Assembly: GCA_029244985.1 (NCBI GenBank)
Contig: JAQWQD010000041.1
Span: forward strand, 1-64,000
Origin: Gammaproteobacteria bacterium
GTDB lineage: Bacteria; Pseudomonadota; Gammaproteobacteria; Pseudomonadales; Pseudohongiellaceae
Reading direction: 5' to 3'
Length of the DNA stretch: 64,000 bases
Under the pieces are notes generated by a model. The model was not told the DNA's origin. It searched no databases and was given only the letters and a program-made list of their open reading frames with translations. Within the stretch, counting starts at the first letter, position 1, and each line of letters opens with the position of its first letter. Positions 1 to 64,000 of this stretch are shown in pieces. Position numbers and translations under genes: made by a program.

Positions 1-303
1 GAAGACGAGATCATCGACGACGCAAAGAGTTGGGATCTCGCCATCACTGGCTTGGGCGACTGAGGCAGCTGCTCGTCGTGCAGTTTGCATGACGCAATTA
101 GTAGTGAGCGAGTAGGAACACCTGCAGTTGGCGTGATGACCCGTAATTTCGTCACTGCCGCCGACCTTATGGCGAAGGTCTTAGGCATGCCAGACTATGT
201 TTACGCAATAATCGACCATCCGGTTAGTAGCGCCACCGAAAAAGAATTGAAGGCAAGAGCATTGCAAACCATGGCAGCTATCGACTCGCAGATCCTACTT
301 TAG
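1..303 (+). CDS. UGSC-family selenoprotein (C-terminal part, 5' end outside window)
   Basis: Frame 1 is open from the window edge to a TGA at 61-63 and stays open afterwards to TAG at 301-303. Reading the TGA as selenocysteine gives ...ITGLGD-U-GSCSSCSLHDA..., which is the diagnostic UGSC motif of the UGSC (seleno)protein family known from marine bacteria. The fragment has 100 residues with Sec at position 21, and further cysteines follow at 24 and 27. The downstream part (GTPAVGVMTRNF, then an acidic/hydrophobic helix) continues the same fold without a break. A bSECIS-like hairpin lies just after the UGA. The function is unknown; a thiol/selenol redox role is inferred from the motif. The alternative, a TTG-started 72-residue gene at 85, would discard the conserved motif. 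The call would fail if the genome lacks selABCD. Confidence 0.82.
74..94 (+). promoter_or_regulatory. bSECIS-like hairpin for UGA recoding
   Basis: Bases 74-81 pair with 87-94 in an 8-bp stem with one G-U pair, closing a five-base loop AGUUU at 82-86. The loop starts 18 nt after the in-frame UGA. A small apical loop with G in the first two positions followed by U, at about this distance, is what SelB recognises in bacterial SECIS elements. A competing stem, 65-72 with 80-88 and loop at 73-79, sits too close to the UGA and is less likely to be the active form. Confidence 0.65.
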
Positions 304-390
304 CCAGCAGGCAAGGCAGATAAAACTACTGCCACTCAATATTAGCAGCAACAGAAAAGCAGAGTGACGTTATTGTTGTTAGTAGTTTGT

Positions 391-570
391 TCATAACGAG
401 ACATCGACTTTTCTAAAATAGAGATAATACATTTCAGGTAACCCAAAAAGGCTAATCGCCATCATGAATATGAACCAGTTCCACTCATCGCTCTTGGCTG
501 CTTTCCAGCACGCCTTGGATGTCCAATATAATTCCCATATAGCCAATACCAATATCAAAGCAATCAACAT
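391..570 (-). CDS. small DUF5652-like membrane protein
   Basis: A 59-residue protein beginning MLIALILVLAIWELYW. It has an N-terminal membrane segment (about 2-15), a short loop WTSKACWKAAKSDEWNW, then a second hydrophobic segment (about 33-51) ending in PEMYYLYF. The tryptophan-rich W-K-A-A-x-x-x-x-x-W turn resembles small DUF5652 two-helix membrane proteins. Its ATG lies inside the last codons of the upstream small gene (stop 564-566, start 568-570), which suggests translational coupling. The plus-strand frame here (464-676) has no such features. Function unknown. Confidence 0.6.
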   Translation of the reverse strand: MLIALILVLAIWELYWTSKACWKAAKSDEWNWFIFMMAISLFGLPEMYYLYFRKVDVSL

Positions 571-734
571 AGGCCGTTACCAGAGGTCTCGCCAGCATAA
601 GTTTGCGTCACTAATGCAGTTTCGTCGGAATCATCACCGCCTATTTCTATGCGAATCTCCGCGCCTGAAATTATGATAACTATTAGTACTACAATTACTC
701 CTATAAGCCACGCAGTTGGTTTTGTTATATTCAT
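564..734 (-). CDS. small single-pass membrane protein
   Basis: A 56-residue frame: MNITKPTAWL, a hydrophobic segment of about 14 residues (I11-I22), then an acidic tail (GGDDSDE) and a C-terminal Cys. Its stop overlaps the start of the DUF5652-like gene by a few bases, so the two are probably co-translated. I recognise no family. There is no strong Shine-Dalgarno upstream; support comes from the coupling and the membrane-anchor pattern. Confidence 0.4.
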   Translation of the reverse strand: MNITKPTAWLIGVIVVLIVIIISGAEIRIEIGGDDSDETALVTQTYAGETSGNGLC

Positions 735-853
735 AATTAAGCTCGCTAAATGGGTAGTTAGGTTAAGGGTTTAGCATCTGTTCTAGTTTGTTCATTCTAC
801 ATTCCGCGCATTTCAGCTACACCTTCTAAATTCTTATAATTAGAAAAACCGAA

Positions 854-1411
854 TCAAGTCTGGGTTATAAAAGTTGAGGAAACGATTAAAACCACTAGAG
901 CTATTGGTATAGTAACGATCATTTTGTGACCGCGAATTGTTTTTAACTGAAGGCCCAGAAGCATCAATGGGACAAACAATAACACTAATAATTCTGGTGT
1001 AGTATTAGGGGAATAAAAGGCAGTGAGTTGCGACTGAATAAAGAATATAGCCATGACGATAAAAAATGGTTTACGACCTTCCAAATAATAATTATCTATA
1101 TCAGTCGAATTTTCTTTTAGCCGAGGAATTGGTAGGAAAACAGATATCAGATAGAGACTGGTTGTTGAAATAAAGGGACCGAGCATAAATTCCAATAAAC
1201 CGATTTCAGTAATGCCATAGAACATACCCCAGTAGCCCCAAAAATAACCAATCATCATATTAAGCACTAGAACGCAGAGCAGTGATTGAAACCATCCCTG
1301 CTTAATCCAATTGGTTACTTTGATTGTATAAGAAAATTTATCTAGGACATTCGCTATTGCCAGCCCCACTACGATAGCTACGATTATTGAACTAAATTCA
1401 AAAATACTCAT
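854..1411 (-). CDS. hypothetical multi-pass membrane protein
   Basis: 185 residues with about six hydrophobic segments (near 8-23, 42-65, 75-95, 115-133, 139-155 and 165-182). The only sizeable polar loop is LKENSTDIDNYYLEGRKP. It looks like a small inner-membrane protein of unknown function. I see no catalytic motif. It lies in a run of minus-strand small membrane or anchored proteins (391-2011) but is separated from its neighbours by about 100 bp on each side, so co-transcription is possible rather than shown. Confidence 0.65.
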   Translation of the reverse strand: MSIFEFSSIIVAIVVGLAIANVLDKFSYTIKVTNWIKQGWFQSLLCVLVLNMMIGYFWGYWGMFYGITEIGLLEFMLGPFISTTSLYLISVFLPIPRLKENSTDIDNYYLEGRKPFFIVMAIFFIQSQLTAFYSPNTTPELLVLLFVPLMLLGLQLKTIRGHKMIVTIPIALVVLIVSSTFITQT

Positions 1412-1516
1412 ACATTAATGCCCCTCCGAATCATATAACACTTGCTTAGTTTCTTCAGATTCATATTTGAACGATACTACAAATATCGGCTATCTGGGAT
1501 AGCTTTGGATGCACTA

Positions 1517-2011
1517 TCAATCAATACTTTCAGCATTACCGATAAGATCATAGAGGTGTTGGAACACAATAGAGTCAGTCCAGTCAGGATTTTCATCTAA
1601 AGTTTGTTTCCATAAAGCTAATGTTCCAGCTTCTTTTGCTTGGTTAATGAATATGTTTGCATCTCGATAAAACAGATTAAATGTTCTTTGCGAAAGCAAA
1701 CCTTCGTCATAACCTATTTCTCCAGCTTGCCATGCATTTATTGCTCTATATATTATTGATTGGACGCGCATATATTCGGTTGTCGAAGAAAAAGCTGAAG
1801 CACTCTGAATGAAGCATTCGGGACAGGAAATTATTGCTTCGTCCCATGATGCATAGGTGTTCATTAGTTGCCACTCTGTTTCAACTCTAGCTATTTTATT
1901 CGCCTGCCTTAGCTCATAGCCAACAAAAAATACAGACACAAGAACAGTAACTAATCCTACTATTTCAAATAAGCTAGGTTTTTTGATAACTGAATTAGTA
2001 TGATCAATCAT
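1517..2011 (-). CDS. hypothetical protein with N-terminal membrane anchor
   Basis: 164 residues. One membrane segment (about 14-33, SLFEIVGLVTVLVSVFFVGY) is followed by a helical soluble domain rich in aromatic residues (ELRQANKIARVETEWQLMNTY..., later RTFNLFYRDANIFINQAK). This layout is common in marine Gammaproteobacteria: an anchor, then a helical domain of about 110 residues that starts with E-L-R-Q-A-N. No function is known to me. A CPEC pair (about 58-61) could be a redox or metal site, but this is weak. Confidence 0.65.
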   Translation of the reverse strand: MIDHTNSVIKKPSLFEIVGLVTVLVSVFFVGYELRQANKIARVETEWQLMNTYASWDEAIISCPECFIQSASAFSSTTEYMRVQSIIYRAINAWQAGEIGYDEGLLSQRTFNLFYRDANIFINQAKEAGTLALWKQTLDENPDWTDSIVFQHLYDLIGNAESID

Positions 2012-2299
2012 GATGTGACCCCCTAAATAGATATTCTTCCAAAATTAATTTTTTTCAAATTCGTCTTTAGTAAATCTGCGTTGGTACTATAACAATAGAG
2101 AAACGCGAAAAAGCCTCCCCGGTGCTAATTATCAGGGCCGCTTCAATTCGTTTGAGGGGAGCTATTAACGTCTTGCTGGCACTACCAGTGGTACTACAAA
2201 CTGATAAATAGCGCTATAGGCCGGTAAAGTAAGGGAAATAGATTCCGCCCCTGGGCACCATCTTTAAATGAAGCCGCTAACAACCATAACTCTGCAGCC

Positions 2300-3343
2300 C
2301 TATTTCCTGGCTGCTTCAACTTCTTCTCGTCGAGCTCCGGCCAAAATACCTGTCATCGCATAATTGCCCTCGTGGCAGGCATACTCGTATACCGGGCCTT
2401 GACTCGGATAAAAACTAAGCTCTGCAGTCCATGGCTGACGGTACAGTTTCGGATCATCAACGGTGAACTGATAAAATATTTCATTTACGCCATAACGGCT
2501 AAAACGCTCGGTAATCTTCCCTGTCGCCGTGATCGGCACTGGACTCTCTCGCATTTGTTTGGGGTTGATATTGATAGTTTCAACTATCAAAGTTGCGTTT
2601 TCATACCAGCCTCTTGAGTCGCCGAACCAGGGATTCAAAAAATCTGGACGATGCTGAGCCCGAGCCTCTTTTGCTGAGTTATAGGTGGGTATGATACGCG
2701 CGTCATGAGCCATTTCAGTCAGCAATATTACGTGATCCTGAGTTTGCACAAATTGATAGTTACTGTTGTAGGGCGTGGACAGCATTCCGGGGCCTGCGGT
2801 GTTGCCGAACCCAATCAGGCAACGCTCCTTCAGGGGCATCGCTTCCGGGCCCGACGCATCGCCAACGCCACTCAAAAAGCGGCTGTCGAAATTAACGCGT
2901 TGCAGTGACGGGTCTGAATTCTCCAGCCAGGGCACTTGGCCGTTTTCCGGATCGACAACGAAGGAACTTCGATATTCACCTTTTACTCTGGCAAGTGACG
3001 CACCCTGATCGAACCAGAATTGGTTGTAACTGAACAGACCAAAGTCGCGACTGCCAGCCTTTGGCGCACCCGTGTCGGGGTCAAGCTCATCAATCCAACC
3101 CGGGGGCCGACCATGAATCGGCGCGACTGCCGCTGTCAGTTGGGCTTGCTCAGCTGTAACCACCAATGGCGAATCATCGGACCTGTTTAATCTGGTTATA
3201 GACTGATTAGTCCAGGTACCATTCAGTTCAGGTCGTTCCGAATCGGCAGCAATACAAGTCAGCGGTATAACAGTCAACGAAATTCCCAGACAGATCATTG
3301 TTAGGAAGTTTCTTTTGAAAACGCTTGTTTCTAATTTTCTCAT
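2300..3343 (-). CDS. secreted protein of the 'YACHEGNY' family (LxGxW start, conserved C-terminus)
   Basis: About 347 residues from the ATG at 3343. The longer frame starts at TTG 3379. The N-terminus has a signal peptide ending near LTCIAADS. The mature part opens with PELNGTWTNQ and carries GDSRGWYENATLIVET, TERFSRYGVNEIFYQFTVDDP and a terminal VYEYACHEGNYAMTGIL. The same landmarks recur at 38746-40521 and, more loosely, at 40604-41428, so all three are homologous. The domain has no function I can name; the beta-rich pattern and the 'G-x-W' opening suggest a lipocalin-like extracytoplasmic fold. It stands alone here, followed by about 290 bp of non-coding DNA. Confidence 0.75.
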   Translation of the reverse strand: MRKLETSVFKRNFLTMICLGISLTVIPLTCIAADSERPELNGTWTNQSITRLNRSDDSPLVVTAEQAQLTAAVAPIHGRPPGWIDELDPDTGAPKAGSRDFGLFSYNQFWFDQGASLARVKGEYRSSFVVDPENGQVPWLENSDPSLQRVNFDSRFLSGVGDASGPEAMPLKERCLIGFGNTAGPGMLSTPYNSNYQFVQTQDHVILLTEMAHDARIIPTYNSAKEARAQHRPDFLNPWFGDSRGWYENATLIVETININPKQMRESPVPITATGKITERFSRYGVNEIFYQFTVDDPKLYRQPWTAELSFYPSQGPVYEYACHEGNYAMTGILAGARREEVEAARK

Positions 3344-3445
3344 AAGGATGCTTTTCACAAGACTCACGAATAGGGACAAAGGTAAAAATACAGAAATTTT
3401 CCTTATTTAGCGACCAGCCAAAATTATGATTAAATGCAATTACAC

Positions 3446-3473
3446 ATAAAAAAGCCCCGCTAAAGCGAGGCTC
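3446..3473 (-). terminator. rho-independent terminator downstream of nhaB
   Basis: On the minus strand AGCCTCGC-TTTA-GCGGGGCT (3472 to 3453) forms an 8-bp stem with one G-T pair, followed by TTTTTT. It lies about 115 nt after the nhaB stop and upstream of the secreted gene at 3343. The plus strand also has a short T run after the stem (3473-3478), so it could act in both directions. Confidence 0.8.
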
Positions 3474-3588
3474 TTTTTACATTCTTAGTCGTATAAAAAC
3501 TTCTCTAACTTCAAAACTATTCTGTAAGTCACCGAATGGGAATGTATTTCCCACACGGCAACATCTTGCAATTTATTCTAGGGTGAGG

Positions 3589-5112
3589 CTACAACCAGTT
3601 ATACATGATCACGCCAGCGGTTATTGTCGTAATTATAAAATACGGCAGGGCCATAAACACCATTCGGATATACCCCAACCTGATTCTCGGCGCGATGCCT
3701 GACATCAACAAAAACAGGAAGGCTGCTTGTCCGTTAGGGGTAGACATACTGGGAATACCCGTACCCATGACCACCGCAGTAGCTTGCGCTTCATACAATT
3801 CACGCGACAGAACACCTGCCTCCAATAGTGGCGTGATCTGGTCCATGTAGATAGTTGCCACGAATACGTTGTCACTAATGGCGGACAAAGCACCGTTGGT
3901 CAGGAACACCATAAACACCTGCATTCTGCCATCCATGGACAATACCCATTCCATAACTGGCGTGAACATCGCCTGATCATTAATCATTGCAACAATGGCG
4001 AAGAACACAACCAGGAGTGATGCAAAGGGCAATCCTTCGACGAAAGCCTTGCCAAGATTATGCTCATTAGTCTCACCCAGCAAAGAAGAAGCAAGAATGA
4101 TTACACCGAGACCAATTAAGCCAATTTCAGCTAGGTGCAGTGATAAAGCAATGACCATTAGCACGGAAACACAGATTTGAATCTTGATTATCAGCCGATC
4201 CCTGTCAGTTTCTGATTCCTGAATTCGCTGATCTTCTGCAGCGAGCACTTTTCGTACGTTTTCTGGTAACTCAGCACCGTAACCGAAGAACTTGCCAAAC
4301 GGCCGAAAGTACTCCAGCAAGATACACATGATGAAACCAGACAATAGGGTTGGCATAGTCGCAGGTGCATTAACTAGGAAGAATGTCACGAAATCCCAAC
4401 CGGTATGACCTCCAATGACAATATTCTCGGGTTCACCCACCAGGGTGCTTACCCCACCTATCGCGGTAGCAACTGCACCGTGCATCAACAGGCCACGGAG
4501 ATATCCGCGAAATTCTTCCAGATCTTGTAGATGTGTTTCTTCAATATGGCTGTCATCGGACGGTAATCCGGGCTCGTGCCCGACCTTGGTAATCACTTTT
4601 TCATACACAAGGTAGAAGGTGGTAGATAGTGCGATGAGGACTGCAAGGATAGTCAAGGCATCTAGAAAGGCAGAAAGTACGGAAACAACAACCACCGTAG
4701 CAAAATTCATCATGACTCGAGATTTTATTCCCAGCAATACCTTGTTTATAAACTTAAAGAGCATCTCCCTGAGAAAATGCACCCCGGCCACCATGAAAAT
4801 AACAAGGAGGATCACCGGTAGCCCGTGCAAAACCTCGTCATAAACATGGTAGGTATCTGTGAGCCCCAGAGCTAATACTTGTAATGCAAGCAAGCCCCCT
4901 GGCTGCAGCGGGAAGCATTTCAGTGCCATCGCTAGAGTGAATATGAACTCAAATAGAATGATCCAGGAAGTGACGAGCGGTCCCAAGATAAAATAGGCTG
5001 GCACATTCAATACAAGCGCGGCTATAACCGCCTGCTTGTACCACATTGGTGTCGGGCCTAGAAACATCTCCATAAATGAACCTGAATTGTGAGTTGCAGT
5101 TGCAGTTGACAT
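3589..5112 (-). CDS. nhaB: Na+/H+ antiporter NhaB
   Basis: 507 residues, close to the usual NhaB length of about 510-530. The N-terminus FLGPTPMWYKQAVIAAL, the segment EFIFTLAMALKCFPLQPGG, FLDALTILAVLIALS, VGEPENIVIGGHTGWDF, LHLAEIGLIGLGVIILA and ISDNVFVATIYMDQ all match NhaB signatures. About twelve membrane segments are visible. The protein expels Na+ in exchange for H+ at the inner membrane and supports pH and salt tolerance. The ATG at 5112 has a good Shine-Dalgarno (AAGGA, 9 nt upstream). A structured leader with a terminator-like hairpin precedes it (5209-5269), so sodium- or pH-linked control of the transcript is possible. Confidence 0.93.
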   Translation of the reverse strand: MSTATATHNSGSFMEMFLGPTPMWYKQAVIAALVLNVPAYFILGPLVTSWIILFEFIFTLAMALKCFPLQPGGLLALQVLALGLTDTYHVYDEVLHGLPVILLVIFMVAGVHFLREMLFKFINKVLLGIKSRVMMNFATVVVVSVLSAFLDALTILAVLIALSTTFYLVYEKVITKVGHEPGLPSDDSHIEETHLQDLEEFRGYLRGLLMHGAVATAIGGVSTLVGEPENIVIGGHTGWDFVTFFLVNAPATMPTLLSGFIMCILLEYFRPFGKFFGYGAELPENVRKVLAAEDQRIQESETDRDRLIIKIQICVSVLMVIALSLHLAEIGLIGLGVIILASSLLGETNEHNLGKAFVEGLPFASLLVVFFAIVAMINDQAMFTPVMEWVLSMDGRMQVFMVFLTNGALSAISDNVFVATIYMDQITPLLEAGVLSRELYEAQATAVVMGTGIPSMSTPNGQAAFLFLLMSGIAPRIRLGYIRMVFMALPYFIITTITAGVIMYNWL

Positions 5113-5208
5113 CGATTGCTTCCTTAGATTGACGATTATTTGAGCGCCATAGCGTCGTTATTCAATAAATAATAGGGTCTTTTCCCCTTTTTCCCCAAAT
5201 TCAGGGAT

Positions 5209-5269
5209 GCCTAGGCGAAAAACGCCCAGGCTAGATCGGTAATTCTGATCGACCGACTCAGCCCGGGCG
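5209..5269 (-). promoter_or_regulatory. nhaB leader: terminator-like hairpin with competing hairpin (possible attenuator)
   Basis: Reading the minus strand, 5269-5260 (CGCCCGGGCT) pairs with 5232-5223 (AGCCTGGGCG) with one mismatch and is followed directly by TTTTT (5222-5218). This is a terminator shape with an internal 5-bp stem (5236-5240 with 5252-5256). The second arm can instead pair with 5217-5209 (CGCCTAGGC), giving a mutually exclusive hairpin whose loop is the T run. Two exclusive folds about 100 nt before the nhaB ATG fit attenuation. Na+-I (DUF1646) riboswitches are known upstream of Na+ transporter genes, but I cannot match that consensus by eye. It could also simply end transcription from the gene at 5477-7006. 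Confidence 0.5.
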
Positions 5270-5326
5270 TATTGGACTTCATTTTACCTCAGTATGGCAA
5301 TATTCTCAGCCAATTTTCGGGGCTTT

Positions 5327-5370
5327 GGTGCGCTTTTTGGCGCGTTTTGGAGCCAAAAACGCAGCGCACC
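5327..5370. repeat. long inverted repeat
   Basis: GGTGCGC (5327-5333) pairs with GCGCACC (5364-5370), and TTTTTGGC (5334-5341) pairs with GCCAAAAA (5352-5359). The only irregularity is a 4-base CGCA bulge (5360-5363); the loop is 10 bases. There is no T run on either side in the right place, so it is a poor terminator. It lies between the M28-like gene and the nhaB leader. It might be a REP-like element or part of the leader RNA. Confidence 0.5.
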
Positions 5371-5476
5371 CCTTAATACAATCGGATTTCGTGCTTTTAA
5401 TTCATTGATTCAATTTCCGACTCCGTCACTCAATTTGCAGCAAAACCTCCTGTCGGCGACTCAACCAACCGTTGTC

Positions 5477-7006
5477 TTATTTCTCATTTCGCTGAGTGAG
5501 TTCCAATAGACTCATGCTGTTGACCTGCTCAATGATCTTGGCATAGGCCCTTGTTGTAGCTGCAAGGCTAGCCGCCGGAATTGCTTCGGTAGTTTCAATA
5601 TTGGTATGCAGTAAAACTCCTGCATGCATCAAAACTATTGAAGGAACAAGATCGGCAATAGTCATAATCTCTCCCACAGGCCCACCAGTCTCTGCCCAGC
5701 GAGGAATACCAAATTCATCGAAGATCTGTAGTGTAAATTCTGCTAATTCATTTGAGCCATTAATTCGCCAGGAAAAAGGTCCCGTTGAGTTAGTGCTGCA
5801 GAGATCGTCACCGAAGCGATCTATCAACGCATGAGCAGTATGTTCTGCATTAATTAACAGCACAGCATTATCGAGGATCGATTCGCGATTATCATAAAGC
5901 CAACTAAAGCCTGTCCTCGCGATATTGTGATGTCCTGGAGTGCCAATTATTTCTACCGTTCGCTTTCTCTCTGCTTTTGGAATCTGGGCAAAGTAGCGCA
6001 TTAACTCCAGCGCGGTAGCAACTCCAGAAGCATTGTCGGCGGCACCTTCAAAATAAGCATCGCGATGGGCTACGATTATAATTTTCTCAGCATCGGGTGT
6101 TGCAGCACGCACTTCGCCGCGTACGCTAGAAGTGTTTAGTCCTTCGATATAATTAACTTCCATCTGCATGTCAATCTCAACAGATTCAGTCATAGCAGCA
6201 TCGGTGAGCAAGCTTTGAAGCAGCGCTCCGTCTTCCGATCCAATAGAAAAAGTTGGCACTGAAGTTCCTACATCGTAGAACGCAGTTTGCAAATTCCCAG
6301 GCAATTCGAGCACGATAAATATTGCCGCCGCTCCCGCCTCCTCCGCTCTTTCTAAGGCACCAATTCTGCGTACCGAATTGAATACAGTACTGCTAGTTGC
6401 AATAGAATGCAGAACAACTGCTTTTCCCCTAACATTCCTTCCTTGGAAATCAGTCGCCATACCTAGACCAACATCGACCAAATCAAGCTTTTCACCTGCC
6501 CCCGAAGTTCCAACCGAACCATAGGCTGGCCAGGCAGAGGTCAACTCTGACGCTTCGCCATCGACCTCAACAGTTAACTGCCAGCTTTGAGGAAGCCATT
6601 GGGATGGCAACGGTATAAAATCAAGTCGTACATCCTCCACGGCTGATTGACGAAGCTGGTCCATCATCCAATCTGCAGTTTCCCTATCAGCGCTAGTGCC
6701 AATTATTCGTCCCCAATATTGATTACCCGCTTGTCTATAACGTCGTGCAATTTCAGCCTGTTGTTCGACGAGTCGCTTCATGCGTTCGCCGTCGATTGCA
6801 GTGTAAGCTTCATTTCCTGCGCTATTTAATCGGAGATAGGAAGAATCAGGAGTAAAATCCAGACCGCCGGTTAGCTCAGAAGGTGCAATACATGCAGCGG
6901 GCAACACAGTTCTTGGATCTGTTGAATTTGACTGTGCAGTTGCGGCGGAACCGCACAAGCATAACCCTGAAACCAGCAAATAGAATGATTTGGATCGAGA
7001 TTCCAT
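5477..7006 (-). CDS. secreted M28-family peptidase-like protein with altered active site
   Basis: 509 residues with a signal peptide (cleavage near ATAQS). A PA-like insert lies at about 155-275 (GKAVVLHS..., AGAAAIFIV). The M28 core follows, with zinc-binding H314-x-D316 (VAHRDAYFEGAADNASG), bridging D324 and a late His in LLHTNIETTE. In ordinary M28 peptidases the strand after the core helix ends in a Glu-Glu pair (general base and zinc ligand). Here that place reads IIGTPGHHNIARTG (about 353-366), so the acidic pair is replaced by His-His. It may be a divergent hydrolase or a non-peptidase. The start ATG has GAGAAG upstream. It is encoded 186 bp downstream of the NHL gene, on the same strand. 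Confidence 0.75.
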   Translation of the reverse strand: MESRSKSFYLLVSGLCLCGSAATAQSNSTDPRTVLPAACIAPSELTGGLDFTPDSSYLRLNSAGNEAYTAIDGERMKRLVEQQAEIARRYRQAGNQYWGRIIGTSADRETADWMMDQLRQSAVEDVRLDFIPLPSQWLPQSWQLTVEVDGEASELTSAWPAYGSVGTSGAGEKLDLVDVGLGMATDFQGRNVRGKAVVLHSIATSSTVFNSVRRIGALERAEEAGAAAIFIVLELPGNLQTAFYDVGTSVPTFSIGSEDGALLQSLLTDAAMTESVEIDMQMEVNYIEGLNTSSVRGEVRAATPDAEKIIIVAHRDAYFEGAADNASGVATALELMRYFAQIPKAERKRTVEIIGTPGHHNIARTGFSWLYDNRESILDNAVLLINAEHTAHALIDRFGDDLCSTNSTGPFSWRINGSNELAEFTLQIFDEFGIPRWAETGGPVGEIMTIADLVPSIVLMHAGVLLHTNIETTEAIPAASLAATTRAYAKIIEQVNSMSLLELTQRNEK

Positions 7007-7191
7007 GATTACTTCTCTTTCCCCAATAATTAATTAGTAAATTACAAGAACTCGAACGGAATTTTATTCCCCAGAGCCCTTCTTCTTTATCAATAACATG
7101 GAATTAGCAAGGAAACCGGTGGCATTTTTGCATTGTTTTTGAATGTGCCCGCCAGGATTCTTAAGGATTCGAAGTTAACTTATCAGTAACC

Positions 7192-8262
7192 TTAGGGTCG
7201 CACTCGCACGTACTTCCTGAGCGCTCGAGCATTAATATGAGGGTTAGGGACAGGTTCTCCGCCGTATACGTTGCCTTCGCTATCAACGGTGACGAACTCC
7301 GCTCCGTTCCCCGGCAGAATGTTGGGGTCCGCCCAAGGGAAGCGAATAAACTCATGCACCCATCCCGTTGCATACTCGCCTATGCGAATACCCATTTCAT
7401 ACCCGGGATTTTGTACGTTGTCCGACTCGGAATCCGCGACATAAATCCGCCCCTCGTCGTCAAAGGCGATTCCACTCGGGCGGCCGAACTGGGTCCAGGT
7501 TGCAGAGTGATTGCCCTCTTGGTCGAAGATTTGAATCCGGCTGTTGCTGCGATCTCCCACGAACACTCGACCATCCGGATCAATAGCAATGGCGTGCAAG
7601 GCTCGGAATTCTCCCGGGGCGTAGCCAGTCTCTCCCCAGGACATGAGGAACTCGCCACGACTGTCGTACTTCACCACTCGGTTGTTGCCGTTGGCGTTGT
7701 GGCCATCCGCGATGAATACGTCGCCGTTGGACGCAATTGCCACATCACTTGGGGACGTGAAATTGTTTGGGCCGTTTCCCTGTTCTCCAGGAGTGCCAAG
7801 TGTCATGAGCACGTCGCCCGAAGAACTAAACTTGATGACGTGATGACCTCGATCGTCACCCGCGGGAATGTTGTTATCACTAACCGCGTCAGTCACCCAG
7901 ACGTTACCGTCGGAATCAACGTCAATTCCATGGGGCCAGATGAACATTCCACCGCCAAAGGATTCGACCACGTTGCCGTCAGGATCGAACTTCAAGATGG
8001 GATCCAGGTCCGAATCAACGCACTCCGAACCAAAGAGCTCCGGACCGGCATCGCAACGGATAACAGCCCAGATATGACGTCCGTCTGGGTCGACCTTCGC
8101 TTTACCGACTGCTCCCATCACCCTTCCGCCTGGTAACTTCGCCCACCCTTCGGCGATCGCATACGGGTTCGTGGAGTTCTGGGCAACGATTTGCTGAGGC
8201 ACCAACAAAGAAACGAGCACGAGCAGAGAGGCTAAAGATAAAATTGGATTGCGAACAGACAT
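7192..8262 (-). CDS. secreted NHL-repeat beta-propeller protein (peptidylamidoglycolate lyase-like)
   Basis: 356 residues from the ATG at 8262, which has GGGG 9 nt upstream; a TTG five codons earlier is less likely. It has a signal peptide (SLASLLVLVSLLVPQQIVAQ). About six NHL-type blades follow, e.g. WPHGIDVDSDGNVWVTD, SPSDVAIASNGDVFIAD, ALHAIAIDPDGRVFVGD and RPSGIAFDDEGRIYVAD. This six-bladed arrangement resembles the catalytic core of peptidyl-alpha-hydroxyglycine alpha-amidating lyase, but many relatives are lactonase-like or binding propellers and no function is fixed. PHM-like proteins, partners of that lyase in animals, occur 6 kb away; any link is conjecture. Confidence 0.8.
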   Translation of the reverse strand: MSVRNPILSLASLLVLVSLLVPQQIVAQNSTNPYAIAEGWAKLPGGRVMGAVGKAKVDPDGRHIWAVIRCDAGPELFGSECVDSDLDPILKFDPDGNVVESFGGGMFIWPHGIDVDSDGNVWVTDAVSDNNIPAGDDRGHHVIKFSSSGDVLMTLGTPGEQGNGPNNFTSPSDVAIASNGDVFIADGHNANGNNRVVKYDSRGEFLMSWGETGYAPGEFRALHAIAIDPDGRVFVGDRSNSRIQIFDQEGNHSATWTQFGRPSGIAFDDEGRIYVADSESDNVQNPGYEMGIRIGEYATGWVHEFIRFPWADPNILPGNGAEFVTVDSEGNVYGGEPVPNPHINARALRKYVRVRP

Positions 8263-8577
8263 GGAGCACCCCGACAATTTTTGTATGAACCTATGAGTAT
8301 AAGTAGAACAAAAGCCATGTCAATTGGCAGAAATTTCTCCTTTAGTACATGTTTTGTATTCGCCTTGCACTTGCCCAGGGAGAGGATCATCACCTTACCC
8401 GCGGAGGTGTAGCGAAAAAACGTAGAGATAATCGCGACAAGTCCCGGACTAGTCTTGCCGATTCTAGCTAAAAATAGTGTACAGTAATTAACAGTTACCT
8501 AAGCCTCCCTTTCAAGCCCGTTGAAGACAACTTCTGATATTATCAATTTCAAACAATTCTAGGAGATACTGCAAGAT
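8263..8577. other. divergent intergenic region
   Basis: 315 bp between the divergent NHL gene (minus) and the exported-protein island (plus). It must hold both promoters. I see no clear -35/-10 pair, no strong palindrome and no coding frame. A Shine-Dalgarno (AGGAGA) sits just before the ATG at 8578. Confidence 0.5.
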
Positions 8578-9372
8578 ATGAAACTGCTAACAATTGCCAC
8601 CCTACTTTGCTTCTCTATTGTCGCCATATCAAAAGAGAGTGATAGTAATGTGCGCATATTGTCCGTGTACCACGGTTTAGACCCTTTACCACCAAGAGCT
8701 ACTCGATTATGCGGACTGCCACCTGCTGCTGGCCAGGATGGGATGCCCATTGTTTTTTCTGTCCAGATAAATGGCGAGTCAGTTTCTCCAACTGCGTTTG
8801 CCGTTGAAATTAGCTCAGGTGAGACTGTTACTCCTTTGTGCGCAACTCTTCGCCCTGCTTTGGAATCGCTGGAGCAGCGAACTGTCCTGCTCATCGGACC
8901 TTTTAGTCCCGAAGGCTCACTTCCTGTTAGTGTTGAGATTGTGGAGCAACTCGAAGATGTCGATGGCAACTCATTACTAGGTTTAAGAGGAGAGAAAGTA
9001 ACAGCACTTGCGGCTGGGCCCAGTCTGGTCTTTGCCGAGAGGTTCGCCCCCAACAAGCCAGGACTAGAAGATGAATGCCCAGAACAAACGGCACAAGCAA
9101 TACTGCTAACCTGGGAAGGGGGGGTTACCGGACCCAGAGGCGCTGATTTAGCGGAAGCCCAGCGAACAGCGGTATCGATCCTACTTGATGATGGCCATTC
9201 TGTGCACCCGCTCGCACTCGCCGATGATGATCCGGATAATCATGTCATTGCTTGCCTTGCTGAAACAAGTCCAGCAGTCTCGGTTAGCGTAGTAGCGGGC
9301 TTTTTTCATGATCCGGGGGATGACGCTAATCCCGAGACCAACATAAACGTATTTTCGAAAATGAATTATTAA
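8578..9372 (+). CDS. hypothetical exported protein
   Basis: 264 residues. The N-terminal 18 residues (MKLLTIATLLCFSIVAIS) look like a signal peptide, followed by a soluble beta-rich domain with several cysteines (RLCGLPPAAG, VTPLCATL, EDECPEQT, VIACLAE) that could form disulphides outside the cytoplasm. GGVTGPRGADLAE and FFHDPGDDANPETN are the most distinctive stretches. I recognise no family. AGGAGA precedes the start. It is the first gene of a plus-strand series running to 20017 and lies 52 bp upstream of an LRR gene. Confidence 0.65.
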   Translation: MKLLTIATLLCFSIVAISKESDSNVRILSVYHGLDPLPPRATRLCGLPPAAGQDGMPIVFSVQINGESVSPTAFAVEISSGETVTPLCATLRPALESLEQRTVLLIGPFSPEGSLPVSVEIVEQLEDVDGNSLLGLRGEKVTALAAGPSLVFAERFAPNKPGLEDECPEQTAQAILLTWEGGVTGPRGADLAEAQRTAVSILLDDGHSVHPLALADDDPDNHVIACLAETSPAVSVSVVAGFFHDPGDDANPETNINVFSKMNY

Positions 9373-9424
9373 GATTTAGAGATAGCTACGAAGTCTATTA
9401 GAAATTTAGTATAGGAACCTCGAC

Positions 9425-10489
9425 ATGAAATACTTTTTTAAAAAACTTTCTTTGTCTGCGCTTTTGCTTGGTCTCTGCTCTGGTGCTTGGGCCCAAAAAG
9501 TCCTGGAGCCAACTGAACACTGTCGAGATAACGCTGCCTCTGACATAGTGACCTTTGCCGATACAGTGCTGGAAACCGCGGTACGTGAAGCCTTGTCACT
9601 CGGACCGAAAGAAGCCCTTAGTTGCGAACAAGCCGCACAATTAACGACGCTGGGCTCTGGCGGTGGGGGAGCGAGAAGGTCGGTTTCCGGTTCGCCTGAG
9701 TGGGTTGACCCTGAACACCTGTTTCACGACTTGTCTGGAATTCAGAATCTCACAGGTTTAACTAATCTCGCTCTTCCCAATCGAGGGCTCTCCGACATTA
9801 GTCCCCTGGCTGAACTTTCTGAATTAACACATTTAAATCTGCACACCAACTGGATTTCTGATATCAGCCCTTTTCGTAAGTTGACCAATCTGGTCGATTT
9901 GCGCATCGCCGAAAACCCTTTGACTGATGTTAGCCCTTTAAGTGAACTTACAGAATTGAGAGTGCTTCGAATGCATCGCCACGGTGATTTCATCGGCGGG
10001 CAAAACCCCAGATCGGTTATGGGAGCGACTGGTGTGTTATTCACTAATGCCGTTACTGACATTAGTCCATTGGCAAAACTCACCAAACTAGTTGATCTAA
10101 ATATTCATACACAAAATATAAGCGACTTGACCCCTTTGAGCGGATTGACCTCGTTAATAGAACTGCGACTCGCTGGAAACTCGTTCACTGACATCAGCCC
10201 TTTACGCGAGCTCACTACACTTGAATATCTTGAACTAACTGGGAACGACATTACAGATATTTCACCACTCAGCGGACTTACAAACCTGATGGCGCTCGAC
10301 CTCCGATTCAATCCTGAATTAACAAATATTCAGGCACTGTTTGAGAATCCGGGTATTGGGGCTGGGGATATCGTCGAACTAAGACATACCAACGTGTCAT
10401 GCACAGAGCAGGCACGACTGGCAGAAAAAGGCGTGAAAGTCCGCACCGAGTTATTCTCTTCTTGCGCCACTGCCACGAGGCAACGATAG
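9425..10489 (+). CDS. exported leucine-rich-repeat protein
   Basis: 354 residues, signal peptide cleaved near SGAWAQ. An N-terminal cap (EHCRDNAASDIVTFAD..., then LSCEQAAQL) precedes about eight 22-residue internalin-like repeats of the form L-T-x-L-x-x-L-x-L-x-x-N-x-I-x-D-I-S-P-L (about 105-320). A C-terminal cap contains VSC. The two caps carry paired cysteines. Such proteins usually bind other proteins or glycans at the surface. The gene at 11563 is a paralogue with the same cap and repeat type, and a glycosidase-like propeller lies between the two. AGGAACC precedes the ATG. Confidence 0.85.
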   Translation: MKYFFKKLSLSALLLGLCSGAWAQKVLEPTEHCRDNAASDIVTFADTVLETAVREALSLGPKEALSCEQAAQLTTLGSGGGGARRSVSGSPEWVDPEHLFHDLSGIQNLTGLTNLALPNRGLSDISPLAELSELTHLNLHTNWISDISPFRKLTNLVDLRIAENPLTDVSPLSELTELRVLRMHRHGDFIGGQNPRSVMGATGVLFTNAVTDISPLAKLTKLVDLNIHTQNISDLTPLSGLTSLIELRLAGNSFTDISPLRELTTLEYLELTGNDITDISPLSGLTNLMALDLRFNPELTNIQALFENPGIGAGDIVELRHTNVSCTEQARLAEKGVKVRTELFSSCATATRQR

Positions 10490-10507
10490 GGATTTTCAGA
10501 ACTTACT

Positions 10508-11518
10508 ATGATGAAAACACTAAAAATACGCGCCCTTCTTCTTTGCTCACTGTCAGTATTGTTCACTACTGTGCAGGCTGCAGAACCAGCTGATGTTACT
10601 GCCACCCGTCTTGGTAATGGGCCTATCATCACGCCGGGGATGGATGCTCGAATGGGCGGCAATATCCAGGGTCCTTCGTTGATTAAAGTGCCTGACTGGA
10701 TTGAGAACCCACTTGGCAATTATTATCTGTATTTTGCCGATCACCGCGGCACCTATATTCGCATGGCGTACGCCGACGATGTGACTGGCCCATGGACCAT
10801 CTATTCGCCCGGCTCCTTAAGGCTCGAAGACTCTTTTTTCCCCACTACTTGCCCGCCCTGCTCACATAGACCAGGTAGGACTGGAGCGCTGTATGCGCAT
10901 ATCGCATCACCCGACGTACAAGTACGTGAAGATCTTCAACAAATTGTCATGTATTACCATGGCCAAAGTGTAGGCAGACAATTCACACGCGCAGCAGTGT
11001 CTGAAGACGGTATTCACTTCGAAGGCAATGAAGAAAATTTAGGTCGCGCCTATTTCCGCGTAATCGAGCATAAGGGTTTCTACTACGCCATGAGCATGCC
11101 AGGTTTCCTTTTTCGTTCGCACAATGGCTTGACAGATTTCGAAGCGGGTCCCAATTTTTTTACACCTAACATGCGTCATTCAGCCCTGCTGATTCGAGAT
11201 GAACACCTTTATGTATTCTTTACAAACCGGGGCGATGAACCGGAACGCATAATGCTTTCTACAATCGAGTTAACAGATGACTGGAATGCATGGACTGCAA
11301 GTGAGCCTATCGAAGTATTGCGACCCGAAATGAATTACGAAGGCGCCAACTTGCCCATGGCAGCTTCAAGAGGAGGCTACATCGATGAACGGGTTCACCA
11401 ACTCAGAGATCCAGCCATCTATCAGGAAGACGGTAAAACCTATTTACTCTATTCCGTTGCAGGAGAAAGTGGCATCGCTGTCGCTGAGATAGAGTTCAGT
11501 GGCCGCCAAGGTAATTAG
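10508..11518 (+). CDS. exported five-bladed propeller, GH43-like
   Basis: 336 residues with a signal peptide ending TTVQAAEP. Blade-like motifs: QGPSLIKVPDW, NYYLYFADHRGTYIRMAYADDVTGPWTIY, RHSALLIRDEHLYVFFTN and DPAIYQEDGKTYLLYSVAGESGIAVAEI. This arrangement is that of GH43/GH32-type or GH130-like glycosidase propellers, and the last blade has the D-P-A-x-x-x-x-D-G-K-x-Y-L-x-Y signature. The usual catalytic acid set cannot be confirmed by eye, so the substrate is unknown. It lies 18 bp after one LRR gene and 44 bp before the other, so the three are probably an operon. Confidence 0.7.
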   Translation: MMKTLKIRALLLCSLSVLFTTVQAAEPADVTATRLGNGPIITPGMDARMGGNIQGPSLIKVPDWIENPLGNYYLYFADHRGTYIRMAYADDVTGPWTIYSPGSLRLEDSFFPTTCPPCSHRPGRTGALYAHIASPDVQVREDLQQIVMYYHGQSVGRQFTRAAVSEDGIHFEGNEENLGRAYFRVIEHKGFYYAMSMPGFLFRSHNGLTDFEAGPNFFTPNMRHSALLIRDEHLYVFFTNRGDEPERIMLSTIELTDDWNAWTASEPIEVLRPEMNYEGANLPMAASRGGYIDERVHQLRDPAIYQEDGKTYLLYSVAGESGIAVAEIEFSGRQGN

Positions 11519-11562
11519 TTGATCACATCCATATACGGCACTTAGATAAAAAATAAAGAACA

Positions 11563-12873
11563 ATGACTATGAGAAAACGAGTCTCCATGAATTTTCGCTT
11601 ACAACTATTAAACCCGATTGCACTGACACTAATGTGCTTTCCCTTTATTGCCACTCAGGCACAACCTACTTTATCACCTGAAGATCACTGCAAAGATTTT
11701 TCAGCAGATGCCATTGTCACATTCGCAGATCCAGATCTGGCGATCGTAGTTCATGACGCATTGGGATTGGATGAGCAGGAGCCGCTTAGTTGCGAGCGCG
11801 CAGCCGATTTAGAGCAGTTTGCCGTTACTGCGACAAGTGAACGCGTCGTGTACGGCGGCACTTTAAGACCAGCGAGACAGCCTTCGGAACCCGCCTTCGA
11901 GAGCCTGAATGGCATGCAAAATCTCACCAGCTTAACCTCACTGTCGATGTTCAACAGACTCATTACCGACATAAGTCCGCTTCGCCACTTAACTAAGCTC
12001 ACCTCTCTAGTCCTGCACACTAACTGGATCAGCGACATCGAACCTTTGAGTGAACTGGTTAACCTTGAGCGGCTAATTATCAGTGAGAATCCAATTTCCG
12101 ATATAAGCCCATTAGAAGGACTCACGAAACTTCGTCAATTACATGTGCACGGCCTGTATCCGAATCAACTGAATTATTGGCTTGCCATGGATGACGGGCG
12201 CGATCCGAACGTAGTGTTTAATGGCATTACCGACATCAGTCCACTGGCTGGCCTCACAGAAATGCGCTTGCTGCGAATTCATCTCAATGCCATTGAGGAT
12301 ATTAGCCCTCTTGCCAACCTCACCAAGCTAGTTCAGTTGCGGTTGTACGATAATCAGATTGAAGACATCAGTGCCCTTGCTGGTTTGAATGAATTGGTCT
12401 TGTTGTGGGCGCATGGCAATCAGATAGAAGACATTAGTGCGCTAAGTGGCATGAGCGAGATGCAACAACTCAGCCTTGACGACAATGCAATTTCCGACAT
12501 TAGCGCCCTTGCGGGTATGACAAGAATGAAGGAACTGTTCCTAACCAACAATAGTATTGAGGACATCGCTCCACTTAGACGATTACACGCACTGGAAGTT
12601 TTGCGCCTTGAGAACAACGAAATTATGGACGTGAGCGCCATTGGTGGACTCGATCAACTTAGGGAACTTAGCGTAGCGCGGAACTGGTCACTCTCTGACG
12701 TGCAACCATTACTGCATAACCAGGGCATAGCAACAGACGACGAACTAGATCTGCGCTTCACCGCTGTCCGCTGTTCTGACATCGACACATTCGCTAATCG
12801 AGGAGTTACTCTACTCAGAGTGACTACCGTAAATGGGTCTGGCTGCGCAGGTCGAAGGCTGGAAGACCCGTGA
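11563..12873 (+). CDS. exported leucine-rich-repeat protein (paralogue)
   Basis: 436 residues. The signal peptide (about 14-34, ending IATQAQ) suggests that either the first ATG or the one at 11587 is used. The cap EHCKDFSADAIVTFADPDLA...LSCERAADL mirrors that of the protein at 9425. About eleven repeats follow (LTKLTSLVLHTNWISDIEPL, LVQLRLYDNQIEDISALAGL and others), then a cap with VRCSDID and a terminal Cys. It is three repeats longer than its neighbour. A recent tandem duplication with repeat-number change is likely. Confidence 0.85.
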   Translation: MTMRKRVSMNFRLQLLNPIALTLMCFPFIATQAQPTLSPEDHCKDFSADAIVTFADPDLAIVVHDALGLDEQEPLSCERAADLEQFAVTATSERVVYGGTLRPARQPSEPAFESLNGMQNLTSLTSLSMFNRLITDISPLRHLTKLTSLVLHTNWISDIEPLSELVNLERLIISENPISDISPLEGLTKLRQLHVHGLYPNQLNYWLAMDDGRDPNVVFNGITDISPLAGLTEMRLLRIHLNAIEDISPLANLTKLVQLRLYDNQIEDISALAGLNELVLLWAHGNQIEDISALSGMSEMQQLSLDDNAISDISALAGMTRMKELFLTNNSIEDIAPLRRLHALEVLRLENNEIMDVSAIGGLDQLRELSVARNWSLSDVQPLLHNQGIATDDELDLRFTAVRCSDIDTFANRGVTLLRVTTVNGSGCAGRRLEDP

Positions 12874-13055
12874 GCAAATCAAGTTTAGGTAAAAGTATAT
12901 CAACCAACAAATCAGAAAATTTGATATGTTGTACTATTAAATACAAGAAGTAATAGCAAGAAGCTGATTTCAGAAAGTTATCTCTCAGGTGCAGTAATTT
13001 CATCTGCGAAGTATTGAGCTCAAAACAAAAAGAACAATAAAGAGGCAATCACGCA

Positions 13056-14018
13056 ATGCACAAATCTCTCGTAGTCGCCTTCCTATTTGGAACAATCGCG
13101 TCTATGCAGCTCAGCGTCAGCGAAGCTCAAACGCGAATTCCAGGTTGGAACCGGGTAGCACCTCCGGGCGGCCATCAAAATGATCCGCAACTTGTGCGAG
13201 CGAAAGGCGGGCCCGTAGTGCCAATTTTTGAAGGTTGGTTCCCAAACCCAGACGGGACCTTTCAGCTTTGTTTTGGTTATTTCAATACCAACACAGATGA
13301 AGTCTTCGATATTCCTGTTGGGCCCAACAACTATATCGAGCCTGCAGAATTCAATGGTATGCAACCAACCCATTTTTTACCACAACCAGATGGCGGGCGT
13401 CGCCATTATTGTGTGATGAGTGTAACCGTTCCTGCCGACTGGGGTGATCGTGATGTGCGTTGGACGCTCGTGGACGAACTCACGGGTCAAGAGTTCAGTT
13501 CACCCGGCAGATTAGTACACAGCACTTATCGACACGATGAACCTTTGCAGCCTTCGCGTAAAAACAGCCCACCAAAAGTACGGCTGCAGGCGGAAGGACC
13601 AATCGCGGAAGGACGAGTTGGATTTGGTCGCGGTATGGTGTCGGAAACTTTAGAAGCCAATGTCGGAGAACCAATTGAATTAACTGCCCGTGTTCGACGG
13701 GACAACCCATTTCGTGATGATGATGACCGCGCTATTCGTGTTAGATGGTTTAAGTACCAAGGTCCCGGTGATGTTGTGTTCACTCCCAACTGGAGTTCAT
13801 GGCGGGAAGAAATGGTGGGATGGATCGCGGCAGCGAGTTGGCAGTCATCCGAATTCGCCTACGGTGAACAGAAGACTCAGGCAGTTTTTAGTGAACCCGG
13901 TGAACATATAGTTCAGGTGCAGGCCTATAACAATGCTGGCCGTGCCGCCTATGAGAGTCAGGACTTTGAATTCTGGTGCTGTTGGACCAATGCCTTTGTA
14001 AAAATAAATGTGAAATAA
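13056..14018 (+). CDS. hypothetical exported protein with Ig/PKD-like C-terminus
   Basis: 320 residues with a signal peptide cleaved near VSEAQT. The first half (FEGWFPNPDGTFQLCFGYFNTNTDEVFDIPVGPNN...) is followed by a beta-sandwich-like segment of about 120 residues ending in FSEPGEHIVQVQAYNNAGRAAYESQDFEFWCCWTNAFVKI, typical of an Ig or PKD-like domain. The WCCW motif near the end is unusual. Relatives of this layout (IPVGPNN-x-I-x-P, then Ig) are found beside haem/copper monooxygenase-like genes in marine bacteria, as here. No activity is known. Confidence 0.65.
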   Translation: MHKSLVVAFLFGTIASMQLSVSEAQTRIPGWNRVAPPGGHQNDPQLVRAKGGPVVPIFEGWFPNPDGTFQLCFGYFNTNTDEVFDIPVGPNNYIEPAEFNGMQPTHFLPQPDGGRRHYCVMSVTVPADWGDRDVRWTLVDELTGQEFSSPGRLVHSTYRHDEPLQPSRKNSPPKVRLQAEGPIAEGRVGFGRGMVSETLEANVGEPIELTARVRRDNPFRDDDDRAIRVRWFKYQGPGDVVFTPNWSSWREEMVGWIAAASWQSSEFAYGEQKTQAVFSEPGEHIVQVQAYNNAGRAAYESQDFEFWCCWTNAFVKINVK

Positions 14019-14102
14019 CAACAAACTAAACGCGAAACAGACTTTGTTTTATCCCAAGAGAAGTGCAGAGAAAAAAATCTGTTCTCAGCCAGGAGAAGCA
14101 CA

Positions 14103-15599
14103 ATGCGAAATACGACAAAAAAGAGCTACTACATAAACTCGATAAAAATGATTGGTGCGCTATTTCTGTTCGCCATTCCTCAATTTGGAATGCAGGCTGC
14201 CGAGCCTACCCAGACTCCAACTTTTTCTAATGAAGTCGTTAGAATTTTGCAGCAGAAGTGCCAACGGTGTCATCAGCCCGGCGGCATTGGACCAATGCCC
14301 TTGGAAACCTACCAACAAGTAAGTGCCTGGGCACCTCGTATTAAGGAAAATGTGCGCCGGCGTGTCATGCCACCCTGGCATCTGGACCCCACAATAGGGA
14401 TTCAGGAATACAAAAATGATTTCTCATTAAGCGATGAGGAAATTGCTACGCTAGTCGCCTGGGCTGACTCTGGCACGCCTGAAGGTGACCCAGCGGATTT
14501 ACCGGGAGCGGTTGACTGGCCAAACTGGCTGGAATGGGAATTGGAACCTGATTTAGGGCCGCCGGACATGGTGTTTGAATCCGGTCCAATTGCAGTGCGA
14601 GCGGAGGGCGGAGACTTTTGGCCTTCGATCGATGTGGAGTGGCCTGCGCTGGAAAATCAACGCTTTTTGAAAGCCGCTGAAATTCGTAACACTATCCAGG
14701 GCCGCGGTGCACTGCACCATAACAATATTCGACTGAACCTCGAAGAAGGTCCTTCCGGCCGAGTCGTCGGTGCAGGTGCCGGAAAGCGCTGGGACTATTT
14801 TGGTGAAGATACTGGCATCCTGTTCGACACCGGACCGGGCGTTGTAAATTTTGGGGCACATTATTTTCCCATTGGCGTTGAATTCGAAGATAACATCGAA
14901 GTGGCATTCTGGTTTCATCCTGAAGATGAGCCACCGGAAACTATAGCCAGTGTGGAGATTCATCATTTAATAGATCAGTTCGATTCCGATCAACCACGGG
15001 CACGAGATATTCTTATTCCACCCCACGGCACTCAGACCATGTATCGCACCTGGGTATTGGACGAGCCAGTTATGCTCAATAGTTATCGAGGTCATATGCA
15101 TCTGCACGGTATCGCTATGTCTATTGAAGTAGTCTGGCCAGGAAGAGTGAGAGATTATTATGGCCCTGGTGCGAATCGGCGAGACGTCATAGCCTCAATT
15201 AATAATTACAATCACAATTGGCAAACAAGTTTTGTATTTGCCGATGATGCCCGACCCATTCTTCCGGCCGGTACCGCGATCGTCATGCGCACGCACTTTG
15301 ATAACACTGAGAATAATCCACTGTCTATCGATCCCGATCAGTGGGTGGTGTTTGGTGGTAGGAGTGTTGATGCCATGTCTCACTTCCACGTCAGTGTGAC
15401 TTATTTGGAAGAGAAGGAATATGATTCCATTCTGGAAACAAGATTTGATCAATTAACGGATCGCAAAAACAGGAACGGAGATTACGGCACCGCGCTACTA
15501 GCTATTCACCCAGATGAGCGAACCAGACTTGAATCGGGAACTACTACTTTAGTGGTGGATGAAACCCTAACGGGTGCCGGTCAATATTCCCAACAATAA
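14103..15599 (+). CDS. exported cytochrome c / PHM-type copper monooxygenase-like protein
   Basis: 498 residues. A signal peptide (about 12-32) is followed by a c-type haem site C53-x-x-C56-H57. A region resembling the copper type II, ascorbate-dependent monooxygenase fold comes next. The ligand set is complete: H205-H206 and H253 for one copper, H331-x-H333 and M425 for the other. This matches peptidylglycine/dopamine monooxygenase spacing logic with a fused haem that could deliver electrons in place of ascorbate. The substrate is unknown. AGGAGA precedes the ATG. A second protein of the same design is at 16024. The last 26 bp overlap a remnant of an FAD amine oxidase gene. Confidence 0.75.
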   Translation: MRNTTKKSYYINSIKMIGALFLFAIPQFGMQAAEPTQTPTFSNEVVRILQQKCQRCHQPGGIGPMPLETYQQVSAWAPRIKENVRRRVMPPWHLDPTIGIQEYKNDFSLSDEEIATLVAWADSGTPEGDPADLPGAVDWPNWLEWELEPDLGPPDMVFESGPIAVRAEGGDFWPSIDVEWPALENQRFLKAAEIRNTIQGRGALHHNNIRLNLEEGPSGRVVGAGAGKRWDYFGEDTGILFDTGPGVVNFGAHYFPIGVEFEDNIEVAFWFHPEDEPPETIASVEIHHLIDQFDSDQPRARDILIPPHGTQTMYRTWVLDEPVMLNSYRGHMHLHGIAMSIEVVWPGRVRDYYGPGANRRDVIASINNYNHNWQTSFVFADDARPILPAGTAIVMRTHFDNTENNPLSIDPDQWVVFGGRSVDAMSHFHVSVTYLEEKEYDSILETRFDQLTDRKNRNGDYGTALLAIHPDERTRLESGTTTLVVDETLTGAGQYSQQ

Positions 15600-15963
15600 A
15601 TTTACAGGAGGGGAATTAAAGCGCGAACAACATATTGCCGGACGCACTGAGCTTCTCGCCACGCCGTTCTCAACGTTTGAGCGCAATGTCCGCGACCAGA
15701 TGAATAGGACCCTTGGCGCCGGTGGATTTGACGCGGCACGAGATATTGCCGGCATTGCAGTCAACCGCTGGCCGCACGGGTATGCACCTGAATACAATTC
15801 ACTGATTGATCCTGACGAAGGTCTGCCGCTGGCGACGGCGCGAGAACGCAGAGGTGCTATTGCCATCGCGAATGCAGACAGTGGCGGCGGAGCGTACACT
15901 GACATTGCAATCGATCAGGCACACCGCGCGGTGACTGAGCTATTAAGTGAAGTGCTAGTATGA
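15574..15963 (+). pseudogene. C-terminal remnant of an FAD-dependent amine oxidase (spermidine dehydrogenase-like)
   Basis: The frame is open for 129 codons but only the part after about residue 14 is recognisable: HIAGRTELLATPFSTFERNV, then GGFDAARDIAGIAVNRWPHG and, at the end, GGGAYTDIAIDQAHRAVTEL. That is the C-terminal flavin-side region of the spermidine-dehydrogenase-like FAD family, whose full proteins have several hundred residues. The N-terminal FAD-binding (GxGxxG) part is absent and the reading frame begins inside the end of the preceding gene. I infer a deletion that joined the gene tail to the PHM-type gene. Some low-level expression from AGGAGG at 15606 is possible. Confidence 0.75.
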
Positions 15964-16023
15964 GCTGAATGGAGCACAGAGCGCTCAAGTTAAGCAGATC
16001 AACAAATTAAAAGGCAGAACAGC

Positions 16024-17421
16024 ATGAATATGCAAACTAAGCCACATTACTTGATAACTAAAAAATTCTTACCGTTGGCAGCACTGCTCAGTGCTTCAAC
16101 AGGAGCTTTTGCGCAATCGGCTGAAGCGCCGACTTATTACGGGGAAGCCCTCTATGCATTAAGTCGTAACTGTGCCGAATGCCATCGGCCAGAAGGTCCA
16201 AATTTGGGCGGAGTGCAAGCACCGTTTTCTGTTCTGAATTTTGATGAGGCTAAAATTTGGTCACCTTTGATATCGCTGCGACTAAAAGACGGCTCAATGC
16301 CTCCCTGGGGAGCGCACCAACAACATCAAGGAACATTCAAGAACGAACGTTATATATCTGATGAGGACAAGCAGCTTCTGATCGATTGGGTTGAGGCAGG
16401 TTCACTTGAAGGTGATGCCGAGGATCAGCCTAGTACTCATGAACTCGTTCTTAGCGCACCGGCGAATGAGCCGACACTGGCACCGGACGGGTCCATGTGG
16501 TGGATGGGCGTGCCTGATGCGACAGTTGCATTTGCTGACCCGATACAGGTATGCGAAGAAGCATCAGATTGGCAACCTACCATTCTCATGCACCGTACTG
16601 GTGGTGATTTGAGCAAGCATCAATGGGCTCAAGCATCAGAGATCCGGCCCGGCGGCCCCACAATGCACCACGGGACTTCCAATTATCTGGGAGTAGCCGT
16701 TCCTGGTCGAGGCCCTCAAGTCTATCCAGATGGATGGGGCTTTCTTTTACCCGCGGATCCATTTATCACCCTTAATATGCATTATGCCAAGCAATCAGGC
16801 ACTGGCACTGCCGTGGAAGATAATACCGTTGGGGGTTTCCTCTTCTATGAGCCGGGTGATGTAATCGATTACGTAGTTCAAAACACGATTCCGATGAACA
16901 CGGACATTGTAATTCCACCAGGCGATCCCAACTACATGGCGACTCACGAGCACACCATCGAGGAAGACATTCTCCTGCTTGCGCTGGCTCCTCATTCTCA
17001 CTATCGCGGCAAGGCCGTTAAGATTGATCTGGAACTTCCAGGGGTAGATGAGCTGGAAACTCTGCTGTGGGTACCCGATTATGATTTCAACTGGCAATTC
17101 CACTATGAGTATCATGAGCCGAGATTGCTTCCGGCCGGAGCAAAGATGCATGTGACCTGGTGGTTTGACAACTCCGCTGAAAACCTAGCGAATCCTGATC
17201 CTACGGCCGAAGTTCGTTATGGTCCTCGATCATCAGATGAAATGATGAACGCCCGCTATTACTACACAAAGGCAGAACCGCAGGGAATCGTGGTGGGAGA
17301 TCCAATCCCCGAATCTTTACTCGCTCAGGCTCGACGCACGGAACAATATTACCGGCGCCAGCAGGCAAACTGGGAAACGGAAAATGTGAGCGAGCTGTGC
17401 GGACCACAGGTAGCACCCTGA
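16024..17421 (+). CDS. exported cytochrome c / PHM-type copper monooxygenase-like protein
   Basis: 465 residues with a signal peptide ending near TGAFAQS. The haem site is C50-x-x-C53-H54. The copper set is H215-H216, H253, H324-x-H326 and a Met at 407 or 408. Sequence between the motifs differs strongly from the protein at 14103, so this is an old paralogue rather than a fresh copy. It ends with SELCGPQ. An upstream amine-oxidase remnant separates the pair. Placement beside PQQ dehydrogenases suggests an oxidative periplasmic pathway; the substrate cannot be read from sequence. Confidence 0.75.
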   Translation: MNMQTKPHYLITKKFLPLAALLSASTGAFAQSAEAPTYYGEALYALSRNCAECHRPEGPNLGGVQAPFSVLNFDEAKIWSPLISLRLKDGSMPPWGAHQQHQGTFKNERYISDEDKQLLIDWVEAGSLEGDAEDQPSTHELVLSAPANEPTLAPDGSMWWMGVPDATVAFADPIQVCEEASDWQPTILMHRTGGDLSKHQWAQASEIRPGGPTMHHGTSNYLGVAVPGRGPQVYPDGWGFLLPADPFITLNMHYAKQSGTGTAVEDNTVGGFLFYEPGDVIDYVVQNTIPMNTDIVIPPGDPNYMATHEHTIEEDILLLALAPHSHYRGKAVKIDLELPGVDELETLLWVPDYDFNWQFHYEYHEPRLLPAGAKMHVTWWFDNSAENLANPDPTAEVRYGPRSSDEMMNARYYYTKAEPQGIVVGDPIPESLLAQARRTEQYYRRQQANWETENVSELCGPQVAP

Positions 17422-17494
17422 TAAACATAACACTTGAAATACGCGGTCCAATGGCGTTAATTCTTAGCTTAAAAATTACAATGGGGAACTTACG

Positions 17495-17944
17495 ATGAAT
17501 TTCAAATCCAGACTAACAATTGCATTTATTTGCGCCGGCCTTCTTTTCCCTGCTATGGCAAATAGCCAGGAGTCGAAAATAATTAAACCCACCAAAATCA
17601 CTAAAGACGATGCAGCAGGAATGCTCTTTGAGCGCGACGATGTGACGGAAACTACACACCCAGATGGTCACGAGACTGCAGAGGTCACTTCGATGTCTAG
17701 TAGCGATGGGAAATTTCATAGCGGCATGTATCGCTCAACGAAAACCCGTTTCGAGATCAGTGAGCCTTATGGTGTTGATGAATTTATGTATTTTCTTAGC
17801 GGAAGTGTCACGCTGACGTCCAAAGACGGTAGTGTAATGACAGTGCACGCGGGCGAAGCGATAACAATGCCTAAAGAATGGACTGGGACCTGGGAAACGG
17901 ATGGATTTGAGAAGATCTGGGTAGTCCATTCGTCGGACGATTAA
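17495..17944 (+). CDS. exported cupin protein
   Basis: 149 residues, signal peptide ending MANSQES. A single cupin barrel resembles the (S)-ureidoglycine aminohydrolase-type cupin (Cupin_3): YGVDEFMYFLSGSVTLTSKDG, HAGEAITMPKEWTGTWET and KIWVVHSSDD. Metal ligands of the classical HxH pattern are not evident, so it may be a non-metal or sugar-binding variant. GGGGAAC precedes the ATG. It lies between a haem/copper protein and a PQQ dehydrogenase and may be co-transcribed with them. Confidence 0.75.
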   Translation: MNFKSRLTIAFICAGLLFPAMANSQESKIIKPTKITKDDAAGMLFERDDVTETTHPDGHETAEVTSMSSSDGKFHSGMYRSTKTRFEISEPYGVDEFMYFLSGSVTLTSKDGSVMTVHAGEAITMPKEWTGTWETDGFEKIWVVHSSDD

Positions 17945-18016
17945 TCACGCCGTATATTTTATTGGCCCATTCTTAGGTGCCCTCCAATTCTAAGTTTACC
18001 CATAGAGGTCGCTGTC

Positions 18017-20017
18017 ATGTCAGTGAGAAAGAACAAACTCATAAGACAATTTAGAATCCTATTAATTTCGATTGTTTTAGTTCCACTAGTCATTAATGCA
18101 CAGACTATAGAAGAAGGAACTTGGAGTTACTTTGGCGGCGACAATAATTTCAATCGCTACTCGCCAGCAGATCAAATCACTGCAGATAACGTAGACCAAC
18201 TCAAAATCCTGTGGCGGAGAGATGCTACCGCCGCTTCTTTGCGCGAAAATTACAATGACATGGGTTTTGAAAAAAATCTGCGCTCAACTCCGCTGTTAAT
18301 AGATGGCGTTCTATACGCACCCAATATTTTCGGATTAGTGGAAGCATTCGATCCGGCTACGGGTGAAACAGTCTGGACACAGGAGCCCTATCAACAAACT
18401 CTGTTGGAAGCGGCTGGCATTAGCAGCCGCGGCATTGCCCATTGGCAACAGGGCATCGATCGAAGGCTCATGGTGGTGCGAGGCAACTATCTCTATGCCC
18501 TTAACCCGCAAACCGGGGAAATCTTTCCTGATTTCGGACGTGAAGAACCGGGCAGAGTCAATCTTACCTACAGCGCCCCGAATGCGAACAATTTTGCACT
18601 TACCACTTCGCCTTTGGTGATTGGCAATACTGCAGTGCTAGGCGGCTTTCTTAACGGTGCCGGTGACGGTGGTAGCCGTAAAGAAGCAGCACCAGAAAAT
18701 ATCCGCGGCTTTGATGTTAGAACTGGCGATCTTAAGTGGGAGTTTAATGTAGTACCACGGCCTGGAGAGTTCGGTTACGACACTTGGGAAGAGGGATCTG
18801 CCGAATGGTCCGGCGACATCGGATCCTGGTGTTGTATGTCTGCCGACGATGAGCTCGGCATTGTTTATGTGCCTCTAGGCGCGCCAACTTCGGCCTATTA
18901 CGGTGGTCATCGGCCCGGCGACAACCTATTCGCCAATAGTCTTGTAGCATTGGATGCTGAAACCGGTGAAAGAATTTGGCATTTCCAAATGATCCATCAT
19001 GACCTGTGGGAGTATGATAACGGCAGCCCTCCCATACTGGGTGACATCACAGTAAACAGCCGCACAATCAAAGCCGTTATGCAGGCGAACAAAAATGGAT
19101 TTGTCTATGTGTTCGATCGCACCAATGGTGAACCGGTATGGCCAATTGTAGAAACCCCCGTTCCTCAATCCATTGTCGAAGGCGAAGTAACTTCGGCAAC
19201 ACAACCGATTCCATCTAAGCCTCCCGCTTTCGATCGCCAAGGCTTAACACTTGAAGATTTGATCAACTTTACACCAGCATTACGCAATCAAGCTCTCGAA
19301 CTTGTCGAAAATTTCACGCTTGGTCCGCTTTATACACCACCCTCCCCGTGGGTTGAAGGTGGCAATCAAGGAACGCTAACACTGCCCAGTACCTGGGGTG
19401 CCGGTAACTGGAACACTGGCGCTTTCGATCCTGAAACTGGAATGTACTTTGCTGTTTCCTACACTGCCGCGGATAATTTGGGAATTGCTCCAACTACTTC
19501 TGACTCTGCAACAATGACTCATACGCTCGCTCAGAGATCACCGAGCACCCCAGTTATCCAAGGACTTCCTCTCTTCAAGCCCCCCTATGGTCGGGTGACA
19601 GCATTGAATATGAATACAGGCGAACTGGAATGGTCAGTAGCGAATGGTGATGGGCCTCGCGACCACCCTTTGTTAAGAGAATTAGATCTACCTCCTTTAG
19701 GCATTCCTAATCGACCGGCACCGCTAGTAACAAAGTCTCTGTTGTTCGTTGGTGAAGGTAGTGATGCAGTTGTCGGAACTGTACCAGGTGGCGGCGGTGC
19801 TTATGATAGTGCTGACACAGGTTACGATGAGTCCTGGCGTTGGGGGACACTATTTAGAGCCTTTGATAAGTCGAGCGGTGCCACCGTTTTTGAAATAGAT
19901 CTTGCTGCCGGCACCACCGGTGCACCTATGACTTACATGCATGAAGGCAAACAGTATATTGTTGTGGCGGTTTCATCCCGCGCGACCGACCCTGAATGGG
20001 TTGCGTTAGGACTATAG
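18017..20017 (+). CDS. PQQ-dependent dehydrogenase with non-canonical active site
   Basis: 666 residues with a signal peptide (LLISIVLVPLVINAQ). An eight-bladed quinoprotein propeller of the glucose/alcohol dehydrogenase type: SYFGGDNNFNRYSPADQI at the start, tryptophan-docking motifs (ATGETVWTQEP, NTGELEWSVANG) and a C-terminal GAPMTYMHEGKQYIVVAV. In E. coli Gcd the catalytic Asp466 sits in W-D-M-D, 27 residues before the PQQ-contacting Lys493. Here the same place is W-E-Y-D, giving E332, with K359 at the right distance. C272-C273 form an adjacent pair after a Trp, in a strand where the paralogue at 22280 has WAQM. It acts in the periplasm. No haem domain is fused, so electrons leave through a separate carrier or quinone. 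Confidence 0.85.
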   Translation: MSVRKNKLIRQFRILLISIVLVPLVINAQTIEEGTWSYFGGDNNFNRYSPADQITADNVDQLKILWRRDATAASLRENYNDMGFEKNLRSTPLLIDGVLYAPNIFGLVEAFDPATGETVWTQEPYQQTLLEAAGISSRGIAHWQQGIDRRLMVVRGNYLYALNPQTGEIFPDFGREEPGRVNLTYSAPNANNFALTTSPLVIGNTAVLGGFLNGAGDGGSRKEAAPENIRGFDVRTGDLKWEFNVVPRPGEFGYDTWEEGSAEWSGDIGSWCCMSADDELGIVYVPLGAPTSAYYGGHRPGDNLFANSLVALDAETGERIWHFQMIHHDLWEYDNGSPPILGDITVNSRTIKAVMQANKNGFVYVFDRTNGEPVWPIVETPVPQSIVEGEVTSATQPIPSKPPAFDRQGLTLEDLINFTPALRNQALELVENFTLGPLYTPPSPWVEGGNQGTLTLPSTWGAGNWNTGAFDPETGMYFAVSYTAADNLGIAPTTSDSATMTHTLAQRSPSTPVIQGLPLFKPPYGRVTALNMNTGELEWSVANGDGPRDHPLLRELDLPPLGIPNRPAPLVTKSLLFVGEGSDAVVGTVPGGGGAYDSADTGYDESWRWGTLFRAFDKSSGATVFEIDLAAGTTGAPMTYMHEGKQYIVVAVSSRATDPEWVALGL

Positions 20018-20208
20018 TCTGCTGAACCAAGAATGAGAAAAGCAAAAGATTAAAGGAGTCAGAGTTCATTGATTCGCGAATATTGGGAATAATGGAGACA
20101 CTCACAACTTAAAAACAAAGTTGGTGGGTTTCAGATGATTCTGAGTGAATGACCCACTTCCGACAAAGCTGACTTGCAAACCCTTACCCTAAAAATGAGC
20201 ACAAGCTT

Positions 20209-20796
20209 ATGAACAATAAATATCTGGCCATTGCAATTGCCGGATTGCCACTGGCAACCGGGGCTGTACTTCTGGCAGAACGCGGTGGTCTGTTTGCATG
20301 GGCAGGAATAATCATTGGTATTGTTTTACAGATCAAAATATTGGCACGGCCTTCTATTGCAGACGTAAAAATCAGTGTTTTGGCTTTAACAGCATTTGCC
20401 GCAGCCTGGATAGTGACCTACTTATCTATAATCCTGATTTGGGAGTCAGGAGAAATAGCTGAGCTGCATGTGGAAACTTCAAAGGGCGTCAACACAATAC
20501 GGGTGTGGGTACTTGATTTCGATGGTGACACTGTAATTTTTTATGATGCGGGACCGGAAGATGCAGCCATCCTGCGAGGCGATCCACAAATTTCAGTTAC
20601 GCGGGAGAATACGGAAATAGAATATTCCCGGATCGAAGTCATTTCCACAGAAGCAGCACCTGACGAGGCAGTAAACCGGATTTACCAGGGCTGGAGCGAG
20701 AAGTATGGCAACAGGACCCTGGCCACGCCAGTTTACCCATTGATGTTCGGACGCTCACGAACAAAAGAGTCATTTATTATTACTCTAACTCACTGA
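20209..20796 (+). CDS. membrane-anchored protein with split-barrel-like domain
   Basis: 195 residues. Three hydrophobic segments lie at about 5-22, 27-44 and 55-77 (ITGLP..., WAGIIIGIVLQIKIL, ISVLALTAFAAAWIVTYLSIILIW). A soluble domain of about 110 residues follows: ELHVETSKGVNTIRVWVLDFDGDTVIFYDAG, then VNRIYQGWSEKYGNRTLA. The soluble part resembles small beta-barrels of the flavin/F420-binding nitroreductase type (DUF385/DUF2255-like), but no cofactor motif is certain. Function unknown. It follows the PQQ dehydrogenase after 190 bp. Confidence 0.5.
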   Translation: MNNKYLAIAIAGLPLATGAVLLAERGGLFAWAGIIIGIVLQIKILARPSIADVKISVLALTAFAAAWIVTYLSIILIWESGEIAELHVETSKGVNTIRVWVLDFDGDTVIFYDAGPEDAAILRGDPQISVTRENTEIEYSRIEVISTEAAPDEAVNRIYQGWSEKYGNRTLATPVYPLMFGRSRTKESFIITLTH

Positions 20797-20965
20797 TAAA
20801 AGGGACAATGGTCACAAACGGGGGTAAGTCTTGCGATCAGATAACGACAAGTGTTTAGCCCGCGCACTCTTAGGTGAGATAAGGAACTGCAATCCCTGTG
20901 TAACAGCACTAGCGAGAATAGTGTGGGGCTTAGCGAATAAAACTGTTTTTTGCCTGCTAGCTCTT

Positions 20966-21346
20966 TTACCTGTTTGAATAGGCATCTGGCTCTGGAGTGA
21001 AAGTAGTCCCATCTTCAAAGCTAATAGATTGTAAGTACATCGTGTAATCGCGACGCCCCTTGCGGCCCGTTGCAGTGACCCTTTCCCCAACTTCTAGACG
21101 CTCAAAGGACACCCCTTGTCTTTGTAATGAGGTTCGAGAGCTAGACTCAATTAACCAAAATATTTCAGAGCCGGCGCTGTCAATGTTTTTTATTAAGACG
21201 GATGCGTGCGGATTCTGAAATCGAACTCGCTCAATACTGCCGACTATCGAAATTATTTCTTGCGTAAAATTTGCGTTAGTCGAATGATGAGCAGTTGTAG
21301 AAGTTGCCATACAACAACAAAATATCAAAAAAATACTTGATCTCAT
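20966..21346 (-). CDS. exported DUF6152 protein
   Basis: 126 residues. The signal peptide ends at TTAHHSTN, and the mature protein begins with the DUF6152 hallmark His-His. It continues IVGSIERVRFQNPHASVLIKN and TATGRKGRRDYTMYLQSI, a small beta-barrel (OB-like) domain. AGGAA precedes the ATG. It lies only 9 bp downstream of the gene at 21356, so the two form an operon. DUF6152 again lies next to secreted LxGxW-type proteins at 38256, which suggests a shared extracytoplasmic role. The biochemical role is unknown. Confidence 0.8.
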   Translation of the reverse strand: MRSSIFLIFCCCMATSTTAHHSTNANFTQEIISIVGSIERVRFQNPHASVLIKNIDSAGSEIFWLIESSSRTSLQRQGVSFERLEVGERVTATGRKGRRDYTMYLQSISFEDGTTFTPEPDAYSNR

Positions 21347-21355
21347 TTGGGGTTC

Positions 21356-22030
21356 CTATTTTGCTGCGTTGAGTTCATTAAACCAATCATAGTCAGCTTC
21401 TGTACACTCATAAGGTACGATCTCAGTTTCTTCTATTCTTCTATAAAAATAATTAAGAACAAAAGGCTCTTCATACAACGTCTCATCAATATAGGTATGG
21501 GTAATACGCAAAATATTTTCTTCTATCTTCAATTCCTCGATCGTCTCAGTATTTTCTGATTGAGGTATGCCCCGAGAAGTTCTGATATAGCCAAAGGAAT
21601 GATTCTTAGACCGGATAATCAATGTGTCATTATCATATCTTGCGACGGAAGATCCCATTTCTGTAAAATAAATGCCTTGCGTATTTCTTGTGCTTGGCAA
21701 TTCCAAAAAGTCTGAGTCATCTCCAATGGGTATTTCCCGTCGTAAGTCGAATAATTCATAGCTAATCAAGATGTTTTCTTGCGTTTGCTCGATAAAGATT
21801 CGAGCACCTGGATTAGCCCATATGCGGGAAGTGCTAGCAGGCGTGCACGATAGGCTTGGGTCATCCACCAATAGGTCATATTCGCTTTGAATTTCAAGGC
21901 CCCGTGCAGTTAATTTGATTTCGCTTTCACTTCCTGGACCATTAAGTAGCCACATACCTGAGACCTCAGGTATAGCCAACGTAGATGCAGAGATAAGCGA
22001 AGCTGAGATTATAAATAAGATTCTTAACAT
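21356..22030 (-). CDS. exported hypothetical protein (LxGxW-type, DUF6152 partner)
   Basis: 224 residues with a signal peptide ending STLAIPEV. It begins PEVSGMWLLNGPG, similar in style to the PELNGTW and PDLNGIW openings of the proteins at 2300, 38746 and 40604. It ends VPYECTEADYDWFNEL, comparable with their Y-A-C-H-E-G-N-Y ending. Overall it is shorter and divergent. AGGTGGGG sits upstream of the ATG. First gene of a two-gene operon with DUF6152. Function unknown. Confidence 0.6.
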   Translation of the reverse strand: MLRILFIISASLISASTLAIPEVSGMWLLNGPGSESEIKLTARGLEIQSEYDLLVDDPSLSCTPASTSRIWANPGARIFIEQTQENILISYELFDLRREIPIGDDSDFLELPSTRNTQGIYFTEMGSSVARYDNDTLIIRSKNHSFGYIRTSRGIPQSENTETIEELKIEENILRITHTYIDETLYEEPFVLNYFYRRIEETEIVPYECTEADYDWFNELNAAK

Positions 22031-22279
22031 GCCCCACCTCTATTATATTGTTAACCAGGGTTGTTATAGTTTGTAGAACATTTATGCAAGATTTATATTC
22101 TTAATTTCTGCTCTCTATAAACAGCTTTCGGTGAGGATTAGTTTCAGTGAGGATTAATAAAGATGAATTATGAGAAAATTATTATTAATTTCTACATATT
22201 ATGGGAAGATGATCGTTCGTACAAACCAATCTTGCAGTAATTCTCTTGTCATAATGTAGTAATTAAAAGAGAGTAATTC

Positions 22280-24250
22280 ATGCTTAGTACTCACAGTATC
22301 TACAAAAAATTAAGCACGCCTCTCATTGCGTTCTCGTCCTTCCTATTTTCAATCACCGTAGTCGATCATTCGCTAGCCCAAGACCAGGAATGGCAAACCT
22401 ATGGGGGTGACTTGGCCAGCACTCGTTATTCACCGCTGGATGCAATCAATGGTGAAAACTTCAGCCAGTTAGAACTAGCCTGGGAATTCGACACAAGTAA
22501 CTTCGGCGTCAGTCCAGAATTCAATTTTCAGTCAACACCATTGATGGTTAATCGAACAATCTATACCACTGCCGGCAGCAGGCGCGCTGTTGTTGCGCTA
22601 GACGCCCAGACCGGAGAAATTCTCTGGGTGTCTCGCATTGACGAAGGAGAGCGTGCCTCAAATGCACCTCGCCGACTGTCAGGTCGTGGACTAGCATGGT
22701 GGGATGATGGCAGCGACAAAGGGCGAATCATATATGTGACACCTGGCTACCAAATGATTGCTCTAGATGCGAACAATGGAGAACGCATTGACGATTTTGG
22801 GTTTAACGGTATTGTAGATTTGAAACAAGAGTTCGACCAAGACTTGGACCTGATTACGGGCGAAGTAGGCCTCCATGCCGCTCCAATTGTCGCTAACGGA
22901 GTCATCGTTATCGGTTCGGCATTTCGGGCAGGCAGAATGCCATCTAGCCGAGAGAAACCAAAAGGCCATGTTCGGGGCTACGATGCCCTTACTGGGAATC
23001 GACTTTGGATATTCCACACCATCCCCCAAGGCAATGAATATGGCAATGACACCTGGCTGAATAATTCCTGGACTTACACAGGTTATGGCGGTGTCTGGGC
23101 GCAAATGACAATCGATCCAAGACTCAATACGGTCTATCTGCCTACCGAAACCGCCACCGGAGATTCCTATGGTGGTCATCGGCACGGAGATAACCTCTTT
23201 ACTAACAGCGTGGTGGCACTTGATCTTACAACCGGTGCGCGGCAATGGCATTTTCAGACTACTCATCATGACGTGTGGGATTGGGATATTCCCTCTGCGC
23301 CAATACTTCTTAACCTAGTCATCAACGGACAAACCAGCGCTGCTTTAGTGCAAGCGGTTAAACAAGGTTTTACCTTTGTGTTCGACCGTGAAACCGGTGA
23401 GCCCTTATTCGAGATCGAAGAAGTTCCAGTACCCGAATCCGATGTACCCGGTGAACGACTGTCACCAACCCAACCGATTCCCGTTAGGCCACCACCTTTC
23501 GCCCGCCAGGGGCTTAACAACGATGAGCTAATCGATTTCACGCCTGAGCTGAAAGCCAAGGCGCAAGAGATACTATCTCAATACCGCTATGGCGATATCT
23601 ATTTGCCTCCATCTCTAGCAGAAGCCGACGACGGCACTTTTGGCACACTGTTTATGCCTTCCCAAACAGGCGGGGCCAACTGGCCAGGAGGGGCAGCCGA
23701 CCCAGAAACCGGCATCATGTATATTTTTAGCAAATCTGATGTGGGACGCATGTCCATGAGCAATCGTCCGGATCGTTCCGACATGGATTATATAAATCTG
23801 CAAACCCGAAACGCACCGCCATTGCGCGTGGACGGTTTGCCCTTAATCAAGCCTCCTTATGGCCAGATTGTAGCGCTAGATTTGAATGAGGGTGAAATAC
23901 TCTGGGATGCAGTCCACGGAGAGACACCGGATTACATTCGCAATCACCCTGCGTTGGCAGGAATAGACATCGCTCGCACCGGGCAAGCCGGGCGCGTGGG
24001 TTTGTTGGCTACAAAAACAATGGTTATTGCCGGAGACGGAGGCAGTTATACCAACGCTGATGGTGAGCAGGAAGCCCTGCTGCGCGCCTACGACAAGCTT
24101 ACCGGGGAACAACTGGGCAGTTTACCGATGCCGGCGCAGCAGACTGGAAGTCCAATGACTTACGCAATCAACGGAGTGCAGTATCTTGCCGTATCAATTT
24201 CGGGCGGAGATGTGGCTGGCCGTTTAAGAGTCTACAGTTACGAGCCCTGA
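22280..24250 (+). CDS. PQQ-dependent dehydrogenase (membrane glucose dehydrogenase-like propeller)
   Basis: 656 residues, signal peptide near FSITVVDHSLAQD. A quinoprotein propeller opens QTYGGDLASTRYSPLDAI and closes GSPMTYAINGVQYLAVSISGG. The active-site strand reads HHDVWDWDIPSAPIL, with catalytic D334 (equivalent of Gcd D466) and K361 27 residues on, so this copy looks canonical. PQQ-contacting blocks such as GDSYGGHRHGDNLF are present. Oxidises sugars or alcohols in the periplasm; the substrate is not readable from sequence. AGAGAG precedes the ATG. It is divergent from the DUF6152 operon and about 2.3 kb from the other PQQ gene. Confidence 0.88.
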   Translation: MLSTHSIYKKLSTPLIAFSSFLFSITVVDHSLAQDQEWQTYGGDLASTRYSPLDAINGENFSQLELAWEFDTSNFGVSPEFNFQSTPLMVNRTIYTTAGSRRAVVALDAQTGEILWVSRIDEGERASNAPRRLSGRGLAWWDDGSDKGRIIYVTPGYQMIALDANNGERIDDFGFNGIVDLKQEFDQDLDLITGEVGLHAAPIVANGVIVIGSAFRAGRMPSSREKPKGHVRGYDALTGNRLWIFHTIPQGNEYGNDTWLNNSWTYTGYGGVWAQMTIDPRLNTVYLPTETATGDSYGGHRHGDNLFTNSVVALDLTTGARQWHFQTTHHDVWDWDIPSAPILLNLVINGQTSAALVQAVKQGFTFVFDRETGEPLFEIEEVPVPESDVPGERLSPTQPIPVRPPPFARQGLNNDELIDFTPELKAKAQEILSQYRYGDIYLPPSLAEADDGTFGTLFMPSQTGGANWPGGAADPETGIMYIFSKSDVGRMSMSNRPDRSDMDYINLQTRNAPPLRVDGLPLIKPPYGQIVALDLNEGEILWDAVHGETPDYIRNHPALAGIDIARTGQAGRVGLLATKTMVIAGDGGSYTNADGEQEALLRAYDKLTGEQLGSLPMPAQQTGSPMTYAINGVQYLAVSISGGDVAGRLRVYSYEP

Positions 24251-24330
24251 ATCCATTAATTGAGGAGAGAGTTCTAAGTCCAAAATTAAAAAAGCGACGT
24301 ACTAACCATCATGGGTAAAGTTAATTGCTT

Positions 24331-25881
24331 ATGACGGGTAAATTTAGGTGCATTCGCTGGATACTGGGAGATCAGCTAAATGAAAAGCATAGCTGGTTTA
24401 GACAAGTTGACGACGATGTCCTTTATGTAATCGCCGAGTTGCATCAAGAAACAAGCTATACCCGACATCACGTGCAAAAGTTGTGTGCGTTTTTTGCTGG
24501 TATGGAGGCATTTGCAAAACGCTTAAGAGGCCTTGGTCACAATGTTTTGCACCTTGATCTTGATGCAACGGCAAACCAAGCTTCGCTTCAAGAGCTAATT
24601 GATGCTCTCCGACAACAGTATTGTATTCAGGAGTTTTCCTATCAACGACCTGATGAATTCCGACTTCTTACTCAATTTAGAAACCTCAAACTCACTAAAG
24701 TCAGCATAAGTGAATTTGACAGCGAACATTTTTTGCTTCCGTTTGATGAAATCTCGATAAGTTTTCCAAAAAATAAGTCTGTCCGCATGGAAACTTTCTA
24801 CCGAAAGCTTCGCAGGCGTTATTCAATCTTGATGGATGAAGAAAAACCTTTGGGCGGTCAGTGGAACTTTGACAAAGAAAACCGTAATAAACTGAAACAA
24901 ACAGACCTAAACGCAATCCCTGAGCCATTACTTTTCAACACACCGGTAACAAATATTCTGCAGCGGTTAGAAAGACATAAAGTTGAATTTATTGGAACAG
25001 TAGAAAAGACCTTGCCGTGGCCTGTTACCCGCGAAGATGCACTAAAACTGCTACGCTATTTTTGCCGACATTGTCTGGCCCGATTTGGACATTTTCAAGA
25101 TGCGCTAACCGCTCATAGTCAATATGGGTGGAGCCTATACCATTCTCGCTTGTCGTTTGCGTTAAATACTAAGCTGCTTGGACCTTTAGAGGTTATGGAG
25201 CAAGCACTAGGCAGTTTTAGCGAAAATGATGAGATCAACATAGCTCAAATAGAGGGTTTCGTCCGACAGATTTTAGGTTGGAGAGAGTTCATTCGTGGCA
25301 TGTACTGGGCAAATATGCCTGATTACGCTACTAAGAATCATTTTCATGCCAAAAATAAATTACCTGACTATTTTTGGAATGGGAAAACTCAGATGCGCTG
25401 CCTGCAGCAAGCGATTGATCAGTCGTTACAGCACTCATACGCACATCACATCCAGCGACTCATGGTGACTGGGAATTTTTGTTTGCTCACGGGGATTGAT
25501 CCAGACGAAGTAGACCAATGGTATCTGGGTATATACTTGGATGCCATTCAATGGGTTGAAATACCAAACACACGCGGAATGGCATTGTTTGCAGATGGCG
25601 GGCTGGTCGGCACCAAACCTTATGCAGCAGGTGGGAATTACATCAATAAAATGAGTGACTACTGCAACGATTGCCACTATCAAGTTAAAGAAAAGGTAGG
25701 ATCAAACGCTTGTCCTATGAATAGTTTGTACTGGAACTTTATGCACAAGCATCGGAAAGAGTTAGAATTTAATCATCGTCTTCGTATGCTCTACACTACC
25801 TGGGACAATATGGGCACTGAACTACAAAAGCAAATTATCCACCAAGCAGAAAAATATTTATCTGAGCTAGATTCACTCTAA
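24331..25881 (+). CDS. FeS-containing (6-4) photolyase/cryptochrome (FeS-BCP, PhrB type)
   Basis: 516 residues from the ATG at 24331; a TTG two codons earlier is possible. The N-terminus CIRWILGDQLNEKHSWF and the segment RMETFYRKLRRRYSILMDEEKPLGGQWNFDKENR are typical of the DUF523-free FeS bacterial cryptochrome/photolyase group. The C-terminal cysteines read C-N-D-C then twelve residues then C-P-M-N. Together with an earlier Cys (TGNFCLLTG) this gives the same C-x2-C-x12-C spacing as Agrobacterium PhrB (C438, C441, C454). It binds FAD and a 4Fe-4S cluster and repairs (6-4) photoproducts or senses light. Separate from the CPD photolyase at 59185. Confidence 0.9.
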   Translation: MTGKFRCIRWILGDQLNEKHSWFRQVDDDVLYVIAELHQETSYTRHHVQKLCAFFAGMEAFAKRLRGLGHNVLHLDLDATANQASLQELIDALRQQYCIQEFSYQRPDEFRLLTQFRNLKLTKVSISEFDSEHFLLPFDEISISFPKNKSVRMETFYRKLRRRYSILMDEEKPLGGQWNFDKENRNKLKQTDLNAIPEPLLFNTPVTNILQRLERHKVEFIGTVEKTLPWPVTREDALKLLRYFCRHCLARFGHFQDALTAHSQYGWSLYHSRLSFALNTKLLGPLEVMEQALGSFSENDEINIAQIEGFVRQILGWREFIRGMYWANMPDYATKNHFHAKNKLPDYFWNGKTQMRCLQQAIDQSLQHSYAHHIQRLMVTGNFCLLTGIDPDEVDQWYLGIYLDAIQWVEIPNTRGMALFADGGLVGTKPYAAGGNYINKMSDYCNDCHYQVKEKVGSNACPMNSLYWNFMHKHRKELEFNHRLRMLYTTWDNMGTELQKQIIHQAEKYLSELDSL

Positions 25882-26031
25882 AACGCGAAGAAAGAAAAGA
25901 GTAAACGTCTACTAGCTTTTAATTTGAGTAGAACCTAGACGCAAAGTCCATCTGTATTTGTAGCTCTTCTGTTCCATCTCCTAGAACTACTGTATTGTTA
26001 CTCTGATTCCCTTCCCAAATATGATGTCCAA

Positions 26032-27588
26032 ATGAACTGGAAAGCAGAAACTGATGAAATTGCCCAACGTCGGCAGCTAGCACTTGAGCAAGGTGGAACG
26101 GATGCTATTGCTAAGCACCATGGCAAGGGAAAACTAACTATTCGGGAACGGGTCGATAAACTGTTGGACTCTGGCAGTTTTGAAGAGATAGGCCCAACTG
26201 CGGGTGCAGCGAATTATGACGAGAACGGAGAACTTGATAGCTTTGATCCGGCCAACTTTGTTCTCGGTTTCGGTCAAGTTGAAGGGCGAAGAATCATAGT
26301 TGGAGGTGAGGACTTTACCATGCGGGGTGGTTCACCTTCGCCTGCGGGCCTGCGCAAAAGCATCTATGCCGAAGAGTTAGCCGTTCAATATAAGCTGCCA
26401 CTAGTGCGCCTGCATGAAGGGTCGGGTGGAAGTGTAGGCGGAACTAGCGGTAAGGGTGGTGCGAGTCTGCCGGGCCCAGTGAATGCACCTGCTCGCTTTC
26501 GCTCGGTTGCCGAAGCCATGGCAACAGTCCCTGTAGCAACCGCTGCACTCGGCGCAGTGGCGGGCCTCCCGGCCGGCCGGCTTGTTGCCTCACATTTCTC
26601 TGTTATGTCAAAAGCGACCGCACAGATATTGACTGCTGGTCCCGCAGTAGTGGCACGTGCAATGGGGGAACAGAAAACCAAGGATGAACTTGGTGGCTGG
26701 AAGGTGCACACCAAGAATGGCACAGTAGACAATGGCGCGGCAGATGAAACCGAGTGTTTAACTCAAATCCAACGCTTTCTTTCTTTTATGCCTCCCAATA
26801 TCGAGCAACTAGCACCAGTGATTGATTGTGATGACCCAGTTGATCGCACCGACGAAGCATTGCTCGACATTATCCCGCGCGACCGAAGGCAGGCCTTTGA
26901 TATGCGACGCATTATTCGTTCCGTATTTGATCAAGAGAGCTTCTTTGAAATGGGTGCTGGTTATGGCCGCTCCCAAATTACCGGGCTTGCTCGGTTAAAT
27001 GGGCAGCCGGTGGGAGTCTGGGCAAACAATTGTAAATTTCTGGCCGGCTCGATGACCGCCGACGGAGCGCATAAGGCGCGCCGCTTCATGGAACTTTGTG
27101 AAACTTTCAGCCTACCCATCGCCAGTTTGGTGGATGAGCCCGGCTTCATGATTGGCAGCCAGGCGGAACGTGAGGCGACCATTCGACACGGGACATCTGC
27201 GGTTCTCACCGCGGCGATGACAACTGTGCCCTGGGCTTCAATAATGATCCGGCGCTCTTTTGGTGTTGCACAAGCTGCACATTATGGACCAAACGGATAC
27301 GTACTTGCCTGGCCTTCAGCGGAAAGCGGCCCATTGCCAGTAGAAGGAGGAGTTGCGGTCGCGTTCCAGAGAGAAATCGCAGCAGCACCTGACCCAGAAG
27401 CTCGTCGCCGAGAATTGGAAGAAGAGTTATCGGCACGGCAGTCGCCCTTTCCACGAGCCGAGGCTCTTGGAGTTCATGATTTAATTGATCCCCGTGAGAC
27501 AAGAACAGAGCTTTGCCGTTGGGTAGATCGTATTCAGCCACTTCTTCCGGCATTACTTGGGCCGGCACGGTTTTCTATTCGGCCATAG
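26032..27588 (+). CDS. acyl-CoA carboxylase carboxyltransferase subunit
   Basis: 518 residues. Tandem crotonase-like carboxyltransferase halves: GKLTIRERVDKLLDSGSFEEIG at the start, GSGGSVGGTSGKGG and SVMSKATAQILTAGPAVV in the N half, and VDEPGFMIGSQAEREATIRHG and WPSAESGPLPVEGG in the C half. It transfers CO2 from carboxybiotin to an acyl-CoA such as propionyl- or methylcrotonyl-CoA, but the acyl preference is uncertain. It is followed after 22 bp by a stand-alone biotin carrier. No biotin carboxylase is present nearby. Confidence 0.85.
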   Translation: MNWKAETDEIAQRRQLALEQGGTDAIAKHHGKGKLTIRERVDKLLDSGSFEEIGPTAGAANYDENGELDSFDPANFVLGFGQVEGRRIIVGGEDFTMRGGSPSPAGLRKSIYAEELAVQYKLPLVRLHEGSGGSVGGTSGKGGASLPGPVNAPARFRSVAEAMATVPVATAALGAVAGLPAGRLVASHFSVMSKATAQILTAGPAVVARAMGEQKTKDELGGWKVHTKNGTVDNGAADETECLTQIQRFLSFMPPNIEQLAPVIDCDDPVDRTDEALLDIIPRDRRQAFDMRRIIRSVFDQESFFEMGAGYGRSQITGLARLNGQPVGVWANNCKFLAGSMTADGAHKARRFMELCETFSLPIASLVDEPGFMIGSQAEREATIRHGTSAVLTAAMTTVPWASIMIRRSFGVAQAAHYGPNGYVLAWPSAESGPLPVEGGVAVAFQREIAAAPDPEARRRELEEELSARQSPFPRAEALGVHDLIDPRETRTELCRWVDRIQPLLPALLGPARFSIRP

Positions 27589-27610
27589 CAACAAGAAAGG
27601 ATACTGAGGC

Positions 27611-27826
27611 ATGATAAAGATAGAATTGGAAACCGGCGGATCAGTTTGGAAGGTGCTTACAAAACCTGGTCAGCGAGTAGAAGCCGGCGAGATATTATTC
27701 ATACTTGAAGTAATGAAAATGGAAGTGCCCTACGAAGCCCCCATTTCCGGAGAAGTGCTAGCAGTTCATTTCTCTGAGGGTGATGCGGTGGAAGAGGACC
27801 AACTTGCTGTAGAGATTGCAGAGTAA
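27611..27826 (+). CDS. stand-alone biotin carboxyl carrier domain protein
   Basis: 71 residues, a single biotinyl/lipoyl domain with E33-V-M-K36-M, where K36 is the biotinylated lysine. Proper flanking glycines and hydrophobics of the barrel are present (SGEVLAVHFSEGDAVEEDQLAVEI). GAGG precedes the ATG. Directly downstream of the carboxyltransferase, so it is that enzyme's carrier. Very small compared with BCCPs that carry an extra N-terminal region. The biotin carboxylase must be encoded elsewhere. Confidence 0.9.
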   Translation: MIKIELETGGSVWKVLTKPGQRVEAGEILFILEVMKMEVPYEAPISGEVLAVHFSEGDAVEEDQLAVEIAE

Positions 27827-27878
27827 AGCAGTACGCAAACTTTTAATGATCAACTAATAGCGTCAGGTCTACCTTTCA

Positions 27879-29453
27879 ATGTGTTTATTCCGTAAAAAAA
27901 TCTCGCTAAGCACCAAGCTGATACTTGAGATGAGTCTCATATTTTTACTTCTAGGCTGTGCGACAGAAGATGACTCCTCAATTCAACTAGTCGAAGCCAG
28001 CATTAACGATCTTCAGTTAGCCCTGCTAAATGGCGATGTCAGTTGTCGGGAAATTGTTGAAGGCTACATAGCTCGAATTGAAGCCTATGATCAAAGCAGA
28101 GGCATAAATGCCATTACCGAAATCAACCCTAATGCGCTTGTCAGGGCTGACACCATCGACCAAGCACTTGCTACGAATGAACCAATGCCTGAGTTGTTCT
28201 GTGCTCCCTTGCTAATTAAGGACAACTTTGACACGGCGGATATGGTCACTACCGGCGGATCTGTCGCCCTTAAAGACAGCATCCCACCCGATGATGCCTT
28301 TATGGTTCGCAAGCTACGTGAAGCCGGAGCAATAGTGCTAGCAAAAACTAATATGGCTGAATGGGCTTTCAGCCCCGCTCAATCAATCTCATCCTCTTAT
28401 GGCCGAACAACAAATGCCTATGATGTTAATTACGTGCCGGCGGGCTCATCTGGAGGAACCGCTTCAGGAGTCGCAGCAAGCTTTGGTGTAGCTGGGATGG
28501 GCAGCGATACGGGGAATTCCATTCGCGGCCCTTCATCTCACCTCGCTCTGTTTGGGATTCGCTCCACGCTGGGATTGACTAGTCGCGATGGTGTCATACC
28601 CTTGGTATTCGATCGAGATATAGCCGGCCCCATGACGCGTAATGTTGAAGATGGCGCTCGACTTTTCAATGTTATAGCAGGCTACGACCCCGCAGATCCG
28701 TTGTCTGTGCCTGGAAAGCGGGAAACTGATTATCTTCAGTTCTTAAACGAGGAGGGTTTGAAAGGAAAGCGATTGGGCGTGTTCCGCTCCTTGGTTAATC
28801 ACGATGATGCCGATGCTGAAATCTTAGACATATTTCAAAATGCTATGTCAGACCTAGAAGCAGCAGGCGCACAAATCATTGATCCCTTCGTTATTGAAGA
28901 CTTTGAGGAGTTAAATCAGGCAATACCGTTCTGCCCTAGATTTCGCTATGACATTGCACAATATTTCGAGACTTTGGTCAATCCGCCATTCATCGATGTA
29001 AGAGAAGCGCTTGAACAAAATAAAATCGCCGATGAAACTCGGGGGGCGTTCGAATTTCACACCGGTTCACCGCTGGATGTTGCGCCCGATGAATGGGAAG
29101 AAGCCTGCCCAACCTGGCCAAATGATTCGAAACGCAACCAGCTACTCGCAAATACCTTAACTTCGATGGATGCAGCGAATGTAGACGCGATTATTTACCC
29201 AACCTGGTCTAATCCGCCTGCTTCTATAAGCCGCGGAGAAGAAGATTACAGAGGAGATAATAATCAACAACTTGTACCGGATGCTGGCTTGCCTGCAGCA
29301 ACCATTCCAATGGGATTTTGGCAAGACCACTTACCAGTAGGGTTACAATTTGCCGGCCGGCCCTATAGCGAAGGAACCCTTATCGAGCTAGCCTATAGTT
29401 ACGAACAATTCACAAAGCATCGTCGACCACCAGAGGGTTATGAAGAGCTTTAG
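27879..29453 (+). CDS. amidase-signature lipoprotein
   Basis: 524 residues with a lipoprotein signal (IFLLLGC-ATEDD), so it is exported and lipid-anchored. Amidase signature: Lys in GAIVLAKTNMAEWAF, PAGSSGGTASGVAA, and the Ser nucleophile in GSDTGNSIRGPSSHLALFG. The family usually has DTGGS; here the second Gly is Asn, a mild change. The C-terminal part NPPASISRGE ... DAGLPAATIPMGF matches amidases of the GatA-like hydrolase group. It hydrolyses an amide in the periplasm or at the outer membrane. The substrate is unknown. Spacing of 52 bp from the biotin gene leaves operon membership open. Confidence 0.85.
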   Translation: MCLFRKKISLSTKLILEMSLIFLLLGCATEDDSSIQLVEASINDLQLALLNGDVSCREIVEGYIARIEAYDQSRGINAITEINPNALVRADTIDQALATNEPMPELFCAPLLIKDNFDTADMVTTGGSVALKDSIPPDDAFMVRKLREAGAIVLAKTNMAEWAFSPAQSISSSYGRTTNAYDVNYVPAGSSGGTASGVAASFGVAGMGSDTGNSIRGPSSHLALFGIRSTLGLTSRDGVIPLVFDRDIAGPMTRNVEDGARLFNVIAGYDPADPLSVPGKRETDYLQFLNEEGLKGKRLGVFRSLVNHDDADAEILDIFQNAMSDLEAAGAQIIDPFVIEDFEELNQAIPFCPRFRYDIAQYFETLVNPPFIDVREALEQNKIADETRGAFEFHTGSPLDVAPDEWEEACPTWPNDSKRNQLLANTLTSMDAANVDAIIYPTWSNPPASISRGEEDYRGDNNQQLVPDAGLPAATIPMGFWQDHLPVGLQFAGRPYSEGTLIELAYSYEQFTKHRRPPEGYEEL

Positions 29454-29485
29454 GAGATAGTTTTTCCCGTGTTACTAATGCTTTT

Positions 29486-30265
29486 TTAGAGCGCTATTTT
29501 TCTATCCAGTTCTTTCCAATGGCGATTGCCAGTACCAGGCGTTCGAGTTAACTTAATCCAGAGTTCTCCAACACTGATGTTGATGAGCATGCCAAGCACC
29601 ATGCATGAGGCGAACATGACCTCCGCGCCTAATCCTGTTAGAGGAATAAGAACAAGCATCAGCACTCTCTGGGTAGCCACACCTAACATTAGTGCGAAGC
29701 TTCGAATCATCCATTCCCGATGGGCACCAATGTTTCGAGCTCGAATGCAACTGTACGCCTTGTACAAACAAAATAATGTGTAAGGCCCAATTATCGCATT
29801 GATCGTAGCTTGAAGGAGTCCAAAACCTTGATGCCCGGTGAATGGCCAAACCACTCCAATGAACGCTCCAGTAAAGGCTGTGACGGCACCACAAAGCAAC
29901 CATACTCTTCCGTTCCAGCGGTGAAACTTAATCCAACGATTTCGAATCCAAGGAATAAACTGAAATGGGCCAAAGACAAGGATGACAAAACCCAATATAA
30001 GATGGCTCTACACCACTAAAAAGTGTTGGACATACCTAATATCAAAAGCGTTAAAGATTTCTTCAGGATTTTTGATCTCTTGCGAAAAAGCATCAACCAT
30101 AAAACCAACACGCGAAAACAAAGAACTCAGGCCCGCAAAAATTAGAAGTAAAATGAACAACCATCCAATCGCTTCAAATAGCTTACGCGCTTTTCGACGC
30201 CCTACTGTGGAAAAAACATCACTACCGTCGTTTGTCGGCATTGTAGTTGTTGCAAAATCTACCAT
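29486..30265 (-). pseudogene. DUF2306 membrane protein interrupted by an in-frame amber codon
   Basis: The upstream part (30265 to 30011, 85 residues: MVDFATTTMPTNDG..., a membrane helix, then ...DIRYVQHFLVV) stops at TAG 30008-30010. The next codons in the same frame continue SHLILGFVILVFGPFQFIPW... to the end at 29486 without another stop. Joined, the product is a normal DUF2306 protein with its conserved YVQH...GPFQFIP...RNRW-x-K-F-H-R-W-N-G-R block and several membrane segments. The break is a single codon between Val and Ser. The explanation is a nonsense mutation, a base-call error or amber readthrough. A TTG or GTG restart just after the stop could give a truncated product. Confidence 0.75.
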
Positions 30266-30303
30266 ATCAATTTCGACTCGAAGTCAGCTAAAAAAATATA
30301 GGT

Positions 30304-31161
30304 TTACGAAAATTCACGCTCTTCCCACCAAGGAAAAAACTCCGGCATATCCTCGCTTACTTTAAGCGGGAATTTGGCTGGTCGTTTTTCGAGGAAAGAC
30401 TCAACGCCCTCTTTTACGTCAGCTGATTTGCCACAATAATAAATCCCACGGGAGTCAACTTTGTGTGCTTCCATAGGATGGTCCGATCCCAACATTTTCC
30501 ACATCATTTGACGAATCAAGGTCACTGACACTGCAGATGTATTATCGGCTATTTCTCGGGCTATGACTTGTGCTGCTGCCAGCAAATCGTCTGGCTCATG
30601 AACACTTCGCACCAATCCGCCTGCCAGGGCTTCATCAGCAGGAAATACTCGACCGCTATAGCACCATTCCAATGCCTGGCTGATGCCAACGACTCGTGGT
30701 AAAAAATAACTGGAGCAGGCTTCTGGCACTATGCCACGACGGGAAAACACAAAACCAATCTTGGCCTGAGCAGAGCAAAGCCTGATGTCCATAGGCAATA
30801 GCATAGTGGCGCCAATACCAACAGCTGCTCCATTGATAGCGGCAATAATCGGTTTTTTGCATTCGAAAATACGCAGTGTAAGACGACCACCACCATCACG
30901 TTGCAAACCGCCCTCTCGATCATCACGCGCGTCAGCGTTAAAGGTATCACCACCGACTGACAAATCAGCACCAGCACAAAAACCTCGACCAGTACCTGTG
31001 ACGATAATCGCACGCACATTATCGTCAGCATCGGCTTTGTCTAAAGCATCAATGATTTCGGCCAACATCTCACGATTAAAAGCATTGAGTATTTCAGGTC
31101 GATTTAACGTTATTGTGAGAACGTTATCTTCAAGGTCGTACAGGATTGTTGAGTAATCCAT
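30304..31161 (-). CDS. enoyl-CoA hydratase/isomerase family protein
   Basis: 285 residues, normal crotonase length. Motifs: TLNRPEILNAFNREML, the oxyanion block GRGFCAGADLSVGG, AAINGAAVGIGATMLLPMDIRL and VVGISQALEWCYSGRVFPADEAL. One glutamate of the catalytic pair is in RGIVPEACSS. It adds water to, or isomerises, an enoyl-CoA in fatty-acid or aromatic breakdown. GGAGC precedes the ATG. It lies just upstream (same strand, 38 bp) of the broken DUF2306 gene. The neighbouring carboxyltransferase at 26032 may share the same catabolic context. Confidence 0.88.
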   Translation of the reverse strand: MDYSTILYDLEDNVLTITLNRPEILNAFNREMLAEIIDALDKADADDNVRAIIVTGTGRGFCAGADLSVGGDTFNADARDDREGGLQRDGGGRLTLRIFECKKPIIAAINGAAVGIGATMLLPMDIRLCSAQAKIGFVFSRRGIVPEACSSYFLPRVVGISQALEWCYSGRVFPADEALAGGLVRSVHEPDDLLAAAQVIAREIADNTSAVSVTLIRQMMWKMLGSDHPMEAHKVDSRGIYYCGKSADVKEGVESFLEKRPAKFPLKVSEDMPEFFPWWEEREFS

Positions 31162-31278
31162 AAAAGCTCCAATGTATTTAGCTTAAAGAGTATTTCAAAA
31201 CTTAATGGTGCACCATAGCATTGTCTGGTGCCAAGCATCGCTTATACTAAAAGCACTTTTAATTACAGGTTAGTTACT

Positions 31279-31764
31279 ATGTCTCGATTCTCTGAACATT
31301 CTAGCAGTGCTGCCAATCTCCTGACAAAGCACAATCACTCCATTTCAGTTGCAGAATCTTCTACTGGCGGCTTGATTGCAGCAAGCTTGCTGTCAGTACC
31401 TGGCGCTTCGCGTTATTTTATAGGCGGCATAATAATTTATACCGCCAGTTCACGTCGAGCATTCCTCGACTTAGATATAAATCGTGTAAAAAAGCTCAAA
31501 CCTCTAACTGAGGAAATGGCTTTTGAGTTCGCAAAAGCTGCTCGCTCTAAACTAAATACCACTTGGGGAATTGCCGAGCTGGGAGTAGCAGGGCCAGGTA
31601 GCACACCCTATATTGACACTACTGGTATTAGCGTGATTGCTTTATCAGGCCCAATCGATGCCTCAGTGACAATTAAAACGGAATTGAATGATCGCGAAAA
31701 AAATATGGAACTATTTACTGTTGCCGCCTTACAACTACTTGCTCAAACACTTACCAAGATTTAA
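31279..31764 (+). CDS. divergent CinA C-terminal (PncC-like) protein
   Basis: 161 residues from the ATG at 31279; a GTG start 17 codons earlier lacks support. CinA C-terminal layout: VAESSTGGLIAASLL, VPGASRYFIGGIIIYT, EEMAFEFAKAARSK and GVAGPG. In E. coli PncC these read AESCTGG, TYSNEAK and ISGIAGPDGG; here Cys is Ser, the Lys after Tyr is Arg, and the GIAGP motif is ELGVAGP. It may still be a nicotinamide-nucleotide amidase (NMN to nicotinate mononucleotide and ammonia) but could have lost activity. The competence-related N-terminal domain is absent, as in PncC. Confidence 0.7.
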   Translation: MSRFSEHSSSAANLLTKHNHSISVAESSTGGLIAASLLSVPGASRYFIGGIIIYTASSRRAFLDLDINRVKKLKPLTEEMAFEFAKAARSKLNTTWGIAELGVAGPGSTPYIDTTGISVIALSGPIDASVTIKTELNDREKNMELFTVAALQLLAQTLTKI

Positions 31765-31960
31765 ATAAATTGACACTTGGACGAAGAGAATACTGATAAC
31801 TGACTGTATACTTTTAATGAAATAATTTTAATCTATTTAATTATAGATACATTCTAGATTACTCTTCAATAAGCTTGATTTTTTATTGTAACTCTTAGTT
31901 TCGATTAGAGCTCAATCGAACATTAAATGCGTAACGGTAAGTATAATTTTCTATGCCGAA

Positions 31961-32803
31961 TCAATCGAATTCAGAAATCGTCGTTCGATAAAGCAATCGA
32001 TCATAACCTTCATACCCGCCTGTTGCTTTGTGAAGCACGCTGCGATTATCCCAAACTACTAACATGTTTGGCTTCCAGACATGGCGGTAAATAAACTGTG
32101 GAGATCCTTGATAGCTATATAGTTCTCTCAAGAGTTCTTTACTCTCTTGCTTTTCAAGTTCTTCGAAACCTTCGATATAGCCTGCCGTGGAATAAATCGC
32201 CGCTCTACCCGTTTCGGTATGAGGCCGAATCAATGGATGATTATGGGTGCGTCTTGCTTCGTCTGAAGTGACGATATCCATACTACGGCCAACATTTTGT
32301 TTTTTTCGCTCACTGTACAAGCCAGTGGAAGAGTAACCTGAAGCTGCCGAATGAATTGCCGTCAAATTCTCAATCCGATGCTTAAGCCCCGCTGGCAATT
32401 CATCATAAGCTTTGTGTTGATTGGCAAACAAGGTATCTCCGCCTTTAGGTGGAATTTTGATGCCGTAAAGGCAAGTACCAATTGGCGGCTTGGGTTGAAA
32501 GCTCCAATCTGTATGCCAGTTCTCTGCAAACATTGACGTTTTTTCGTCTGCATCGCGCCTTATGGCAGCAATGTTGTTATGTTCTTTTATGGGGTTAAAA
32601 AAGGGATCTTCGCCAAAGTTCCCAAGGTAGAGCGTGAATCGAGCGAGGTCATCAACATCGAGATCTTGGTCAGGAAAAACAAGCACATGGTACTGAAGCC
32701 AAGCCTGGCGGATATCGGCAATGAGCCCCGCAGCAAGTTCGTGGCGCAAATCAAGATCTGTGACTCTGGCCCCGCATGGGGCTTCGATTGGTGTTACGTG
32801 CAT
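31961..32803 (-). CDS. TauD/TfdA-family Fe(II)/2-oxoglutarate dioxygenase
   Basis: 280 residues. The iron ligands H97-x-D99 (ENWHTDWSF) and H258 (WDNRSVLHKA) and a 2-oxoglutarate-binding Arg (R273 in YRTTI) are all in place. N-terminal GARVTDLDLR and PPKGGDTLFANQHKAYDEL are family hallmarks. It oxidatively cleaves or hydroxylates a small acidic substrate such as a sulfonate, phenoxyacid or similar; the substrate is unknown. No transporter is adjacent. ATG chosen because no upstream in-frame start is better. Confidence 0.88.
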   Translation of the reverse strand: MHVTPIEAPCGARVTDLDLRHELAAGLIADIRQAWLQYHVLVFPDQDLDVDDLARFTLYLGNFGEDPFFNPIKEHNNIAAIRRDADEKTSMFAENWHTDWSFQPKPPIGTCLYGIKIPPKGGDTLFANQHKAYDELPAGLKHRIENLTAIHSAASGYSSTGLYSERKKQNVGRSMDIVTSDEARRTHNHPLIRPHTETGRAAIYSTAGYIEGFEELEKQESKELLRELYSYQGSPQFIYRHVWKPNMLVVWDNRSVLHKATGGYEGYDRLLYRTTISEFD

Positions 32804-32964
32804 TTATGCAGACCTGCTCAAGTTATAGTCTGTAATTATATTGGCTTGTTCTGCATAAATCTCACAATAAGCCAGACCATCCTCTTGCTCCTATGCTGCT
32901 GCAAGGATGCAATGCATATTCCACGATTAGGGATCCAACTAATTAATTTTGCTTATTAGTACTC

Positions 32965-34011
32965 TTACAACTCAGCCGTGTATTCTCTGACGAAAGGTAA
33001 TATTTCATCCACGATCGCTTGAAGGCTTGGGGCTATCTTAAACGTCGAGTTTTGAATCAAAGTAGTCGCAGCTCTAGAATTTACCTTAGGGTGCAAAAAG
33101 TCGATCTCTTGCCCATGGTGAAGAATAAGCGTGGCCGGCACCTCAAGCGACATTAGCTGTTCATCTGTCATTCCAAGCGTTGTTTTTGCATGAAAAGAAG
33201 CCAGGTAGTCTCCGGTCATCTTCATTGTCCCCAAGAAGTCGTCTATGTCTTGTTCCATAAAAATCTTTTGCAGCTCTGGGCTATTCCGCTCCATGTACCC
33301 CTTCCACAATGGCGTCTGAGCGACTGCCTCCATCGAGGTCAAACTATGATCTCTCAAATAACTCAAAAAATATTCATCCGCGAGGCGCTGTGCTGCTATC
33401 GGCCCACCAGTGAGCGGTGCAATGATAAGCGCATCTACCTGTTCCGGATATCGCTCCGCTAAAATCATATTCGAACGAGAGCCAGAGGACATGCCATAAA
33501 ATATTGCGGAATCTATATCTAATCGTTGCAGCAGCACATGCAGATCCTCTGCTTCCTCAGCCGACATTGGTTCGGTATTAGCAAAAGAAACTTCTGATCT
33601 CCCTAAGTTACGACGGTCCATAATAATGACCTTTAGATCACTGGATGCAGCAGCGAGGTTTTTAGCGAACGCTCCAAAACCTTCGATATCACCCATCCCT
33701 CCTGGAGTTACAATCAAGGGAATAGATCCGTTTGGATTATAGATCTCAACGTTTAAGGTCATCTCGCGGTCCGGCCTGAGATCTACTCTAAGATTATCTG
33801 TTGGAACACTATCGGAGCCTGGCGCAGGAGTCGCCTTAAACAAAACTTCGATCCAAATATTATTGGCGGCACCCTTAAACAATGTCGCATCAGGATTGTA
33901 ATTAGGATCAGTGTTAACCCGTGATTCTTGAGCGGCCAGCACATTTGAAGCGCACAAAAAAACAGTAAGCGTCGTAATCAATAACCGATAGTTAAGCATA
34001 GATGTAAACAT
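32965..34011 (-). CDS. exported alpha/beta hydrolase
   Basis: 349 residues from the ATG at 34011, preceded by AGGA; a TTG two codons earlier is less likely. Signal peptide ending ASNVLAAQ. Alpha/beta hydrolase fold: VTPGGMGDIEGFGAFAKNL near the oxyanion region, MDRRNLGRSE, and the nucleophile elbow GMSSGS (Ser). A later HHGQEIDFLHP may hold part of the acid/His. It is divergent from a TetR regulator (34222), which probably controls it. Substrate unknown. Confidence 0.78.
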   Translation of the reverse strand: MFTSMLNYRLLITTLTVFLCASNVLAAQESRVNTDPNYNPDATLFKGAANNIWIEVLFKATPAPGSDSVPTDNLRVDLRPDREMTLNVEIYNPNGSIPLIVTPGGMGDIEGFGAFAKNLAAASSDLKVIIMDRRNLGRSEVSFANTEPMSAEEAEDLHVLLQRLDIDSAIFYGMSSGSRSNMILAERYPEQVDALIIAPLTGGPIAAQRLADEYFLSYLRDHSLTSMEAVAQTPLWKGYMERNSPELQKIFMEQDIDDFLGTMKMTGDYLASFHAKTTLGMTDEQLMSLEVPATLILHHGQEIDFLHPKVNSRAATTLIQNSTFKIAPSLQAIVDEILPFVREYTAEL

Positions 34012-34139
34012 GACCAATCCTAGTGTAATAGTAAAAATGAAGGAGTAATTTCCTGCTCTTTCTAAGCATGAAAAGCCCCAACTAATTGAATTCTAGACTT
34101 TTATTGAGTTTTAGTTATTTTCCCAAGCAGCGTAATATA

Positions 34140-34153
34140 GGACCAATTAGTCC
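34140..34153. promoter_or_regulatory. candidate TetR operator
   Basis: GGACCAATTAGTCC is a 14-bp inverted repeat with 12 of 14 positions symmetric. It sits in the 210-bp gap between the divergent hydrolase (starts 34011) and TetR gene (starts 34222). TetR-family proteins usually bind such palindromes beside their own gene. A partly similar AACTAATTG occurs at 34080-34088. Confidence 0.4.
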
Positions 34154-34221
34154 AATTTACAAGCACTCCATTATCTGCTGCGGTACAATAGTTATAGCCG
34201 AAAAATTGAGCGTTTCTTTCT

Positions 34222-34815
34222 ATGCTAGGTAGACCCCGAGAATTTGATGAAAACGGTGCCCGCGAGGTTGCGATGCAGCTATTTTGGGCAAAAGGTTATG
34301 AAGCGACTTCGCTCAGCAACCTCCTCGCAGCTATGGGTATATCAAAGAGTAGTTTCTATCAAACTTTCGAATCTAAGCACACATTATTTGAACAATGCCT
34401 CAATCAATATCGAGACATTATAGTCAGCACCATGAGCAAAGGCTTGGCAAATGCGCCCACCTCAATGGCGTTCATAAGACATGCTTTAGTTGATATTGCA
34501 AATGATACAAATGACCCCTTAGGGCGACGTGGTTGCTTAATAATGAACACAGCTTCAGAATTTTCACAGCGTGACTCAAGTATAGCCCGTTGCGTAGAAG
34601 CCGGCATTCAAGCAACGAGAGATATTTTTCTGCAGGCTGTCAACGCTGCTCAAGCCGATGGTGACATCAGCTCGAACACAAGGGCTGATATTCTTGCGGA
34701 TTACATAGTAACTGTAGTTAGCGGACTAAAAAACCAAGTCAAAGCAGGTGCCAGCAGAAAACAGATTATAAATATTGCTGAACTATCAGTAAGCACGCTA
34801 CAAGAGATGGCTTAA
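34222..34815 (+). CDS. TetR/AcrR-family transcriptional regulator
   Basis: 197 residues. The N-terminal DNA-binding domain (RPREFDENGAREVAMQLFWAKGYEATSLSNLLAAMGISKSSFYQTFESKHTLFEQ) is classic TetR; the helix-turn-helix spans about 28-50. The rest is helical and presumably binds a ligand. RRGCLIMNTASEFSQRDSSIA is the block seen in the AcrR/YxaF-like group. It probably represses the divergent hydrolase and itself through the palindrome at 34140. Confidence 0.9.
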   Translation: MLGRPREFDENGAREVAMQLFWAKGYEATSLSNLLAAMGISKSSFYQTFESKHTLFEQCLNQYRDIIVSTMSKGLANAPTSMAFIRHALVDIANDTNDPLGRRGCLIMNTASEFSQRDSSIARCVEAGIQATRDIFLQAVNAAQADGDISSNTRADILADYIVTVVSGLKNQVKAGASRKQIINIAELSVSTLQEMA

Positions 34816-34888
34816 CAACCCTACTCGGTCCTAAGGCAGAGAACTAATCTTCTTTAGAATATATCGAAAAAAAGCGACAAGTATAGCG

Positions 34889-35041
34889 ATGTCATTGAGC
34901 GCGACTGAGCATGAAAACATTGCTTTCAAGCTTGAATTATTAGAGTCAGAACAATTAGGCCTGCAAGAATATTCAGGACGCTACTTTTGTGCTGAAACCT
35001 CTTTATTAAAATCACAATCAAATTATGCAAATTCTAATTAA
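34889..35041 (+). CDS. possible small protein, uncertain
   Basis: A 50-codon frame: MSLSATEHENIAFKLELLESEQ, then LGLQEYSGRYFCAETSLL and an Asn-rich tail. Composition is protein-like and it fills a gap between the TetR gene and the convergent amidohydrolase, overlapping the latter's stop by 4 bp. No Shine-Dalgarno is visible and I recognise no family. It may be chance. Confidence 0.25.
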   Translation: MSLSATEHENIAFKLELLESEQLGLQEYSGRYFCAETSLLKSQSNYANSN

Positions 35042-36774
35042 GGAATTGGTAATACCCTACCCTCATGAACAGTACCCCAGATCTCTATGCTTTCAATAGA
35101 TTGGGGAGAGACCGTTAACGGGTTTTCAGTCAAAACCGTGAAGTTAGCTAGCTTGCCAGGGACAATAGAGCCCACTTCACTCTCTTTCCTTAAAGAATAA
35201 GCAGCATCAATAGTTACCGAACGCAACGCACGTTCCGCGCTAATGCGCTGTGTTGGGCCCACTAGATTTCCGTTAACCGTTATTCGATTTACCGCATTGG
35301 ACATAAGTCTTAAGGGCTGACCGGAGGCCATCGGTGTATCAGAGTGCAAAGAGAAGGATATGTCAGCTCGTACCAAATCACCTAGCCTTACCATTTCTTG
35401 TGCGCGTTCAGGCCCAATTCCCACGTTACTGTACTTGTCGGCGAGGATTATCGGGTAAAAAGGATTCGCGCTCACGATCGCTCCAAGATTTGCCAGTGTG
35501 TCAACTTGGTCCGGCCGTGAGAATCCAAAATGAACGATAACTGTGCGGTGGTCTGCTCGAGGATTACGGGCCATATTAGCTTGAAGATTATCAAGAACGA
35601 GATCTAGTCCAGCGTCGCCATTCTGGTGTACATGAATTTGGTAACCCGCATCCCAATATATCCGAAAAGCGTTAGCAAAATCCTCTGGATCCATTAACCA
35701 TTCACCATGATGGCCATCAAGGTAGCCCTCACTCATTTGCATTAACTGACTAAACATTGCGCCATCAGCAAAAAGTTTAACTTGTTTTGGAATAAACTCT
35801 GTCATGCCCTGGGCAGTTATGAAAAGCTTTTCTACCTCAGTGATTACCTCAGCTTCTGGCAAATTTGCTACAAAGGATCTTCCGTCTACGATGTAATGCA
35901 TCCGAAACGGTGTATCCGAATCGCTCAGTACCTGATTTTGCATTTCGATAAAAGCTGCAGAAGCGCTTCCTCCTGGTTCAGCCACCAAAGTACTCCCTGC
36001 AGAATGCCAATAGGCCTCCACCTGCTCCAGAGCTGGGATATAACGACTCGGATGGAAAAGATCCGCGAAGACTGCTGGTACTATTAGACTCTGCCCCTGC
36101 TCCCAGAAATGTCCTTCTTCGAGATTTGTTTGTGCGCGAACTGATGCTGGCGCATTATCGATTAGGGTTTGATCTATGCCAAAATATTCCAGAGCACGGG
36201 TGTTATGAATTTGTTCGTGAATTGAGCGTTGCAGCACCACAATAGGAATTGTGTCGCTAATCTCGTCAAGGTCCGAGCGCGTTAATTCTCCATGAAATAG
36301 CTGATGAAACCCCCATGTGTATATCACTTCCGACGGGTCAGTATGTTCAGCAACTATTTTGGTCAAACGCTCCCGATAATTTGCCGCATCCTTGGCGCGC
36401 TCTATGGTTCGGTCAGGTAGAACCCAATCCTCGATTGATAGTATCTCGGTTATGAACAAAAGGCTGGCAAGCCATGCATGCTCGTGCTGGTTGATGAGCC
36501 CTGGAATTAGCACTAAATCCTCGAACCGGGAGTCTACTGAGTAGGTTTCACCGGATAAAGTCTGTTGAATTTCTTCCAATGATCCTGTCGCAACTATACT
36601 GTCCTCTCGCACTGCAACGGCCTGGACGAGGGGTTGAGCCGGGTTAAGAGTAACTACTTCACGAGCCGTATACACTATCGTAGAAGCAGTATCTTGCGCT
36701 TGAGACATCATTGAAAAGAAAATGCCTAAAGATGCAAACACGATTATTGCGCAGAACCTGAAATGCAAAACCAT
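35038..36774 (-). CDS. exported amidohydrolase (YtcJ-like, amidohydrolase_3)
   Basis: 578 residues with a signal peptide ending MMSQAQDT. Metal-dependent hydrolase core: LIPGLINQHEHAW (H-x-H metal pair), KLFADGAMFSQLMQMSEGYLDGHHGEW, QIHVHQNGDAGLDLVLDN and FSLHSDTPMASGQPL, ending in a typical KLANFTVLTENPLT strand. Such enzymes hydrolyse amides or cyclic amides; the substrate is unknown. Exported copies are common in marine bacteria. GGAG precedes the ATG. Transcribed alone. Confidence 0.88.
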   Translation of the reverse strand: MVLHFRFCAIIVFASLGIFFSMMSQAQDTASTIVYTAREVVTLNPAQPLVQAVAVREDSIVATGSLEEIQQTLSGETYSVDSRFEDLVLIPGLINQHEHAWLASLLFITEILSIEDWVLPDRTIERAKDAANYRERLTKIVAEHTDPSEVIYTWGFHQLFHGELTRSDLDEISDTIPIVVLQRSIHEQIHNTRALEYFGIDQTLIDNAPASVRAQTNLEEGHFWEQGQSLIVPAVFADLFHPSRYIPALEQVEAYWHSAGSTLVAEPGGSASAAFIEMQNQVLSDSDTPFRMHYIVDGRSFVANLPEAEVITEVEKLFITAQGMTEFIPKQVKLFADGAMFSQLMQMSEGYLDGHHGEWLMDPEDFANAFRIYWDAGYQIHVHQNGDAGLDLVLDNLQANMARNPRADHRTVIVHFGFSRPDQVDTLANLGAIVSANPFYPIILADKYSNVGIGPERAQEMVRLGDLVRADISFSLHSDTPMASGQPLRLMSNAVNRITVNGNLVGPTQRISAERALRSVTIDAAYSLRKESEVGSIVPGKLANFTVLTENPLTVSPQSIESIEIWGTVHEGRVLPIP

Positions 36775-37245
36775 TGAAAACTCCAGAAAAAACGAGTCGA
36801 CACTACGAACTCAATCTAAAAATCCATAATATCCTAAGGGCCTAAGATCTCACCATAACAGAATCAATGCATTCTAACCCTGATAAATTTTCTACTGATA
36901 CGGATAGTTTTATGATTCCACTCGACACAGCCCGCGCTACTGAAGCAGTCAAGTAGCTAGTAATGTCATGTATAACTCACTTGGTAAAAAATGGTGAAGG
37001 AACTGACATGTTAGCTCTCCTCCACCTTTTTTAGTTCAATGATTGATCAATTGTTCTTTTCAATATTAGCCGAGTAATTTCGCAAGAAAATTATATGCTC
37101 ATCTATTACTTTACTCTGCAATTTTTGACCAAATGCTAGCCTAATATCGCAAAATCAGAGTTCGTGATTGCAGAATTTCGTTTGCCCCAGGATTTGTTGT
37201 ACTCTGGTTTTCAAAATTCACTCACAAATTATTTAAGAGTACTCA
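36775..37245. other. long divergent intergenic region
   Basis: 471 bp between the divergent amidohydrolase and PhyH genes. Both promoters must lie here. A plus-strand frame from ATG 36867 reads 29 codons to TAG 36954-36956, then 25 more codons without a stop to TAG 37032 (ATEAVK-stop-LVMSCITHLVKNGEGTDM...). It looks protein-like but has no recognisable family; it could be a dead gene fragment. No strong hairpin is seen. Confidence 0.4.
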
Positions 37246-38118
37246 ATGACTCTAAAACATTTTACTCAAAATTCTGACCTCAAAATTGTATTGGCAACTT
37301 TGAATGCCGAAGGAGCCGTCATTATTGACAACCTGACGTCGCCAGAAAACATGGATCAGATAGCTACTGAATTACATCCATGGTTGGGAAAATCGGTTGA
37401 ACAAAGCCCGATGAAGAACGATAAGTTTCGGGGGTTTCAAACTCTTAGAACAAGTGGATTAATTGGTAAGTCAAAAGCTTGCGGCAAATTAGCTCTTGAC
37501 CCAACCGTGGCCAAATTAATGGATGGAATCCTTGGTCCACAATGTGCCGATTACCAATTGTCCTGGACTCAGGCTATTAAAATTGGTCCCGGAGAGGTAG
37601 CACAACTGCCCCATCGAGATACCTACATGTACCCCTTCAAACGTCCTGGCCCTGAGTGCTTTGTTAATACTATTTGGGCACAAAGTGATTTCACAAAAGA
37701 AAATGGTGCGACGAGGATTTATCTGGGAAGCCACCTTTGGCCTGATAATAGAACACCAACGGAAAGTGACGTCTACGCTTATGCTGAAATGACCAAAGGC
37801 TCGGTAATAGTGTTTATGGGATCCGCGTATCATGGCGGTGGTGCTAATCAAACGGATGATGCTTATCGTATAGGAGTGGGCTTAGCCTATACCCTTGGAT
37901 GGCTGAGACAAGAAGAGAACCAATATTTAGCAGTGCCTCTAGAGAAAGCAAAAACCTTATCGCCAGAGTTACAAAGGCTTATCGGTTACCGCGTGCATGA
38001 TCGATACATTGGTTGGTTTGAGGGAATGGATGAAGAACTGTTTCGCGTGGTAACACGCAAAAAATATCAGACCGGACTTCAAGGGAATGCAAGCGAAGGG
38101 AGAGAAGCTTACAAATAA
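37246..38118 (+). CDS. phytanoyl-CoA dioxygenase (PhyH) family protein
   Basis: 290 residues. Fe(II) ligands H123-x-D125 (LPHRDTYMYPF) and H196 (SAYHGGGANQ), with R208 (DAYRIGVGLAY) for 2-oxoglutarate. The surrounding ENGATRIYLGSHLWP is typical of bacterial PhyH proteins. It hydroxylates a small organic substrate with O2 and 2-oxoglutarate; which one is unknown. A Shine-Dalgarno-like AAGAG precedes the ATG. Confidence 0.87.
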   Translation: MTLKHFTQNSDLKIVLATLNAEGAVIIDNLTSPENMDQIATELHPWLGKSVEQSPMKNDKFRGFQTLRTSGLIGKSKACGKLALDPTVAKLMDGILGPQCADYQLSWTQAIKIGPGEVAQLPHRDTYMYPFKRPGPECFVNTIWAQSDFTKENGATRIYLGSHLWPDNRTPTESDVYAYAEMTKGSVIVFMGSAYHGGGANQTDDAYRIGVGLAYTLGWLRQEENQYLAVPLEKAKTLSPELQRLIGYRVHDRYIGWFEGMDEELFRVVTRKKYQTGLQGNASEGREAYK

Positions 38119-38255
38119 ATATTAGAAAAACTAGAAATAAAAGCGCCAACGACAAAAAAAACAGCGCTGTACTTATTCGATCACTCTTCAGAAGCAGCTT
38201 TGCTGGGCCCTTTTATTTCTCAGCTTTTACTTATTAGTAGAAAAACTTATCTTCT

Positions 38256-38690
38256 TTAGTTTTGCTCAGTAGGGTCTGACCCGTCGATTGGCGCACCAGT
38301 GCCAGAAGAGCCAGCGAACAGCCGCCGACCATCAGGAAATGTTACATCTCGACCGTTGGCCTTATTGGTTCCATCGATGGCCCGATAACCCTGGACCACC
38401 AGCTCGACCCCAGGAATCACCGAATCTTTTCGCCACCCCCTGCGAACTAAGGCACCTGGCGGTCCTGCTTCGATCATCCAGGTGACCGAGTCACCATTCT
38501 CATCAGTGACCGAAAGATGCAGCCAGGCATGGGGGTTAATCCACTCCATTCTGACAACTGTCCCACGAAGATTGATGGGCTGGGTAGAATCAAACTCACC
38601 CGAAAAGGCATGATGTGCTTGGATCGTTCCAACAGTGAGCAACAACAAGCTCAGGGCACCGAGAAAACTAAGTATTAAACTTTTACGCAT
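38256..38690 (-). CDS. exported DUF6152 protein
   Basis: 144 residues with a signal peptide ending GTIQAHHAF, so the mature protein starts with the DUF6152 His-His. Continuing: LRGTVVRMEWINPHAWLHLSV, SVTWMIEAGPPGALVRRGW and LVVQGYRAIDGTNKANGRDV. Third gene of a minus-strand set with the VOC fusion (38746) and the secreted protein at 40604. AGG sits before the ATG. DUF6152 domains are small extracytoplasmic barrels without known chemistry. Confidence 0.85.
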   Translation of the reverse strand: MRKSLILSFLGALSLLLLTVGTIQAHHAFSGEFDSTQPINLRGTVVRMEWINPHAWLHLSVTDENGDSVTWMIEAGPPGALVRRGWRKDSVIPGVELVVQGYRAIDGTNKANGRDVTFPDGRRLFAGSSGTGAPIDGSDPTEQN

Positions 38691-38745
38691 TGGTTTTACC
38701 TCATAAAGCCTCTGGTCGTATTTTTATGATTGTCTAACTAACAAC

Positions 38746-40521
38746 TTAATCGTTTGCGGCGGCTTCTGCTTCTCTTGCATCAATCGCTCGAGCAGCACTT
38801 AATGTGTTAGTCATGCCATAGTTGCCCTCGTGGCAAGCGTACTCAACCAATTCATACTGACTGTCGTCTTTGACAAAAGTAAACATGCCAGTCCAAGGCT
38901 CAGTCCAAACAGCAGGATCATCTACGATGAATTGATATTCCATTGTATTAGGTCCGGTACGAGTAAAGCGTTGAGTGAGCTTCATCTCTTCGCTGGAACC
39001 CAGGTATGAAGTGCGACCATTTAAATTTCGCACTTCAACAACTAAGGTGTTGCCTTCCCAGCGACCATGAGAATCCCCTAACCAGGTTTTTAAACCCTCG
39101 CCAAAGCCTTCACGCGGCTCAGTAGAGATGATTCTTGTTTCATGAATCATCTCTTTCTGGATCGCCACATTGCCCGGACTCTGAATAATCTGCAGTCCAT
39201 TGTTATAAATACTTGGCATCATCATCCCTACTGGACCTCGCGTTATGCAGCGCACGTAGGTCCCTAAATCTACTGGGGTTCTTGCCCGTTGCGGCGGAAT
39301 CCGCGGTGCTCGATTCGCGACCACTTCTTTGTAGGCTGCCGTAGTCTCAGGGAGTTGACCATTGGGTGGATCAATGACCATTGCCACCTGGGTAGATGGC
39401 GCCGACTTAACATAGCCAAGGGTGGTATCACGCCATTCGCGGTCGTATCCCCATATGCTATTTAAAGTGCCACGCTCCCGACGGGCTGCGGCTTCTTCTG
39501 GCGTTAATTCATCAGTTCCAGCTACATCAATACCCCGTTGCAGCGGAATACCATGGGCAGCATCGGCCGTCCAAATTCCTTGTAAATCAGGCTCACCCCA
39601 AGGCGTTTGCGGAGGCACATACAATTCGGCCGATTCGGAGGCATCTGCAATAAATACTTCCTCCTCTACTCCCGCCCAGCCAGGCTCCACAATCGCGATC
39701 AAGACACCATCCGGCCCCCTTATGAAAGCTTGCTTCGCAGAAGAACGTGCATTGTCGGGCACGATTGGTTCCTGTTGAAAATCAACAGCTAGCCTATTCA
39801 TTTGAACAGTCGCCTCATCCAGGTCAGCAACTTCAAATCCTATGTGATCAATTGCTCGACCCTGAGTGATACCAGGGCGACCGTCAGTGTACTCAGTTGC
39901 TAATAGCCAAATATCACCAAATTGAACTCCATCAAGCATATTTTTCAGGCTGCCAGCTTCGCCACCGAATACCTGGCTGTACCAATCCAAAGAAGCAACG
40001 GGATCAACAGAGTTTAAATGGATGTGATGAAACCCAAGCAAGTCAGCATCTTGTACCAGCTCAATTTTTGTACCCCAAGGGTCGAAGATAAAAGCAATTT
40101 TAAAAAGGCCGGGAATATCTCGCACCAAAGACCCATCGTCAAATCGAAGCAGCCTGACTCCCGAGCCCCTTACCCCGACGTTTTCAAGCTCATTCATTTT
40201 TGCGTCTAAATCAGTGACAGAAAAACCGATGTGGTCAACGCCTGTGCCCTGACTTCCACCTACGGTTGCCCCCAGAAGAAATTCAATCTCTGTAGTGCCA
40301 CAACTAACTGCGTTATCACGACCAGCGATAGGTTGGCAGTCCATATGTTCTTCATACCAATTGACTGCTTCGCTGGTATTGGATAAGGCAATAGTAATAT
40401 GGTTAGGAGTTGCTGCAACTGCAGCTAAGGGTAGCGAAAAAAAAGCAACAAGGGCGAGGAAATTACGTGAGGCAATACCTAGCTTGCCTAGAGTTTCAGT
40501 TTTTACGTTGCGACACTTCAT
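38746..40521 (-). CDS. exported fusion: two VOC domains plus 'YACHEGNY' domain
   Basis: 591 residues from the ATG at 40521, which has GGAG upstream; the TTG five codons earlier is less likely. A signal peptide ends near AAVAATPN. Two VOC (glyoxalase/dioxygenase fold) domains follow, at about 38-155 (PNHITIALSNTSEAVNWYEE ... TKIELVQD) and 160-283 (FHHIHLNSVDPVASLDWY ... LIAIVEPGW), with H and E metal positions in both. From about 305 to the end is the secreted family seen at 2300 and 40604: PDLQGIWTADAAHG, GDSHGRWEGNTLVVEV, FIVDDPAVWTEPW, VEYACHEGNYGMTNTL. I know no activity for this joint protein. A VOC pair joined to a G-x-W domain suggests binding or conversion of a small ligand outside the cytoplasm. 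Confidence 0.8.
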   Translation of the reverse strand: MKCRNVKTETLGKLGIASRNFLALVAFFSLPLAAVAATPNHITIALSNTSEAVNWYEEHMDCQPIAGRDNAVSCGTTEIEFLLGATVGGSQGTGVDHIGFSVTDLDAKMNELENVGVRGSGVRLLRFDDGSLVRDIPGLFKIAFIFDPWGTKIELVQDADLLGFHHIHLNSVDPVASLDWYSQVFGGEAGSLKNMLDGVQFGDIWLLATEYTDGRPGITQGRAIDHIGFEVADLDEATVQMNRLAVDFQQEPIVPDNARSSAKQAFIRGPDGVLIAIVEPGWAGVEEEVFIADASESAELYVPPQTPWGEPDLQGIWTADAAHGIPLQRGIDVAGTDELTPEEAAARRERGTLNSIWGYDREWRDTTLGYVKSAPSTQVAMVIDPPNGQLPETTAAYKEVVANRAPRIPPQRARTPVDLGTYVRCITRGPVGMMMPSIYNNGLQIIQSPGNVAIQKEMIHETRIISTEPREGFGEGLKTWLGDSHGRWEGNTLVVEVRNLNGRTSYLGSSEEMKLTQRFTRTGPNTMEYQFIVDDPAVWTEPWTGMFTFVKDDSQYELVEYACHEGNYGMTNTLSAARAIDAREAEAAAND

Positions 40522-40603
40522 GGTGCTAAGCTCCAATAGGTGATTGATTCAGTCTGTGAAAAAGGACTTCACTATTAATGTTATGGTGTGCTGATAAGCT
40601 TTT

Positions 40604-41428
40604 TTATTCTTCCGCTTTTTTCATTAGATGGCCGTAAAGAATTTCTTCAGAAAATTCGACACATTTATATTCAACAACTCTAGCGTTAGTTTCTAGGCGC
40701 CGATAAAGCGGCATGCTAATTTGCCAGGAACGGGTAAAGACAGCCGGGTCTTCAATCGTGGCTTCATACATCATTGCATCGGGACTAATTGGGGTATAAC
40801 GTTCTGTTACTTTTAAAGAACTGCTGGCAAAATTTCCTGCGCGATCAAACCAAGCTTCGCCATTAAAATCCTGCGCATCAACCACCAGAGTATTACCTTC
40901 CCAACGACCATGAGAGCGACCCATCCACGTATCCAGCGGTGCCGCTTCCGGAGTTTCTTTATCCATGTGAATAGTACGATTCGCTTCAGCGTACCCGTAT
41001 ACGATCATGATCTTGCCGGTGCCTTGAAGTATCTGAAAAGGATACGGTAGATAAGTGGCCCTAGGCACTCCAGGCAAATAACACTTGGTTTCCGGGTCTG
41101 CGCCGGGCCGATTCGCCCAGTTTTCCTGTTTTTGTTCTAACGCCCATTCTTGGTAAGGGATCTCCCCTCCAACTACAACACCTTGTCCTGGTGGTATAGC
41201 CCCAATTGCGCCCATCTCAGGCAATCCTGCGCTAGCCTCATGGTCCTGAAGGTCCCAGTGAGCGGTACCAATCGCCTGCCAAATTCCATTGAGATCTGGG
41301 CTCCCATCCCAGGATCGTTCTGGTTCGTAATTATTTGAAGATTGTGCAAGAACTGCATTACTAGTGCATATCAGGGCAATCAGCGCCGAAGCAAAGATAT
41401 TAGTTGCTATTTTGAATCGGGTTACCAT
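40604..41428 (-). CDS. secreted protein of the 'YACHEGNY'-related family
   Basis: 274 residues with a signal peptide ending SNAVLAQS. Mature part begins SPDLNGIWQAIGTAHW. Shared landmarks are GRSHGRWEGNTLVVDAQDFNG, TERYTPISPDAMMYEATIEDP and a diverged ending VVEYKCVEFSEEI. It also has ETKCYLPGVPRATYLPYPFQILQG, the central block of the family. First gene of a probable operon with the VOC fusion and DUF6152 (82 bp and 55 bp gaps). GGGAG precedes the ATG. Confidence 0.75.
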   Translation of the reverse strand: MVTRFKIATNIFASALIALICTSNAVLAQSSNNYEPERSWDGSPDLNGIWQAIGTAHWDLQDHEASAGLPEMGAIGAIPPGQGVVVGGEIPYQEWALEQKQENWANRPGADPETKCYLPGVPRATYLPYPFQILQGTGKIMIVYGYAEANRTIHMDKETPEAAPLDTWMGRSHGRWEGNTLVVDAQDFNGEAWFDRAGNFASSSLKVTERYTPISPDAMMYEATIEDPAVFTRSWQISMPLYRRLETNARVVEYKCVEFSEEILYGHLMKKAEE

Positions 41429-41563
41429 TACCGGGCTCCCTGCTAATTCTTATTGTGGATTTGTGATATTTAGGCTATTGATTCTCCCAACAAGCGCACG
41501 GCCGGTCAAGGATTACCCATAGAAGGGGGTCTTTTGAACTTAGGGGTAGACTACTATAAGAGA

Positions 41564-41601
41564 AGTGCCTTTCAGGCACTGAGTTTCCCTATGGCTGGGA
41601 A
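41564..41601. other. two adjacent hairpins in a 377-bp non-coding region
   Basis: AGTGCCT (41564-41570) pairs perfectly with AGGCACT (41574-41580), and TTCCC (41585-41589) with GGGAA (41597-41601); AGGAGGGAG follows. They lie in the gap 41429-41805 between the convergently facing start of the gene at 40604 and the end of the small-protein operon. Upstream, ACCCATAGAAGGGGGT (41515-41530) and TTAGGGGTA (41540-41548) look like regulator sites. No reading frame is seen in this gap. A small RNA or the regulatory leader of the gene at 41428 is possible. Confidence 0.35.
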
Positions 41602-41805
41602 GGAGGGAGACTGAATCATTGGTGCGAGAGCCTAATCATCAAGCATTAAAAGCTATGCAAGTTGATATTCTTTTTCTATTACCGCTAAGTGACTCTCGAA
41701 ATTTATAATTTCTACCAATCCATTTCATTAACCTTCACTGTTCAAGTTGCAGTTTTTTCCTCTCTACAGGTCTCTAACCAAGTAAACCGCTAAGTTTGCG
41801 GCACC

Positions 41806-41955
41806 TCAGGTCCCGTAGTTTCTCGAGCCCACTCTTTCCTTGGCTAATGAAGGCTCTCTGCTAGCTTTTAAAAACTCCTGCACCGAGAAGTACAAGCCAG
41901 TCACCATCAACAGAAAAACAGTGATGGCAATATAAAATAGGATATCGGCACTCAT
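41806..41955 (-). CDS. small membrane protein, third gene of a three-gene cluster
   Basis: 49 residues: MSADILFYIAITVFLLMVTG is one membrane segment, followed by LYFSVQEFLKASREPSLAKERV, a polar tail. Its ATG shares one base with the stop of the gene at 41955-42164 (TAATG), a strong sign of coupling. No family is known to me. Too short for many gene finders. Confidence 0.6.
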   Translation of the reverse strand: MSADILFYIAITVFLLMVTGLYFSVQEFLKASREPSLAKERVGSRNYGT

Positions 41956-42164
41956 TATTTAGCTCCTTTTATTGCCATGAGTTTGAAGTAGATCCCAAAA
42001 CACAAAATTGAAGGAACCCATATGGCGGTGAAAAGGCCTTCTTCTTGCTGACCTGCGAACCAAAGGTAGGCTGAAACAATAAACGAAATCGTTACCGCCA
42101 AAAGAATAAAAATGTCTGATTGTTTGAACACGTTAAAACTCCTATTTATCTTCGTGATAACCAA
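41955..42164 (-). CDS. small membrane protein, second gene of a three-gene cluster
   Basis: 69 residues with two membrane segments (about 18-35 and 46-63): ISFIVSAYLWFAGQQEEGLFTAIWVPSILCFGIYFKL. The motif G-x-x-x-A/G-x-W-x-P-x-x-L-x-x-G-I-Y-x-K-L is common in tiny bacterial membrane proteins that lack a name. Overlaps its upstream neighbour by 23 bp and its downstream neighbour by 1 bp. Confidence 0.65.
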   Translation of the reverse strand: MVITKINRSFNVFKQSDIFILLAVTISFIVSAYLWFAGQQEEGLFTAIWVPSILCFGIYFKLMAIKGAK

Positions 42165-42381
42165 AGGCAGCCATTAGGCAGCCAGCAACTGCGATGGCGG
42201 CGACCGTTCGAAGCCCGGAATGACCAAAGAACTCAAAATATTCAAGCTCGAACATCCCAACCAACGTGCTTATTAACATTAGAGCCGCCAGGAATAACAG
42301 GCTGACCCCAAGGATCGCGAACACCTTTCTGATTCTACTTAACTGACTGACCTCTAAACTAATCATCTCGCTGTGTCTCAT
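42142..42381 (-). CDS. small membrane protein, first gene of a three-gene cluster
   Basis: 79 residues from the ATG at 42381; an ATG at 42366 (MISLEVSQLSR) with GCGAG upstream may be the true start. Two membrane segments (about 22-41 and 56-73). It ends AAFGYHEDK. No family known. The 23-bp overlap with the next gene suggests the products act together. Confidence 0.6.
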   Translation of the reverse strand: MRHSEMISLEVSQLSRIRKVFAILGVSLLFLAALMLISTLVGMFELEYFEFFGHSGLRTVAAIAVAGCLMAAFGYHEDK

Positions 42382-42517
42382 TGCGTTTGTAAGTCTTTAC
42401 GCCCAAATACCTAAATTAGATGACTCCAATGTGAAAAATATAGAAGTTGAAAAGTTGAGCCGATTATTTAGAGAAGGGACTATTTTTTCATCAGTCAAAA
42501 ACAGACAACCTGACACC

Positions 42518-43261
42518 TTACCAAGTTACCGTTTTACCTTCCCAATCAAGAAAATTTAGTGCTGGTTCCTCAGGTAGATTTTCGATAAGCGTAATTAGTC
42601 GCTCAGCAACAAATTCGGGCTTAAAGAGTTTCCCACTCGGCACAGTTTTTTGAAAAGGCTTTGATAATGGGGTATCGGTAGTACCCGGATGAAAGGCTAA
42701 AAATTTTATATTGTCAGAGAAGCGCCGGTACTCAATCGCCGCAGTTTTAAGCAGCATGTTCATTGCAGCCTTTGAAGAACGGTATCCATACCAGCCTCCT
42801 CGCTGATTGTCATCAATGCTTCCGACTCGAGCGCTAAAGACGGTCACCACCGATGGTAGGTCCTTTTCTATGATAGGGACTAGGTGCTTTAACCACAAAA
42901 TAGGTATAAAGGCATTTACATGGAATATTTTATTTAGTGAGGAAACGTTAACCTCCTGCAAGCGCTTTTCGGGACCTATCTCTCCCTCATGCAAGATTCC
43001 ATTGCAGATAAACACACGATCAAATTTTTCTTCGCTGGAACCAAGGGTGGCGCAAATGCTAGACATTGACTGCTCAGAATAGTCTGACTGGATCCAGCGA
43101 ATTTGGCTTTCGTGGCCACTAGTGCCCGAGGGCTCCGCTGATCGACTAATAGCCACCACTTTGGTATTTGGGTTCTTCTCCAATAATTTCGACACTAAGG
43201 CATCAGCAATCGCACTATTGGCACCAATGACTAGAACTGATGAAAACCTAGCTTCACTCAT
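42518..43261 (-). CDS. short-chain dehydrogenase/reductase
   Basis: 247 residues from the ATG at 43261, which shares ATGA with the stop of the gene before it, so the longer TTG-type start is rejected. Cofactor motif SVLVIGANSAIADAL (variant of TGxxxGxG), active-site Ser region TVFSARVGSI and Y-x-x-x-K (YGYRSSKAAMNM). It ends LNFLDWEGKTVTW. It acts on an unknown carbonyl/alcohol, probably in a lipid or stress process given the DUF3429/DCC neighbours. Confidence 0.85.
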   Translation of the reverse strand: MSEARFSSVLVIGANSAIADALVSKLLEKNPNTKVVAISRSAEPSGTSGHESQIRWIQSDYSEQSMSSICATLGSSEEKFDRVFICNGILHEGEIGPEKRLQEVNVSSLNKIFHVNAFIPILWLKHLVPIIEKDLPSVVTVFSARVGSIDDNQRGGWYGYRSSKAAMNMLLKTAAIEYRRFSDNIKFLAFHPGTTDTPLSKPFQKTVPSGKLFKPEFVAERLITLIENLPEEPALNFLDWEGKTVTW

Positions 43262-43683
43262 TGTTGCAAGTGCGAGTCGCTGGAACGCGATATTGAGCAC
43301 CGCTCACAACGGCGAACACCGGTAAATAAATACGAAAGAGAATAACGATTTCTTGCAAACACCCAATAGGCCATGTTCGCAAACCAGCGGATTACAGGCC
43401 ATCGCAACACTACTAACCAACGTTTTTTTCCAACAGCGCTCCAAGCTTGGCAGGTTACATCTAATCCAAAAACCAATTGCCCGTCCGAATACTCTGCATG
43501 TAATTTTTCGTCTGCAGCTTTTCGATCTATGTGCGGGAAACGGTTAACAAAATCTTCCGCATGTATGTCCTCGAAGCGCAAGCTCCCTTTTATATCTAAT
43601 GCCTCTAATTGATTCATTTCAGCGACACACAAGGGACAGTAACTATCGAAAAACAGGGTTAGTGGGAAATTAAGATTTTTCAT
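43258..43683 (-). CDS. DCC (DUF393) thiol-disulphide oxidoreductase family protein
   Basis: 141 residues. The DCC motif is LTLFFDSYCPLCVAEM near the N-terminus, with the conserved Cys pair. YSDGQLVFGLDVTCQAWSAVG and WPVIRWFANMAYWVFARNRY fit the family. Terminal RRCERC adds two more cysteines. ATGA overlaps join it to DUF3429 upstream and SDR downstream. Confidence 0.85.
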   Translation of the reverse strand: MKNLNFPLTLFFDSYCPLCVAEMNQLEALDIKGSLRFEDIHAEDFVNRFPHIDRKAADEKLHAEYSDGQLVFGLDVTCQAWSAVGKKRWLVVLRWPVIRWFANMAYWVFARNRYSLSYLFTGVRRCERCSISRSSDSHLQQ

Positions 43684-44123
43684 ATGTTGAACGCGACCAT
43701 AAGCACGTGAGTTAACAGTACAATGGTTGTTAACTTACATCGGAGTTTAAAATATGTATGGCTAACATCATCAAACAACAAGCTTGCAAACGAATACTCT
43801 AAACTAAGAATTAAGATATAACCCAAACTCAGCGTGGCGATTACAAGGGAATAATTTGAAAGCCCAAGACTAGCCCATCCCAACAAAGCGATAAGATTGC
43901 TTGCCACGAGTATAACTCTGCTCGGAATGGAATCCGCTTGATCAAGCACTTGGCCCCAAAGTGAGCCACTTAAAAAAGCTAGAATTATCACACTATATCC
44001 CACGAATATTTTTTTTGGATCCATCATTAACGGTAATATGCCAGCCATCATCAGGAATGCGGCTCCAAAAAATGGAAGCAACCCGAAGAATGAGAGGCTC
44101 GAAATTAATCGCTGATTAGACAA
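43680..44123 (-). CDS. DUF3429 membrane protein
   Basis: 147 residues, four to five membrane segments. The motif FVGYSVIILAFLSGSLWGQVL is the DUF3429 signature, as is the later LGYILILSLEYSF. The start is TTG at 44123 (MSNQRLISS) with GGGAA about 8 nt upstream; the next ATG lies inside the first membrane segment. It overlaps DCC by ATGA. Found with DCC and SDR in many Gammaproteobacteria, often near photo-oxidative genes. Confidence 0.82.
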   Translation of the reverse strand: MSNQRLISSLSFFGLLPFFGAAFLMMAGILPLMMDPKKIFVGYSVIILAFLSGSLWGQVLDQADSIPSRVILVASNLIALLGWASLGLSNYSLVIATLSLGYILILSLEYSFASLLFDDVSHTYFKLRCKLTTIVLLTHVLMVAFNI

Positions 44124-44503
44124 TATTTTTTCCCAATATACGGGAGTTTAATACGCCAGATTTGTTTTTTTGGATTGCCAAGGTTTGTCTCAGGAGAAAA
44201 AATAATCCAGTTTGGAGCAGTTCGAATTGCGGGATCGTGACTTAAGCATCGCCGTGCTAGCTATTGTCTAAGTCAACCTATGTCGACATAAAGCAAAGTC
44301 TATATTGCTTTTTCCTCATCCTTCGACCGACTTAAATTAGGCAATTACTGGACACACGCGAAAACACATTTTCAAATTGAGCGTTTCAGCTCACTAATTG
44401 ATTTAGCAAAAGGGTCAGACTTAATTGATCTTGGCAGCGGTCTTTCGGTTCGGAATACTCTGGCCTCGATAAATTGATGTTCTATTTGTAGACAACTACG
44501 TTA
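44124..44503. other. intergenic region without a clear gene
   Basis: 380 bp between DUF3429 (start 44123, minus) and the cupin (end 44504, minus). A plus-strand frame, 44292-44477, is open for 61 codons (…HFQIERFSSLIDLAKGSDLIDLGSGLSVRNTLASIN) but has no start codon, so I treat it as chance or a dead fragment. I see no strong hairpin or IS end. Confidence 0.35.
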
Positions 44504-44986
44504 TTAGTTGCCACCAGAGTACTTTTCGGTGTGGAAGCGTACTTCCAGATAAGTTACGACGCCTTCAACCGAAGTGTATTGATGGGGCGTACCTTGGGGG
44601 ATAACGACCATGTCCCCGACCGCGACCCGCTGCGCGAGACCGCCTTCAATATTAGCCGACCCGCCGTCAGCAGGCCTCACAGAAACGCCACCTGTCACAA
44701 GCACGCCTGCACCCTCAGTGATGTAATGGTATTCAGTGGCATCGGGATGAATTATCGCTCCAGCACCTGTCGTTCGACTAATCAAGTTAATGTCAAAGTC
44801 ATCACCGTTGTCGATACGGCTAACGCCAAAACTGGGCCTGTCTGCCAAGGAATTTGCCAAAGCGCCGGCTGTGTCGTCATTAGCGATATATCTGCCCGGC
44901 GGCATTGCTGATTGTGAATAGATAAGTGAGCCAAATCCGAAAAGAATTGACGTAGTTGCTAATACCTTTATCAATATATTTTTCAT
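44504..44986 (-). CDS. exported cupin protein
   Basis: 160 residues from the ATG at 44986, preceded by GAGGAAATA. The longer frame starts upstream with no such site. Signal peptide ending SLIYSQS. Single cupin barrel with metal ligands visible: H-x-D-x-T-E-Y-H-Y (IIHPDATEYHYITEGAGVLVTGG) and VIPQGTPHQY. Possibly a small-molecule isomerase or dioxygenase outside the cytoplasm; the substrate is unknown. Confidence 0.78.
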   Translation of the reverse strand: MKNILIKVLATTSILFGFGSLIYSQSAMPPGRYIANDDTAGALANSLADRPSFGVSRIDNGDDFDINLISRTTGAGAIIHPDATEYHYITEGAGVLVTGGVSVRPADGGSANIEGGLAQRVAVGDMVVIPQGTPHQYTSVEGVVTYLEVRFHTEKYSGGN

Positions 44987-45410
44987 TATTTCCTCTTTAT
45001 TATTCTTCAAAACGAGCATGTTTAAATTCTATAGCCAACTAACAAGCATAATAATCAGTAAAATCTAAATATATTTATCCAATCAATCAATTTAATTTCC
45101 GCTCTTCCGTTATAGCTTTGATCACTAAGTAAATAACTTAAACGTCCACTAATGCCATCACCAAATAGTGGCGCACAGGGCGCTACCAAAAAGAATTAAA
45201 AACTTAGAAGAGTTTGTTTGGAAATGAACCAACACAAAAATACTATTAGGCGGAAGCCAGTAATCCCAATTAGCTAAGAGTAGTGATTGAAGCATATACG
45301 AATGAGAAACTTTTAGTAACAATACTCTTGGGAAACATACCGTATACTGAAGCTCTTCGCTACAATCCTTAGCAAAGGTAATCAATTACTCAGAACACCA
45401 GGTGCCGATC
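44987..45410. other. divergent intergenic region
   Basis: 424 bp between the divergent cupin (minus) and the dehalogenase-like hydrolase (plus). AT-rich. A minus-strand frame, 45158-45385, has an unconvincing TTG start and I do not call it. No other structure is seen. Confidence 0.4.
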
Positions 45411-46556
45411 ATGACGTCATGGAAAAAAGTTTCTCTGCTCTTCTCATTTCTCTATCTGCTGCTAATCAGCGCGCAAATTTCACAGGCACAAAATGATGAC
45501 TTTGTATTCTATTCAGACCTAGCTCGGGACTGGTACCAAGGTGGAGACTATTTCGAATGGACTTCAACGACAGCTGATAATAATGCCGCAAAAGTAAATA
45601 TTTTCTATAGAACCTGGGGTGATGAATCGAATCCAAAACTCGTGTTGATCCATGGCTTCCCGAATTCCAGTTTCGATTACTACAAGATGATTCCCTTTCT
45701 TGAAGACGAATATCATATCGTCGCGCTGGATTTTCCTGGTTCCGGATTCTCAGATAAACCGCTTGATGGCTACAATTACATGCTCGCAGAAAATGCAGAG
45801 ATCGTGGATCATTTCGTGCGCGAAGTCTTGGAATTCGAAGACTTCGCACTCTTCACCCACGATCGTGGTGTAAGCATCGGCCTGGCTTTCCTCGGTAATT
45901 ACTTGGATAACCCTAGCCCTGGCTATAAGGTCAATTATCATTTTTTATCAAACAGTGGCATGTATCTCCCACTGGCCAATTTAGTCCCTTTTCAATTGGC
46001 TCTGCTCGACGCCGAAGCCGGCGAGCGCATGATAGCAGCGCGTTCGGAACTACCACGAGTCACTGAAGGCGAACCAGAGGCACTAGCCTACTCCGATATC
46101 TTTGCCTTCAATGAGGGCAATATTTCCTTACTCTATGTTGGACGCTACTTGTTAGAACGTCAGGCAAATGAAGTGCGCTGGTTGGAAAATTTACCTCGCA
46201 GCTCAGTACCCGTGGCTTATCTTTGGGGGCTGGCAGATGGCGTTAATCCAATTCGAATACCAAATTACGTCTGGGACACCTATTTGAACGATCGAGAGGT
46301 CGAGAGTAGCTATTGGGTTTTGCCAACAGCAGGCCATTACCCCCAACGCGATAACCCTGAAGAGGTTGCCAAAATAGTTCGCATGGCTTTAACTGATCAA
46401 ATACCAGATCGCGAAACTGAGAGTACATTTATGAGGAGTTATGGAGCCAGCAGATCAACAGAAGATGCTGTCTTTGTAGGCCACTCCAAAATCGAAGAGC
46501 TGGATTTTCCTAGCTCTATTGAATACACTCCCTCAGGGTACCGGCTCATAGATTAG
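45411..46556 (+). CDS. exported alpha/beta hydrolase, epoxide hydrolase/haloacetate dehalogenase-like
   Basis: 381 residues from the ATG at 45411 (AGGTG upstream); a GTG three codons earlier is possible. Signal peptide ending AQISQAQ. The oxyanion region is LIHGFPNSSFDYY, the Asp nucleophile lies in FTHDRGVSIG, and the base is in TAGHYPQRDNPEEV. The H-D-R-G form is that of fluoroacetate dehalogenases and some epoxide hydrolases, rather than the D-W of haloalkane dehalogenases. It probably hydrolyses an epoxide or carbon-halogen bond in the periplasm. Confidence 0.82.
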   Translation: MTSWKKVSLLFSFLYLLLISAQISQAQNDDFVFYSDLARDWYQGGDYFEWTSTTADNNAAKVNIFYRTWGDESNPKLVLIHGFPNSSFDYYKMIPFLEDEYHIVALDFPGSGFSDKPLDGYNYMLAENAEIVDHFVREVLEFEDFALFTHDRGVSIGLAFLGNYLDNPSPGYKVNYHFLSNSGMYLPLANLVPFQLALLDAEAGERMIAARSELPRVTEGEPEALAYSDIFAFNEGNISLLYVGRYLLERQANEVRWLENLPRSSVPVAYLWGLADGVNPIRIPNYVWDTYLNDREVESSYWVLPTAGHYPQRDNPEEVAKIVRMALTDQIPDRETESTFMRSYGASRSTEDAVFVGHSKIEELDFPSSIEYTPSGYRLID

Positions 46557-46631
46557 TACCAAAGAAATTAATGAGTAAATACTTTCTAAGAAGTTATGTT
46601 AATTGAGATCACAATTGGTACTGGAAACAAA

Positions 46632-46865
46632 ATGAAAGCTCTCCTCCCAATCATTCTATTTTCACTATCTGGTTGTTTTAGTGCCTATGATTATAAAGAC
46701 TGCGGCGCTCTCTACGAACAGTCTGTGGGCAGTCCCCTAGGTAACAATGGGAATTTTTCTGTTGATAGCTGGGGTGATGCCATGACAGTTATGCGAGGCA
46801 TTCCACCAGATCGCTTTTTTCAAAACAACGCCTGTGTGCTGCCGGGAAAGGTGGAAGAACAATAA
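46632..46865 (+). CDS. small lipoprotein
   Basis: 77 residues. The lipobox is SLSGC at about 12-16, so the mature protein starts CFSAYDYKDCG. It has two more cysteines and ends KVEEQ. Starts farther upstream add a polar stretch before the signal and are less likely. I recognise no family. It follows the hydrolase by 75 bp. Confidence 0.6.
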   Translation: MKALLPIILFSLSGCFSAYDYKDCGALYEQSVGSPLGNNGNFSVDSWGDAMTVMRGIPPDRFFQNNACVLPGKVEEQ

Positions 46866-47042
46866 TTCCAGATTGTTACTCATGGGTCGAGGCGATCACT
46901 AGTAAGGACAATAGAAAAATTCTTAATTACTTAAGGCAGCCATTAGAAATTCTCTAGTTTCTTTAAAAGCTTGTTTCCTAAAAAAAGAAAAGGGACCAAA
47001 GCAAAAACCAAATTTTACCCAGACCCAATTCTATTATGATGA

Positions 47043-49307
47043 CTAACCAGCCACACCTGTTTCTTTAACCTGGAAATCGAGATCAAAGTTTTTCAGTGGA
47101 AGCTGACGTACACGTATTCCAGTCGCATCAAAAACAGCATTAGCCAGTGCTGGCGCAATGCCAGGTGTTCCAGGTTCACCGGCGCCACCAATATCATGCC
47201 CACTATTAATAACGTGAGTTTCGATAACTGGAGCCTCGTTCATTCTTAACGTTTGATAATCATCAAAATTGCTTTGGGCGACGGCACCATTTTCAATCGT
47301 GATTTCACCATGCAGTGCTGCTGATAGTCCGTAGATTATGCCAGACTCGACTTGAGCTGCTATTCCATCCGGCGCAACAGCTAAGCCCGGGTCTATTGCG
47401 GCGACAACCCGATTTACGAAAACTTCACCATTAATAATCGACACCTCCACAACTTGCGCAACGATCGAGCCGAACGATTCCTGCAGAGAGATTCCCCGAC
47501 CGCGACCTGCGGGCAGAGGTTTACTCCACTCCGCTTCCTCTGCGGCTTTTGTCAACACAACTAAGTGCCGCGGACTGTCATTAAGTAAGTCAGCACGAAA
47601 TTCAAAAGAATCTTTACCAGCGGCATTGGCGGCCTCATCAATAAAAGATTCAGTAAAGAAGCCATGCTGTGAATGATCCACACTCCGCCATGCACCAAAT
47701 GGCACATGCGTAGGACTACTCACAAAACCTATGTCTTGAGCTGGAACAGCATAGGGAATTAAAGGAGCTTCGATTGGCTCATTCTTATTTGTATAAGTGT
47801 TCTCCCAAGCAACAAGTTTATTATCGGCATCGAAAGCTGCACGAAAGCGACTCTGCACCGCAGGACGGTAGAAATCCTGGCGTACATCTTCCTCACGTGA
47901 CCAGATTAACTGCACAGGTCTGCCCATTGCTTGCGCCAGCTGCGCTGCCTGAATTGCGTAGTCAGGTCGTGACTTGCGTCCAAACCCTCCACCCATAGCA
48001 TGATTATGAAGTATGACATTCTCTTCATCCAAGCCCAGAACATTGGCAACATCACGACGGAATCCCAACGGATTTTGACAACCAACCCAAACTTCGGCGC
48101 GACCGTTGCGCACATCTGCAGTCGCGTTTAATGGCTCCATGCAGGTGTGAGCAAGATAAGGGACATGGTAGTCAGCATCGATAACTTTAGCTGCAGTCGA
48201 GAATACTGAATCAGCTTCGCCTTCAAGGCGATCTGTCTGACGATCTCTTCTTGAAGAAATATCGCGATCAAATTGGGCGAAGATGTCGTCGCTAGAAACA
48301 GATTCGAATCCGGTTTCACTCCACTGGACACTGAGTTCCTGCAGGGCTCGGTTAGCTGTCCAATAACTGTCAGCCACAACTGCCACAGCCTCCCCAGATA
48401 TGGTGGCTCCTAGCAGGCTATCTACTGAAGATTCAGGAATCACGATGACATCCACAACACCTTCTATTGCTCGGGCTGCACTATCATTAACATTTACGAT
48501 ACTGCCTCCTGAAACCGGCGAGCGAACAACCGAAGCGAAAAGCATACCTGGTAGACGAACATCCAATGCAAACTTTAATGAACCATCCACTTTTGCCGGA
48601 ATATCTCGTCGCGGCTTATGAGTGCCTACAATTTTGTACTCTGATGGATCTTTAAAAGAAGGTGTTTGTGAAGGAGTCATTTCTGCAATTGTCGACGCAA
48701 AACTAGCATACGGCTCTCTTCGGCTAGTTGCCGCATGAAAGAGATGACTATCTTCAGTAACTATTTCATTTACCGGCACGCCCCATGATTTTGCTGCGGC
48801 TTGTTGCAACATTTCTCTAGTCGCTGCGCCCGCAATACGCATCGCCATGGCTCCTGTCGTGCGAATACTCATGCTGCCACCGGTGATTTGCATATTGAGC
48901 GAATCAGCAACACGCATCATTGCACCATCAACAGTTGGTATTAAAATTTCTGGAAAGTCTATGCCGGCAAGAAGATAACCCCGCCCTGCAGAATAGGTAG
49001 AATATTCACCTATGGCAGGCGCTTCTTCCATACGCAATCGATCCCAATCTGCATCCAGTTCTTCTGCAAGCATTTGGCCCAGAGAGGTTTGCACTCCTTG
49101 GCCCATTTCAGAATGAGGAATAATTGCAGTGATTACATTCTCGCTGTCGATCTTGACATAGGAGTGAATTAACTGACCGCCCTCGTCCCCTACTTTTCCA
49201 GCAAGTTCTTTAACCTGATTGCCGGGTCGCATGGAAATACCAACCACAACTCCACCACCGGCAACTAGACCGGTTGTTATAAATGCACGCCTGGTCCACT
49301 TACCCAT
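47043..49307 (-). CDS. molybdopterin-binding large subunit, isoquinoline 1-oxidoreductase (IorB) type
   Basis: 754 residues from the ATG at 49307, with GGGGG upstream. The Tat signal contains [10 protein letters not shown]. Typical xanthine-dehydrogenase-family blocks: [83 protein letters not shown] and [19 protein letters not shown]. With the 2Fe-2S subunit it makes a periplasmic aldehyde/N-heterocycle hydroxylase. No cytochrome partner is seen nearby. Its start overlaps the end of the iron-sulphur gene by 8 bp. Confidence 0.9.
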
Positions 49308-49809
49308 GATCAACCCCCGCTACGTTGTAAAACAATTTATCTTCTGAGGATGCAGCAACGTCGACTGACTTGATTGCTTTGCGAATACGCCCATACATGC
49401 CGCATCGGCATATGTTGCCTTGCATGGCCGCATCAATTTCTGCATCTGTTGGGCTTGGGTTACTGTCGAGTAACGCCGAGGCTGACATCAGTTGCCCAGA
49501 TTGACAATAGCCACATTGCGGAACCTGATGCTGAATCCAAGCCTGTTGCAACGGATGTAAATCACCTGAATCTGAGCCTAGACCTTCAATTGTTGCCACT
49601 TGACTGCCTTCAATACTAGAAATTGGCGTTACACAAGAGCGCACTGCCTGACCATTAACCTGGACAGTACAGGCACCACATTGAGCAATGCCACAACCAA
49701 ATTTTGTTCCCGTAAGCGCCAATTCTTCACGCAGAACCCATAGCAACGGCTTAGACGGATCCACATCCACCGTTTGCCTGATTCCATTTACCCAGAAAGA
49801 AGTACTCAT
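49300..49809 (-). CDS. (2Fe-2S) iron-sulphur subunit, isoquinoline 1-oxidoreductase (IorA) type
   Basis: 169 residues from the ATG at 49809; GGAGAA lies 6-11 nt upstream. Two [2Fe-2S] sites: C-G-x-A-x-C-G-A-C ([13 protein letters not shown], with a later Cys) in the ferredoxin-like part, and C-G-Y-C ... CRCG ([21 protein letters not shown]) in the helical part. Transfers electrons from the molybdenum subunit downstream. The gene pair is probably controlled by the divergent TetR gene at 50032. Confidence 0.9.
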
Positions 49810-49937
49810 CACATTCTCCAACAATCAATTCAAATCGAATTTTTCAAAGGCTTTTTTAGAAACATCAGTCGTGAGTTGCTAGTCAAAGCGTTTACAGAAA
49901 GAATCCCGCTACATAGTTTATAATGGGTCAAATATTA

Positions 49938-49961
49938 TGACATTTTAGGTATATTTTGTCA
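49938..49961. promoter_or_regulatory. candidate operator
   Basis: TGACA (49938-49942) and TGTCA (49957-49961) form an inverted repeat with a 14-base AT-rich spacer in the gap between the IorA start and the TetR gene. It is a plausible site for that regulator. Only five bases per arm match, so support is modest. Confidence 0.3.
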
Positions 49962-50031
49962 GAATGTAATGATATACTACGGTACAAAAATTATCCAGAA
50001 AAACAATCTACTCGAGACCAAATTTTTAGAA

Positions 50032-50634
50032 ATGCCAACATCTAAACAAACTACTGAGCGAGCAAAAGCTAAAAAAAATATTGTCTTTGAGGCCGCTGCC
50101 GAAGTGTTTGCACAGTATGGTTATAAACGCACAACGATGAACGATATTGCTCAAGCTTCCGATATTTCCCGCCCAGCCCTCTATTTGATATTTGATAATA
50201 AGGAAAACTTGTTCTATGAGCTGGTAGCCAATCGGCTTGATATCTCAATAGAGAGGGCTATATCTGCCTTATCTCTTGAGGCGACTCTGAATACGCGTTT
50301 TATTGATGCATTATTGGCATTTGAAAAAGCTTTCTATGAGCCTGTTGCAAGTTCACCGCACGGAGCAGAGCTTATGGATACTAGTCAAAGCCTTGCAGCA
50401 GATGTTCTAACGAAAGGGTTTTCAAAACTTGTTACGGCTTTTTCGAATACTATAAAGGAAGCTGAAAAATGCGGAGAAGCAAATTTTCAGGATACGCCAC
50501 TGACACCAAAATCATTTGTTGAACTGTTAATCACCGCGCTCGGTGGCATAAAAAAGAAAGCAAAAACAACAACAGAATTCAGAAAGCAAACAACTCAAGT
50601 TGCAGAAATATTCTTGGCCACAATAACTGATTAG
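50032..50634 (+). CDS. TetR/AcrR-family transcriptional regulator
   Basis: 200 residues from the ATG at 50032 (MPTSKQTTERAKAKKN); the ATG at 49969 adds 21 residues of unlikely sequence. The HTH domain is IVFEAAAEVFAQYGYKRTTMNDIAQASDISRPALYLIFDNKENLFYEL. The C-terminal half is helical. It is divergent from the IorAB operon, so it may regulate that hydroxylase. Confidence 0.88.
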   Translation: MPTSKQTTERAKAKKNIVFEAAAEVFAQYGYKRTTMNDIAQASDISRPALYLIFDNKENLFYELVANRLDISIERAISALSLEATLNTRFIDALLAFEKAFYEPVASSPHGAELMDTSQSLAADVLTKGFSKLVTAFSNTIKEAEKCGEANFQDTPLTPKSFVELLITALGGIKKKAKTTTEFRKQTTQVAEIFLATITD

Positions 50635-50663
50635 ATTTAAATTAGTCTAATTAGGGGGGCACT

Positions 50664-51230
50664 TTAATAATCGGTGTTCTTTGTTTTTGACCACTTATCC
50701 CAAAGCGAGCCTCTAATTTTAGCTACTTGAACCTGAGTCGCATAAAAAAGTAAAGGTAAGCACGCCGCCCATAAGGCACAGAGGCCAATAGCTGTTATAA
50801 AATACGAATGACCAAAACTAACAGCATCTAAACCTGCTCCTGCAAGATAGTTTATCGGAACACCGACCGCTCCAAAGATTGATGCAACTATTTTCCTGCG
50901 CCCAAGAAAGCTCAAAGAACTGGTCAGGCTAGATGCAAACGCTATCCATAAGATTAATAACCAAAGAGGAGGCAGAATACTTGCGTTAGCGAACTGATAT
51001 ACGCCTGCCAAAGTGAGAAGCGAGTCAATTGTAATTCCAATGAATGCAGGAATAAAAACTTGCTCTATCCTTATACTGCTATTTACTACCAAGATGGAAA
51101 TGTAGATGACTACTAATGGAGCTACAAGCCATGTATATTCCTCGCGGCCAATCACACACCCAATCCAAATCAGATTGTTCACCATAAAGTTAAATGGCTT
51201 ACTTATTAAGAGCCTCTTAATTATGCTCAT
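50664..51230 (-). CDS. DUF2878 membrane protein
   Basis: 188 residues with five or more membrane segments. It starts NFMVNNLIWIGCVIG and holds PAFIGITIDSLLTLAGVYQF, the DUF2878 core. Last gene of the six-gene minus operon of the ChrR-regulated cluster; such a gene commonly follows cfa-type genes in this cluster. Gap to the cfa-like gene 12 bp. Confidence 0.8.
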   Translation of the reverse strand: MSIIKRLLISKPFNFMVNNLIWIGCVIGREEYTWLVAPLVVIYISILVVNSSIRIEQVFIPAFIGITIDSLLTLAGVYQFANASILPPLWLLILWIAFASSLTSSLSFLGRRKIVASIFGAVGVPINYLAGAGLDAVSFGHSYFITAIGLCALWAACLPLLFYATQVQVAKIRGSLWDKWSKTKNTDY

Positions 51231-51242
51231 TGTATGAAAGAA

Positions 51243-52499
51243 CTAAAAACGTGACGATTTACTAAAAAGTAGTTGCTTTGCGCTAATGCGGCGCTCCAGA
51301 AAACCTCCTTCACAATAGCCTAAGTAATAGAGCCAAAGATTCTTGAACCTTTGATCGTAGCCCAGTGATTGCAATTCATTTTTATTCTCCAGAAACGCCT
51401 TACGCCAATGATCAAGAGTACAAGCATAGTCAAGTCCGATATCTTTTAAATCTCGAGTTACGAATTCAGTCTTTTCAGAAATCAATTCGGATATTAAATT
51501 CATAGATGGGAGAAAACCACCTGGAAAGATGTGCTTCTGGATAAAGTCCTCATTTTTTCTATAAGAGTCGAATCGTTGGTCTGCAATGGTAATAGCTTGC
51601 AACATAAGCAAACCGTTAGGTTTCATGAGATCATTTAGTTTCTCAAAATATTCAGGTAGAAATTTGCGACCAACCGCCTCTATCATTTCTACAGATACTA
51701 TTTTGTCGTAATGCCCTTCTAGCAAACGATAATCCTTATTTAGCAATTCAACTCTATCCTCTAAGCCCTCTGCCTGAATCGCTGCTTTAGCAAAACTATA
51801 TTGTTTTTCAGAGATTGTGGTAGTGGTGACCCTGCAGCCGTAGTTTTTTGCTGCAAAGATCGCCAATCCACCCCAACCTGAGCCAACCTCTAGCAAGTGA
51901 TCTTCGGCTGTAAGTTCAAGTTTTTCGCAAAGGCGCACTAACTTGTTAACTTGGGCTTGTGCCAAGCCTTCAGTCGGGCTTTGAAAAATGGCCGAAGAGT
52001 ACTGCATTCGCTCATCTAGGAAAGACTGGTACAGAACATTTCCTAAATCATAGTGTGCGAGAATATTTTTTTTAGCCTGGCTCGTAGTATTGTTGCGCCG
52101 CAATAAACGCAGGTAGCTAAAAGGCTTTAAAAGCCAACCAAATTTCTTATCCCATCGATCCATCATTTCGAGGTTGCGTGAAAAAAACCGAGTCACTTGC
52201 GTGATATCAGGTGAAGTCCACCAACCATCCACAAAAGCCTCACCGGCGGCGGTATTACCCCCCAGCAGAGCCCTTGCATAACTTCTAGAATCAAGGACAT
52301 CAACTTCTGCTTTTAAGCAGTCATTTTTATCTCCTACTTCTGCAATCACACTACCATTTTCTTTCAACAGAAAATGGCCATGCTGCGCACCAAGAAGTAT
52401 TCCCACAAACATCCTGCGTAGAAAGTGGCCTGATTTTTCAGGCTTTCCTTTGAGATCTTTCGCCCTGCTCAAGCTAATTGTCCATTGTTTTTGATTCAT
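51243..52499 (-). CDS. cfa: cyclopropane-fatty-acyl-phospholipid synthase family methyltransferase
   Basis: 418 residues. SAM-binding motif LLEVGSGWGGLAIFAAKNYGC, catalytic-like region VSVEMIEAVGRKFLPEYF, and substrate part GFLPSMNLISELISEKTEF. N-terminal domain typical of the cluster (SGHFLRRMFVGILLGAQHGHFLLKENG). It methylates membrane lipids from SAM; in ChrR-linked clusters it is thought to take part in making modified (for example furan) fatty acids under light stress. Overlaps DUF1365 by ATGA. Confidence 0.88.
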   Translation of the reverse strand: MNQKQWTISLSRAKDLKGKPEKSGHFLRRMFVGILLGAQHGHFLLKENGSVIAEVGDKNDCLKAEVDVLDSRSYARALLGGNTAAGEAFVDGWWTSPDITQVTRFFSRNLEMMDRWDKKFGWLLKPFSYLRLLRRNNTTSQAKKNILAHYDLGNVLYQSFLDERMQYSSAIFQSPTEGLAQAQVNKLVRLCEKLELTAEDHLLEVGSGWGGLAIFAAKNYGCRVTTTTISEKQYSFAKAAIQAEGLEDRVELLNKDYRLLEGHYDKIVSVEMIEAVGRKFLPEYFEKLNDLMKPNGLLMLQAITIADQRFDSYRKNEDFIQKHIFPGGFLPSMNLISELISEKTEFVTRDLKDIGLDYACTLDHWRKAFLENKNELQSLGYDQRFKNLWLYYLGYCEGGFLERRISAKQLLFSKSSRF

Positions 52500-53302
52500 A
52501 CAATGTCCTCCTTAATTTTCCCCATTTTTTTGTTTGGATGCTTATGCAGAGGCACTCCCTTTATAAATAATTTCACGGCTTGCCAATAAATTCTAGTCAG
52601 TATGCTGAACGTTTGAATTGGCGTTCTAAGTAATACGTGCATCAAATGTTTTTGGTTTAATGTCACTCGACTAAGGCTTAGCGTTGCCTCAAAAATTTTA
52701 TCCTGGCTTTCGGCTTTACCTAATATATCGATGTGCACCAAACACCGCTCATGATCTGGTGAGGGGGGAACGATACGCCATTTGTAGTCTTGTCCCATCG
52801 GGATGAATGGAGACACATGAAATTCCTTTGCATGCTGCTGGGTCTGCTTCAAGTCAACTAGATAGTAGTGCTTCTCATTCCAAGGGGTATTACTAACTTC
52901 AGCCAGCATGTATGTAAATTCTTTATCTTGCTTTAAGTAGTAGAGATTTAAAGGGCTAAAGTACAGTCCGAAGTAACGCAAGTGTCCAAGGAAATAAACG
53001 TCTCCATTTACTTCTTTCGCTTTTATGCCGAGTTTCTCTGCAATCTTAGATTTAACAGCCTGGCTGAAATCTTCACTCTTGCCTCCAACATAATCTCTCT
53101 TACTAAACCGCGCCCATCGCAATGCGTTGGTGCCAAATTGCCAGAACATTTGCATTACACGAGGAATCTCATCGGCTTTTAGCAGCAACATGAATATTGG
53201 ATAGTTGAATTCGTGTTTTAGTGGCGTGAAACGACGATGCCGTACTACGCCTTTATAGATCGCACTTTCGAAACTAGCCGGAGTTCGTGATTCAACTTTC
53301 AC
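52496..53302 (-). CDS. DUF1365 protein
   Basis: 268 residues, GTG start at 53302. Family hallmarks: IYKGVVRHRRFTPLKHEFNYPIFM, LGHLRYFGLYFSPLNLYY and EVSNTPWNEKHYYLVD. Always found with the FAD oxidoreductase and Cfa-like enzyme in this regulon; it may be a lipid-binding partner. The start is 7 bp after the FAD gene stop, and the end overlaps the next gene. Confidence 0.85.
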   Translation of the reverse strand: MKVESRTPASFESAIYKGVVRHRRFTPLKHEFNYPIFMLLLKADEIPRVMQMFWQFGTNALRWARFSKRDYVGGKSEDFSQAVKSKIAEKLGIKAKEVNGDVYFLGHLRYFGLYFSPLNLYYLKQDKEFTYMLAEVSNTPWNEKHYYLVDLKQTQQHAKEFHVSPFIPMGQDYKWRIVPPSPDHERCLVHIDILGKAESQDKIFEATLSLSRVTLNQKHLMHVLLRTPIQTFSILTRIYWQAVKLFIKGVPLHKHPNKKMGKIKEDIV

Positions 53303-53308
53303 AGAATT

Positions 53309-54565
53309 CTATAGCCCTAACCCAAATCGTTTGCACACATCCAGAGCACTTCGCACGCCGTCTTCATGAAAACCGCTATACCAATAGGCGCCGCAATAAT
53401 GAATCCGATCGGTGCCACAAATTTCATGCCTGCGATGCTGCGCTTCCATGGATAGTTTAGAAAATACAGGATGATCATAACTGAATTCTTGGAGAATTTT
53501 CTGTGGGTTAATCTTGTGCCTTGCATTCAATGAAACCAAGAAGGACCTGTGACTGTTAATTCCCTGCAATATATTCATACAGTAGGTCACGAGTGGCGGC
53601 TCTTTGGACTCGTGCTCCCCTGCTAGAAAATTCCAACTTGCCCAAGACAACGATTTACGAGGCATAATTTTCTCATCACTGTGGAGTATCACGTCATTCT
53701 TCTGATACTTCATTGCCCCAAGGATTGCCTTTTCACTATCAGTTGGCTGCTGTAATAAACTGAGCGCCTGATCACTGTGACAAGCCATTATAACTTCATC
53801 AAATTCTTCCATTCCTTTCCTAGTTTTCAACTGAATTTTTGTTTCAGTGCGCCTAACCGATTGAACAGGAGTTTTTAACTTAATCTGCATAGAAAAATCA
53901 GTGGTCATAGGTTTTACATAACTACTTGAACCGTTTTTAAGGACATACCATTGCGGCCGATTCTTGATATCTAGCAAACCGTGGTTAAGGAAAAAATTCA
54001 GGAAAAAACTAAGAGGAAAATTTCCAGCTTGATCGACACTACACGACCAGATAGCCGCCACCATTGGAAGCAGATAGTTGTCTTTGAATACATCACTGAA
54101 ATTATGTTCAGCCACAAAGTCATCCAATGTGGTATCACCAATTAGTCCGCCTTCGATCGCGAGTTTACTGACTTTGTTGAATCTGAGTATTTGGCTGACA
54201 AGGCTATAAAAAGAAGGGCGAAGAAAATTTTTGCGTTGTGAAAATAAAGTATTGAGATTGTGGCCATTGTACTCTAGACCGAGTGCGCTGTTTCGCACGC
54301 TAAAACTCATTTCAGTCGGCTGAATGTCTACATTTAGCTTTTGCATCAGTTTTAGAAAGTTCGGATAGTTCCGATCGTTACAAACGATAAATCCTGTGTC
54401 CACTTGAAAGTTCTTATCGTCCAACGTCACCGGAACGGTGTGAGTATGACCACCGACGTAGTCATTGCCTTCAAAAATAGTCACATCGTGCTTTTTATTT
54501 ATTAAATAGGCCGCTGTTAGGCCGGAAATCCCACTTCCGACAATTGCAATCTTCATGGCGCCCAT
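53309..54565 (-). CDS. FAD-dependent oxidoreductase (amine oxidase-like)
   Basis: 418 residues, or 415 from the ATG at 54556 (MKIAIVGSG). Rossmann motif IAIVGSGISGLTAAYLINKKH. N-terminal DYVGGHTHTVPV and VCNDRNYPNFLKLMQKL are typical of the lipid desaturase-like FAD enzymes in this cluster. C-terminal IHYCGAYWYSGFHEDGVRSALDVC holds the last FAD contacts. Probably dehydrogenates a methylated fatty acid. Confidence 0.88.
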   Translation of the reverse strand: MGAMKIAIVGSGISGLTAAYLINKKHDVTIFEGNDYVGGHTHTVPVTLDDKNFQVDTGFIVCNDRNYPNFLKLMQKLNVDIQPTEMSFSVRNSALGLEYNGHNLNTLFSQRKNFLRPSFYSLVSQILRFNKVSKLAIEGGLIGDTTLDDFVAEHNFSDVFKDNYLLPMVAAIWSCSVDQAGNFPLSFFLNFFLNHGLLDIKNRPQWYVLKNGSSSYVKPMTTDFSMQIKLKTPVQSVRRTETKIQLKTRKGMEEFDEVIMACHSDQALSLLQQPTDSEKAILGAMKYQKNDVILHSDEKIMPRKSLSWASWNFLAGEHESKEPPLVTYCMNILQGINSHRSFLVSLNARHKINPQKILQEFSYDHPVFSKLSMEAQHRRHEICGTDRIHYCGAYWYSGFHEDGVRSALDVCKRFGLGL

Positions 54566-54571
54566 CGCTAC

Positions 54572-55318
54572 CTACCCCGAATTCAGTGTTGGGCCGGAAG
54601 ATCGAAATAGCTTCTCAATCAATAATTTTTGTACGCCAAAAGGACACAAACGAATGGCTTTCAGAATCCATGTAAAAGAAATCGGAAAATGAATTTCAGA
54701 TTTTTTCTTGCTTAGTCCAAAACGAATTTTTTTTGACGCAAATTCGACCGACACACTCATCGGCATAGGAAAGTTATTAAGTGCAGTCAATGGAGTCTCG
54801 ACGAACCCGGGCGCAATGTGACTGACATGGATACCGCTAGGTTTTAAACTTATTGAAAGAGTCTTAGACAAATATTCAATAGCCGCTTTTGAGGCTCCAT
54901 AAGCTTCGGCTCGCGGCAGAGGTAGATAACAGGAGCTACTGCCCATGATAGCCAAAGACCCGCCTGGCTTAAGTTTAGGGATTAGAAATTCGAGACAGTT
55001 TGCGGTTCCGATCAAATTAGTCTTGACCACCCGTTCATATAATTCAGAATCAAAGTTTGCGGCATTAATGTACTCACAAGTGCCGGCATTTAATATGACC
55101 AAATCTAGAGCTGGCAACTCTTCCAATCGCTCGGAACAATCAATTCGATCTGCAGTGTCGAAGCAGAGAATTTGGGCAAAATCAGGGAAGTCGTGGATCA
55201 GGCTTTTTAGAGAAACTGTATTTCTGCCACAACAGTAGACGATATTTGACCCGGCAAGGTAATCTCGAGCTAGTTGCATACCAATACCGGAACTGCTCCC
55301 GGTAATTAGAATGTTCAT
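54572..55318 (-). CDS. short-chain dehydrogenase/reductase
   Basis: 248 residues with TGSSSGIGMQLARDYL and Y-x-x-x-K in YGASKAAIEYL, plus SLAIMGSSSCYLPLPRAEA for the Ser. ATGA overlap with the NTF2-like gene upstream. It lies in the six-gene operon of the ChrR/ECF regulon and may reduce a lipid-derived carbonyl. Confidence 0.86.
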   Translation of the reverse strand: MNILITGSSSGIGMQLARDYLAGSNIVYCCGRNTVSLKSLIHDFPDFAQILCFDTADRIDCSERLEELPALDLVILNAGTCEYINAANFDSELYERVVKTNLIGTANCLEFLIPKLKPGGSLAIMGSSSCYLPLPRAEAYGASKAAIEYLSKTLSISLKPSGIHVSHIAPGFVETPLTALNNFPMPMSVSVEFASKKIRFGLSKKKSEIHFPISFTWILKAIRLCPFGVQKLLIEKLFRSSGPTLNSG

Positions 55319-55785
55319 CGCCCTAACCGTTGCCTAATTTTTTTGATAAAGAGTCCAAGAGCTGGCACTTGCTCGTATACCATTGCTCCCAAGTCGTAAT
55401 AGTCTCGGTGATAATAAATTCGGCCATGCCGAGTCCTAAGCAGGCTGCAGCCTTCTACCCGAATTGTCGCCCCGTTTCTTAATTTCGGATGTGCAACAAA
55501 CATAGTCCAGGACATAAAGATATCTGTTTCGTTGATTAACACCTGATGAAATTTGAAACTGCAGCTTTGCAGGTTTTCAAATAGAGAGGCAAAGTGGTTC
55601 ATCAAGGGCTTAAGCCCCTGGAGTGCTCTCGCAGGATCCTCGAAGTGCACATCTTCGGTATAGAGGGACTCAAGTTCAGGGATATCATCGCTTCCCAACG
55701 ACTGGTAAGCGATCTTAACTCGGTCGGCTATATACTCTGCACTAGACAGCTCGGACGCCGATCTTAATATTCGATTCGCTTTCAT
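55315..55785 (-). CDS. NTF2/SnoaL-like protein
   Basis: 156 residues from the ATG at 55785, which lies downstream of a mapped-looking promoter (55818-55847); longer starts would begin upstream of the inferred transcription start. NTF2-like cone: LGSDDIPELESLYTEDVHFEDPARALQGLKPLMNHFASLF and RIYYHRDYYDLGAMVYEQVP. Role unknown; in this cluster it is always the first gene, perhaps a lipid isomerase or binding protein. Confidence 0.8.
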   Translation of the reverse strand: MKANRILRSASELSSAEYIADRVKIAYQSLGSDDIPELESLYTEDVHFEDPARALQGLKPLMNHFASLFENLQSCSFKFHQVLINETDIFMSWTMFVAHPKLRNGATIRVEGCSLLRTRHGRIYYHRDYYDLGAMVYEQVPALGLFIKKIRQRLGR

Positions 55786-55817
55786 TACACTGTCGTCTTC
55801 TCTAAATTGGTATATAT

Positions 55818-55847
55818 GCATTACGGCTTTTGTTAAAGTTTGGATCA
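55818..55847 (-). promoter_or_regulatory. ECF (RpoE/ChrR-type) promoter of the NTF2-cfa operon
   Basis: On the minus strand TGATCC (55847-55842), exactly 18 bases, then TAATGC (55823-55818). This is the -35/spacer/-10 layout of the RpoE-ChrR group. Mirrors the plus-strand promoter at 55874. Confidence 0.7.
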
Positions 55848-55873
55848 CAAAGAGAACTTTTTTTACTAATTTG

Positions 55874-55904
55874 TGATCCAACACCCGAATACTCGCGTTA
55901 TAAG
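55874..55904 (+). promoter_or_regulatory. ECF (RpoE/ChrR-type) promoter of the sigma/anti-sigma operon
   Basis: TGATCC (55874-55879), 18 bases, then TTATAAG (55898-55904), followed by GGGT. A start codon at 55908 would lie at or upstream of the transcription start, so the true ECF start is placed at 55953. The conserved TTTGTGATCCAA occurs on both strands, pointing outward from one another. Confidence 0.75.
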
Positions 55905-55952
55905 GGTATGAACAGTGCGGTCCTCAGAACAGAATATTCGACCCTACGGCCT

Positions 55953-56588
55953 ATGCCCGACACAGATCATCCCGCAGTAGATTCTTCGAATGCCCGCTCA
56001 TTAGCGCCTGTGGATCCCGACAGCGATGAATATTTGCTGGTCGAAACAGGTAACTCTCAGAGCTCAAAAGCCTTTAATCGCTTGTTTCAGCGCTACTCCA
56101 GCAAAATTTACGCGATGGGTATGAAGCTAACTCGAAACGAGCAACTTTCAAAAGATCTGGTTCAAGAGGCAATGCTCAACGTTTGGCGAAAAGCCCGATT
56201 ATACGATCTCGACCGGGGAACTGCGCAAAGCTGGATCTTTACAATTGCGAGAAACCGCTGCTTCGATATGCTTAGGAAGCTTAAACGCCAACCGAACTGT
56301 GTGACTGCCGATGATATCTGGCCTCAGGACAATGGCTCCGAATCCGCGCTTCTGCCGGAGGGAGCCCTCCATGGGGAGCAAGGAAGTTTGGTGGCGGAGG
56401 CGTCGATCATTGCGAGCTACTGCAAGCAACTGCCAGAGCCTCAACAGGCGGTCATTGAGCAAGTTTATATCCTCGATCGCACTCATGATGAGGCGGCGGA
56501 AATTTTGAAAATACCCTTAGGAACTCTCAAATCGCGATTGCGATTGGGCGTTGCCAAGCTTAGACAACTGATTGGGATTGATCTATGA
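55953..56588 (+). CDS. rpoE: ECF sigma factor, RpoE/ChrR type
   Basis: 211 residues. Region 2 at about 33-95 (FNRLFQRYSSKIYAMGMKLTRN, SKDLVQEAMLNVWRKA, GTAQSWIFTIARNRCFDML) and region 4 at about 148-207 (LPEPQQAVIEQVYILDRTHDEAAEIL, LGTLKSRLRLGVAKLRQLIG). ATG at 55953 is chosen because the promoter at 55874 predicts a transcript starting near 55910. It directs its own promoter and the operons on both sides, probably in response to singlet oxygen, when released by ChrR. Confidence 0.88.
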   Translation: MPDTDHPAVDSSNARSLAPVDPDSDEYLLVETGNSQSSKAFNRLFQRYSSKIYAMGMKLTRNEQLSKDLVQEAMLNVWRKARLYDLDRGTAQSWIFTIARNRCFDMLRKLKRQPNCVTADDIWPQDNGSESALLPEGALHGEQGSLVAEASIIASYCKQLPEPQQAVIEQVYILDRTHDEAAEILKIPLGTLKSRLRLGVAKLRQLIGIDL

Positions 56589-57286
56589 ATAACGATCTAG
56601 ACTGTCATCCTGCGACAGAAATGATTAACAAATATGTACAAGGAAGTCTTCCGACTGGATGGAACGTCGTGTTGTCAGCTCACTTGGAGCTATGCCAAAA
56701 ATGCAGGCAAGAATACGGCGACTTGGAATCGGCCGAAGTGCTTTCTTGGTCCGAAGGCCCTGTAGAGGAAGTCGCAAATGACTTCTCCGATCTGGTAGCC
56801 AATATAATTCAACACCCGCAGCAGTCTGCAGCAGACATTCCACTGTCCCAGGAGTCTTCGATAACCGAGATTCATATGCTGGATCACAGTTTTACGCTGC
56901 CTCGAGTTCTCGCTAAAGCAGCTAATGATGGTTTAGAGTGGAAGAAGTTGGCTGGTGGCATTAATCAGGCCAAGGTAAATATAGATACTGAAACACAATG
57001 TGAGTTTATCTATATGAGCCCTGGCAGTCAGACGCCAATGCACAGACACCAAGGGAATGAAATAACACTCGTACTCGATGGGTCTTTCAGTGACTCTTCA
57101 GGAACATATGAAGCTGCTGATTTTATTATTAGAAACAACAACGATGAGCATCAGCCAGTGAGTGAGGAGGGTTGCCTCTGCTTCGCGGTGCTTGATAGTC
57201 CGCTAACATTTACTCAGGGTCTGGCACGGCTTTTCAATCCTATTAACCGATTCAAATTTCGTAAAACTATCGCGCGTCAGTCTTAA
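56585..57286 (+). CDS. chrR: ChrR-family anti-sigma factor (zinc finger plus cupin)
   Basis: 233 residues. The N-terminal zinc anti-sigma domain has H32-x3-C36-x2-C39 (HLELCQKCRQEY). A C-terminal cupin has metal ligands in QTPMHRHQGNEITLVLDGSFSD. The layout is that of Rhodobacter ChrR, which holds the ECF sigma factor inactive and lets go on singlet-oxygen or organic peroxide stress. The ATG shares ATGA with the sigma gene stop. A hairpin follows. Confidence 0.9.
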   Translation: MNNDLDCHPATEMINKYVQGSLPTGWNVVLSAHLELCQKCRQEYGDLESAEVLSWSEGPVEEVANDFSDLVANIIQHPQQSAADIPLSQESSITEIHMLDHSFTLPRVLAKAANDGLEWKKLAGGINQAKVNIDTETQCEFIYMSPGSQTPMHRHQGNEITLVLDGSFSDSSGTYEAADFIIRNNNDEHQPVSEEGCLCFAVLDSPLTFTQGLARLFNPINRFKFRKTIARQS

Positions 57287-57314
57287 GAACCTTACTTCAA
57301 CCACTAAAGGAATG

Positions 57315-57338
57315 TCAGCACTCTGCAAAGAGTGCTGA
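57315..57338. terminator. hairpin after chrR
   Basis: TCAGCACTC (57315-57323) pairs perfectly with GAGTGCTGA (57330-57338) with a six-base loop TGCAAA. No full T run follows (TTACTGACTTCT), so it may be a weak terminator or a transcript-stabilising hairpin separating chrR from the SOUL gene. Confidence 0.5.
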
Positions 57339-57414
57339 TTACTGACTTCTGGCCCCATCAGAAATCAAACCCCCTCTATAAATTACTACCTTAATTAAAA
57401 TCACTATTCTGTAT

Positions 57415-57444
57415 TGATCCAACTTCAATACTGTCGCGTATTAA
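57415..57444 (+). promoter_or_regulatory. ECF (RpoE/ChrR-type) promoter of the SOUL-photolyase operon
   Basis: TGATCC (57415-57420), 18 bases, TATTAA (57439-57444), 35 nt before the SOUL ATG at 57479. Third site with the same spacing as those at 55818 and 55874; TGATCCAAC and GCGTATT/GCGTTAT around the -10 are alike. Confidence 0.7.
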
Positions 57445-57478
57445 ACTGTATATTCAGAAATAGAACTTGGAGTTAAAA

Positions 57479-58150
57479 ATGAACCTCACTTTTAATTTGC
57501 AGCGCAAACTCATACTCTCTTTTATGGTTATTCTTATCGCGACTAGTGCGCACGCAATCGAGACCCCGCAATACACTGTCATTTACGAAGATGAAACTGT
57601 GGAATACAGGCACTATGAGCCTTATATCGTCGCGGAAACTTTTGTCGATAAGTCAGTCAAATACAAGAAAGCATCTAACGAAGGATTCATGAGATTGTTC
57701 CGCTACATTACTGGCAACAATAATGCCCAAGCAGATATAGATATGACAGCGCCCGTTCAGCTAGTTGCAGCCAGTGAAGAAATTGCTATGACCGCACCAG
57801 TTCAGAGAGTTGAAACTGACGATAGTTGGCGGATCTCATTCATGCTACCCAGCAAGTATTCGATGGAAACTGCTCCGACGCCTGGTGATGAGCGCATTAG
57901 CCTTAGGCTAGTAAGCGGTCAACTAATGGCCGTAGTTCGCTACTCTGGAAGGTGGACTGAGCGCAACTATGACAAGCACAAGAAGCGTTTGTCGGAAAGC
58001 CTTGAAGCCGCTTCTATCGAGACAATCGGCGCGTTTGAGTCGGCCGCATACGATGCACCATATGTATTACCATTCCTGAGAAGAAATGAAGTAATGATAG
58101 AAGTTAAATCAGCCCCAGTAACTCAGCTGACTGCAGCCACTGGATCTTGA
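57479..58150 (+). CDS. SOUL haem-binding family protein
   Basis: 223 residues from the ATG at 57479 (GGAG upstream); a TTG four codons earlier is less likely. Signal peptide ending ATSAHAIET. SOUL domain: YTVIYEDETVEYRHYEPYIVAETFV, FMRLFRYITGNN, IDMTAPVQ (twice: MTAPVQLV and MTAPVQRV), and a C-terminal PFLRRNEVMIEV. Binds haem or a tetrapyrrole outside the cytoplasm; a usual member of ChrR-type regulons. Confidence 0.9.
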   Translation: MNLTFNLQRKLILSFMVILIATSAHAIETPQYTVIYEDETVEYRHYEPYIVAETFVDKSVKYKKASNEGFMRLFRYITGNNNAQADIDMTAPVQLVAASEEIAMTAPVQRVETDDSWRISFMLPSKYSMETAPTPGDERISLRLVSGQLMAVVRYSGRWTERNYDKHKKRLSESLEAASIETIGAFESAAYDAPYVLPFLRRNEVMIEVKSAPVTQLTAATGS

Positions 58151-58201
58151 GCAAAAACATTCGATGGTGGAATATAAATTGCAGTGACAGGTTGAGGAAG
58201 A

Positions 58202-59149
58202 ATGTCAAAAATCAAGATAGGTATTAGCAGTTGTCTTTTAGGGGAGGCAGTACGTTTCAACGGCGGACACAAACACTCATCTGTCTGCACCAAAGAATTA
58301 GCTAAGTACTTTCAGTTTAAATCTGTCTGTCCCGAAATGGGCATTGGATTGGGTGTACCTAGAAGGCCAATTAGGCTAGTCGGTGAGACACAAAACCCTC
58401 GAGCGGTAGGAGTGGATGATTCAAGTATCGACGTTACTGACAAACTAACAGCTTTTGCGAAAAAAACTATCCCTCAATTAAGAGATATTTCTGGCTATAT
58501 CTTTATTAAAGGATCCCCTAGCTGTGGCGTATTTCGAGTCAAAGTCTACAGAGAAAACGGGATGCCAAACGAAAAGCCAGGTTCTGGTATTTTTGCAAAA
58601 GCAATAATGGAAAATTTTCCTTTACTCCCGGTTGAGGAAGCCGGTCGTCTTAGCGACCCGGTACTCAAAGAAAATTTTATCAATAGAGTGTTCGCCTATA
58701 AGGCCTGGCAGCAGTTAATTCAAGGTGGCTTTAAAATTAGTGATCTAACAGGTTTTCATAGCCGCTATAAGTACACTTTAATGTCGCATAATGCTGAAGC
58801 ATGCTTGAAGCTTGGCCGCATGCTCGCTAACCCTGGAACGATTGCTATTGAAGAGCTCGCTCAGAACTACATTGAGATGTTCATGCAAACTCTAAGCCGC
58901 CAGGCAACCAGGAAGACGAACACAAACGTTTTAATGCACATGCAAGGTTATTTAAAGGACAAACTCGATCGCAAACAGACGGAGTCTTTATGCGAAGTGA
59001 TTGAACAATATCGAGTTGGCATCTTACCAATTATCGTCCCTATTTCATTGTTGAAGGGCTTCTTTCATAGTCATCCGAATAAATATATGCAGGAACAAGC
59101 GTTTCTTCAACCCTATCCTGAAGACCTAAGTCTTCGAAATCGCATCTAG
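58202..59149 (+). CDS. DUF523 and DUF1722 protein (YbgA-like)
   Basis: 315 residues. N-terminal DUF523 (IGISSCLLGEAVRFNGGHK, SVCPEMGIGLGVPRRPIRLVG, YIFIKGSPSCGVFRVKVY), then DUF1722 at about 185-310 (FHSRYKYTLMSHNAEACLKLGRMLA). The cysteines of DUF523 may hold a metal cluster. Strong Shine-Dalgarno GAGGAAG. Usually adjacent to phr in Gammaproteobacteria, as here. Confidence 0.88.
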   Translation: MSKIKIGISSCLLGEAVRFNGGHKHSSVCTKELAKYFQFKSVCPEMGIGLGVPRRPIRLVGETQNPRAVGVDDSSIDVTDKLTAFAKKTIPQLRDISGYIFIKGSPSCGVFRVKVYRENGMPNEKPGSGIFAKAIMENFPLLPVEEAGRLSDPVLKENFINRVFAYKAWQQLIQGGFKISDLTGFHSRYKYTLMSHNAEACLKLGRMLANPGTIAIEELAQNYIEMFMQTLSRQATRKTNTNVLMHMQGYLKDKLDRKQTESLCEVIEQYRVGILPIIVPISLLKGFFHSHPNKYMQEQAFLQPYPEDLSLRNRI

Positions 59150-59184
59150 ACACACAGCTATTGCAACCACGGTGAATCTATAGC

Positions 59185-60597
59185 ATGCATAACCAATTAT
59201 GCTGGTTCAGAAACGACTTGCGCGTTCGGGATAACCCAGCATTATCTAGCGCGTTAGAAGCAGGTCCTACTTATGCAATTTACATTGCGACTCCAGACCA
59301 GTGGCAATTGCATGATGATGCTCCTATCAAGATAGACTTCTGGCGCCGAAATCTAATTGAGCTAAAGAGCGAATTGCGAAAACTAGATGTAGACCTACTT
59401 GTTTTTAAAGTAGCTAGTTATAAGCAAATACCTGAGCTTATTAAGACGGTGCTGCAACACCTTAGCATTGCACAACTTCACTATAATCGAGAATATCCAC
59501 TAAATGAAAGAAGGCGCGACCAACTAGTTGATTCAGAATGTTCAAAGCTGAAGGTATCAATTTCAAGTTTTGACGATCTACTCCTCGGTCCCCCCCAATT
59601 CGTTCTGAACAAATCGGGTTCACCTTTCAAAGTTTTTACGCCTTTTGCCCGAAAGGCACTTGTTGAAATCCAGAATAGTTCTAATCTCCTTAACACGCCT
59701 ATTAAAATAGAAAAAAATCGAGAGCTGCCACCAATACCCAGCCGTCTCGAGGATCAAGTCGAGATAACTAGCATTAATTGGCCAGAAGCTAAATCCCAAT
59801 GGGAACTGCATTGGCCAGCAGGCGAATCTACTGCATGCGATCAACTTGACGCATTCGCACAAAATCAAATCTCTGCTTACAAAGAACAACGCGACAAACC
59901 ATCCGTTAATGCAACGAGTCAGTTATCAGCTTATCTTACCGCTGGAGTAATTTCTGTGGCTGATTGCTGGAGGGCAGCGCAAAAATACTTTGATAACACG
60001 GGCGTCGAGACATGGCAGAACGAACTGCTTTGGAGAGAGTTTTATAGATATACGGTGAATCATTTCCCTCATGTTTGCATGCATAAATCCTATCGAGAAA
60101 ATACCGATCATATCCCTTGGCGTCATAACAAAGAGGAATTTGAGAAGTGGTGTCAAGGCCAGACTGGATACCCATTGGTCGATGCGGGCATGCGCCAATT
60201 ACTGTCCAGAGGTTGGATGCATAACCGGGTCCGCATGGTCACTGCCATGTTCTTGAGCAAGCACCTTTTAATAGATTGGCGCTGGGGAGAACGTTGGTTT
60301 ATGCAAAATCTAATAGACGGGGATTTCGCATCCAACAATGGCGGTTGGCAATGGAGCGCATCTACAGGAGTGGATGCAGCACCCTATTTTCGAATATTTA
60401 ATCCGGTAACCCAATCAAAGCGATTCGACGCAGCAGGGAACTATATCAGGAGCTATATACCTGAATTAGCCCAACTGAGCGATAGCTCTATACACGAGCC
60501 TGGGAATAGGCGCCCGACTAATTATCCATCCCCGCTAGTAAATCACAAGTTTGGCCGGGCAAGAGCACTCAACGCTTTTAGGGGCAGCAACAGCTGA
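59185..60597 (+). CDS. phrB: class I CPD photolyase
   Basis: 470 residues, the usual size. N-terminal antenna domain (CWFRNDLRVRDNPALSSALE), C-terminal FAD domain with ELLWREFYRYTVNHFPHVCM, GYPLVDAGMRQLLSRGWMHNRVRMV, NLIDGDFASNNGGWQWSASTGVDAAPYFRIFNPVTQSKRFD. Repairs cyclobutane pyrimidine dimers using blue light. It ends the ECF-regulated operon that starts with SOUL. Confidence 0.95.
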   Translation: MHNQLCWFRNDLRVRDNPALSSALEAGPTYAIYIATPDQWQLHDDAPIKIDFWRRNLIELKSELRKLDVDLLVFKVASYKQIPELIKTVLQHLSIAQLHYNREYPLNERRRDQLVDSECSKLKVSISSFDDLLLGPPQFVLNKSGSPFKVFTPFARKALVEIQNSSNLLNTPIKIEKNRELPPIPSRLEDQVEITSINWPEAKSQWELHWPAGESTACDQLDAFAQNQISAYKEQRDKPSVNATSQLSAYLTAGVISVADCWRAAQKYFDNTGVETWQNELLWREFYRYTVNHFPHVCMHKSYRENTDHIPWRHNKEEFEKWCQGQTGYPLVDAGMRQLLSRGWMHNRVRMVTAMFLSKHLLIDWRWGERWFMQNLIDGDFASNNGGWQWSASTGVDAAPYFRIFNPVTQSKRFDAAGNYIRSYIPELAQLSDSSIHEPGNRRPTNYPSPLVNHKFGRARALNAFRGSNS

Positions 60598-60639
60598 AAT
60601 ACCGCAAAAGCCTGCCACAAATAACTTCCTCGAACCAGA

Positions 60640-62319
60640 TTAGGGTCGATCTAACTCCACTGTGTGATAAGGCTGCAAAGTATCAATAGCATCCAACGGC
60701 TGGCTATTCACATCCCATTTAAAAAGCTTGGCCACGATTTTATCCTGCTCAAAATCTACAATAGTAAAGCCATGCTCTTCAAACGGCGGGACTTGTTCTT
60801 GAAAATTTAAATACTGTGATGGGGCCGCACGTACACCGCGAACAACTGATGGGAATCCCTGAGTTGATGTGCCTACAGGACCACAAAGAATATTTGTGAT
60901 TGGATTGTCATCGAAATTTCGATAACCAGCGGCATGCATTGTACCTACGCCAGTCGCATGAAGGTCGCCAGCTATCACTAGTGGGTTTCGGTGTTTCATA
61001 TCCGCCAGTGACTGCATGATTCTATCGTGCTGATCCAACCAACCCTGCCGCCAATGAGGCTTGGGTATTTGAGTAGTCAATTGACCTGTCTCTGGATGCA
61101 ATACATCTGGGTACCACTCCCCCCATTTCCCTGCTGTCCAACCAGGGGGATTGGAGGGCACATGAACGAGGTGGCGAGTATCTGATGAAGCTGTCCTGTG
61201 AGCTAGCCAGTTTTCAACATTACTATCAAGAAAAACTGAATTAAGTTCACCAACATTTAATGTGCGACGCACATCATAGAGTAGTACTTCTAATAACTGA
61301 CCGTAACGTAATGTGCCAAAGCTCTCGGAAAGTTCTCCGCGAGCAGAGCTGGTGGAATACGGCAAACCAGACGATCGCGTGACATCAGGAAGAAACTCAG
61401 GGTAATAAAGTTGCTGGGTGGTGCGAGCCAATTGTAATTGGAACCATGGAACCGGATAGGTAAGTGGTGAATCATTTTCCCAGTGATCATGGTCATCCTG
61501 AAGAAAATATACAGGTGTAGATCTAAAGGCAGTGCCATAAAGTGGAATGATCTGAGGTCCAGCCGCCAGCTTCATGGCCTCTTCGTTGCTTCCTCCCATT
61601 ACTCGAGCCGCAAAATCAAAGTTTGATTGCTGACCCTGGGGACTTAATTCTCCAGCTTGCTCGCCCTGCCAAGTGTGAAGATCCCAGTATATGTGATCAC
61701 CATTGGCTACGGCTGCTTGTGGGGCAAAGGATAAGCCTCTTCTCAGGAGCCTTTGGCGTATAGCGATTGGTAGGTTGCCGCGCCGATCTCCAATTCCGAA
61801 GTACTCACCTTCTCGCCCCCCGGCACAGGAATAAAATAAAACCCTGACCCGTTCGGGATTTTGCTGCGGTGACGGGAAAGTTGATAAGGGCCATGACTCG
61901 CAGAGTGAGTTACCGTCACTGTCCTGCAGAGACAATTCATACTCTGTATCAGGCTGCAACTCGGTCGCATAAAACTGCCAAAACTCGCCAGCTGTATCGT
62001 TCAAAAACCCTTCGACTAGTTTGTTGTTACTGCCATTTTGAATCTGCAATTGAGGCGTTTGACCGAGTGCTCTATTAAATGAAGCCTTTATCAAAATTCT
62101 TGATTCATTGACTGCTGGCAATAAGTGCCTGACGATTCCGGAATCCCAATCTTCTTCAAATGGATTTAGATCCTGTTGTGCGGCGAGCTTTTGCCAAGGC
62201 CAGGCAGACATCCAAGCACCAGCCATTCCGCCAGCACTAGCGCGCAGAAATTCCCGCCGTTTCACGCGGGGTAAGTACAAATCTTGTTTAGTCTGATTTT
62301 TATCCTTTCTTTTAGTCAT
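60640..62319 (-). CDS. PhoD-like metallophosphatase (alkaline phosphatase D family)
   Basis: 559 residues with a Tat signal (VKRREFLRASAGGMAGAWMS). An N-terminal beta domain (about 60-150) precedes the PhoD-like core: VANGDHIYWDLHTW, LQDDHDHWENDSP, VIAGDLHATGVGTMHA. These are the metal-binding motifs of the family. Acts as a phosphoesterase outside the cytoplasm, probably for phosphate scavenging. AGG precedes the ATG. Confidence 0.88.
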   Translation of the reverse strand: MTKRKDKNQTKQDLYLPRVKRREFLRASAGGMAGAWMSAWPWQKLAAQQDLNPFEEDWDSGIVRHLLPAVNESRILIKASFNRALGQTPQLQIQNGSNNKLVEGFLNDTAGEFWQFYATELQPDTEYELSLQDSDGNSLCESWPLSTFPSPQQNPERVRVLFYSCAGGREGEYFGIGDRRGNLPIAIRQRLLRRGLSFAPQAAVANGDHIYWDLHTWQGEQAGELSPQGQQSNFDFAARVMGGSNEEAMKLAAGPQIIPLYGTAFRSTPVYFLQDDHDHWENDSPLTYPVPWFQLQLARTTQQLYYPEFLPDVTRSSGLPYSTSSARGELSESFGTLRYGQLLEVLLYDVRRTLNVGELNSVFLDSNVENWLAHRTASSDTRHLVHVPSNPPGWTAGKWGEWYPDVLHPETGQLTTQIPKPHWRQGWLDQHDRIMQSLADMKHRNPLVIAGDLHATGVGTMHAAGYRNFDDNPITNILCGPVGTSTQGFPSVVRGVRAAPSQYLNFQEQVPPFEEHGFTIVDFEQDKIVAKLFKWDVNSQPLDAIDTLQPYHTVELDRP

Positions 62320-62444
62320 GAATTACCTAAACTTTCCAAATGGTAAACTTTGAAGCAGCAATATAAATTAATTTTGAGTCAAGCTTATAAATATAGTACT
62401 TATTCTATCCATCCTTCTTATTTAAATGCTATTCGATAAAAGCG

Positions 62445-64000
62445 TTATTCCGCTGGCTTGAAGGCCAGTAATACATTGCCGGGCACTTGACGGAACTGAC
62501 CATATCCGGAACCAACAAACACCATGCCCGATCCTGCGGCAATAGAATGACTGTCAATCGAGCCTCCATAACCTTCAACGCCATTAACAGTTTCATAATC
62601 CTTCACTGTGTCAAATTGGAAAATCAGTTCGCCTGAACCCGAGTTGAATACGAACAATCGTCCATCGAGCCCGCCAGTGATGACTGCTCCATCCACAGAT
62701 AGTGGCGTGGCAGAGAAACCATAGAGCGATTCGCAACGTCTAAGCCGTTCGCTGCGCTGGTCATTGCATTCAGGCTGGGCTTCGTAGAACCAGCTTGGCT
62801 CTCCTGTACCAACAAAATAACTATAGAGCCCCGGGCGGCTATTTCCATTCATACCCCCAGGATCGTTGATAGTCATAAAAGCGCGCTCAGAATCCATGGC
62901 GATACCCCAGTGATTGCCGCCCAACGCTGTTCCTTCTCCGACGCGTTGATTCCAGACCAGCGCACCTGTCTCGGGGTTCAACGCCCAAAGATCACCAGAT
63001 TTCTGACCAGCAATAAGCAACTCCCCCTCATCTGTTCCTACTAAAATAGCAGGTCCGCCAAAATCGAAATCCACAGAGTTAGTGTCCTCTAGAATGATGC
63101 AGTTTGGACCACGAGCGCTGCAGCCGAAATTCCACATATCATTCTCGAGCGCCTGAAAAACCCAGTTTGCCTCGCCTGTCTCAATATCCAGGGCAATAAT
63201 TGCATCACTAGTATTGGTGGTAGGATGCGAAGTATTTTCACCGGTTGTGACATAAACCTGAGCACGCTTTGCATCAATGGTAGGTGTAGTCCAGATGGGT
63301 GCGCCTGAGGGGCCACGTTGTTTGACGCCAGTGGAGCTGAGCTGTCCAGTGTATTCAGCGGCTGGCATAGTGTGGTATTCCCATAGCTTTTCACCCGTGT
63401 GTACATTCAGTGCAGTGACAGCGCCGTGATTCTCACAGCATTCATAGTTTGGATTGCCCCCAGTAATAACACCAGAACCAGAAACTGGTACGATAATTTT
63501 ATCTTCGTGAATAACAGGTGTGCCAGTCAGCATTCCCTGATTATTCGAAGCTTGTCCACTCGCGATCCAAATCAGCTCGCCAGTTTTTGCATCAACGGTA
63601 TGAACCATGCCTCCTGAATCGGTAAACACCAGCATCCGCAAGTCATCGATTTCTGAATAGGCCAAAGAAGAGCGGAGGCGCGAGTCTGCTTCATAGACCC
63701 ATTTAGCACACCCATTGTTGGTATCCAGTGCAAAGACCCGGCCTGAATCAGTAGCAGAATAAAAAATAGTTGAGCCAATAATCACCGGAGCGGCGCGTAA
63801 ACCCGAGGTGTCAGGGAAAGCGACCACCCAAGCCAATTCCAAATTAGATAAATCGGCCGTAGAAAGGCCTGCCTGTGCTGCGTCTAGATGGCGCGGGTTA
63901 TTTCCATCAGATTGAGTAAAAGTGAAGGAAGGTGCCTGATCAAGGTTTATCACACGATTATCTACCGCACACATAGTGTCAGCCACCCAGTCATCAATCT
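62445..64000 (-). CDS. PQQ-binding propeller, PVA dehydrogenase-like (5' end outside window)
   Basis: 517 complete codons are visible; the frame stays open to the window edge, reading IDDWVADTMCAVDNRVINL at its start, so the true start lies beyond 64000. Propeller strands have the alternation NNGCAKWVYEAD, GKLWEYH and TGALVWNQRVG. QALENDMWNFGCSARGPNC and VDFDFGGPAILVG match the polyvinyl-alcohol-dehydrogenase branch of PQQ enzymes (pattern D-x-W-N-x-x-C ... N-C ... D-F-D-F-G). Members often carry an N-terminal haem c domain, which could be off the edge. Ends with GSGYGQFRQVPGNVLLAF. Confidence 0.8.
   Translation of the reverse strand, partial: IDDWVADTMCAVDNRVINLDQAPSFTFTQSDGNNPRHLDAAQAGLSTADLSNLELAWVVAFPDTSGLRAAPVIIGSTIFYSATDSGRVFALDTNNGCAKWVYEADSRLRSSLAYSEIDDLRMLVFTDSGGMVHTVDAKTGELIWIASGQASNNQGMLTGTPVIHEDKIIVPVSGSGVITGGNPNYECCENHGAVTALNVHTGEKLWEYHTMPAAEYTGQLSSTGVKQRGPSGAPIWTTPTIDAKRAQVYVTTGENTSHPTTNTSDAIIALDIETGEANWVFQALENDMWNFGCSARGPNCIILEDTNSVDFDFGGPAILVGTDEGELLIAGQKSGDLWALNPETGALVWNQRVGEGTALGGNHWGIAMDSERAFMTINDPGGMNGNSRPGLYSYFVGTGEPSWFYEAQPECNDQRSERLRRCESLYGFSATPLSVDGAVITGGLDGRLFVFNSGSGELIFQFDTVKDYETVNGVEGYGGSIDSHSIAAGSGMVFVGSGYGQFRQVPGNVLLAFKPAE

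Follow-up and report, generated by a model that had tools for sequence, protein, structure and literature searches.

UGSC selenoproteins have been in print since at least 2008, when the GOS selenoproteome study, in its accessible text, tabulated them mostly as Sec proteins (255 Sec versus 21 Cys forms), suggested for them a "likely Trx-like fold" and already reported UGSC fused to another domain, "Unknown_1" (PMC2398784). In the available part of a later survey they rank among the commonest marine selenoproteins, with 8.2% of selenoprotein genes (PMC9402790). The accessible literature on the family gives no function for UGSC. Two further systems bear on the comparison, both as described in the available portions of PMC13188914: the GrdB active site, UxxCxxC, and the bacterial SECIS, for which bSECIS limits are set on loop (3–9 nt), stem (4–16 bp), spacing (16–37 nt) and folding energy (MFE ≤ −7.5), with a G in the first two loop positions.

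The gene studied here lies at the start of a 64,000-nucleotide stretch of DNA (the window). It shares both the sequence family (PF24696 / NF041046) and the UGSC motif with the UGSC proteins and, judged by sequence, adds a member to that known family. Two features set it apart from the family as published: (i) one genome carries two Sec paralogues, one of class A and one of class B; and (ii) a partner gene stands beside most of the copies examined.

The UGSC gene at the contig edge

The window comprises bases 1–64000 of contig C71 from a 3.2-Mb genome (76 contigs, 95.7% complete), and the contig start coincides with window base 1. A frame on the forward strand (1–303) passes a single TGA and ends at the TAG at 301–303. 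Its frame 1 translation is EDEIIDDAKSWDLAITGLGD-U-GSCSSCSLHDAISS...ILL, with ...GLGD-U-GSCSSCSLHD... around the UGA, and thus confirms the D-U-G-S-C reading through to a stop at 301 that a sequence-only reading had proposed. The fragment holds 100 codons, Sec being residue 21, followed by the stop (Table 1).

Table 1. Features of the UGSC locus in the window.
Feature	Position	Strand	Basis
Class-B UGSC selenoprotein gene, 3′ part	1..303	+	PF24696 match; contig start; full-length alignment
In-frame TGA as selenocysteine (putative), U of UGSCxxC	61..63	+	TGA in relatives; Cys in distant loci
Candidate bacterial SECIS stem-loop: stem 74–81/87–94 plus A82–U86	74..94	+	Folding, codon constraint, relatives
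Apical loop AGUUU (A82–U86 can pair, leaving GUU)	82..86	+	Fold; AGU invariant
Spurious TTG-start ORF, 72 aa, Sec codon ignored	85..303	+	ORF list

In a Pfam scan the fragment matched the UGSC family PF24696 with an E-value of 7.7e-33 and 114.5 bits (gathering cut-off 25 bits), covering profile positions 73–168 of 172; a close full-length relative in L053 scored 171.7 bits. Against NCBIfam NF041046 the fragment reached 94.9 bits versus an equivalog cut-off of 125, with only profile positions 50–143 of 147 present because the contig edge cuts the gene; the NCBIfam scan covered the window fragment, full-length relatives being scanned with Pfam only. In the nearest relative compared, G016 (L053/L031), the 173-residue protein has Sec at position 94, and its identity to the window protein is 98% where the two overlap. 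Since the contig starts at window base 1, about the first 73 codons are missing, a 5′ truncation by assembly. Judged from these alignments, the window gene is a real UGSC-family selenoprotein gene, truncated by the contig, with its 5′ half absent from the contig. Annotation can lose such a gene in three ways, by stopping at the UGA, by choosing a false TTG start or at a contig edge, and the false gene expected from position 85 is indeed there as an ORF for a gene caller to pick.

The genus has three UGSC classes: A (UGSCTSCSLHDIM), B (UGSCSSCSLHDA), to which the window gene belongs, and C (HUGSCTTGTVRDG). Class A and B proteins are 34–36% identical where compared with the first sequence, and all 17 aligned proteins share the U, G, S and C together with seven further columns. 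The class C loci (L046, L069 and L070) form a third Sec class, in which the order is UGSC, then partner, and a hairpin like that of classes A and B is absent from the SECIS place. Small proteins with an FVGYELRQ / FVGLEMQQ stretch are encoded downstream of UGSC both in the window (1517–2011, minus strand) and in the nearest relative (L053, 6474–6959, minus strand).

Decoding of the in-frame UGA

Is the UGA read as Sec? The search for selA, selB, selC and selD that the earlier reading had proposed uncovered a complete Sec machinery in the same genome. In profile searches selA scored 575.9 bits (cut-off 268), selB 398 (242), selD 289.4 (125) and tRNA-Sec 61.3 (47), the last in agreement with ARAGORN (tRNA-SeC). 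Contig C50 carries selA, selB, selD and tRNA-Sec along with a second, complete Sec UGSC gene.

UGSC is present in 58 of 61 genus genomes, the genome of the window included, and matched in 94 of 137 genomes of a family search that overlaps the genus sample. Homologues ending before the UGA had been named as what would speak against Sec; among the matches listed for genus and family there is none that spans the motif and does so, each of these having one TGA and running on, and where a listed match lacks the TGA, it is a short fragment that does not cover the motif. UGSC homologues align with the window gene on both sides of the UGA, and in a scan of named genomes all 33 distant loci have Cys at exactly the Sec column; because the search pattern required Cys, the scan establishes the existence of Cys forms but not their frequency. 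The UGSC identity proposed at the outset is borne out by both. Cys UGSC genes also occur in archaea, in Methanobacteriaceae (L099, L101, L102 and L104).

Selection was measured 3′ of the UGA between the window gene and ten class-B relatives. dN/dS was 0.043–0.143 in 8 of the 10 comparisons, these being the pairs with finite dS, two of them near saturation (1.9 and 3.2); in the remaining two dS was saturated. These ratios indicate purifying selection on the sequence that follows the UGA. The TGA itself is retained in two UGSC classes that have diverged from each other.

The hairpin that had been claimed, an 8-bp stem from +11 with an AGUUU loop at +19, was recovered by folding: the stem includes one G-U pair, 18 nt separate UGA and loop, and the MFE fold adds the pair A82–U86, giving 9 bp and a GUU loop. 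Applied by hand, all bSECIS limits include the window hairpin (stem 8–9 bp, G83, 18 nt, −12.0 kcal/mol). It is like the general bacterial SECIS model of PMC13188914 (as given in the Fig. 2A legend) in being a short stem-loop right after the UGA with a G early in the loop, and unlike it in having its own sequence and loop. Rfam gave no match at the gathering threshold over the whole window.

Is such a hairpin expected by chance? Against dinucleotide shuffles of 55–110 it is unremarkable (z −1.07; 32 of 200 fold as well). When synonymous codons were randomised with the protein held fixed, a procedure run on 12 genes, the window hairpin stood out (−12.0 kcal/mol, the 1000 variants averaging −4.99; z −2.83; 1.5% of them as low); the share as low was 5.5% for L037, 8–11% for class A, 21.5% for L044 and 25% for class C. 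The class A hairpin has lost the outer two pairs, and its 29-nt test segment, at −7.1, falls just short of the −7.5 limit. A stem of at least 7 bp occurs at the SECIS place in 31 of 32 Sec genes versus 7 of 33 Cys genes, and the AGU of the apical loop is invariant in 31/31 sequences. Codons +6, +7 and +9 (TGC, AGT, CAT) are identical in all 30 class A and B relatives, whereas synonymous positions beyond the hairpin differ among them; these frozen hairpin codons are, at the level of sequence, the best evidence for a SECIS. The near-constant helix leaves little covariation to detect: six of nine stem pairs never vary, one change is compensatory, and 53 of 500 shuffles do as well. A chance hairpin was rejected on the codon-fixed randomisation, the Sec versus Cys stem counts and the frozen codons.

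The UGA at 61–63 is almost certainly decoded as Sec, given its conservation in relatives and the machinery in the genome. SelB with Sec-tRNA(Sec), recruited by the stem-loop, would carry translation through the UGA; this recruitment step belongs to known bacterial Sec insertion, and the evidence for it here is from sequence only.

Two other readings of the TGA were weighed. It might be a genuine stop, which would make the gene a pseudogene, decayed or cut at the contig edge, and the frame beyond the TGA a relic. The window gene is indeed truncated at a contig edge, and two-frame UGSC copies are known in the relatives G013 and G404; however, the purifying selection downstream of the UGA, the TGA in all motif-covering matches listed (aligned to Cys elsewhere) and the Sec machinery of the genome make a genuine stop very improbable, and it was rejected on the low downstream dN/dS. 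Decoding as a residue other than Sec, by Trp suppression or a code change, found no positive support, the open frame alone being unable to discriminate, and is the least credible reading of all against a constrained hairpin sequence, the Cys occupying this column in the 33 loci of the Cys-requiring scan, and the tRNA-Sec, SelA, SelB and SelD of the genome, the complete machinery on which it was rejected. UGSC copies split over two frames were located in three genomes (G013:C11 233615–234029, G404:C20 13479–13938 and G040:C65 11880–12372); either the copies have decayed or the sequences contain errors.

The partner gene

Of 20 genus regions picked by hand, 17 have a partner gene that overlaps UGSC or is separated from it by at most 133 nt. 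The encoded protein, some 350 aa long (class A: about 480), carries the motif [TS]DG[FL]P[IV]. At L060 the partner is 3.7 kb from UGSC, and none was found at L059 and L067 under the ORF filter applied. Among the Cys loci a partner match was present in the fetched flanks of 32 of 33, L101 giving none; in L102 and L104 it is 1.2–1.4 kb away, and in L102 it is spread over two frames. Partner and UGSC form one ORF in three actinobacterial Cys loci (L085, L087 and L094). In the Natronomonas loci L093 and L095, partner genes flank the Cys UGSC gene on both sides.

In the genome of the window the class-A UGSC copy adjoins its partner. Another contig, C17, ends inside a partner gene that is 98% identical to the G016 partner over residues 1–188; since C17 ends in a class-B partner half, an assembly gap most probably divides the unit of the window gene. 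With G016 and C17 as guides, the window gene would be the second of a two-gene unit, a partner of about 357 aa followed by UGSC of 173 aa. The cut at the contig edge, the second Sec UGSC gene and the conserved partner gene all go beyond the sequence-only reading.

What is the partner? The one class A partner examined is extended at its N-terminus by a thioredoxin-like domain (PF13098, E 1.6e-4, short of the cut-off) and shows weak thioredoxin-type NCBIfam matches; beyond these, three partners scanned against Pfam and NCBIfam (E ≤ 0.01) gave no family. A sequence search of solved structures returned a best E-value of 0.56. Foldseek with the partner model (pLDDT 83.6) gave mainly poor fumarate hydratase matches (TMq ≤0.30, TMt ≤0.33, rmsd 12.1–18.5), which were excluded from the evidence. 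"Unknown_1" is probably this partner, as far as the accessible text of PMC2398784 describes it, and we make no claim of a first report for the partner gene; besides "Unknown_1", nothing partner-like appears in the accessible parts of PMC2398784, PMC13188914, PMC9312934, PMC7539508, PMC9402790 and PMC5029168. We consider it likely that UGSC and the partner form a two-subunit complex.

Fold, kinship and possible function

A structural model was obtained with AlphaFold2 for L083, a Cys homologue that shares 37% identity with the window fragment, from a 34-row alignment that included the window. In this model (pLDDT 90.6) strands and helices alternate, and the active Cys/Sec position lies between strand 86–92 and helix 95–110. 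The top Foldseek matches were mixed, with flavodoxins, FMN reductases, TIR domains and FtsZ as recurring entries, and the PDB matches were weak (TMq ≤0.51, TMt ≤0.56); a sequence search of solved structures with UGSC reached a best E-value of 0.71. By this model, the UGSC protein looks flavodoxin/Rossmann-like, not thioredoxin-like.

UGSC could be a distant cousin of GrdB/PrdB (glycine/proline reductase), its selenol cleaving a C–N or similar bond and the partner replacing the other subunits. This resemblance, at first a presumption, was then tested by profile–profile alignment (hhalign) of 6–7 PrdB-like sequences against a Cys-rich UGSC alignment (A4), a merged profile or a genus-only profile. 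The two families have a UxxC(xxC) site in common, and in the UGSC profile the UxxC with its following helix, a GIPT-like segment and, further on, a P-L-G / H-P segment align with GrdB/PrdB (PF07355). With A4 or the merged profile the Sec/Cys columns were in register; scores were 27.3, 28.6 and 26.0 (P 0.0066, 0.0045 and 0.012), and the merged-profile controls gave a maximum of 20.6 in 60 column shuffles and 22.9 for the reversed profile. In contrast, the genus-only profile scored 19.5 (P 0.067), the unrelated profile of the partner scored 21.1 against UGSC, and the HH probability stayed below 10% throughout (0.8–7.7%). PF07355 was absent from the UGSC Pfam scans, with no match for the window fragment up to E 1 or for 17 members up to E 10, under filters that drop most weak matches, and the partner matches no named family of such a kind. 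Unlike GrdB/PrdB, UGSC has about 173 aa, no match to the Pfam family and weak profile similarity. The test is shallow because few genomes have PF07355 (a match in 5 of 79 family and 5 of 274 class genomes, the genome of the window being in both). From the profiles, a weak UGSC–GrdB/PrdB link is possible, and the full proposal of a reductase cousin is rather unlikely.

The same genome contains two PF07355-like genes with an in-frame TGA (U-P-x-C): L107 793–1938 (−), on contig C71 near 108434–108649, and L108 1243 or 1270 to 2118 (+), on contig C37 near 3740, the latter scoring 20 bits, below the Pfam cut-off of 22. By sequence, these GrdB/PrdB-like genes are probably two further selenoproteins of this genome.

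A thioredoxin-like fold, as suggested in print, has the UxxC motif on its side, and the one class A partner with a thioredoxin-like N-terminal domain. Against it, strands and helices alternate in the model of the Cys homologue, which counts against the "likely Trx-like fold" put forward in PMC2398784, and no thioredoxin was among the best 50 Foldseek matches; the conserved partner and its fusion also argue against a free redoxin. Thus UGSC is set apart from thioredoxin-fold selenoproteins, by prediction only, and a thioredoxin-like fold is improbable.

Returning to the flavodoxin/Rossmann-like reading, what might the protein do? Acyl-CoA enzymes, counted as CoA-transferases, acyl-CoA dehydrogenase, enoyl-CoA hydratase, thiolase and acyl-CoA ligase, are encoded near 22 of 33 Cys loci, within flanks fetched for up to 5 kb on either side, and in 12 of the 20 Sec genus regions (9–13 kb), versus 1 of 6 10-kb window bins. 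The query enzymes were chosen after looking (ten neighbour proteins picked by eye), many loci come from related species and the control, of six window bins, is small; the acyl-CoA neighbourhood is therefore a lead. A role of UGSC in acyl-CoA or organic-acid metabolism is a tentative proposal, to which we give somewhat less than even chances.

In the mechanism that we propose, the UGSC subunit would have an alternating alpha/beta fold of flavodoxin/Rossmann-like type, its U-G-S-C-x-x-C redox site placed where a helix begins. Together with the partner it would make up a two-subunit oxidoreductase, fused in some actinobacteria, whose substrate may be an organic acid or acyl-CoA-linked. As a whole, the explanation that fits best, and which we hold to be very likely, is a Sec-decoded UGSC subunit from a two-gene unit split by an assembly gap, acting in a two-subunit oxidoreductase. 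A wider picture is possible but doubtful: a selenol/thiol enzyme of two subunits, in places fused, its active subunit flavodoxin/Rossmann-like and a distant relative of GrdB/PrdB, that would serve acyl-CoA or organic-acid breakdown with Sec in some bacteria and with Cys in other bacteria and in archaea.

The partner and the neighbourhood make the function of UGSC testable. Together, the partner, the fusions, the acyl-CoA neighbours and the predicted non-thioredoxin fold turn the family into a concrete two-protein system to purify and assay.
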